A DNA stretch of 24,798 bases from IMG/VR virus record IMGVR_UViG_3300005346_000075, positions 1-24,798 of that record; one strand, written 5' to 3'. Every line of letters begins with the position of its first letter. The stretch's first letter is position 1. Below the pieces are notes generated by a model. That model saw nothing but the letters and a program-made list of their open reading frames with translations, had not been told where the DNA came from and did not search any database. Shown here one piece after another: positions 1 through 24,798 of this stretch. This DNA is from a virus. The position numbers and the translations under genes were made by a program.

Positions 1-400
1 ACCTGCTTATCTATCTCCTCAATCGCAAACTCTATTATGTTAGTAGGTGGTATGCCACGTTTGAATATCGCTTCACGAATTGCCCATGCCGCCGTCCTTT
101 ACTTTCTTGTCCTCGGTTTCTATACTCTTAATCTTTACCCACTCAATCAATGCCTTTAGGAATGACCCGTCCCCCCCGTTTGGATAACCTGCTTTGCGCC
201 CCTCACTTACGTTGATAATGTACCTATCCGCTAACAAATCAACCACGTATTTATTACCTTTATTTACGACCTCAAACTCCACACTCTTAACTAGATTACC
301 ACTTGCCACTTTACCCTTTGCGTATATTTCAGCTATCAATATGTTAGCCATAAACGCACCCACTATCTCTAATTCTTTTTCGTAGTTCTTTAAGTTCCAT
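1..400 (-). CDS. Head-tail connector / neck protein, HK97 gp10-like (partial, frameshifted)
   Basis: The gene starts at an ATG at 400 (MELKELR) and runs off the left edge. Visible features are an N-terminal helix with AKGKVASGNLVKS, then YIINVSEGRKAGYP, a segment LKALIEWVKIKSIE, and after a frame change near 90 the sequence AWAIREAIFKRGIPPTNIIE. The order 'A-x-GNL-x-S, glycine-rich turn, W-x-K, F-x-x-GIPP' fits HK97 gp10-like proteins, which close the head-tail junction or tail tube. A run of five A near 375 shifts the frame; with four A the reading continues as RKELEIVGAF. The start lies inside the end of the upstream gene. The family assignment rests on pattern only, and the C-terminus is missing. 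Confidence 0.6.
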
Positions 401-865
401 AATTGAATACTCCGTTATTGCATGAGTTATCAAATACTTCAATTGGTACGGTGAGTTGTAACCTCAATAGTTTATCGTTCCCGTAATTAAATGTAAAGTC
501 TCCACTAGCTATCGCATCATTTACTATCCTTATCCTAGTGTCTACTTTAAACCGTCTACGTATCTCTTTTAAGTACTGCTCGGCTATCACCAATAATTCA
601 CCTTGTGCCACTTCGTCATTATCCCAAATGCTTCGGTATCTCGTTGGTGTAGTTTGTAAAACTGAAACAACAAAGAATACACCCTACGCCCTCCGATTAA
701 TTCCATTGAGGTAACGTTTAGGTTTCGGTCAATTAACAACTGTGGATAGCTCTTTTCGCCTAACGTGTTAATTTCAGAACGGTTGCCGTATGTAAATCCG
801 TTAAGACCTACCATAGCTTCGCCCGTAGTTTCAAGTATCTCTATTACATCTTTGAGTGTAGACAT
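390..865 (-). CDS. Phage neck / head-tail completion-type protein (frameshifted)
   Basis: Two frames join near 611. The first covers MSTLKDVIEI to EAFGIW, and the second continues DNDEVAQGELLVIAEQYL to the stop at 390. The rejoined protein has about 155 residues, with no signal peptide or membrane segment. Its pattern (short N-terminal helix, 'NxLGEKSYPQLLID', beta strands, 'W-x-x-D/E', long helix, closing strands) resembles small neck or tail-completion proteins of Bacteroidetes phages. It sits directly upstream of the gp10-like gene and overlaps it. A TATATTTG box lies 4 nt before the ATG, so the message may be leaderless. Function is inferred from position and general fold pattern only. 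Confidence 0.5.
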
Positions 866-869
866 AGCC

Positions 870-877
870 CAAATATA
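870..877 (-). promoter_or_regulatory. Putative -7 element TATATTTG, 4 nt from a start codon
   Basis: The minus strand reads TATATTTG-GGCT-ATG. TATATTTG is a perfect match to the Bacteroidetes -7 consensus TAnnTTTG. Transcription from such an element normally begins a few bases downstream, which would place the 5' end at or near the A of the ATG at 865. Inference: a leaderless mRNA for the neck gene. Confidence 0.5.
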
Positions 878-940
878 ACTATTTTAGAGTTACCAAACAA
901 TAGTTTTAGACTAATCTAAATTAATTTTTAGGCAAAGAAA

Positions 941-960
941 ACCCTACGGTTAGGTAGGGT
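941..960 (-). terminator. Intrinsic terminator after the 985-1470 gene
   Basis: A perfect 7-bp stem (ACCCTAC / GTAGGGT) with a 6-nt loop is followed on the minus strand by TTTTCTTT. It lies 24 nt beyond the stop codon at 985, where a terminator for that gene is expected, and before the TATATTTG promoter of the next unit. Confidence 0.7.
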
Positions 961-984
961 CTAAAGGTATCGATTTCGATGGGT

Positions 985-1470
985 TTAAATATAGTAACCG
1001 AGTTCTCGCATTCGGTCTACGTAGGCTGCGGTGTCGAAACAATATGCTCCAAGCGTATCTGCTGAATTTAAAAGCATCCCACTTACAATTACTTCAGATA
1101 AGTTAATCACTGTTACCTTAACCTCTACCCAAAAATCATTTGTTTTTAAGCGCAATTCATACCATACGGGTGTGCCTGATACTTTAGAAATCCTTGTGTC
1201 CTCCCAAAACTCTGACTTATCTTTTATACCACAACTCACAGCATCTTCCAAGTCCTTTATAAACTGTTCGCCTTGTTGGGGTTTAAATAGTGGTTTAAAA
1301 TGCTGCCATAATTTATGTAGCGACACGTAAGATAATAACTCTAAGTTTACAATATGTATATTGCCATTAAAGAAATTGTAAAACGTGTAGTCTTCTATAC
1401 ACTCCACCTCAACACCTAAGTATATTTCGGGGTGGGTATAAAATTTCGGGTACTGTTCTTGTGGTTTCAT
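985..1470 (-). CDS. Hypothetical protein, 161 aa
   Basis: This is one of the few longer genes that reads intact, from ATG at 1470 to TAA at 985. I do not recognise the family. It is acidic and aromatic-rich, with no signal peptide or membrane segment. The middle part alternates short strands (WYELRLK, FWVEVKVTVINL), suggesting a compact beta-rich domain. It has its own -7-like box (TATCTTAG, 1493-1500), a leader CACTAAACAATAAACC and a downstream terminator, so it appears to be a single-gene transcription unit between the glycosyltransferase cassette and the connector genes. That isolation could mean a cargo gene. Confidence 0.7.
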   Translation of the reverse strand: MKPQEQYPKFYTHPEIYLGVEVECIEDYTFYNFFNGNIHIVNLELLSYVSLHKLWQHFKPLFKPQQGEQFIKDLEDAVSCGIKDKSEFWEDTRISKVSGTPVWYELRLKTNDFWVEVKVTVINLSEVIVSGMLLNSADTLGAYCFDTAAYVDRMRELGYYI

Positions 1471-1492
1471 TGGTTTATTGTTTAGTGAACTA

Positions 1493-1500
1493 CTAAGATA
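1493..1500 (-). promoter_or_regulatory. Putative -7 element TATCTTAG
   Basis: The minus strand has TATCTTAG 22 nt upstream of the ATG at 1470. It is followed by the leader CACTAAACAATAAACC that recurs before other genes. It lacks the upstream ATATAC box found at the early promoters, so it may belong to a different expression class. Confidence 0.4.
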
Positions 1501-1523
1501 ATACTATTTTGGGGAAATAAAAA

Positions 1524-1546
1524 CCCTAAACCTTACGGGGCTAGGG
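1524..1546 (-). terminator. Weak intrinsic terminator after the last glycosyltransferase
   Basis: A short stem, CCCTA / TAGGG, has a 13-nt loop and is followed on the minus strand by GTTTTTATTT. It lies about 37 nt downstream of the stop at 1583 and just upstream of the TATCTTAG promoter box. It probably ends the modification cassette transcript. Confidence 0.5.
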
Positions 1547-1582
1547 CTAACTAAACAACGATACTAAGGTAATGCTTTTATT

Positions 1583-2319
1583 CTATTCAAACAAGTTTTC
1601 AGTTTCAACAATATTAAACCCTGCCATGAACGGGTGCGGTTGCCCTAACTGCCATTCGTCAATCTCCCTCAATCGTTGCTCCATGTTCTTGATATTCACC
1701 CGTGCGCTGCTGTTACGTAGCTTCATTGCTATGTCATTCCTTACGTAACTCATGTGGTGCATTAATATGGGCACTTCTTTGCATCTACCTACGGGGCTAG
1801 TGCCTCTAGTCGGGTCTACGTACACTTTAAATCCCCCTATGTTGCAGCTTGTTATCTTGCAAATAAACGGTACGTAGTAACTTTCTAAAGGCTCTAATCT
1901 GTAATTAGGTTGCTTCCAGTACGTAACCAATCTACAATAGCTTGTATCTAGGTCATTGTCTAATACAAACTGTTTCCCTTGCTCAAACTCACTAGGTATG
2001 TAATACTCGTCCGTATCAATGTGCATGAAATGGGTACACCCTAAGTCCTTTGCCAGCATAGTGCCTTTGAAACGCTTGTCGGCTTCGTTCTTTGTACCGC
2101 CGTTCTTTATGTTTGGGGTGTAGTAGTGATGGGTAATCTTTGGGTACTTAACGGATAATACTTGCACCATTATAGCCGTTTCCGGGTTGTGCTCACCAAA
2201 GTTGCTAACGTCTTGCCAAACTAATACGATATGGTCAACAAAAGGATAGATTAGGCTTATGGACGTTATTCCAAGTGCTCCAATCCGTCCCATACGTTGT
2301 ATACGGCTGCTAGTTTCAT
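1583..2319 (-). CDS. Glycosyltransferase, GT-A fold with DxD motif (frameshifted N-terminus)
   Basis: The rejoined protein starts at ATG 2319 (MKLAAVYNVWDGLEHL) and changes frame near 2275 to continue as GITSISLIYPFVDHIVLVW; about 245 residues. The start overlaps the preceding methyltransferase stop as ATGA. Visible features: an N-terminal strand, acceptor-type segment YTPNIKNGG, a basic helix NEADKRFKG, the metal-binding motif HIDTDEYY (DxD type), and a C-terminal segment with HHMSYVR. This matches glycosyltransferases that read 'MKLA..NVWDG.E.L..SI', related to GT2/GT92. It would transfer a sugar from a nucleotide-sugar donor; the acceptor is unknown. It is the last gene of the cassette. 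Confidence 0.75.
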
Positions 2320-3014
2320 TTGCTTTTTTTAGGTCTGCCACGCTTTTTAGGTGCTGGTGCTGGTTGTTCATCATCCGCAGGGAAACGCTCTTTATAAGCA
2401 ATTACTTTCGCTTCGGCTTCGCTACCTTCAAACGGTATAAACTCCGTCCCATCGGGTGCTAACGTGCTTGTAAACGGTAATTCATTGAACTTGCCACGGC
2501 TAGGGAACACATCACTTGTTTTACGTAACACACCGTATACGTTCCATCCATCAGTTACGTTACCCATTGCAGCGTGTTCACCAACTTCAATAAGTTCATA
2601 ACCTGCAACCTTGCATAGTTCAATATAAAACTCTTTGGTTAGGTAGTGGAAGCCATGCCCGTGCCAGTTGTCAACCTTTGGGTTTTCGCTTATAATCAAA
2701 CCACCAATTTTACAGGCGTTGTGTTTATTTAGCCAACAGTTATAATAATTGCTAACGTGCTCACTTGTGCCAAAATCGGTAACTATGTCAACTTGTGCCA
2801 ACTCTAAAACCGTTGATAAATCCGCAACCTCACAGCCATATTCGCCATTGGCATCTATACTGTGGTGCTCAAAACCTTGTTTGGTATAATAGTCTTTAGC
2901 TACTCCCATTTGTTCGCTATCAAAGTAGGTATTTTGGCTACCTAGTTCCAGCATTGTTTTGGCATTGCCTTTGTGCTTTTGCACTAGGTTGTTTGAGTGT
3001 GTTGTTACTCCCAT
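2316..3014 (-). CDS. SAM-dependent methyltransferase with C-terminal AT-hook
   Basis: This intact 232-residue protein has a class I methyltransferase N-terminus: motif I MLELGSQNTY, the acidic residue of motif II in HHSIDANGEYG, and DIVTDFGTSEHV near the usual motif IV position. The catalytic domain ends near residue 170. A linker follows, then the tail PAPKKRGRPKKSK, a textbook AT-hook core (RGRP) that binds the minor groove of AT-rich DNA. Neighbours are glycosyltransferases and an FkbM methyltransferase, suggesting sugar or glycan methylation; the AT-hook instead suggests a DNA-bound role. No DNA-MTase catalytic motif (DPPY or PCQ) was seen. The TGA overlaps the next ATG. Confidence 0.75.
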   Translation of the reverse strand: MGVTTHSNNLVQKHKGNAKTMLELGSQNTYFDSEQMGVAKDYYTKQGFEHHSIDANGEYGCEVADLSTVLELAQVDIVTDFGTSEHVSNYYNCWLNKHNACKIGGLIISENPKVDNWHGHGFHYLTKEFYIELCKVAGYELIEVGEHAAMGNVTDGWNVYGVLRKTSDVFPSRGKFNELPFTSTLAPDGTEFIPFEGSEAEAKVIAYKERFPADDEQPAPAPKKRGRPKKSK

Positions 3015-3069
3015 GTCGTTATGTTTTTTATATTGGTTTTTATTTATTTGAAACTCGAATGCAAACCCC

Positions 3070-3513
3070 TCACGTACACTTTTTTACGCCCGTAATAACA
3101 TCTAATATTACTTGATTATCCTCATTATCTAGGCAAATATTCATAGCATCATCCTGTACATTGTATAATACACACTTACCGTCAGCGTCAAAAACAAATA
3201 TTCTTGGGCGTGGGTAAATAAGTGTTGGGGGTTTATTTATCTCCCTCATCCCAAACCTAATGCCACCTTCTTTTTTAAATTCCCCTTTTACAAAATACTG
3301 CGAAGTATTGTAAGTACTATATGAGTGTGGGAAATTAGATAGCTTTCCATTTTCGTATGCACAATACCCATTAGCTAATAGTACATCTACAAATTTCATG
3401 TGGTTAGATTGATAACAGGCATACATCTGCCACCCCTGTCTTAGTTTGATTAATTGATTGTTATACTCGAATTGAACCCCCTGTCCAACTCTCATACATG
3501 ATAAAGGTCTCAT
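3070..3513 (-). CDS. Hypothetical protein, 147 aa
   Basis: An intact frame runs from ATG 3513 (MRPLSCMRVG) to TGA at 3070. I do not recognise the family. It is cysteine-containing (positions 6, 33, 51 and others) and rich in Tyr and Asn, with late segments TLIYPRPRIFVFDADGK and VILDVITGVKKC. No signal peptide or membrane segment is seen. A TATCTTGC box sits just upstream of the ATG. The gene lies between a glycosyltransferase-like gene and the AT-hook methyltransferase, so it may belong to the modification cassette, but its sequence does not show a catalytic motif. The start could be a little upstream, since the frame stays open into the previous gene's end. Confidence 0.6.
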   Translation of the reverse strand: MRPLSCMRVGQGVQFEYNNQLIKLRQGWQMYACYQSNHMKFVDVLLANGYCAYENGKLSNFPHSYSTYNTSQYFVKGEFKKEGGIRFGMREINKPPTLIYPRPRIFVFDADGKCVLYNVQDDAMNICLDNEDNQVILDVITGVKKCT

Positions 3514-3539
3514 GACCTTGCAAGATAGGTAAATTATTT

Positions 3540-4082
3540 CTATTTTATCAATAAGCTTGCTACTTGGTTTTGGTCGTGCCTATGGTCTTCCCAACTAACC
3601 TAAAAACGAACCATTTAAAGCACCCTCGTAGTACTGCTCGAATAAAATCTTTAGCCTTTCCCCTGTTAAGTCCCATAACACACGCTATAATCATAGGGGC
3701 TTGCATTTCGGTGCCGGTTATGCTGTAAATAGCCTTACAGCTATCGTTGCAGAACGAACCGATTGTATAGGTGTAGTTATTAAAGAACGCATAACCTGTT
3801 TGCTCTATGTGCTCAAATAGCTTATCCAAAGGGGCTGTACATTGAACCACACTATCAAGCCAAAGGATATTATCGTACCCATCGTCAAAAGCCTTTTTAA
3901 TGGCATAGGCTTTAAACGCATACGGGTTGTCTTGGTGCATCGGGCAACCTAATTGGTTTTCATGGTCATAACATCTGTACGTTCCGTTATACCCTTTCGC
4001 CCTCAATGACTCCTCTTGTGCTCTTGCTGCCCTTATGTAACGTGGGTTGCCCTTTAGCAAATGTGATAATTATGTTCCTCAT
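3540..4082 (-). CDS. Glycosyltransferase-like protein (GT-A type, frameshifted ends)
   Basis: The start at ATG 4082 (MRNIIITFAKG) overlaps the FkbM stop as ATGA. A frame change near 4055 leads to NPRYIRAARAQEESLRAKGY. The centre has FKAYAIKKAFDDGYDNILWLDSVV, in which the hydrophobic strand plus LDSVV occupies the place of a GT-A nucleotide-sugar/metal motif, followed by FFNNYTYTIGSFCND. After about residue 150 the frame shifts again, and EQYYEGALNGSFLG and EDHRHDQNQVASLL can be read in other frames. This pattern is common in phage and Bacteroidetes glycan clusters. It is about 180 residues when rejoined. Activity is inferred; donor and acceptor are unknown. Confidence 0.6.
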
Positions 4083-4685
4083 TTTGCGAATATCAAATTT
4101 TCTCCGTTACGGTGTATTTCTTTCATATCGAATTGAGCGCAATAGTCGATGTACTTTTGTGGCTCGATACCGTTGTACTCCACGCATACGCATTTAACAT
4201 CGGTTAAATCTATTTGGGTTAGTACCTCAAAGTCCATACCTTCAATGTCGATATTGATAAAAATACAAACGTGCGCCCGTTCATTATGCTCTTAACCGGT
4301 ATCACAAGGCACTTGCACCTCTGTAAACCGTTCTTTAACCCATCGTTGTTTTTCGCTTTCGATTATCGTACTCACCAAGCTAACATCTTCACCACCTAAA
4401 TGCGTGCCGCTTTCGTAGAACGTAATAAAACCCTTGTAAGGGGCTATCGCTACATTAACCACTTCTACGTTGTTATTTGTCTTTATAAACGCTCTTAGCT
4501 ATGTTTATAGCCTTTTCGCTGGCATCTACCAAAGTACCGCTCCACCCTCTTAACCCCAATGCACGGGTGTTGCTAAATGTTGCCCCGTCATTGCAGCCTA
4601 AATCTAAAAACGTACCAATATAATGTTCGCCAAAGTAGTCTAATATTACTTGCTGCTCATTGTTTTGGCTATATGTTTTTTGCAC
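4079..4685 (-). CDS. FkbM-family methyltransferase (frameshifted)
   Basis: The rejoined protein has about 200 residues. The N-terminus KTYSQNNEQQVILDYF is followed by SAM motif I GTFLDLGCNDGATFSNT and LVDASEKA (motif II region). After frame changes near 4490 and around 4295, the C-terminal half reads VVNVAIAPYKGFITFYE, then NIDIEGMDFEVLTQIDL, CVCVEYNG and HRNGENLIFAK. These are hallmark blocks of FkbM methyltransferases, which O-methylate sugars, lipids or polyketides. The visible start is GTG (4685), inside the end of the upstream glycosyltransferase; an ATG may have been lost to an indel. Its stop overlaps the next start as ATGA. The most likely substrate is a sugar hydroxyl added by neighbouring enzymes. 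Confidence 0.8.
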
Positions 4686-5242
4686 GACTTAATTTTTTAC
4701 TATGTTCGTAAATAGTCAATATACTATCTATGTGATACTCGGTATTCAATTTAGGTATTACTTGGCTCATGTAGTCCCAGTCTTCGCCATAACTGCTATC
4801 GTTGAACGTAGCGGCTAGTTCTTTTTTATGTGGGCAAATATGCCATGCGTTGCGATTAACGATGCCCTCGCTGCTCATTTGCTCGTTTTCGCTACCTAGT
4901 TTCATGCTTACTAGTCCGTAATAATTATCTAGCTTTATGAACGCATTGAACGTAACCACATCCGCACCGCTATCGCAACCAATCATAAGGCTAGATACGT
5001 AGTTGGGGGCTATCCAATCGTCATCGTCAATAAAGCATACGTATTCGCCTTTGGCTTTGTTTAAGCACATTTGCCGCTTTTGCCCTATGCTTTGCCCACC
5101 GTCTTTTTGTGCCACCGTAACAACTTTAACCACTTCTGCATCGGCTTCGCATTGTGCTATTTTGTTTGCTCAATTCCTTTACTAGCTTATTCAGCTTTAC
5201 CCTACGTTCAGGTATTGACGGTATTAATATACTTAACCTCAT
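4669..5242 (-). CDS. GT2 glycosyltransferase with DDDD motif (frameshifted N-terminus)
   Basis: It starts at ATG 5242 (MRLSILIPSIPERR), with ATGA overlap to the upstream gene. A frame change near 5150 leads to EVVKVVTVAQKDGGQSIGQK. The following RQMCLNKAKGEYVCFIDDDDWI is the classic GT2 nucleotide-sugar/metal-binding block; a later SSYGEDWDYMSQVIP matches the ED catalytic-base region. It is about 190 residues with no membrane anchor. It is closely similar in layout to the next gene upstream (5239-5799), suggesting duplication. The sugar and acceptor are not evident. Confidence 0.8.
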
Positions 5243-5799
5243 TTGCCTTGTGTGCTTATCGCTGTTTGGTAATCGTAATGGTACATATCCTTGTTAATGT
5301 AGACTTCTGTCTTTAACAACGGGTCGTAGCCTGTTTGAGTAGGTCGCATCTTCACCACTATTAATCCCCCTTGGAAATTTAACCTGCAAAGCTAACTCAC
5401 GTTTGACAGGGCAAAGGTGGTTTATAGTTCTGTAATAAACCCTATCCTTTTCGTACCAACTGTCAAAGGTATTACTAATCTTAAAGTTGTGGCGGTCTTT
5501 TCCGTTGGTTGTCATATACCCGTCAAATCCTACGCAGTCGGGTTTACTTTCAATAGCCTTTAACAGTTCAGCTATGTAATAACTAGGTACTAGGTCGTCA
5601 TCGTCAATAAATACTATGTAATCCCCTTTAGCTTTATCCAGCAACTCGTTGCGCTTATCGCTTATCTTCTTTTCCCGATTGTCGATAGACTACCAGCACC
5701 TCTACATCGCTATGCTCTTGCATATCAAGTATTGCCATTAACCTAGCTAACAAGTGGCTACGGTCTTTTGATTGAGCATATTAATATTGATAGTTTCAT
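5239..5799 (-). CDS. GT2 glycosyltransferase with DDDD motif (frameshifted)
   Basis: It starts at ATG 5799 (MKLSILICSIKDR), with ATGA overlaps at both ends. Frame changes near 5690 and 5310 are bridged to give about 187 residues. The blocks are: HLLARLMAILDMQEHSDVEV, then DNREKKISDKRNELLDKAKG, DYIVFIDDDDLVPSYY (metal and nucleotide-sugar binding), NHLCPVKRELA, GINSGEDATYSNRL (ED catalytic-base region), and a tail ending TEVYINKDMYHYDY. The order matches family 2 glycosyltransferases and parallels the downstream neighbour (4669-5242), including the shared stretches 'NHLCPVKREL' versus 'WHICPHKKEL'. It is soluble, and its substrate is unknown. Confidence 0.8.
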
Positions 5800-6475
5800 A
5801 GCCCGTAGTTTATTCTTACCCTTTGGTTGTGCAATGTTTGCCCTTGTGTCCACATGGTACTACTTCTATTGTATGTATTATCGTTAACGCTTTGTAGTTC
5901 CTTTGTTGGGTTACTAGGGTGCAAGTGTGGAAACTTTAAATCGGGTGCAAAATACTAACGCATTCATTATACGTGCAACATGGTATAAGTCCTCATCGCA
6001 AAACATTGACTTATATTCGGGGATAAAAGAAATACCCAAACTTATCATAAAACGCCCGTGTCATTATCGGTATAGTCAAAACCGCAACGCCCATAGCTTG
6101 TAAACAGTCGTCTACCTTTAGTATTTGTGGCTCGTTAGGTTTAACCCTATCAACTATTAGCCTATCCCAATCCTTAGGGCAATCAAAGTCATCACTAAGG
6201 TAAATAAGCACATCACCAGTAGCATACTTAGCCGCTGCGTTAGTCGCACCAACTACGTACCCATTGCTAGGGTTCTCCCTTACTATGTGGTGCGCTCCAA
6301 ACAATTCTACGTACCCATCGTATTTAGGTTCGTCCAAATCCAAACTAAGGATATGCTCAATGGTTATTTTTGATACTCCGCTGTTGTGCGCTTCGCTTTT
6401 ACCTATCCAATTAAGGTAGTTATTGTATGCCATTTGTGGACGGTTGCGGCTAGGGTGTATTAGGCTTATTCTCAT
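5796..6475 (-). CDS. Glycosyltransferase, GT2-like (frameshifted C-terminus)
   Basis: It starts at ATG 6475 (MRISLIHPSRNRP), with ATGA overlap to the preceding gene. The first 150 residues contain IVRENPSNGYVVGATNAAAKYATGDV and the metal-binding-type LIYLSDDFDCP, then AFYDKFGYFFYP. Beyond a frame change near 6020 the reading continues EYKSMFCDEDLYHVARIM (a DEDL catalytic-base-like block) and, after another shift, LKFPHLHPSNPTKE and a tail ending RVRINYGL. The rejoined length is about 225 residues. The D-D-F-D block and the DEDL-HLHP order are seen in phage GT2-like enzymes. Donor and acceptor are not evident. Confidence 0.72.
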
Positions 6476-6878
6476 GCAAATGCTTTTTTTACTTCAATGT
6501 CCAATTTCTCATTGCCAGTCATTAGCAAGTCAACTCTTTCTTTCCAATACTCCCATTAAATTATCTATAAAGTATTCAAACGATGCTATTGGATAGCTGC
6601 TAGTAGTTACCGTAGTTGATATGTTACCAATAATCCTATTCGGCTTTTGAGCAAAGTATTCTACGTTTGTTGGGCAAAACGGATAATCCATTAAATACTT
6701 ACTTCTATCTATACCCGAAATAAACCCACCAAATAAGCCTGTTTTTACAGTTGGAGAGTAATATGTAATATCGGTAAAAGTCATGCAAGTATCTAGGCTT
6801 TGCAAGTGATAGCATATGAACTACATAAGCACCGTAAGCCGCTTGTTTAGTTTGCCAATCTTGTGTGTCTAGTTTCAT
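6472..6878 (-). CDS. Hypothetical protein in the glycosyltransferase cassette (frameshifted)
   Basis: It starts at ATG 6878 (MKLDTQDWQTKQ), overlapping the upstream TGA, and ends with a TGA at 6472 that overlaps the next ATG. Two frame changes, near 6800 and 6540, are needed: YGAYVVHMLSLAK joins to SLDTCMTFTDITYYSP, and GVLERVDLLMTGNEKL closes the protein. About 135 residues. I do not recognise the family. The overlaps at both ends indicate co-translation with glycosyltransferases, so a role in the same modification is plausible but unproven. Confidence 0.55.
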
Positions 6879-7346
6879 TTAACCGATTTTAGTTGTTCGG
6901 TAGTTGGAACTTTAGCCGCCCTTACGTGCTCGTTAATCTCCCATATCCTAGCATACCATTGTGGGGTTTCACGTTCTGGCATTTCACTCAACAAGGTATC
7001 TAATATTTTTGCTCTGTCGCTACGTGCGGTTATTGAGTTCCTAGCCTTGCCTAATATTGCTGTGGCGTTCTCGTCAATGAATTTCATCTTAGCATCCCTA
7101 AATAATTCCTGTTGGGCTTTGTACTTGCTTAATGCTTTTCTAAGTAGTGCTCTTTAGCTTTGATGTTGGTTTCTAGGTCAAAACACTTCAATAGACAACT
7201 TCCAAAACTGCTCACTGTTTGGCAAAGCGTTATCAACTTGCCCTTGCTTTACTACCTAAGTAGCCATGCAGTAGACTTATGTATTTCTCCTCACGGGCAA
7301 ACCTATCTTGCCACTGTTGCTCTAGTTGTTCTTTATCGTACTCCAT
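6875..7346 (-). CDS. Hypothetical charged helical protein (frameshifted)
   Basis: It starts at ATG 7346 (MEYDKEQLEQQWQDRF), inside the end of the upstream glycosyltransferase, and ends at TGA 6875 with an ATGA overlap. Segments lie in three frames: AREEKYISLLHGYLGSK, then QVDNALPNSEQFWKLSIEVF, DLETNIKAKEHYLE, and KALSKYKAQQELFRDAKMKF running into ENATAILGKARNSITARSDR. The rejoined protein has about 155 residues. It is strongly charged and predicted helical, possibly coiled coil at the start. No catalytic motif is seen. It could be a chaperone or scaffold for the surrounding enzymes, or an unrelated structural accessory; nothing in the sequence decides. Confidence 0.55.
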
Positions 7347-8008
7347 TGTGCGTTTCGTTTATGTGTTGAAATTATATCGGTTACTATTATTGGGGTGATA
7401 CCTGCTTTCATGCTGTCAAGGTGAAACCAACTATCGCTGAACTTGCCTAGCTGGTTTGGGTCATGCCTAAACTTCACCTTTTCGAGCAAGGCACGGCTAA
7501 ACAGGCTACACCCTATTGACGGTATGCCTGTCTTTAGTTTGCCGTCAAAGAACCCTATACAGCTTTCCGCTGGCGGTACATCGTATCTACCGTAGTCGCC
7601 TTGGTTAACGCCCATTAGTTGAACTCCTAGCGTTGTTTTAACGCCCTCTTTAAGAAAGTAAGGCACGTTAATGTTATCGGTACGGTATGCTAGTAATTGC
7701 TCAATCGTATCAATTGGGCAAAAGTTATCGCATTCAAGACTGAACAGATAATCAAAGTTGTTAGTTAATGCGTATTCTTTTATTACTTCCTGTGATTGCG
7801 CTATGTATGCTTCGGGTCTTCCTTTAGGTTCTATCCTACGTACGTCAAAGCCTTTGATTGACTTATGCCAATTAGGGTCGGGGCTGTTGTCTACTAGGAT
7901 AATATGCAAATTAGGATAGCTTAACGTCCTAATGAATGATAACCACTCGTCAAGTACATACGCTTTACGTTGGCTTATCGGTGCTCCTAGTAATATCTTT
8001 GGTATCAT
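7322..8008 (-). CDS. Glycosyltransferase, GT-A fold
   Basis: This intact 228-residue protein begins MIPKILLGAPISQRKAYVLD. The N-terminal domain has a nucleotide-binding-type strand HIILVDNSPD, a basic segment VRRIEPKGRPEAYIAQSQEV, and the metal-binding-type block YLFSLECDNFCP (ExD variant of the DxD motif). A later DSWFHLDSMKAG resembles the catalytic-base region, and IVTDIISTHKRN closes the domain. The order fits GT2-like glycosyltransferases of phage cassettes. It is the first enzyme of the cassette, just after the small gene at 8014. The start follows a weak spacing with no ribosome binding site. Substrate is unknown. Confidence 0.75.
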   Translation of the reverse strand: MIPKILLGAPISQRKAYVLDEWLSFIRTLSYPNLHIILVDNSPDPNWHKSIKGFDVRRIEPKGRPEAYIAQSQEVIKEYALTNNFDYLFSLECDNFCPIDTIEQLLAYRTDNINVPYFLKEGVKTTLGVQLMGVNQGDYGRYDVPPAESCIGFFDGKLKTGIPSIGCSLFSRALLEKVKFRHDPNQLGKFSDSWFHLDSMKAGITPIIVTDIISTHKRNAQWSTIKNN

Positions 8009-8013
8009 TTATT

Positions 8014-8148
8014 TTAGATGTGGCTTAAACGGAAACACCCGTATCTTCGATAATGTATAACAGCATTGAACTTGGCAAACTTACACGGGTAACAGTTGTA
8101 TAACGCTTGTAGCATTTCGTCCTCCGTTGCCGCTGCGTATATCGTCAT
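8014..8148 (-). CDS. Small CxxC protein, 44 aa
   Basis: An uninterrupted frame of 44 codons starts at ATG 8148 (MTIYAAATEDEMLQAL), overlapping the TGA of the preceding gene as ATGA. It contains NCYPCKF (a C-x2-C pair) and a further Cys near the C-terminus (YGCFRL), so half of a metal site or a redox pair is possible. The clean frame and stop/start overlap support a real gene. No family is recognised. Confidence 0.55.
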   Translation of the reverse strand: MTIYAAATEDEMLQALYNCYPCKFAKFNAVIHYRRYGCFRLSHI

Positions 8149-8366
8149 ATCCTATCAGTTGCTTTTAGTGCGCTTTCGTATTGCCTATCTCTAAATTTAC
8201 CCTTATCCTTCGCTCCACGTTGTTTAAGTTTCAATAGCCTTAGTTCTGCCATTGCTTCGCTCCTATCATCATACGGGTATAACTGCCTGCCGTTGTCTAC
8301 GTCAACTTCTGTAATGCCATACCAACGCTCTTTATTTTCAGGGTAATATCTTTCAACTACTTTCAT
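8145..8366 (-). CDS. Hypothetical protein, 73 aa
   Basis: An intact frame starts at ATG 8366 (MKVVERYYPENKERWYGI) and ends with a TGA that overlaps the next ATG. It is strongly charged, with an N-terminal strand region and a basic helix LRLLKLKQRGAKDKG. I do not recognise it. A TATATTTG box lies only 4 nt upstream of the ATG, suggesting that a new and possibly leaderless transcript begins here and runs into the modification cassette. Confidence 0.65.
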   Translation of the reverse strand: MKVVERYYPENKERWYGITEVDVDNGRQLYPYDDRSEAMAELRLLKLKQRGAKDKGKFRDRQYESALKATDRI

Positions 8367-8370
8367 ACCT

Positions 8371-8378
8371 CAAATATA
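8371..8378 (-). promoter_or_regulatory. Putative -7 element TATATTTG, 4 nt from a start codon
   Basis: The minus strand reads TATATTTG-AGGT-ATG, a perfect TAnnTTTG match with exactly the same 4-nt gap to the ATG as at 870-877. It would drive 8366 and the cassette downstream. An upstream TTGCAAAATAG may supply the -33 region. Confidence 0.55.
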
Positions 8379-8390
8379 AATAATAGTTCG

Positions 8391-9165
8391 CTATTTTGCA
8401 ACCTCGCTCATAATTACTTGCGTCTTGTAATCCACTTTGTTGTTCATGCGCTGGTGTAGTATCAATGCAAACGCTTCATGTGCTGGTCGGCTTTTATTGT
8501 ATTGGTCTTCTTGAAGATTGCTACCTATTTCCCTTAACGTAGAGTACCACCCCAAACTGTCCTAGCTGTCCTTCCCCTGCTTTGATTGCAGCTGCTTTGT
8601 GTTTTGCGGTGCGATAGTCTCCGCTAGTTGGCTTAATAAATGTGTTATATATCCAGTTCCTAACCTCGCAAAAAAAAAGAACGCACTAACCGCATCCCGA
8701 TAGTCCATATTCATAAATTCTTTAGCCCGTTCCGTTGGGTGGTTGTCTCCTTCGTAAACATAAGCTAACACCATTGGGATTGCCCTATGCTGGTGTGTGG
8801 TCTTTGTCAAGCAAGTTAAATGCCTCCAAACAATTACCAAAGGTAATCTCGCCGTACACTATCTTATCATCTGACATTTCCATTAACAATGGCTCACACG
8901 CCGAGTAGGTCTTATCACCTACCTTAATAAACGGCACTTCGTAAGGTGTAGGTATCTGAATACCGCTTACGGCTATATCTAGCATACCTGCTATTTGTGT
9001 AGGGGTTAGTCCTTTTAGTTCCTTATCGGTCTTGCCTGTGGTTGTTCTTAGGATTGCATATGCCTTGTCGGGGTGCGATATGAATAAATCAGTTGCCGTT
9101 AGGTCATTAGATAGTTCAACACCTATCAAGGCATCCATTATCTCCATGTATTGTCGTAGTGTCAT
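8391..9165 (-). CDS. Conserved phage protein downstream of terminase, possibly tail-assembly chaperone-like (frameshifted)
   Basis: It starts at ATG 9165 (MTLRQYMEIMDAL), overlapping the terminase TAA. The first 120 residues include LKGLTPTQIAGMLDI and KVGDKTYSACEPLL, then EITFGNCLEAFNLL. Frame changes near 8790 and 8560 lead to AIPMVLAYVYEGDNHP, then RDAVSAFFFFARLG, and finally GWYSTLREIGSNLQEDQYNK with a tail ending VIMSEVAK. The rejoined length is about 255 residues. The pattern 'helical N-terminus, short beta domain, E-x-T-F-G-x-x-x-x, A-x-V-Y' is common next to terminase in Bacteroidetes phages and resembles tail-assembly chaperone-type proteins. The role is uncertain. Confidence 0.55.
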
Positions 9166-10450
9166 TAGAATACCCCGTAAATTTGATTTGAATTAATCTC
9201 GAACCAAAAGCGCATCATTAAGGCATCAGCATAATCGGGGCTGCGTCCTAATATTTGTTTTTGTAGTTCCTTTGAGTTGATGCTTGGCTTTGTGTCTTTG
9301 TCTATATTCGCCCGTTCAATCGCTTGCAACTCTTGTATAATCGTTTCCGCTTCATCGCAATTTATGTAAAGTTCGCTTTTATTTACCTTTTCTGCAAGTA
9401 GGTAATAACATTCTGCTTTTGTGTTGGCATACTTCGTGCTGGTCTTGTTGGCTATAAAGCCTTTGCACCTTAGCATATCAACTACACCGCCACCGATACC
9501 GTCTTCATCGCATACCACTTGGCTCATGGGTATTAAATATTGTTTAGCCAAATCGGTTATCCTGTTTGCTGCTTCGGTTATGGTGTTTGTCTTGTACGTT
9601 ACCACCTCAATAGCTTTGTAACCGTCCCAAACGATTATAAACGGTCTTATCTTTGCCGAAACGTGCTATGTCGGCTGTTATGTATTTCGTGCCACCTATC
9701 ACGTGCGTATTCGTAAATAGGTCAGAACACGCATCGTTAAAGGCCCATTAACCTTGATGGGTTCATATCGTACTCCCAGTTACCTTAGTAAGCGTTCCCG
9801 TGTGGCTTTGTCTTGTATGTTTTGAATGTTCTCTAGGTAGTGCTTACTGATGTCGGGGTTATCATGCACTAGGGAAGGTACAAACGCCCAATCGCTCCTA
9901 AGTTCGTTTGCCGTGTACGGCTTGTAAAAGTCTTTATAAATCCAATTCTTTGACGGGTTGCAAGTCATTAAACAGTTTAGGTATTAAACCAAAATCGTCT
10001 AATTTGTATCGTATCCTACTCTTTACGACTTCTTTGGCTTTCTTAACCATTTGATTGGCTTCGTCCATAAAAGCCCCAGTTATCTCTAGTGAACCCAACT
10101 CATCGTAATTAGGGTCTGACGGATAATAAAACAAGTCTTTGAGTAGTATCTCGCTGCCGTTGCTAAAACTGGATTATTCCGCTGGTTTGGTTGTAATTGT
10201 ACATGGCAGTCGTAATGCCTTGCATCTTGAACACCTCGAACAAAGTATTGAGCGTGGTTTCTTTTAGGGTCTTTAATTTCCCCCTGCCGATTAACCACCT
10301 AGTACCGCTATACTTTAAAGCGCTCTTTGTTATCCAATAACAACCTAGTACACTTTTACCGCCACCGGCACCGCCTCCAAAAAGTATTTCACTTGTAACA
10401 TTGTCCTCCAAAAGGTCGAGGGCGTAAGTCTGTTTAAGTGATAATTTCAT
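9165..10450 (-). CDS. terL: Terminase large subunit (frameshifted into about five pieces)
   Basis: This is the ATP-driven DNA-packaging motor and headful/cos nuclease. It starts at ATG 10450 (MKLSLKQTYALDLL). The ATPase domain has Walker A LFGGGAGGGKSVLG, WLIGRGKLKTLKETT, and Walker B-type ITGAFMDEANQM, followed by TCNPSKNWIYKDFY (motif III-like). The nuclease domain has KYITADIARFGKDKT, VVCDEDGIGGGVVDML and RSPDYADALMMRF, giving the three acidic positions of the RNase H-like fold. Breaks occur near 10165, 10130, 9960, 9770 and 9610. Motifs on both sides are intact, so the breaks look like indels. The rejoined length is about 430 residues, usual for the family. The small terminase lies just upstream. 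Confidence 0.9.
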
Positions 10451-10499
10451 TGTTGGCTAAACCCGTGTTTTTTCGTGTTTGGGGTACTGATAATCAATA

Positions 10500-10877
10500 C
10501 TATTCATTTTCAGGTTTATCGTAGGTCTTCACCTCGTTCCCATGTTATCTTATCCCCTCCGCTGGTTACGTCAACCTTGCTCATGCTTAGTGCGTTCCGT
10601 TCGTCTGTCGTGGCTATTAGCTTGTATAGGCTTAACTGCAACGCAGGGGGCTTCGCTTTTGTACCACTTAGACCGCATACTTGTTTTGACTTCGATACGG
10701 TTGCGCTCCAGTAGTTCGTCAATATCCTTTCTATCGTTCGTTTCGTTCGGGAAATGCTCGTAAAAAGCCGTTTTGCCACAAGGTAAAAACGACCACAACA
10801 TCCTCAATAAAGAATAGTTTGTGTTTCTCTATTGCGGCTAATGCTTGTTTCTTTAGTGTTGCGGTGTTATATGCCAT
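10500..10877 (-). CDS. terS: Terminase small subunit (frameshifted)
   Basis: It starts at ATG 10877 (MAYNTATLKKQALAAIEKHK), continues FFIEDVV and after a frame change near 10790 reads LPCGKTAFYEHFPNETNDRK, then NRIEVKTSMRSKWYKSEAP, and after a further shift ALQLSLYKLIATTDERNALS and VDVTSGGDK. This helix-turn-helix arrangement with 'FYEHFP' and 'SMRSKW' is typical of small terminases of Bacteroidetes phages, which recognise the packaging site. The C-terminus reads WERGEDLR in one frame (stop 10516), or NEVKTYDKPENE (stop 10500) after one indel; the second fits the family better. About 124 residues. Confidence 0.8.
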
Positions 10878-10906
10878 TACTTTTTATTTTAACTCAAAAC
10901 TTGCTG

Positions 10907-11963
10907 TTATTCTATTCTTTGATGTTGTACCTTGCATTTTACGAGCATTTTCACTTCCGTTACTCTACCATATCTTATACAATTCCAATCTTTTGACTTT
11001 TTTAAGTTAAATATTAAGCTAGGCGCAGAAGTAGCAATGACATATCTTTGTTTCTGTCTTTTGTAAATATACCCTATTTCATTCAAAAACCTTATACCAA
11101 AACCTGCGCCCTGATAATCTGGCAATATAACAAGTCTATGCACCTTTTTTATGTTTTTGACTTTAGGATGCGGAAAATGTAATACACTTAAAAACCCCGC
11201 TATTTGATTGTTTATAGTTGCTATGTAAACAGTTGCTGCGTTATTATGTGAATGGCTTAAATAATGGTGCTTAGCAAAACATCTTCCAAATTGATTTGTT
11301 ATTTGCTTGGTAGATTTCTAAATTTAATGTTTGGTCTATTTTTTTTTTGCCCTTAAAAAACTTTGAAAGGTCATTGTGTCAGTATTAAAAATACCAAATC
11401 GGGGAAGGTAAACCAAATCTCCTACATCTTCATGACAAGTAAACTGCTATAAAATTTCTTGTTTGTTTTTCGTATTGCTTTTTGCATAGCAAATGAACCT
11501 ATTTGTGCAACATTTCTATCGACTACTGATGTAAACTCGTCAAACACAAATAATTGATTGTCTTCTAATATTGCCCTTGCTAAATCAACTCGCATTTTTT
11601 GACCATTAGATAATACGCTATAAGGCTTTAACCAACTTGGCGGGCTTGAAAAGCCAACTGAATTAAATGCGGAAGTTATATCTTCCACAGATTTATTTTT
11701 AGGCATATCATCCAAAACCGTTTCACTACTGTATGTAAAGTTAGTAACGTAGCTATGCTCAAATAGTTGCTTTGCAATTGTTGTTTTTGCCAGTTCCGCT
11801 TTTTCCCAACTATTAAACCCACTTGCCAATTATCTGCAATGTCAATATTGCCCTTAAAGTGCTCTACAATGTGTTCTGATTGCAAATCAAATTTACCGAT
11901 AACTGAAGATACCCTAAATGTTAGTTTTGGTTTTACTTCTTTTATAATGTCAAAAGTCGGCAT
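10907..11963 (-). CDS. ABC-type ATPase fused to GNAT acetyltransferase, COG2401-like (frameshifted)
   Basis: It starts at ATG 11963 (MPTFDIIKEVKPKLTF), inside the end of the ParB-like gene. The ATPase has Walker A GKSGTGKTT, recovered by shortening two A5 runs near 11795 to A4, then the ABC signature region LSNGQKMRVDLARAI, Walker B NQLFVFDEFTS, and the H-loop AVTCHEDVG. After another break near 11350 the second domain reads FAKHHYLSH, IAGFLSVLHFPHP, and a GNAT acetyl-CoA loop HRLVILPDYQGAGFGIRFL. About 350 residues. ABC ATPases fused to a predicted acetyltransferase form COG2401; cellular role unknown. It lies between ParB-like and terminase genes, suggesting DNA-linked work. Confidence 0.85.
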
Positions 11964-12456
11964 TCGTAACCTTTTTCTATTAACTGATTATATACTAACT
12001 CTTGGTGTTGCTCGTCTTTGCATACAACTTCTATTCTAAACATCTTTTCAATGTTATCTGACAAATCATCTTGCTCGTCAGCATCGGGCGCAAAATTAGG
12101 TATATCAAGTCCCCACTCCTCTAGTTTTTCAACATCCCATTCATTTGCCAGTTGCTCCCCAGTCCCCATTCGCCAAACCCTACGTTATCCTTGATTATAA
12201 ACTGCCTTTGCTCATCCTCGGTCAGTTCACTAGCTTGCTTTACCCATGTATCGGGTATTTCATCGTATTTAAGGTGTTGCAGGGCTTTTAAGCGCATATT
12301 GCCACCAAGTAGTACGTTATCATCATTTACTACCATTGGGCGCAATTCAAGCATCTTTGGGAACTCCTTTATTGAGTTTACTAGCTTGTGGAACTTATCG
12401 TCCTTGATGACCCTCGGATTGCTTGGGTTCGGTTTTATGTCTTTTAGCTTTATCAT
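11942..12456 (-). CDS. ParB/Srx-like N-terminal domain protein (frameshifted)
   Basis: It starts at ATG 12456 (MIKLKDIKPNPSNPRVI) with ATGA overlap to the upstream small gene. The ParB domain is clear: PNPSNPR, RPMVVNDDNVLLGGNMRLKAL (the G-G-N-x-R nucleotide-binding loop), and FIIKDNVGFGEW. A frame change near 12165 joins to EQLANEWDVEKLEEWGLDIP, a stretch usual in phage ParB-like proteins. The C-terminus FRIEVVCKDEQHQELVYNQL to CRLLTL is a separate small alpha/beta segment. About 170 residues. Such proteins bind or hydrolyse nucleotides and often partner DNA-modifying enzymes. Its end overlaps the ABC-GNAT gene by 22 nt, indicating coupled expression. Confidence 0.85.
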
Positions 12457-12575
12457 TTGGCTTTGGTTTGTTTTTTATACTCAGCATAGCAAATAGCCGC
12501 CGCTTGGTCGCTGGGCTTGCCTGCATTGGTTTCAACTGGTATGCACCGCTTTAAATACTCGCTGGCTTTTTTCAT
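12453..12575 (-). CDS. Small conserved-looking protein, 40 aa
   Basis: A clean 40-codon frame starts at ATG 12575 (MKKASEYLKRCIPVETNAG) and ends with a TGA overlapping the ParB ATG. The motif KPSDQAAAICYAEYKKQ resembles short phage ORFs with 'QAAAIC(Y/F)' endings. It is positively charged and soluble. Placement between early small genes and ParB, with the overlap, supports a real gene. Function unknown. Confidence 0.6.
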   Translation of the reverse strand: MKKASEYLKRCIPVETNAGKPSDQAAAICYAEYKKQTKAK

Positions 12576-12581
12576 TTTCTT

Positions 12582-12800
12582 TTACTTTCGGTAACGGCAT
12601 AAGTCAATCAATTTTATTTTCTCATGGCGAAACAAAACATCTTCCCATCGCTTTATTTCACTTCTGTAAATCATTTCCGTGAAAGCACCACTGATGCTGC
12701 GGTCAAAACCTGCTGGTATATCCTTTAATCTTTGTAGTGCAGTTTTGGCAACTTCTATTGATGCCTTGCAATATTCAATGTGTATTTGGTCACTATTCAT
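12582..12800 (-). CDS. Hypothetical helical protein, 72 aa
   Basis: An intact frame starts at ATG 12800 (MNSDQIHIEYCKASIEVAK). It looks largely helical, with alternating charge and FRHEKIKLIDLCRYRK at the end. I do not recognise the family. It starts 23 nt after a TATCTTTA promoter-like box and after the leader AAACTAAACACC, so it is probably the first gene of the transcript that carries ParB, ABC-GNAT and the terminases. Confidence 0.6.
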   Translation of the reverse strand: MNSDQIHIEYCKASIEVAKTALQRLKDIPAGFDRSISGAFTEMIYRSEIKRWEDVLFRHEKIKLIDLCRYRK

Positions 12801-12823
12801 GGTGTTTAGTTTAATCGTTTACG

Positions 12824-12831
12824 TAAAGATA
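12824..12831 (-). promoter_or_regulatory. Putative -7 element TATCTTTA
   Basis: The minus strand has TATCTTTA in the 81-nt gap between the DUF551 gene and the 12800 gene. It matches the TATCTTTG early-promoter -7 at seven of eight positions, but the upstream ATATAC box is absent. It is a candidate promoter for the packaging transcript. Confidence 0.4.
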
Positions 12832-12881
12832 GTTATTTTCTTGTTATTCTCCCTTTGGTTGATTAATTACCGTCCATTGTC

Positions 12882-13079
12882 TTAGTCTTTAGGGTTAGGT
12901 GGTAGTGGCATCCAATGGGTAACATCATCTAATTTAGTAATAACGCCCGACGGTTCGTGCATAAAGTGTTTTAATGAGCGGCTAAACCAGCAATCTTCAA
13001 TTTCCAATTCGTGCCACATTTTTATTGTTATATTTTTATGCGGTTCGGGCAATCTATCCTTTACGCTTATCCATTCCAT
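12882..13079 (-). CDS. DUF551-like protein, 65 aa
   Basis: This intact small protein begins MEWISVKDRLPEPHKN and ends HWMPLPPNPKD. The N-terminal W-I-S-V-x-D-x-L-P and C-terminal W-M-P-L-P motifs are the two ends of DUF551, a short domain frequent in phage early regions and of unknown function. The length is normal. The start overlaps the preceding gene's end by 26 nt, which suggests either coupling or an indel in the upstream C-terminus. Its stop precedes the TATCTTTA box. Confidence 0.85.
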   Translation of the reverse strand: MEWISVKDRLPEPHKNITIKMWHELEIEDCWFSRSLKHFMHEPSGVITKLDDVTHWMPLPPNPKD

Positions 13080-13329
13080 AGGTTAGGGTTTTAGTAGCTT
13101 TGTATTTTTCAATAATCTCATTCTTTATTATCTCAACGGCAGCCATTTTTACAATGTCTTTGGGGCTATCTTCTGGTGAGCCCATTATGGCATTACTAAT
13201 TACGGATGTCATGCCATTAACAATAATACTCGCAGAATTACCATCCACTGCCACTAAAAACAAATCTATATTGTTCTTTTCACAATAGTTAGATAAGCTA
13301 GTTGTCTTTTTTGTTAGTTGTGTTTTCAT
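13054..13329 (-). CDS. Hypothetical protein, paralogue of 17109-17378
   Basis: An intact frame of 91 residues begins MKTQLTKKTTSLSNYCEKNN. It aligns by eye over most of its length with the protein at 17109-17378: 'YCEKNNIDLFLV' versus 'YCQGTDIQIMII', 'SVISNAI' versus 'NDISKAV', and 'PKDIVKMAAVEII' versus 'IKDIAKLATIRAM'. Both are followed by a charged helix. No known family is recognised. The alternating strand, glycine turn and helices suggest a small alpha/beta fold. Confidence 0.65.
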   Translation of the reverse strand: MKTQLTKKTTSLSNYCEKNNIDLFLVAVDGNSASIIVNGMTSVISNAIMGSPEDSPKDIVKMAAVEIIKNEIIEKYKATKTLTYGMDKRKG

Positions 13330-13332
13330 AGC

Positions 13333-13459
13333 TTAATCCTTTTTGGTTATCCAATCGTAAAACTCCTGTGCTTCAATAACTATATCTTCACTAGCAAATA
13401 TAGTATCCATTAGCCTTTTCACAAGTCCATTTCCAAGCACCGTAAACGTATTTCTACAT
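13333..13459 (-). CDS. Small protein, about 42 aa (frameshifted near the start)
   Basis: The C-terminal part KRLMDTIFASEDIVIEAQEF ending in WITKKD is open in one frame to TAA at 13333; the N-terminal part VEIRLRCLEMDL is open in another. They meet around 13420. An ATG at 13459 overlaps the upstream TGA (TGATG) but needs a one-base correction immediately after it. The 'EAQEFYDWI' ending resembles small phage early proteins. Weak but plausible. Confidence 0.4.
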
Positions 13460-13704
13460 CAGTTGGTTGTATAGTCAATGTCTTTTGGGTTATCGTTCGT
13501 TACGGTTTCTGTTTCGCCCCATTCTGCTAATTCTTGTGGTGTTGGTGTGTATGGTTCAAATTGGCTTCCAATCCAAAACTTAATTTTAAATAGTTTGTGA
13601 TGCTCCGTGGCAACAATAACTTTACCTTCGAAATCCCCACTTTGCAATATTGCAGTTGCCTTAATAACCAATGGACTATTTATACTCTTATAATACTTAC
13701 TCAT
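13459..13704 (-). CDS. Hypothetical protein, 81 aa
   Basis: An intact frame starts at ATG 13704 (MSKYYKSINSPLVIKATAI). The core reads FEGKVIVATEHHKLFKIKFW, predicted to be beta strands, followed by an acidic, proline-containing tail with two PTPQ-like turns. No family is recognised. It lies in a row of small early genes read in the same direction, 33 nt after the next upstream stop. Confidence 0.6.
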   Translation of the reverse strand: MSKYYKSINSPLVIKATAILQSGDFEGKVIVATEHHKLFKIKFWIGSQFEPYTPTPQELAEWGETETVTNDNPKDIDYTTN

Positions 13705-13736
13705 TACCTTGTAGGTTAGTTATGTAACTATACGGT

Positions 13737-14018
13737 TTATTCTTGTGATTTCAAATCTTCTAACTCTGTTATGGTGTAGATTGTGTAGCCGTTTACCTCT
13801 AAGCCACCTTTATTATATGAATATTGCCAAGAGCCAATCCAATCAGGGCTTTTTGACATCAAAAATGGGGTATTTTTTGCAGCAAAGGTTTTATACATTT
13901 CAACTATAGTTCTTCCTTTAGAACTAACTTCTTTGGGAAACAACCTCTGCAAGCGTTCCGCATCTTCTAGGCTAGTAATCTCTACTGCCCACTTTTCGGG
14001 TAAAGTTGTTGTGCTCAT
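13737..14018 (-). CDS. Hypothetical protein, 93 aa
   Basis: An intact frame starts at ATG 14018, overlapping the upstream TGA as ATGA. It begins MSTTTLPEKWAVEITSLEDAE, with EITSLEDAERLQRLFP forming a strand plus helix, and closes with YTIYTITELEDLKSQE. The paired 'W..I.(S)LE(D/E)...L' element occurs in several small Bacteroidetes phage proteins, but I cannot name the family. Confidence 0.6.
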   Translation of the reverse strand: MSTTTLPEKWAVEITSLEDAERLQRLFPKEVSSKGRTIVEMYKTFAAKNTPFLMSKSPDWIGSWQYSYNKGGLEVNGYTIYTITELEDLKSQE

Positions 14019-14272
14019 TTCGTTTCGGGTTTAAATGATTGCATAAATTTCTTTTGCGCCTCAAATCTTTCTACAGCATCGTTATAGTCGATTTTCCGTA
14101 GACTTGCATCCCTTAACCCACGCTGTGACGTTAATAGGTATTTATCGTAGGCAGCATCCATTTGGGTCTTTAAGCGTTTTAACTCAATCTCGTTATCGGC
14201 TTTTATTTCCGCTTCATAATCCCTATCATTACAATAGTAATCATCTACCCAGTATTCCCCTTCGTATGGCAT
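14015..14272 (-). CDS. Hypothetical coiled-coil-like protein, 85 aa
   Basis: An intact frame starts at ATG 14272 (MPYEGEYWVDDYYCNDRDYE). The N-terminus is very acidic and Tyr-rich; from residue 20 a long charged helix (EAEIKADNEIELKRLKTQMD) looks coiled coil. Its TGA overlaps the next start. No family is recognised. Confidence 0.6.
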   Translation of the reverse strand: MPYEGEYWVDDYYCNDRDYEAEIKADNEIELKRLKTQMDAAYDKYLLTSQRGLRDASLRKIDYNDAVERFEAQKKFMQSFKPETK

Positions 14273-14276
14273 AGTC

Positions 14277-14453
14277 TTAGTTTTTAAAAATGAATATACA
14301 GTTACCCACTATGTTGTAGTGTAGTGTGCATGGGAACATTTCCAATAGCGTTTCACATAGTTTGCCGTTAGATACTTCCACATGGTTAATTGAACCATAA
14401 TAACCGTTATTCCATGCTTGGTTGTATAGTTCTAAATTGGTTGCTTTTTTCAT
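14277..14453 (-). CDS. Small protein, 58 aa, paralogue of 19500-19691
   Basis: An uninterrupted 58-codon frame starts at ATG 14453 (MKKATNLELYNQAW) after the leader ACTAAACAATAAACC and ends at TAA 14277. It aligns along its whole length with the protein at 19500-19691: 'MKKATNLEL' versus 'MKTATNLEL', 'YGSINHVEVSN' versus 'FGSLNHVQMSN', and 'PCTLHYNIVGNCIFIF' versus 'DCTLHYVLIGDCLMIF'. This conservation between two distant loci proves that both are real genes. Three or more strands are likely at the C-terminus. Function unknown. Confidence 0.8.
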   Translation of the reverse strand: MKKATNLELYNQAWNNGYYGSINHVEVSNGKLCETLLEMFPCTLHYNIVGNCIFIFKN

Positions 14454-14471
14454 TGGTTTATTGTTTAGTAG

Positions 14472-14654
14472 TTACAAATTTATAGTTTTCTCATTTCTCC
14501 CACGAATTAGCAATATACTAGCATAGCCATTATCCGCTGCATATTGTTTCATTTCCTTAAATGCACTTTTACCGCTAGTTGATTTGCCAGTATGTGAGTT
14601 GTACTCCCAATATCCAGTAATGTTTTTCTCGTGGTGTACCATTAATTCATTCAT
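14472..14654 (-). CDS. Hypothetical protein, 60 aa
   Basis: An intact frame starts at ATG 14654 (MNELMVHHEKNITGYWEYN). The centre KSTSGKSAFKEMKQYAADNG is followed by a strand ASILLIRGR. No family is recognised. It is the first gene behind the strong early-type promoter at 14685-14717 and carries the leader AACCACTAAACGACAGG, so it should be well expressed. Confidence 0.6.
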   Translation of the reverse strand: MNELMVHHEKNITGYWEYNSHTGKSTSGKSAFKEMKQYAADNGYASILLIRGRNEKTINL

Positions 14655-14684
14655 TGTCCTGTCGTTTAGTGGTTAAGTATAAAA

Positions 14685-14717
14685 CAAAGATACTCTTTTA
14701 ACTAATACCGTGTATAT
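14685..14717 (-). promoter_or_regulatory. Early-type promoter, box ATATAC + 19 nt + TATCTTTG
   Basis: On the minus strand ATATAC (14712-14717) is followed by ACGGTATT, then TATCTTTG (14685-14692) with exactly 19 nt between. TATCTTTG is a perfect TAnnTTTG -7 element. The same layout is found at 22431, 19990, 23811 and, with changes, 23339 and 17056. The start of the next gene is 30 nt downstream, behind the shared leader. Confidence 0.75.
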
Positions 14718-14744
14718 CTTTTTGCATCTTTTTTTTGGATTAGT

Positions 14745-16144
14745 TTAATCAAAACTCCAAATATCTTCCTCATCGGGGTCTTGACATCTTAGTAAAAGGT
14801 AACGGCTGTGCTTCGTTTAACGAGTAAAACCTACTATGCGCACCGTCAAAACCTTGCTCAATAGTTCCTAATCCACCGTTCCTATGTTTTCCAAAGATTA
14901 TCTCACATATTCCAGCGGTGCTACGTCCATCTTCATAACTATCAACTTTGTAATATTCGGGTCGGTAAAGGAATATAACAGCATCCGCATCTTGTTCTAT
15001 GTTTCCGCTTTCTCTTAAATCACTTAACATTGGGCGTTTTATCCGCACGTTCCTCAACTTTTACGGCTTAATTGGCTCAATGCTATTACTGGTATCTTTA
15101 AGTCCTTTGCTACTAGCTTTAAACCCCTTGTTATCTCTCCTATTATCGTATCTCTGTTTCCCCCGTTGCTTATGCCTGTCATTAGTTGCAGATAATCCAC
15201 TACAATCAATTGGATATCGTGTTGCGCTTTTAAGGCTGTGGCTTTAGCTTTGAATTGCGTTATGCTTAATCCAGCGGTGTCATCAATGTGTATTGGGATA
15301 TTCAGTTTATTAAGTTCGTGGATTAGCGAGTTTTTATCTCTGTCATCTAATCGCTTTGGTGTCCTTATCCTGTCGCTATCAATATCCAGTTCGTCACTAA
15401 TTAACCTGCCTGCTAATTGTTCTTCTGACATTTCACAACTAAAGAACGCCACGGGTCTATCTAGTTTCGCTGCGCCTTTTGCTATTGCTAAACTAAATGC
15501 GGTCTTACCCATGCCTGGGCGTGCTGCTACAATAACTAAGTCGGGGTTTTGCCAGCCACCTGTAAACTGGTCAAGGTCTGTTATACCGCTTGGTACACCT
15601 GTTTAGTTCGTCCTCACTTTCTGACAATGCTAATATCTTAGTTGGCTATCCTTTGCGATACATCGTAAACCAATGAAGATTTTTTACCCGTTAGCGTGTT
15701 GGATATTTCAATTAAATCGTTAGTAGTTGTACCTAGTAACTCAAATACATCTACCTCATCCTCGTAAGCGTTTTTAATCGCATCGCTGCTTATCCGTATT
15801 ACCTCACGTTGGATATACTTTTGTTGAAGTATCTTGCAATGGCTTTCAATATTGGCTGCACTAGATACCTCTTTTGTTAGGTCGATTAGATACATTAAAC
15901 CGCCAGCCTCTTCTAGTTTACCTTGCTTTTTAAGTTGCTGTATAACCGTCATATTGTCGATTGGCTCACTAGCATTAAACAGGGTGTACATAGCGTTGTA
16001 AATAACCCCGTGTGCTGTTTTGTAAAAGGTGTCCATTGATACCAACGTGGCAGCTTTTAGCATTGCGGTACGCTCCAATAATATTGAACCCAATACTATT
16101 TTTTCAAGGTCTATCGCCTGTGGTTGGTATTTTACCGTACTCAT
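14745..16144 (-). CDS. dnaB: Replicative DNA helicase DnaB (frameshifted into four pieces)
   Basis: This is the ring helicase that unwinds DNA at the replication fork. It starts at ATG 16144 (MSTVKYQPQAIDLEKIVLGS), overlapping the preceding TGA as ATGA. The N-terminal domain ends near SNTLTGKKSS. Breaks near 15645 and 15600 are bridged by ILALSESEDELN to TGVPSGITDLDQFTGGW. Walker A is RPGMGKTAF, followed by FSCEMSEEQLAGRLIS, LIVVDYLQLM (Walker B) and IALSQLSRKS; after another break comes KRPMLSDLRESGNIEQDADA with FLYRPEYY. The true C-terminus, after a shift near 14787, is QDPDEEDIWSFD. About 460 residues, the normal length. Confidence 0.92.
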
Positions 16145-16968
16145 TCATATTTAATTAGTTTAGGTGCTGTTACGGTTGTTTCCTTTTGACCGTTAGGCTG
16201 AATTACATCAACTGTAAACGGGTTTAAATATTCGCCAGCTATCATTTTGTTAAGACTGTGAATAGCATGGGTAGCCCCTTTGCATTTTGATAAAAAGGTT
16301 TTTAACGCTTGTGCTTCGCTTATATCGCTGGTGAATTTACGGTTATGTGCTTTGTACCGTACTATTATCCAAGTTTCCCAAAGTTCCGCTATCTCGGTTA
16401 GTGCTTGTTGCCCTGCAGGTGTCTTTTCTAGTTTGGTTTTAAAGTCGGTAGTGAATGGTATTTCCCATTCTCGTTTGTATCCTTGTGGTTGGAAAATAGA
16501 GGGAGCGTTTTTCTCTTTCTCTTGTTTCTTTGTAATAATTTCTTTGTTATTATCTTCTTTATAAGGTAACGGGTTTACCGTACACGGATTATCCGTAACG
16601 GTGTTTCCGTTAACGGCTTTACCGCTTACGGGTTTTACTACTTCGTTATAAACCACATAGTCATATTCAAATCTGCCACCTTTGCCAATGATTTGCACTT
16701 GCAATATGTAACCATGCTCTATCAGTTCGTTAAACGCCTCAATAGTGGCATCTCTACCCTCCTTTAGTTCATTATGTAGCTTTGTCTTGTAAACTACCCA
16801 ATCCTCGGGCAAACTAAGTAAATAACATAACAAGCCTTTAGCCTTTAGGCTTAGTAGCTTAGATTGAACTATTGTATTTGGTATCTGCACAAAGTTAGCT
16901 TGTAACCCCCGTGCTTTCATTATCTTACCCATAAATAAAAATACCCCTTGTGCTTCGGAAACCGCCAT
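16141..16968 (-). CDS. Replication protein with N-terminal helix-turn-helix domain
   Basis: This intact frame lies directly upstream of dnaB with an ATGA overlap, the usual position of a phage replication initiator or helicase loader. The N-terminal block ANFVQIPNTIVQSKLLSLKA followed by YLLSLPEDWVVYKTKLH and GRDATIEAFNELIEHGYI is a winged-helix arrangement common in Bacteroidetes phage replication proteins. The C-terminal part (AELWETWIIVRYKAHNRKFT to YLNPF) is helical. 275 residues from ATG 16968; ATGs at 16932 (MGKIMKARG) and 16920 (MKARG) are better family-like starts. A 9-bp inverted repeat pairs the 16968 start region with 17020-17028. Confidence 0.75.
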   Translation of the reverse strand: MAVSEAQGVFLFMGKIMKARGLQANFVQIPNTIVQSKLLSLKAKGLLCYLLSLPEDWVVYKTKLHNELKEGRDATIEAFNELIEHGYILQVQIIGKGGRFEYDYVVYNEVVKPVSGKAVNGNTVTDNPCTVNPLPYKEDNNKEIITKKQEKEKNAPSIFQPQGYKREWEIPFTTDFKTKLEKTPAGQQALTEIAELWETWIIVRYKAHNRKFTSDISEAQALKTFLSKCKGATHAIHSLNKMIAGEYLNPFTVDVIQPNGQKETTVTAPKLIKYE

Positions 16969-17055
16969 TTCCTAGGCTACAAAGGGTATAAGTTTATGTA
17001 GTTAACTACTCTCTATCGTATGGCGGTTGATAGGGAATCGGTTATTATCGTTCCG

Positions 17056-17088
17056 CTAAGTTACAAATTACTTTTTACTTGTGCAAGT
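17056..17088 (-). promoter_or_regulatory. Degenerate early-type promoter before the replication genes
   Basis: The minus strand has TAACTTAG at 17056-17063, preceded after 19 nt by ACTTGC with CAAGTAA, a weaker version of the ATATAC-nnGGTA block. An overlapping TAATTTG is present. The position, upstream of the replication protein and dnaB, is sensible for a promoter. Confidence 0.45.
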
Positions 17089-17108
17089 TTTTACGGTGCA
17101 AAATTCAG

Positions 17109-17378
17109 TTAATTAAAAGCCAGTTCATTACCTTTTTCAACTCCACGTTCTTCATCTACCATAGCCCTAATGGTTGCTAGTTTAGCGATGTCTTTTATGT
17201 GCTGATTATCGCATAAAGATACTGCTTTTGAAATATCATTTGCAGTGCCATGACTTGCCGTATAAACTTCTTTACCGTTGTATATTATAATCATAATCTG
17301 TATATCAGTGCCTTGACAATAATCTATAATAGCACTTAGTTTTGGCTCTAGGTCTTTTATTGTTTTTTTGGTTTTCAT
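17109..17378 (-). CDS. Hypothetical protein, paralogue of 13054-13329
   Basis: An intact 89-residue frame starts at ATG 17378 (MKTKKTIKDLEPKLSAIIDY). The core YCQGTDIQIMIIIYNGKEVY is strand-turn-strand; NDISKAVSLCDNQHIKDIAK is helical. It resembles 13054-13329 along its length despite modest identity. It follows a small exported-type gene by 3 nt. Function unknown. Confidence 0.65.
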   Translation of the reverse strand: MKTKKTIKDLEPKLSAIIDYCQGTDIQIMIIIYNGKEVYTASHGTANDISKAVSLCDNQHIKDIAKLATIRAMVDEERGVEKGNELAFN

Positions 17379-17381
17379 GGC

Positions 17382-17616
17382 TTACTTGTTTTTCCTGTGA
17401 ATAATTCCAGCGGTATCAATGTCAATTCCACGGGTGGAAATTACAAAGTCCGCATCTTGTTTTAAATAGATAGTGTCGCCTTTTATAGTGAACATATCTG
17501 TTACTTGTGACGGTAGTGTTTCGGGGCATTTGTGATTATCGAGTGCAAACATTTGACCAATAAAAACACCCCATATAAACATACCTAATGTGAGGCTAGC
17601 ATAAAATAAGTTTCAT
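17382..17616 (-). CDS. Small membrane-anchored or exported protein (frameshifted start)
   Basis: An open frame from 17582 begins MFIWGVFIGQMFALDNHKCP. A better start is the ATG at 17616 (MKLIL), 3 nt after the upstream stop, which after one indel joins ASLTLGMFIWGVFIGQMFAL. This gives a hydrophobic segment of about 20 residues, a TM anchor or signal peptide. The rest, CPETLPSQVTDMFTIKGDTI and KQDADFVISTRGIDIDTAG, is polar and beta-rich. About 77 residues. A role at the host envelope is possible; function unknown. Confidence 0.5.
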
Positions 17617-17619
17617 AAA

Positions 17620-17898
17620 TCAATCGTTTAGTTTGTTATCAAATTTACTTCTACGCAACTCAAAGAACCCGTCAAGTTCGGGGCGGTCTTTTACCGCTTG
17701 CCTTGCGAACATCGGGGTAACATTGTTATTAATTTTGAATTTACCGCCATTTTCAGCAACGCTAGTAAAATATCTTACCACTTCTAGTATTGCCTTAGCT
17801 GAATAGCGTTTAAAGCCTTTAGCGTGCGTTTCTAGGGCTATTTTTAAAAAGCGTGGGTAAACGGTGGGGTTTTGCTCGTTGTACTCTTGGAATGTCAT
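17620..17898 (-). CDS. Conserved phage protein of unknown function, 92 aa
   Basis: This intact frame begins MTFQEYNEQNPTVYPRFLKI. The features F-x-E-Y/F-x-x-x-NPxVY, KRYSAKAILEVVRYFT, GKFKINNNVTPMFARQA and PELDGFFELRR form a pattern I recognise from many phages of different hosts, usually in early or recombination regions and annotated only as hypothetical. It looks all-helical and is probably nucleic-acid associated, judging from its conserved basic and aromatic residues; that is inference. Length is normal for the family. Confidence 0.75.
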   Translation of the reverse strand: MTFQEYNEQNPTVYPRFLKIALETHAKGFKRYSAKAILEVVRYFTSVAENGGKFKINNNVTPMFARQAVKDRPELDGFFELRRSKFDNKLND

Positions 17899-17955
17899 GG
17901 TATAAAGTTTAGGTTAGTGCCAGCACATAGCCAGCTAAAGAATTTCGGGTTGTGG

Positions 17956-18215
17956 TTAATGTTCTCGATTTGGTTTATTGTCGCTTTGGGTATTATCAAA
18001 TACTGGTAGTGATGTAATTACATTATCGCTGTTATAATAGTGGCTAGGTCTTAATGATTTAGTGCCATAGCAAGATACGCAAACAATAACGCTTTAATTT
18101 GTCCAGACTTATTGAATTTATAATACCGCCTTTGCTTTTCAATATCGCAATGTTTACACCGTATCAACTTTGGATAGCTTTGTATTTTACGGGTACGATT
18201 CGTTTGTTGGTTCAT
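17956..18215 (-). CDS. Small zinc-ribbon protein, about 85 aa (frameshifted)
   Basis: It starts at ATG 18215 (MNQQTNRTRKIQSYPKLIR). The first frame contains RCKHCDIEKQRRYYKFNKSG; after a shift near 18090 the next frame reads VIVCVSCYGTKSLRPSHYYN, ending at TAA 17956 (DNKPNREH). The paired C-x2-C motifs, 25-30 residues apart, form a four-Cys zinc ribbon of the same layout as the upstream gene (18187-18561), suggesting duplication. It was split by a shift and is easy to miss. Nucleic-acid binding is likely but inferred. Confidence 0.5.
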
Positions 18216-18561
18216 CTTTATAATACCTCTTGCTTTCTATTTTATCAATCAACGCTTGACGTTGTTCTTTTGTCGGGTTCATCGGATGCCCTTTAGGGAA
18301 CGTCCTAGTATTAGCTTTGGCTAGTAGTGTGTCTTGCCTTAACTCCGCTACTTTGGTTTCTAGTTTAGCACCTAACGCCCTGCGTTTATACAATCTTGCC
18401 TTTTCTATTCGATAATCGCACGGCTTACATACGTACTTTCTAATGCTACCGTCTTTGTTGAAATAGAAATTATCATGCGTTTTGAGTAACGGGGCTTTAC
18501 ACTCGTTACAAGTGCAAAGTTGCCCGTACTCAATCCTGTTTTGTCCTAATCTCCTAGCCAT
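18187..18561 (-). CDS. Zinc-ribbon protein, about 124 aa
   Basis: The chosen start is ATG 18561 (MARRLGQNRIEYGQLC), because it overlaps the end of the upstream gene and the longer reading upstream is that gene in another frame. Two C-x2-C knuckles, CNECKAPL and VCKPCDYR, about 28 residues apart with a FYFNKDGSIRKY hairpin between, form a zinc ribbon resembling those in HNH-like or phage transcription-type proteins. A basic helix KARLYKRRALGAKLETKVAE follows. The tail has FPKGHPMNP, a motif shared with the upstream gene (IPKDHPLSP). Confidence 0.6.
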   Translation of the reverse strand: MARRLGQNRIEYGQLCTCNECKAPLLKTHDNFYFNKDGSIRKYVCKPCDYRIEKARLYKRRALGAKLETKVAELRQDTLLAKANTRTFPKGHPMNPTKEQRQALIDKIESKRYYKDEPTNESYP

Positions 18562-18778
18562 TGTTAAAAGGGTATAAAGGTTTACGGTTTGGCAGGATAG
18601 TCTTATCCGCAATTTGAGGGCTTAACGGGTGGTCTTTAGGTATTACCCTAGCCGTTGCCCTGTTAGCGTCTTGCAGGGCTTCTAAATTGGCTCGTTGCCG
18701 TGCTGCCTTTTCGCTTAGTTCTTTACGCTTTGCCAGTTGGTACGCCCTTTGCTTTTCGTTTCTTTCTTTGTTTGTCAT
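18554..18778 (-). CDS. Small basic helical protein, 74 aa
   Basis: It starts at ATG 18778 (MTNKERNEKQRAYQLAKRKE), overlapping the upstream TGA. The first 45 residues form one long, highly basic helix; then RVIPKDHPLSPQIADKTILP. The P-K-x-H-P-x-x-P motif recurs in the next gene downstream, hinting at a shared binding function. No family is recognised. Its TAG lies inside the start of the zinc-ribbon gene. Confidence 0.55.
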   Translation of the reverse strand: MTNKERNEKQRAYQLAKRKELSEKAARQRANLEALQDANRATARVIPKDHPLSPQIADKTILPNRKPLYPFNNG

Positions 18779-18864
18779 TGCAAAACTTGGTTTATAGAGT
18801 TAGCGGCATCAATCACCAGCCATAACACTATTATGGCTGCGATTATTTTCAATAGTCTTTTCAT
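18775..18864 (-). CDS. Tiny membrane protein, 29 aa
   Basis: A clean 29-codon frame starts at ATG 18864 (MKRLLKIIAAIIVLWLVIDA). Two Lys/Arg at the N-terminus are followed by about 16 hydrophobic residues and a short polar tail (ANSINQVLQ), a single membrane span. The TGA overlaps the next ATG. It resembles in size and place the 31-aa ORF at 22868-22963. A role as a holin-like or envelope effector is speculative. Confidence 0.5.
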   Translation of the reverse strand: MKRLLKIIAAIIVLWLVIDAANSINQVLQ

Positions 18865-18876
18865 GCCCAAAGTATT

Positions 18877-19503
18877 TTAGTCCGTTTTAAGTTTCTTTTC
18901 AATCTCGTTTACTTCTTTTTTTGCATAGGTCAATGAGTAGTTATGTTCTTTTTTTATAGTGCCGTTTTTCAAGCCCTCGTGTTTTGCTTTTGCTTTTTGG
19001 AGTTCAAACTCATAATATTCTAAACTTTCGGGCATTGATAAATTAATATCTTTGGCTTTAGCTTCCCAATAAGCGGCACGTTGTACGTACTCTTGTGCTT
19101 TTTCGGTTTCAGCAATACAATTACGCATCCTGTTATGATTGCGCTCAATCAATGCTCTGTGGCGTTTTTCGCTGTGGTGACCTACTTTTATAGGTTCGGC
19201 AAGGGCTAAAAAATCACGGCCCTCGTGTGAGGCTTGGTAATACTTATCAGACCTTTTGGCGGCATTACCGCTTGCTGCAATAAGCCTATCAGCTTTTTTC
19301 TTTGCCCACTCCTGCGAGTTCATGCCGTCAGCCCTTACCACTGAATAATACATAATACCTTGCTTTTGAAATACTAGGTTATGCACTATACATTCAACCA
19401 CTTTGCCGTACTTGGTAGTAACTTCTATTACATCACCTTTAGCGTAGATTGTTTCCGATTGTGCCACATAAACATTAGGGCAGTATTTAGCAAATGTGTT
19501 CAT
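18877..19503 (-). CDS. DUF3560 domain protein, 208 aa
   Basis: This intact frame begins MNTFAKYCPNVYVAQSE and overlaps the upstream TGA as ATGA. Residues 8-60 form a small beta domain (GDVIEVTTKYGKVVECIV). From residue 105, KVGHHSEKRHRALIERNHNR, then RAAYWEAKAKD and a long charged helix ending EIEKKLKTD match the DUF3560 pattern (H-H-S-x-x-R-H-R, A-x-Y-W, C-terminal coiled coil). DUF3560 proteins occur in phages and plasmids; function is unknown. The His-rich block could bind metal. Confidence 0.75.
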   Translation of the reverse strand: MNTFAKYCPNVYVAQSETIYAKGDVIEVTTKYGKVVECIVHNLVFQKQGIMYYSVVRADGMNSQEWAKKKADRLIAASGNAAKRSDKYYQASHEGRDFLALAEPIKVGHHSEKRHRALIERNHNRMRNCIAETEKAQEYVQRAAYWEAKAKDINLSMPESLEYYEFELQKAKAKHEGLKNGTIKKEHNYSLTYAKKEVNEIEKKLKTD

Positions 19504-19691
19504 TGTAGGTTAGGTTTTGAGAAAATCATTAAACAATCGCCAATCAATACGTAGTGCAACGTGCAATCGGGCATATCAAACAATGCTTTGCGTAGTTCTT
19601 TGTTGCTCATTTGAACGTGGTTAAGTGAGCCAAACAAATGGTCGTTGTCGAACAACATACGCTTTAGTTCTAAGTTAGTGGCTGTTTTCAT
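19500..19691 (-). CDS. Small protein, 63 aa, paralogue of 14277-14453
   Basis: An intact frame starts at ATG 19691 (MKTATNLELKRMLFDNDHLF) after the leader AACCACTAAACCCATAACC. It shares with 14277-14453 the N-terminal ATNLEL, the G-S-(I/L)-NHV block and the C-terminal CTLHY..(V/I)G(N/D)C strand. The two are the only visible members of this family in the window. TGA overlaps the next ATG. Function unknown. Confidence 0.75.
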   Translation of the reverse strand: MKTATNLELKRMLFDNDHLFGSLNHVQMSNKELRKALFDMPDCTLHYVLIGDCLMIFSKPNLQ

Positions 19692-19755
19692 TGGTTATGG
19701 GTTTAGTGGTTATAAATTGCAGTTGTTAGGATGCTGCACCCCTTTTTGGTTTTAG

Positions 19756-19950
19756 TTAAAAACTTGTGGGTATTGTGAAATGTGGGCTTCTAGTTCCGAA
19801 AATCTCATTACTTATATTTGCCCTAATTTGTTGGTATTCTTTTACTTCCCAAGACTCTAACTCTGAAAATGGGATAGTATCAATATATTTTACTTGGCTT
19901 TTAAGTGCTTGTAACTTGTTGGTGGCTAAATCTGCGTTGCTAGTGTTCAT
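19756..19950 (-). CDS. Hypothetical protein, 64 aa
   Basis: An intact frame starts at ATG 19950 (MNTSNADLATNKLQALKSQV). It is mostly helical, with ESWEVKEYQQIRANISNEIF in the middle. The leader AACTAAAACAAACC and the promoter at 19990-20022 precede it, making it the first gene of a transcript. No family is recognised. Confidence 0.6.
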   Translation of the reverse strand: MNTSNADLATNKLQALKSQVKYIDTIPFSELESWEVKEYQQIRANISNEIFGTRSPHFTIPTSF

Positions 19951-19989
19951 TTTTGGTTTGTTTTAGTTGATTACTGAATAACTATACAT

Positions 19990-20022
19990 CAAAGATACAC
20001 CTTTAGATAATACCTAGTATAT
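19990..20022 (-). promoter_or_regulatory. Early-type promoter, box ATATAC + 19 nt + TATCTTTG
   Basis: ATATAC (20017-20022), TAGGTATT and TATCTTTG (19990-19997) lie on the minus strand with exactly 19 nt between box and -7. The upstream box overlaps the last codons of the HNH gene, so promoter and coding sequence share bases. Confidence 0.75.
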
Positions 20023-20388
20023 TTTTACCAAAACTTTTTTTGCAATTATTTTCACTTACTTTAGAAAACCCAATGTTTTTAGCCCGTTTCGGGTTGTTGT
20101 GAATTTCGTTGTGGCAGTTCCTACATACCGCCATCCATGTCGGTGTGATTAGATAGTACTTGTTGCGGTCAGCACCTGCGTGAGTGTGGTGGATTTCTAA
20201 GGCCGTTGTAGGAGCAATTGGATAGTTTAGCTTGACAGTACGGGTTGTTGGTTAAATTACTCGCTGCGTAGCTTTAAATAAACCCTGTCGTCTTTTGCCC
20301 GTTTAGCTGACCGCTGTTTAATTGGCTTTGGGGTCTTTTGCCCTTTTGGTTTTGGTTCGGGTTTCGGTACTGGTGTAAATGATTTCAT
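20003..20388 (-). CDS. HNH endonuclease (frameshifted)
   Basis: It starts at ATG 20388 (MKSFTPVPKPEPKPKGQK), overlapping the preceding TGA. After a basic lead (RSAKRAKDDRVYLKL) a shift near 20255 joins to NNPYCQAKLSNCSY, and another joins to TALEIHHTHAGADRNKYYLI (the HH of the HNH motif), then WMAVCRNCHNEIHNNP (C-x2-C-H, N, H). Four Cys form the structural zinc site around the beta-beta-alpha-metal active site. It is of the NinG/lambda-like HNH type, about 127 residues, a DNA nicking or processing enzyme. The C-terminus extends across the promoter box at 20017. Confidence 0.8.
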
Positions 20389-20691
20389 AACAGGCTTTCA
20401 ATGTCCGTAAAGAATTGGCTTTTATTGAGCACCGTATAACGTAGCACCTTCCAGCCTGTTAATTGTGCTTGGTTGTACTTCTCGCAGTCGTTTGTAAAGC
20501 CCGTTACTGTGGTATGTCGGCTTTTCCGACTTGATATGCCTTCATATTCAATAAGCACGTTTAAGCTAGGTTATTGCGATGTCTGCACGCCATTTACGAC
20601 GTTGGGTGGAAACTTGTACTCCAACTCGTATGCTATGCCTTTTGATTTAAGCCATAGACAGTATTGGTTTACTTTGTGGGCTTTGCTTCAT
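20385..20691 (-). CDS. PD-(D/E)XK-like nuclease (frameshifted)
   Basis: An ATG at 20691 overlaps the preceding stop as ATGA, and the TGA at 20385 overlaps the HNH start. Pieces from several frames give HKVNQYCLWLKSKGIAYELE, then KWRADIAI (putative catalytic Asp), SLNVLIEYEGISSRKSRHTT (putative E-x-E pair) and CEKYNQAQLTGWKVLRYT. The order W-R-x-D, IE-x-EG, SRHT, KYN-A, GW-VLR matches a small phage nuclease family with a Vsr/DUF559-like fold. About 102 residues. It may act as a Holliday-junction or mismatch-type endonuclease in recombination; that activity is inferred. Confidence 0.65.
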
Positions 20692-21153
20692 GCTTTAAAT
20701 ATACGCATTACTACCTTAAAAATAGGTTCGTTAGGGTCATGAACGTAAATGTCCCACTCGGTTGCTGCGTGTTGCTGAATAGTCGTTTTTAATCGTAATT
20801 AAACTCATTCTTTGCTTTATTCCTTTGGGGCTATTAGATAGGCTTATCCTTGCTTTTAGCGTGGTATCTAGTATAGGGTTGTATTCCTCACGAAACATAA
20901 ACAGCGTTTCTAGTAACGTGCGCAACTCTTGAACGCTTACCGCTATGCCTTTGTTTGCAAATCCCGATTGAAGATCTTGAATAACTACACCGAAAAAATA
21001 CTTTCGTTGTTGATGCGAAATATTATCCGTAACGGGTTCAATGGTTATGGTGTACAAACCGTCATTGAGTGCTTTAACTTGGCGGTCTAGGGCTACCCTG
21101 TTTAATTGGATAGCCCCGTTAACCACCTTGCACGGCATCTTGATATTTTTCAT
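20688..21153 (-). CDS. NinB-like recombination-associated protein (frameshifted C-terminus)
   Basis: It starts at ATG 21153 (MKNIKMPCKVVNGAIQL), overlapping the preceding TGA. The block GLYTITIEPVTDNISHQQRK, then YFFGVVIQDLQ and VQELRTLLETLF, followed by ARISLSNSPKG, resembles NinB-like phage recombination proteins ('TIE....S..QRKYFFG'). After a frame change near 20795 the C-terminus reads TTIQQHAATEWDIYVHDPNE and ends VVMRIFKA. About 155 residues. It sits between ERF-type annealing and nuclease genes, consistent with a role in recombination. The family name is a pattern judgement. Confidence 0.5.
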
Positions 21154-21439
21154 TGAAACTGTTGCCCTCTGCTACGCTTATCGTACTCGTCAATGTACTT
21201 AAACGCTTCGGCTTGTGCTATGCGTTCCGCTTCTGTTAGCGGTTCAGTACGCTTTACCCTAAAGGCTATGCTATCCTGTGATTGCTTTGGCTCTTGAAAG
21301 TCAGGCGGTAGGTTGCTGTCTTGGTGCTGGCTTATCATGTTTGAGTTCAGTTTGACGGTTGTAAAATTCTTGCTCTTGTGAACGGGCTTTGTCAATCATC
21401 GCCCGTTCTTGTTGGATTTCGTATAGTTCTTTTGCTCAT
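21150..21439 (-). CDS. Hypothetical charged protein (frameshifted)
   Basis: An ATG at 21439 overlaps the preceding TGA. After a shift, ELYEIQQERAMIDKARSQEQ and FYNRQTELKHDK can be read; a second shift near 21355 joins to QDSNLPPDFQEPKQSQDSIA and the helical RTEPLTEAERIAQAEAFKYI, ending RGQQFQ. About 95 residues, very Gln- and Glu-rich. No family is recognised. Overlaps at both ends place it in the recombination operon. An alternative is that the first half is the end of the ERF protein. Confidence 0.45.
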
Positions 21440-21999
21440 GCTGATTGTTTTTTACAAGCCTCAATAAAACGCTTATCGGCTTTTACCTTTGCAGTTTGTT
21501 TGTTGAAGTATGCCGTAACTTGCTCACGTCCTTCGCAATCAATTTAGCCCTGCAATAGCCGTATCAATAGCGTTGGCTAGTTCGTGGCTTTCAGCATCGG
21601 GGTCTACCATACCTTCGTAAGGGATTGTAAAGGTTTGCGTTAGGGCGTACTTGTGCGCTACCGCCATAGCTTTGTTGCTGGCTTTATCTCCACTGTCCAT
21701 GCCTTCACCACGGGGCTTGGGTGCTTACGTTAGTGCCGTCAGTTGCGTAAAATGTAAACTCCATATCTACGATTGAGTAAATAACCTTACCACCGTTACG
21801 GGTTTCCTTTTCCTCACGTATAGCGTTAATTATCTTGCTAGTAGTAAATACTTTGTGTTTAGATAGTAACGGGTGTAGTGCGTTGTAAACGGCATCCACG
21901 CCACGAAATTTAAAACCTTGCCCCCGTGTTGGTTTGGTTTTTACCAATAGCCTCTATCTCTTTTTGAATAGCTGCCATTTTCTCGAATATTAAACTCAT
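21436..21999 (-). CDS. erf: ERF family single-strand annealing recombinase (frameshifted)
   Basis: The protein promotes annealing of complementary single strands in phage recombination. It starts at ATG 21999 (MSLIFEKMAAIQKEIEAIGK), shifts near 21930 to GFKFRGVDAVYNALHPLLSK and continues VVYSIVDMEF-type strands, then shifts near 21715 into GEGMDSGDKASNKAMAVAHK and YALTQTFTIPYEG. 'F-R-G-V-D', 'GEGMDSGDKA..KA' and 'KYAL.Q.F.IP' are diagnostic ERF blocks. An in-frame TGA occurs at 21539; with one more indel the reading extends as EGREQVTAYFNKQ to ACKKQSA at 21436, where an ATGA overlap suggests the real end. About 187 residues. Confidence 0.85.
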
Positions 22000-22021
22000 G
22001 TTTGGTTGTTTAGTGGTTAAA

Positions 22022-22399
22022 TTATCTTGTTCCATCTTTATGGCCATCTTTGTACTTTAGACTGCCGTACTCAATAATTAAATTGGCTAAGGCTTTTTTG
22101 TCTATGTTGTCTGAAAACAGCAAGTCGGTTATTTCGCTGAATTTATCCGTTGATAGTTTCCAATATGAGGTTTCGTTTTCCATTGTGATTGGTTTAGTGA
22201 TTGGTATTCGGGTTAACTCTTTTAGATTATAGAATGCAGAAGCATTTAGCTCCACTGGCTCGCCTAGCTTTTTAATGTATAACTCCACGTTGTACATATT
22301 CAAGTCGCCCCACCGGGCATTGGAGTAAACCATAACTAGTTTGGTTTCAAGACTAACCGTTATGTGTGCAAATGCTACCAAAGGTTTATCGGTGCTCAT
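22022..22399 (-). CDS. Hypothetical protein, possibly two genes fused by an indel
   Basis: The frame opens at ATG 22399 (MSTDKPLVAFAHITVSLETK) behind the leader AACCACTAAACAAACC and runs to 22022. Its first 70 residues are beta-rich (LVMVYSNARWGDLNMYNVEL). At residue 73 the DNA reads ATCACTAAACCAATCAC-ATG, the same leader used elsewhere, followed by MENETSYWKLSTDKFSEITD, which looks like an independent 53-aa gene (22022-22183). The first gene may end near 22200 if one base is corrected. No family is recognised for either part. Confidence 0.5.
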   Translation of the reverse strand: MSTDKPLVAFAHITVSLETKLVMVYSNARWGDLNMYNVELYIKKLGEPVELNASAFYNLKELTRIPITKPITMENETSYWKLSTDKFSEITDLLFSDNIDKKALANLIIEYGSLKYKDGHKDGTR

Positions 22400-22430
22400 T
22401 TTTGGTTTGTTTAGTGGTTAATGAATGATA

Positions 22431-22463
22431 CAAAGATAATCATTATTTCGTTACCTTGTATAT
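22431..22463 (-). promoter_or_regulatory. Early-type promoter, box ATATAC + 19 nt + TATCTTTG
   Basis: ATATAC (22458-22463), AAGGTAAC and TATCTTTG (22431-22438) on the minus strand; 19 nt between box and -7. It lies in the gap after the DUF3127 gene, 31 nt before the 22399 start, and should drive the ERF recombination operon. Confidence 0.75.
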
Positions 22464-22475
22464 TTTTGTGCGAAA

Positions 22476-22851
22476 TTAAAACGGCAATCCATCATTGAAG
22501 TCATCTTCAGCTGGTGCGCTTTGCTTTGCTTGGTACGTTACGGGCGTGTCGTTTGTTTGTTGGCTGCTTTCAATACGCCATGCATCAAGATTGGTGAAGT
22601 AAGATACCTTGCCGTCCTTTTCCCAACGGTTGCCACGTATGTTGAAATGCACGGTTGCGATGTCACCAGTAGAATAGCGGTTGAGTATGTCGCACTTGTC
22701 GCCCGTTGATTGGAACTTTACATAGTCGGTAATGGTGCGCTCGCCAATTTGCTTTTCCACCGCCAAAACAAACTCACGTGTTCTAAATTTCTCTGTCTTT
22801 TGTACTGTGTCGCTTATCTCATGGATAACGCCTGTTAATTCAAAGGTTCAT
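22476..22851 (-). CDS. DUF3127 SSB-like protein (frameshifted start)
   Basis: It starts at ATG 22851; after one indel the reading becomes FELTGVIHEISDTVQKTEKF, then RTREFVLAVEKQIG, YVKFQSTGDKCDIL, STGDIATVHFNIRGNRW and LDAWRIE, ending in the acidic tail EDDFNDGLPF. The FELTG-V-H start, the F-x-T-R-E-F/V strand and the acidic D-x-L-P-F tail are the DUF3127 pattern, an OB-fold, SSB-like protein common in Bacteroidetes and their phages. The DxLPF tail resembles the protein-interaction tail of bacterial SSB. About 124 residues. It is likely the phage single-stranded DNA-binding protein feeding ERF. Confidence 0.8.
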
Positions 22852-22867
22852 TGCTTATAATTAAGGT

Positions 22868-22963
22868 TTAGTAAAATTCAATGTCAAGCCGTAAAACGGC
22901 AAGTAGTATGAGCGCATAAAAGCACATCATGGCTAGGTCAATCTGTCTAAATGGTCGTTTCAT
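22868..22963 (-). CDS. Tiny membrane protein, 31 aa
   Basis: A clean 31-codon frame starts at ATG 22963 (MKRPFRQIDLAMMCFYALIL), overlapping the upstream TGA as ATGA, and ends LRLDIEFY. A basic N-terminus and about 17 hydrophobic residues (AMMCFYALILLAVL) form one membrane span. With the 29-aa ORF at 18775-18864, it is the second single-span micro-protein in the early region. Confidence 0.5.
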   Translation of the reverse strand: MKRPFRQIDLAMMCFYALILLAVLRLDIEFY

Positions 22964-23322
22964 TTTGCGTGCTTTAGTGTTTCTATTGCAAAATCGCAAA
23001 TACCCTTGAACGTGTATTCAGCTTTTAAGCCATTCTTAGGCACTGTCTTGTGCTCCTTAGGGAAAGTATAGCCCAAGTTAGCTACGTGCTGTCTAAATGC
23101 CGCTATCGTGCCTTTACGGGTTGTTAGGTCGCCCCAATACATTGCCGCTTCCTTGGTTGTTACAGTACCCTGTAGGTTTGGCATCAATTTAATCAACTCA
23201 ATTGCAAGGTCTTTATAGCCACATTCGATAGCTATGTGGATGCAGGTTAGCTTATCTGCCGTGTCGTTGATAAATTCATGTTTAATCAGTTGTTTGTGGT
23301 ACTCTATTTCGTAATGTTTCAT
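22960..23322 (-). CDS. Hypothetical protein, 120 aa, with ankyrin-like segment
   Basis: An intact frame starts at ATG 23322 (MKHYEIEYHKQLIKHEF) behind the leader AAACGCAAAACC and ends at TGA 22960, overlapping a micro-ORF start. Residues 26-48 (LTCIHIAIECGYKDLAIELI) resemble one ankyrin-type helix-turn-helix, but a single unit is not proof. The middle TTKEAAMYWGDLTTRKGTIA and the C-terminal AEYTFKGICDFAIETLKHAK are helical. No family is recognised. It is the first gene behind its own promoter (23339-23371). Confidence 0.65.
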   Translation of the reverse strand: MKHYEIEYHKQLIKHEFINDTADKLTCIHIAIECGYKDLAIELIKLMPNLQGTVTTKEAAMYWGDLTTRKGTIAAFRQHVANLGYTFPKEHKTVPKNGLKAEYTFKGICDFAIETLKHAK

Positions 23323-23338
23323 TGGTTTTGCGTTTGCA

Positions 23339-23371
23339 CTAAGTTACAAAATATAACCTTAGCTTGTATAC
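23339..23371 (-). promoter_or_regulatory. Early-type promoter variant (GTATAC + 19 nt + TAACTTAG)
   Basis: GTATAC (23366-23371), AAGCTAAG and TAACTTAG (23339-23346) on the minus strand, 19 nt apart; a TATATTTTG also overlaps. It lies directly after the terminator at 23394-23416 and 16 nt before the ATG at 23322. Confidence 0.6.
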
Positions 23372-23393
23372 TTTTTTAGGTAAAAAAATTAAA

Positions 23394-23416
23394 CCCGTGA
23401 GCAATACGCCCACGGG
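23394..23416 (-). terminator. Intrinsic terminator, copy 1 of a 20-nt repeat
   Basis: A perfect 6-bp stem CCCGTG / CACGGG with an 11-nt loop is followed on the minus strand by GTTTAATTTTTTT. It separates the upstream unit from the 23339 promoter. The 20 bases ACCCGTGAGCAATACGCCCA (plus strand, 23393-23412) recur exactly at 24553-24572. Confidence 0.8.
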
Positions 23417-23425
23417 CGGTAAAAC

Positions 23426-23463
23426 ACCCTACCTAATACGCTTCTACGAGTGGCGGGTAGGGT
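23426..23463 (-). terminator. Secondary hairpin between two terminators
   Basis: An 8-bp perfect stem ACCCTACC / GGTAGGGT with a 22-nt loop sits between the hairpins at 23394 and 23477. It has no clear T tract (GTGTTTT follows on the minus strand), so it may be a structural element rather than a terminator. Confidence 0.4.
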
Positions 23464-23476
23464 ATGTTATTCCCAA

Positions 23477-23507
23477 AACCTCCTAGTTTTTCAATAATTA
23501 GGAGGTT
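23477..23507 (-). terminator. Intrinsic terminator after the 23562 gene
   Basis: A perfect 9-bp stem AACCTCCTA / TAGGAGGTT with a 13-nt loop is followed on the minus strand by TTTTGGG. It begins 55 nt beyond the stop at 23562. The arms also carry sequences like AGGAGG and CCTCC, but no gene uses them as a ribosome binding site. Confidence 0.65.
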
Positions 23508-23561
23508 GTATTATTAGGCAAATGTTTAGGTTGCCCCTATCTTCAAAGAACTTTACTCAAT

Positions 23562-23703
23562 TCAAAATCCAAATCGCTTTTGCATTTCATCAGCCAAATC
23601 ATTGAACCCGTAATGACGGGCAGCGGCTATTAAGGTTTTTGCTGTCTTGCACCCATCCATCTTGGGTCAACCTATCAAATCTGTTACGGATTAGGTTGCG
23701 CAT
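23562..23703 (-). CDS. Small protein, about 47 aa (one frameshift)
   Basis: It starts at ATG 23703 (MRNLIRNRFDRLTQDGWVQ), shifts near 23640 (DSK to TLIAAARHYGFNDLADEM) and ends QKRFGF at TGA 23562. It is basic and helical. It is preceded by a perfect 19-bp hairpin and an 11-codon upstream ORF. An alternative is one longer gene from ATG 23785 running through the hairpin, which would need two further corrections and one stop removed. Confidence 0.45.
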
Positions 23704-23723
23704 TACTTGTTCGTGTTATGCGT

Positions 23724-23768
23724 AACTATATTTTGCCACTAAACGACAATTAGTGGCAAAATATAGTT
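23724..23768. promoter_or_regulatory. Perfect 19-bp inverted repeat with 7-nt loop
   Basis: AACTATATTTTGCCACTAA (23724-23742) is exactly complementary to 23750-23768, loop ACGACAA. It lies 21 nt upstream of the ATG at 23703. On the minus strand, an 11-aa ORF from ATG 23785 ends with the TAA that forms the inner end of the first arm. It is not followed by a T tract on the minus strand, so a simple terminator is unlikely there; attenuation or an operator is possible. Confidence 0.55.
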
Positions 23769-23810
23769 CTTTTAATACTTGACATAATGGTTTGTTTTAG
23801 TTTAGTTACA

Positions 23811-23843
23811 CTAAGATACAAAATTAATCGTTACCTAGTATAT
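23811..23843 (-). promoter_or_regulatory. Early-type promoter (ATATAC + 19 nt + TATCTTAG)
   Basis: ATATAC (23838-23843), TAGGTAAC and TATCTTAG (23811-23818) on the minus strand with 19 nt between; an overlapping TAATTTTG also fits TAnnTTTG. The leader AACTAAACTAAAACAAACC follows and leads to the ATG at 23785. Confidence 0.65.
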
Positions 23844-23885
23844 TTATTTGCGTTTAAATAATACCGTATAGTTTTTTGGTATAGT

Positions 23886-23949
23886 AAAACCGCCACCAAC
23901 AGGTTATCAAAATTTGCACAAATTGATAATTCCAGCAGGTGACGGCTTT
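23886..23949 (-). terminator. Long hairpin with G-U pairs ending in TTTT
   Basis: In the minus-strand RNA, positions 23949-23938 pair with 23897-23886 over 12 bp including two G-U pairs, with an inner stem TTATCAA / TTGATAA (23904-23910 and 23923-23929). It ends in UUUUAC. The G-U pairs argue for a role as RNA. It follows the three-way junction and may complete termination after the 24016 gene. Confidence 0.65.
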
Positions 23950-23951
23950 AA

Positions 23952-24005
23952 CCCGTGGGGGCAGTTCGCCCGAACTAGCTTAAATAAATAAGCTGCCCCC
24001 ACGGG
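23952..24005 (-). terminator. Perfect three-way-junction structure downstream of the 24016 gene
   Basis: An 11-bp outer stem (CCCGTGGGGGC, 23952-23962, with GCCCCCACGGG, 23995-24005) encloses two adjoining hairpins with no unpaired bases between: AGTTCGCCCGAACT (23963-23976) and AGCTTA-AATAAA-TAAGCT (23977-23994). It begins 11 nt after the stop at 24016. It could be a terminator, an RNA-end protector or a DNA cruciform site. Confidence 0.7.
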
Positions 24006-24015
24006 ATTACTTTAA

Positions 24016-24532
24016 TTAATGAGTAGCATTATATTCATCCAATGCTTTGAAAAAGTTGACAAAATAATTCTTGTCGTTTTCCTCGGTGAATTTCATTTCA
24101 AAAGTGTTATAGTTTACCCCATTTTGGAAACGGATAGCCTTCATGCTTTTGAACAGTTCATTTCTGTATTTTCCGTATAAGTCAAAACCGATACTCCCTT
24201 TGCAATTAAATTTAGTCCAAGCTGTCATATTGAAAGTAGTGCCATCCTCAAAAACAATAAATATTTTATCATTCTCAAAGCAACCGCCAATGGTAGAAGT
24301 TCCACCAATAGCAGTGTAAACCCACTTATCGCCCTTCCTGCTTAAATAAGGGTAAAAGAACAAACCCTTTTACCCCATCTTCAGATACCAATAGATTTTG
24401 GCTCTACCTTTAGATATTCGTTGCCAGTAAACTCATCCTTTTCGTAGATTAAGTTAATTGGGTTCTCGTTTTTGTGTCAATATGTAAATACAGATGCTAA
24501 TAACATTGTGAGTGTAAAGTTAAATTTTTCAT
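24016..24532 (-). CDS. Predicted exported or lipoprotein-like protein, possible moron (frameshifted N-terminus)
   Basis: It starts at ATG 24532 (MKNLTL); one shift gives TLTMLLASVFTY, a signal-peptide-like segment, followed by KNENPINLIYEKDEFTGNEY and KVEPKSIG. After another shift near 24365 the main frame reads FFYPYLSRKGDKWVY, then GCFENDKIFIVFEDGTTFN, TKFNCKGSIGFDL and IRFQNGVNYNTFEM. 'FEDG..F.M..W.KFNC.G' followed by 'IRF.NG' occurs in Bacteroidetes secreted or lipoproteins of unknown function. About 172 residues. It sits alone between two copies of a terminator repeat and has its own strong terminator, as a moron would. A stop inside the N-terminal reading leaves the start uncertain. Confidence 0.55.
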
Positions 24533-24552
24533 TGTTGGTTGATTTAAAAATT

Positions 24553-24576
24553 ACCCGTGAGCAATACGCCCAAGGG
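24553..24576 (-). terminator. Imperfect terminator, copy 2 of the 20-nt repeat
   Basis: The same 20 bases as at 23393-23412 appear here, but the closing arm is CAAGGG instead of CACGGG, leaving one mismatch in the 6-bp stem. TAATTTTTAAAT follows on the minus strand. It lies directly after the stop at 24578 and may be leaky, allowing read-through into the 24532 gene, which has no visible promoter. Confidence 0.6.
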
Positions 24577-24577
24577 G

Positions 24578-24798
24578 TTATATTATAGATTTTAAGCCTA
24601 AAAAGAAATCGCCTTTCATGGCTCTATATTCTTGATATGTGGGTACTTTGTGAAATCTGCCAAACACATCACCTTTCATAATTAGTTCGCCATTACCGTT
24701 ATATATTCTTTGCGGATATGCCATGTCTTCCATTTCCCTTTCAAGCTTTAATGTTGCTTGAAGTTCCTGTTCTTTTGTTCGGGCACAATTGCAGCAAT
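24578..24798 (-). CDS. C-terminal part of an unknown protein (cut by the window edge)
   Basis: One frame is open for 73 codons from the right edge to TAA 24578, without a start. It begins CCNCARTKEQELQATLKLER (three Cys near the edge), continues MEDMAYPQRIYNGNGELIMK and ends MKGDFFLGLKSII. The N-terminal Cys cluster could be half of a zinc site. No family is recognised. It is read in the same direction as all other genes and is followed by a terminator-like repeat. Confidence 0.55.
   Translation of the reverse strand, partial: CCNCARTKEQELQATLKLEREMEDMAYPQRIYNGNGELIMKGDVFGRFHKVPTYQEYRAMKGDFFLGLKSII

Follow-up and report, generated by a model that had tools for sequence, protein, structure and literature searches.

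The viral DNA analysed here, a stretch of 24,798 nucleotides (IMG/VR record IMGVR_UViG_3300005346_000075; hereafter the window), carries a block of eleven overlapping minus-strand genes (positions 1583-8008) that probably serves to glycosylate and methylate a virion protein, its putative acceptor, in the host cytoplasm, in the manner of phages Che8 and Corndog, and whose core is exchanged between related phages. A phage linked to Bacteroidota-type bacteria is predicted to carry a virion-sugar cassette among the genes that build its particle. New here are the exchange of the core, a common tail on unrelated methyltransferases and the wide recurrence of the cassette.

The cassette lies downstream of the large terminase gene, which is broken by frameshifts (pieces at 10456-9168, minus strand; phrog_2, 3.6e-7; PF17289, 5e-4), and is followed on the same strand by a gene of family c7 (390-865) wherever a relative's contig extends that far. 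The latter had been called a neck gene, a label taken from its position; Pfam and PHROG searches returned no match for it. The preliminary description had read the eleven genes as one block with mostly ATGA-type overlaps, and this holds. Gene coordinates were corrected by alignment to intact relatives, which changed some of the extents given earlier. In relatives the linker gene (family c4, 6875-7346) encodes about 155 aa rather than 70 aa. The start of a small gene that is additional here (3070-3399, ~109 aa) moves to near 3399, so that the initial ~110 bp of the earlier call are the end of its neighbour; the putative transferase gene of family c12, called at 3540, reaches to ~3404 by comparison with relatives (3404-4081). 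The spot of a small variable gene (family c49, 6472-6878) is taken by c83 or c41 in relatives.

Six of the proteins had been described as glycosyltransferase-like, and this stands by sequence family for three of them and by fold for a fourth. Those encoded at 5796-6475, 5239-5799 and 4669-5242 match the GT2 family PF00535 (E-values of 2.8e-7, 7.8e-10 and 3.1e-7; 31.1, 39.4 and 30.9 bits, all above the cut-off of 23.3). The first (family c10; phrog_14945, 4.4e-14) has the widest distribution of all cassette genes, being present in 35 contigs; a sequence search of solved structures also linked it weakly (E-value = 0.011) to polypeptide GalNAc-transferases, a match that we kept out of the evidence. 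The other two belong to family c11 (phrog_14775, 3.8e-32 and 4.3e-27), that of Che8 gp108 and LittleE gp15; the protein encoded at 5239 has a DDDD motif, and the gene at 4669 is an additional copy, which the relative L014 lacks. For the proteins encoded at 1583, 7322 and 3540, searches for PF00535 or another glycosyltransferase family gave no match above cut-off. Despite this, the AF2 model of the family of the last cassette gene (c5, 1583-2319, DTDEYY motif; pLDDT 91.8) shows a GT-A fold glycosyltransferase, with Foldseek matches to the GT-A enzymes SpsA and SunS (E-values ~1e-7) and also to RmlT and GalNAc-T. The product of the first gene (c3, 7322-8008) matches GT2 below threshold (E-values of 0.02-0.05; 0.005 for its L014 counterpart) and is not securely a glycosyltransferase. 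The label is not established for the c12 protein, because searches of Pfam, NCBIfam and PDB gave no useful match; the place of c12 in the gene order is conserved in distant phages.

Both methyltransferases proposed earlier were recovered. The FkbM-family protein (c6, 4079-4688) exceeds the cut-off of PF05050 (E-value = 2.5e-7; 31.4 versus 22.7 bits), as its relative in L011 does that of TIGR01444 (3.3e-13; 50.3 versus 37.7 bits), and presumably O-methylates a sugar. The second, from the conserved family c17 (2316-3014), has a class I SAM methyltransferase fold according to AF2 and Foldseek; its C-terminal tail (2316-2470) is modelled with low confidence and ends in KKRGRPKKSK. Sequence searches of solved structures with c17, c12 and the last glycosyltransferase gave nothing useful. 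A hydropathy scan of the relatives' cassette proteins found no membrane segments, anchored glycosyltransferases or flippases.

Six or seven other contigs also carry the block at the identical position, as shown by the comparison of related phages that had been proposed earlier. All close relatives covering the site carry it, neck-gene scans found no cassette-free contig covering the site, and the only terminase relative without the block is at 53% identity. Since the site is the same in close relatives and the gene order is conserved elsewhere, the block is not a chance assembly. The earlier wording that it had been inserted was imprecise: sequence comparisons within this phage group point to a resident locus with an exchanged core. 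The edges, c3 on the left and c5 on the right, are conserved, and the core is replaced cleanly between relatives. Flanks of L014 and L013 are 87-92% identical, while their cores (3.7 versus 2.8 kb) share no DNA similarity; the window and L003 display the same pattern of similar flanks and unlike cores. The left exchange junction coincides with the ATGA start-stop overlap at the c4 linker stop. The right one lies within the KKRGRP tail, which is attached to unrelated methyltransferases, class I in the window and FkbM in L003, and DNA similarity between these two restarts at window position ~2461. The tail is not a general trait of these methyltransferases, as distant relatives lack it. Core types A and C are each seen with both terminase types, one core variant encodes a polysaccharide pyruvyltransferase, and the relative G005 has an ERF recombinase gene. 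Kept edges and a swapped core suggest that a sugar chain covers the particles of these phages and that exchange alters its chemical make-up.

The cassette gene order was found again in 22 further phage lineages, with the c10-c11 pair kept in 21 of them and c5 downstream in 16. In the fetched flanks, head, packaging or tail genes are nearby in 20 of the 22, the flank types being sheath/terminase, capsid/portal, portal/protease/capsid, terminase and tape measure. In contractile-tail phages the cassette lies on the strand opposite to its structural neighbours, so it does not belong to a late operon in every case; at least one contractile-tail contig (G009) has tyrosine-recombinase-like genes, as judged by eye. 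Only four loci of the c5 family were found in a bacterial and archaeal genome set of 84,980 species, and the phage collection yielded no isolate that bears the cassette.

In the window the cassette genes are interrupted by reading-frame errors, and the content of the block is variable, as would suit a decayed or passenger cluster derived from a host polysaccharide locus and without phage function. This explanation is very improbable. The relatives' copies have uninterrupted reading frames and evolve under purifying selection (dN/dS of 0.04-0.19; 0.04-0.07 for c3, which is 71-86% identical in same-site relatives), the order of genes is maintained across the 22 lineages, and frameshifts strike the terminase as well. 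The interruptions therefore look like sequencing errors and not like decay, which the preliminary description had named as the outcome that would speak against its reading.

Alternatively, the enzymes might alter glycans on the host surface, be it LPS, capsule or glycoprotein, blocking superinfection or changing the receptor in the way of seroconverting gtr genes. The separate opposite-strand unit of contractile-tail phages is moron-like, c11 weakly matches surface-polysaccharide glycosyltransferases of NCBIfam, and the pyruvyltransferase of one variant would be at home in such a role. Nevertheless, we consider it unlikely: the scanned cassettes have no membrane-anchored glycosyltransferase, flippase or lipid-carrier enzyme, they sit amid head, packaging and tail genes, the last-glycosyltransferase family is rare in the bacterial and archaeal set, and PF00589 integrases are absent from the five contigs searched in the window group. 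Temperate seroconversion was set aside on the latter search, which covered the PF00589 type only. Hypermodification of the phage DNA with sugars, as a means of restriction evasion, is less probable still. Glycosyltransferase-rich phages that glycosylate their DNA are known (Pyle 2024, as cited in PMC12619734), one c11 copy weakly matches beta-glucosyl-HMC-alpha-glucosyltransferase (E-value = 0.016), and the methyltransferase tail is AT-hook-like, which would equally suit a DNA-associated enzyme. However, PF00303 (thymidylate synthase/dCMP hydroxymethylase) is absent in ten contigs with controls working, so that by this route an option already regarded as weakened in the preliminary description is weakened further. 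No C5 methylase was found above cut-off, the match in G005 being sub-cut-off and stop-riddled, and the cassette is located with virion genes. G005 has an N6/N4 DNA methylase elsewhere, so DNA protection may be a separate job.

An oligosaccharide built and methyl-capped on a virion protein, as initially proposed, is thus the best-supported reading, given the structural neighbourhood, the lack of membrane genes and the homology to gp108; the acceptor is putative. Under virion-protein glycosylation, soluble phage enzymes would act in succession in the host cytoplasm: the conserved first set (7322, 5796 and 5239/4669) would start and lengthen the glycan on the protein, the FkbM and class I methyltransferases would O-methylate it, and the conserved last glycosyltransferase (1583) would finish it. 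The core may move between phages as a module via homologous flanks, namely the linker gene on the left and the shared KKRGRP tail plus the last glycosyltransferase on the right, probably assisted by the phage-encoded ERF recombinase. Such exchange would make the glycan chemically different, with other sugars or with methyl or pyruvyl groups, and leave the structural genes untouched; its selective advantage might be changed adsorption or a particle evading recognition. Tentatively, the cassette could be a widespread virion-glycan "serotype" locus, mainly of Bacteroidota-linked phages, giving near-identical phages chemically different coats. Its fixed edges and exchangeable core might then make it, with a similar degree of doubt, a functional parallel to bacterial O-antigen and capsule loci, with recombination exchanging entire pathways and even joining one tail to unrelated methyltransferases. 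If true, phage surfaces would bear switchable sugar coats, with selection from outside the structural proteins. L013 and L014 form a matched pair in this respect, alike in backbone and unlike in cassette.

Glycosylated virion proteins occur in Che8, Corndog and Myrna, and Che8 gp110 and Corndog gp38 are termed essential, according to PMC12363180, which cites Freeman 2023. In the literature that we found, mycobacteriophages are the tailed phages for which virion glycosylation is shown. The present prediction concerns Bacteroidota-linked phages of several particle types and a modular locus, alleles of which are exchanged among closely related genomes. The relatives' c11 proteins are 38-40% identical to actinophage glycosyltransferases, and the family is homologous to LittleE gp15 and to Che8 gp108 (39% identity over 93%; HMM E-value = 1.5e-48). 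Che8 gp108-110, as described in PMC12363180 and PMC11256854, likewise form a run of neighbouring glycosyltransferases in a tailed phage, but lie at the right genome end and have no adjoining annotated methyltransferase; the cassette here is larger, resides in the structural region, exchanges its core and lacks a gp110 homologue. Profile searches found no homologues of either the Che8 gp110 or the Corndog gp38 type (as Firecracker gp36), Firecracker proteins standing in for those of Corndog in the homology comparison. Corndog, reported to be one of the phages with glycosylated proteins, encodes an O-methyltransferase together with three transferases in the interval from portal to protease (PMC4351075), and thus resembles the window in combining a methyltransferase with glycosyltransferases inside the virion structural operon. 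However, the Corndog/Firecracker cassette, which includes a GlcNAc-transferase (PMC4351075), has four genes versus eleven, and the four Firecracker proteins are non-homologous by profile search. PBCV-1 and mimivirus clusters (PMC9614988) share with the cassette virus-encoded glycosyltransferases, class I methyltransferases and clade-specific gene content, and Megavirus chilensis, like one variant here, has a pyruvyltransferase; these are eukaryotic giant viruses, and the likeness is one of gene content. In Omegavirus LittleE, a glycosyltransferase cassette (gp15-gp21, with gp15 homologous to c11) lies between the major capsid and head-tail connector genes, but it contains a kinase, lacks an annotated FkbM methyltransferase and belongs to a phage of an actinobacterial host. 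What the window has in common with the Che8/Corndog kind is soluble, clustered glycosyltransferases, homology to a glycosyltransferase of a phage with reportedly glycosylated virions, and a location near structural genes.

The genes of this complete 24.8-kb IMG/VR virus record lie on the minus strand and are broken by numerous frameshifts, the terminase being affected as much as the glycosyltransferase/methyltransferase (GT/MT) block. By aligning the proteins of intact relatives to the window we recovered eleven cassette genes spanning 8008 to 1583, with ATGA-type overlaps at most of the joins, as the preliminary description had it. All but one of its boundaries were kept: the 3540 gene reaches ~3404 and the 3070 gene begins near 3399. 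The 6875 (linker) gene proved about twice as long as first read. Upstream of the terminase (10910-12474), the window encodes a ParB_N-like protein, a piece of an ABC-type ATPase and a GNAT acetyltransferase.

Six glycosyltransferases had been proposed for the block. Profile searches placed the 5796, 5239 and 4669 proteins in GT2 above the cut-off, and their PHROG families are phage glycosyltransferases. The protein of the last gene (1583) had no family match; an AlphaFold model for this protein family reached a pLDDT of 91.8 and matched the GT-A enzymes SpsA, SunS, RmlT and GalNAc-transferases. This leaves the 7322 protein, GT2-like with a score under the cut-off, and the 3540 protein, unclassified and with no useful match in Pfam, NCBIfam or PDB searches. 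Both proposed methyltransferases stand: the 4079 protein matched FkbM above the cut-off, and structure prediction gave the 2316 protein a class I methyltransferase fold, its tail being modelled at low confidence. We recognised no sugar-nucleotide gene in the window, so the host would have to supply the donors.

Scans with the terminase and the edge genes retrieved the relatives L002, L003 and L010-L014, of which L011 and L012 look like one and the same phage. All have the block: it follows small genes downstream of the terminase and, on contigs that extend far enough, precedes the c7 gene. Wherever the contigs cover them, first GT, linker gene and last GT are all retained. Upstream, two divergent terminase versions (clusters c9 and c36, each matching Terminase_3) occupy the same position (L003:3905-5188 versus L014:7650-8849), independently of cassette type. 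In L011 (15583-19499) and L012, three genes, for an IS1595-type transposase and for HsdM-like and HsdS-like type I restriction proteins (families confirmed), are inserted between the last GT of the cassette and c7, read by its position as the next structural gene; no HsdR was seen with these two. In L002 (4143-6563), the replicative helicase DnaB is split by an intein with a LAGLIDADG homing endonuclease, and the helicase ORF of L013 is shorter.

The middle of the cassette is exchangeable. Identity between L014 and L013 is 87-92% as far as the linker gene's final base and from the end of the methyltransferase tail onwards, whereas the core in between has no DNA similarity. The L014 core is GT-GT-FkbM-c12 (3540 family)-methyltransferase; the L013 core combines other GTs with a protein in the family of the Methyltransf_24-like protein of L003 and another FkbM-type protein. 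L003 has the L013 core type plus a PS_pyruv_trans protein (E = 1.1e-12), and the window relates to L003 as L014 does to L013. At the left junction the stop of the linker gene lies within ATGA; at the right, the coding sequence of a conserved KKRGRP tail continues into the beginning of the last GT. This AT-hook-like tail ends two unrelated methyltransferases (window 2316-2470 and L003:11107-11937), and a longer version of ~47 residues is common to the methyltransferase of the window and the FkbM of L003. It is missing from distant relatives of the 2316 methyltransferase (c17), which makes it specific to this phage group and a marker of the recombination boundary. L002 has a further break, inside the c10 (5796 family) GT just after the SDDFDCP motif; this GT looks chimeric, L002:13339-14007 and L010:10137-10811 being nearly identical in the N-terminal half and different in the C-terminal half. 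An ERF recombinase, present in the relative G005, may act in core exchange.

The cassette also occurs in other phages. A c10 scan yielded 35 contigs, including 22 lineages outside the window group (defined at <90% identity). The other GT2 family, c11, lies within three genes of c10 in 21 of the 22, the last GT (c5) is downstream in 16, and a virion structural gene falls within the fetched flank in 20. The slots, checked through the identities of representative structural proteins, are between tail sheath and GpA terminase (12 lineages, one ending before the terminase; cassette on the opposite strand), capsid/portal (four, some contigs cut off), portal/protease/capsid (one), beside the terminase (two) and before the tape measure (one). 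The order c10-c11-FkbM-c12-c17-c5 is kept in L045, a contractile-tail phage. Two distant phages carry a GDP-mannose 4,6-dehydratase close to the cassette (L084:6118-8011 and L089:2777-3754), which suggests deoxysugar donors there; in L084 a gene reading like a sugar epimerase adjoins the dehydratase.

Terminase relatives are mainly phages of Flavobacterium, Cellulophaga, Polaribacter and Bacteroides, and three of four matches of the last GT in the genome collection are Bacteroidetes or Chitinophagaceae MAGs, from which we infer a Bacteroidota host. For the cassette enzymes dN/dS is 0.04-0.13, and for the linker gene it reaches 0.19. A search of five contigs of the window group for a tyrosine integrase (PF00589) found none. 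G005 (47 kb) may be a near-complete permuted genome, since both its ends fall within the same tail gene, although a search for a terminal overlap found none.

The simplest explanation of the block, whose genes are grouped with virion genes, is virion glycosylation with methylated sugars; modification of phage DNA by the cassette is a less probable alternative. For virion glycosylation, the acceptor should be accessible from the cytoplasm, since no clear transmembrane segment was detected in any cassette protein scanned. A candidate, by inference, is the 183-aa protein encoded directly after the capsid gene, which has a low-identity counterpart in the L087 group with the cassette close behind it. 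Glycosylated proteins are reported for the mycobacteriophages Che8, Corndog and Myrna (PMC12363180). The O-methyltransferase and transferases of Corndog are reported to sit between its portal and protease genes and may act on the capsid (PMC4351075). The c11 GTs are members of the Che8 gp108 family. Functional resemblance and one homologous GT family would place the cassette among known virion-glycosylation systems.

Follow-up and report, generated by a model that had tools for sequence, protein, structure and literature searches.

A GNAT domain coupled to an ABC ATPase was earlier predicted to introduce an acyl modification, itself uncharacterised, into a DNA base (Iyer 2013, as cited in PMC7824862), and QAX98348.1 is the example protein named in PMC7824862. 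This protein is annotated in Aeromonas phage AsFcp_2, not in pT24, and both phages encode members of the GNAT-ABC family. In the 7-deazaguanine DNA modification systems, the ParB-like protein DpdB works with DpdA (PMC12839542), and ParB-DpdA was found near TerS-TerL (PMC6392294). Phages also encode ParB-DNA methyltransferases (phrog_498), in which the writer is an N6/N4 methylase, and phage Mu possesses Mom (PF25680), a GNAT-like DNA modifier devoid of an ABC domain. In turn, the tRNA(Met) cytidine acetyltransferase TmcA unites an ATPase and a GNAT acting on a base.

The stretch analyzed here (hereafter the window) is the 24,798-nt virus record IMGVR_UViG_3300005346_000075, positions 1 to 24,798. 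Its ParB/ABC-GNAT locus is located on the minus strand and comprises the following features:

12456 to 11942, minus strand: ParB/Srx-type N-domain protein, split by one frameshift, with phrog_620 and phrog_498 matches; ParB fold in the model of a relative
11963 to 11942, minus strand: overlap of the ParB stop and the ABC-GNAT start, 22 nt, of equal length in 84/84 loci
11963 to 11370, minus strand: ABC ATPase domain (approximate boundary), spread over several frames, intact in relatives
11370 to 10884, minus strand: GNAT domain (approximate boundary) with the HHYLS motif and acetyl-CoA loop, including ORF 10907-11143
10807 to 10571, minus strand: presumed position of the terminase small subunit, placed by synteny, no profile match
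10450 to 10163, minus strand: fragment of the terminase large subunit (phrog_979, E 3.6e-5), with a P-loop GGGAGGGKS at 10352-10378

The ORF list of the window contains ParB-like ORFs at 12121-12456 and 11942-12169 and ABC/GNAT ORFs at 11676-11963, 11422-11829, and 10907-11143, all on the minus strand. The earlier note on this DNA had described an ABC-GNAT gene here; the ORFs and motifs are indeed in place, but the gene is not intact, as the ABC and GNAT motifs fall in different reading frames, and the ParB gene is also broken, with one frame change needed. Alignment with an intact relative revealed many gaps of 1-4 nt in this region. Moreover, ORFs are short over the entire record, the longest stop-free stretch being 276 codons, while most of the five shorter related loci compared reach 408-588. 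Assembly indels are thus the simplest and likely cause of the broken genes, and the likely source of the window-wide frameshifts is an uncorrected long-read assembly. The ABC-GNAT protein read through its frameshifts served as query, for searching only.

All the motifs previously claimed for this protein were located on the minus strand of the window: Walker A (GKSGTGK, 11786-11806), the ABC signature (LSNGQ, about 11596-11613), Walker B (11527-11553), the H-loop (TCHED, 11426-11440), and the GNAT acetyl-CoA loop (PDYQGAGFG, 11096-11122), together with a D-loop (11515-11529) and a GNAT HHYLS motif (11255-11272). The window matches Pfam ABC_tran at E 4.7e-7, and the protein read through its frameshifts matches phrog_11143 at E 4e-87; of the same domain order and sequence family, it is a member of the phage GNAT-ABC proteins. 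QAX98348.1 matches over 95% of the query (E 2e-40). As the acyl-DNA prediction was already made and its example protein is homologous, the family is not new. The claim that such proteins have no established role therefore holds as regards experiment, but a role had already been predicted. The clade of the window does differ from the example, which has no adjoining ParB, in that its proteins measure ~355 aa and are encoded after ParB (22-nt overlap) and before a terminase. To the prediction as cited in PMC7824862, the present analysis adds the coupling with ParB, the single-chain fusions, the wide extent of the association with terminase, and the exchange of enzymes in the slot behind ParB.

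The key residues of the five ABC motifs (Walker A, signature, Walker B, D-loop, H-loop) do not vary among 61 diverse members, nor do GNAT residues F225, Y230, R272, and W322, while H229, Q280, G281, and G283 are nearly invariant and W222 is counted among the near-invariant positions. Structures were predicted as monomers. Foldseek aligned the AlphaFold2 model of an intact relative (L006; pLDDT 87, pTM 0.78) with ABC cassettes, with a GNAT, and, over the two domains together, with TmcA (2zpa). Both sites anticipated by the earlier note, for ATP and for acetyl-CoA, are thus represented by conserved motifs and by predicted folds within a single-protein model. The profile search yielded no close solved relative of ABC-GNAT by sequence, and the 60 best profile matches shown included no TmcA chain, all being ABC-type ATPases.

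Relatives were detected by tblastn in 77 GenBank phage records, 338 viral-contig stretches, and 426 bacterial or archaeal genome stretches. In the 80 viral loci retained, ABC-GNAT is a single open frame of 352-362 aa, while ABC and GNAT occupy two adjacent genes in Lactococcus P335, Streptococcus, and Oenococcus phages. ParB adjoins ABC-GNAT in 78/78 viral, 58/72 genome, and 12/20 GenBank loci. The 22-nt overlap claimed for the two genes is present in the window, and exactly the same length was found in every one of the checked loci, down to ~50% protein identity. It also recurs in many planctomycete and other genome loci, whereas in other clades the overlap equals 19 or 4 nt. Given the 338 viral relatives and the identical overlap, the association goes far beyond chance. 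In two planctomycete loci (L144 and L188), ParB, ABC, and GNAT are joined in a single chain; two further apparent fusions (L162, L192) were dropped, since they look like spurious high-GC N-terminal extensions. A programmed -1 frameshift within the overlap was considered, as the frames are compatible, but inspection by eye revealed no classical slippery heptamer, and ordinary translational coupling is therefore assumed. Several members, encoded by T4-like Aeromonas phages, Vibrio phages, P12024S, pT24, and Komp_PAO1_1, have no ParB or no terminase close by, so that ParB is not obligatory.

The ParB-like protein of the window matches ParB_N (PF02195) weakly (E 4.1e-5, just below the cut-off) and carries a GxxR-type motif (GGNMRLK, 12286-12306, minus strand), which places it in the ParB/Srx superfamily. 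Intact relatives consist of 166-196 aa, and the predicted model of one of them matches structures of CTP/CDP-bound ParB N-domains (Foldseek, E 1e-5 for ParB-CDP). They share a C-terminal element, VxVxCxDExxQxxLxxxLxxEGxxCRVLTL, which ends the window protein as GYECRLLTL. It is more conserved than the ParB N-domain and may represent a docking piece.

Counted from annotated terminases, a same-strand TerL-like gene lies no more than 4.5 kb downstream of ABC-GNAT in 43/44 viral, 44/66 genome, and 9/18 GenBank loci. Together with the ParB adjacency and the fusions, this bears out the expectation that the arrangement recurs in other phages. The neighboring terminases fall in many phrogs, hence the synteny is not simply one inherited block. 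As for the terS-terL pair that the earlier note placed beside the module in the window, the TerL fragment is supported by its profile match, whereas TerS was assigned from position: neither Pfam nor phrogs matched the presumed TerS of the window, while TerS matches exist in relatives.

Archaeal ABC-GNATs possess the same two domains and the HY motif. They are longer (mostly 450-530 aa), with a much lower profile score and no ParB found beside them, and are probably of the COG2401 type; our literature search retrieved no paper naming COG2401. A TerL-like neighbor occurs in up to 7/18 archaeal loci (L325, L326, L327, L328, L329, L333, L338), and that of L326 matches a solved phage TerL at 3e-14 in the PDB comparison. 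In one Bathyarchaeota genome (G307, loci L316-L320), a split ParB-ABC-GNAT trio is present in four or more copies, most of which have no terminase close by.

Other neighbors vary. ABC-GNAT is followed by a gene for a formyl-transferase domain protein (PF00551, phrog_9240; L089:1823-2473, L094:4484-5101, L090:5089-5562) in Gordonia, Pseudomonas Komp_PAO1_1, and Porphyromonas phages; this protein might make or alter the acyl donor or the product. In phage Jace, this position is occupied by an aspartate decarboxylase gene (PF02261, 2e-33; L086:4571-4996); the product of this enzyme, beta-alanine, is a precursor of CoA. Phage-plasmids of Enterobacter (L095:2629-6067) and Acinetobacter (L096:2073-6056) carry two ParB genes and an ABC without a fused GNAT. 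In both, a phrog_886 protein is encoded nearby, and the Enterobacter one matches GNAT weakly.

New evidence on function comes from the position directly behind ParB. We surveyed the 80 viral loci closest by the ParB N-domain alone, 77 of which were readable, and found a recognised DNA-modification enzyme fused to ParB or directly after it in 55. Amino-methyltransferases prevail (38/77), the DNA methylase being fused to ParB in 34 loci and adjoining it in 4. They are followed by DpdA-like transglycosylases (10), TAGT glycosyltransferases (3), C5-methyltransferases (2), and Mom (2; L279 and L284), the C5 methylase and DpdA having been assigned to loci from the ORF sequences together with family counts. 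ABC with a separate GNAT was found in 9 loci, and other genes or nothing readable downstream in the remaining 13. Pfam searches identified an N6_N4 DNA methylase domain in 33 of 42 long ParB ORFs and gave a TAGT count of 4; these figures differ slightly from the similarity counts (33 vs. 34 fused methylases, 4 vs. 3 TAGT) because of different cut-offs and ORF sets. The survey is biased toward one ParB clade, mostly of the Firmicutes type, and its loci are related to each other, so the counts do not represent independent events.

The exchange is seen in the Streptococcus group, in which ParB domains 97-99% identical to the query run into a methylase (L232, L233), while those 94-95% identical lead to ABC with the 22-nt overlap (L234-L241). 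The slot also remains linked to packaging genes. Among the three ORFs examined after each ParB-methylase, a TerL-like gene was present in 25/34 cases. The linear record of Lactobacillus phage PMBT4 ends with ParB-TAGT and has TerL after a small gene at its start, so that ParB-TAGT adjoins TerS-TerL across the genome ends. The ParB-methyltransferases thus have the ParB N-domain family and the pre-terminase slot in common with our locus and differ in the writer. The DpdA/DpdB systems likewise pair a ParB-like accessory with a writer, near the terminase in phages, yet their writer is a transglycosylase, and the likeness observed is that of the slot and the ParB domain.

Further slot contents were also noted. 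At three loci (L259, L289, L310), a SAM-synthetase-like gene accompanies radical SAM or glycosyltransferase-like genes, which may represent additional DNA-modification pathways. DUF4417, found in the slot survey and fused to ParB at L217:3417-4565, may be another modification enzyme, and one locus (L254) has two ParB-like genes in a row. Homology of the GNAT with Mom was considered and rejected at the level of profiles: the HY motif after a conserved aromatic residue resembles that of Mom by eye, but the hhalign probability was about 2%, with no significant profile similarity and a single sub-threshold Pfam match (E 0.034).

Since DNA modifiers recur in the position behind a single ParB family, the ABC-GNAT found there probably modifies DNA too. 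Most likely, judging from this sequence context, ABC-GNAT writes a DNA modification and ParB is a shared accessory. Specifically, we regard it as probable that ParB and ABC-GNAT form a two-gene phage module that would acylate the DNA of the phage itself just before packaging. The module would be expressed together with the packaging genes. The ParB/Srx protein would bind NTP and DNA and act as a DNA-targeting or licensing accessory common to other phage DNA modifiers, as DpdB does with DpdA. The ABC domain may spend ATP to grip, distort, or travel along DNA, comparable to the ATPase partner of TmcA on RNA, and the GNAT domain would take an acetyl or related acyl group from a CoA donor and attach it to a base of phage DNA, at an exocyclic amino group. 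The modified DNA would then be packaged, the mark protecting it from restriction in the next host. In broader terms, we tentatively propose, at somewhat less than even confidence, a new class of DNA hypermodification, in which an ATP-driven ABC-acyltransferase operates at packaging and one swappable ParB accessory serves methylases, transglycosylases, glycosyltransferases, Mom, and ABC-GNAT alike.

The earlier note had suggested acetylation of DNA or of a DNA-bound protein before packaging, and the slot exchange with known DNA-modification enzymes makes the former the better supported. Instead, the substrate could be a protein bound to DNA (with terminase, portal, or ParB as the likeliest candidates, or else a DNA-binding protein of the host), whose acylation would license or time packaging, with ParB and ABC bringing the GNAT to DNA. 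GNATs mostly acetylate proteins or small molecules, which counts against a DNA substrate; moreover, TerL lies just downstream across many TerL families, and in some archaeal loci the longer ABC-GNATs adjoin TerL-like genes in the absence of ParB. Yet, DNA-modification enzymes fill the same ParB slot beside the terminase, which explains the synteny without a terminase substrate, and some members are located far from any terminase. We consider a protein target unlikely. It is more improbable still that the ABC part is a packaging or DNA-remodelling ATPase of SMC/Rad50-like behavior, with GNAT retained in a structural or regulatory capacity. Although the ABC motifs are the most conserved part and the phage-plasmids retain ParB-ABC without a fused GNAT, the nine GNAT residues listed above are also near-invariant, which argues for catalysis, and the phage-plasmids have a separate protein, matching GNAT weakly, encoded nearby.

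The match of TmcA over both domains (Foldseek E 3e-7) raises the thought of RNA (tRNA) acetylation by a phage counterpart of this enzyme. The TM-score is low (0.31), however, and the resemblance is one of fold only; the ATPase is an ABC cassette and not of the TmcA class, and DNA is indicated both by the coupling with ParB and by the slot shared with DNA modifiers, which renders this explanation very improbable. Least probable of all, and hardly to be expected, is host take-over, in which the ParB-like protein and GNAT would disturb chromosome segregation or nucleoid proteins of the host. Interference with host chromosome proteins, also suggested earlier, found no support beyond the homology of the ParB N-domain. 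Against it speak the late position of the module with packaging genes and the sharing of ParB with DNA-modification enzymes; the Foldseek alignments with partition-type ParBs spanned only some 100-130 columns, mostly in the N-domain.

For GNAT-ABC proteins, the chemistry has stood as a prediction since 2013, and the slot exchange provides an independent reason to seek the product in virion DNA. The prediction is directly testable, as the module is carried by cultured phages whose hosts are harmless, namely Lactococcus phage P335, Gordonia phage BiggityBass, and Leptospira biflexa phage LE3. Should ParB serve phage DNA modification as a general accessory, the neighbors of such ParB genes would offer a route to further modifying enzymes.
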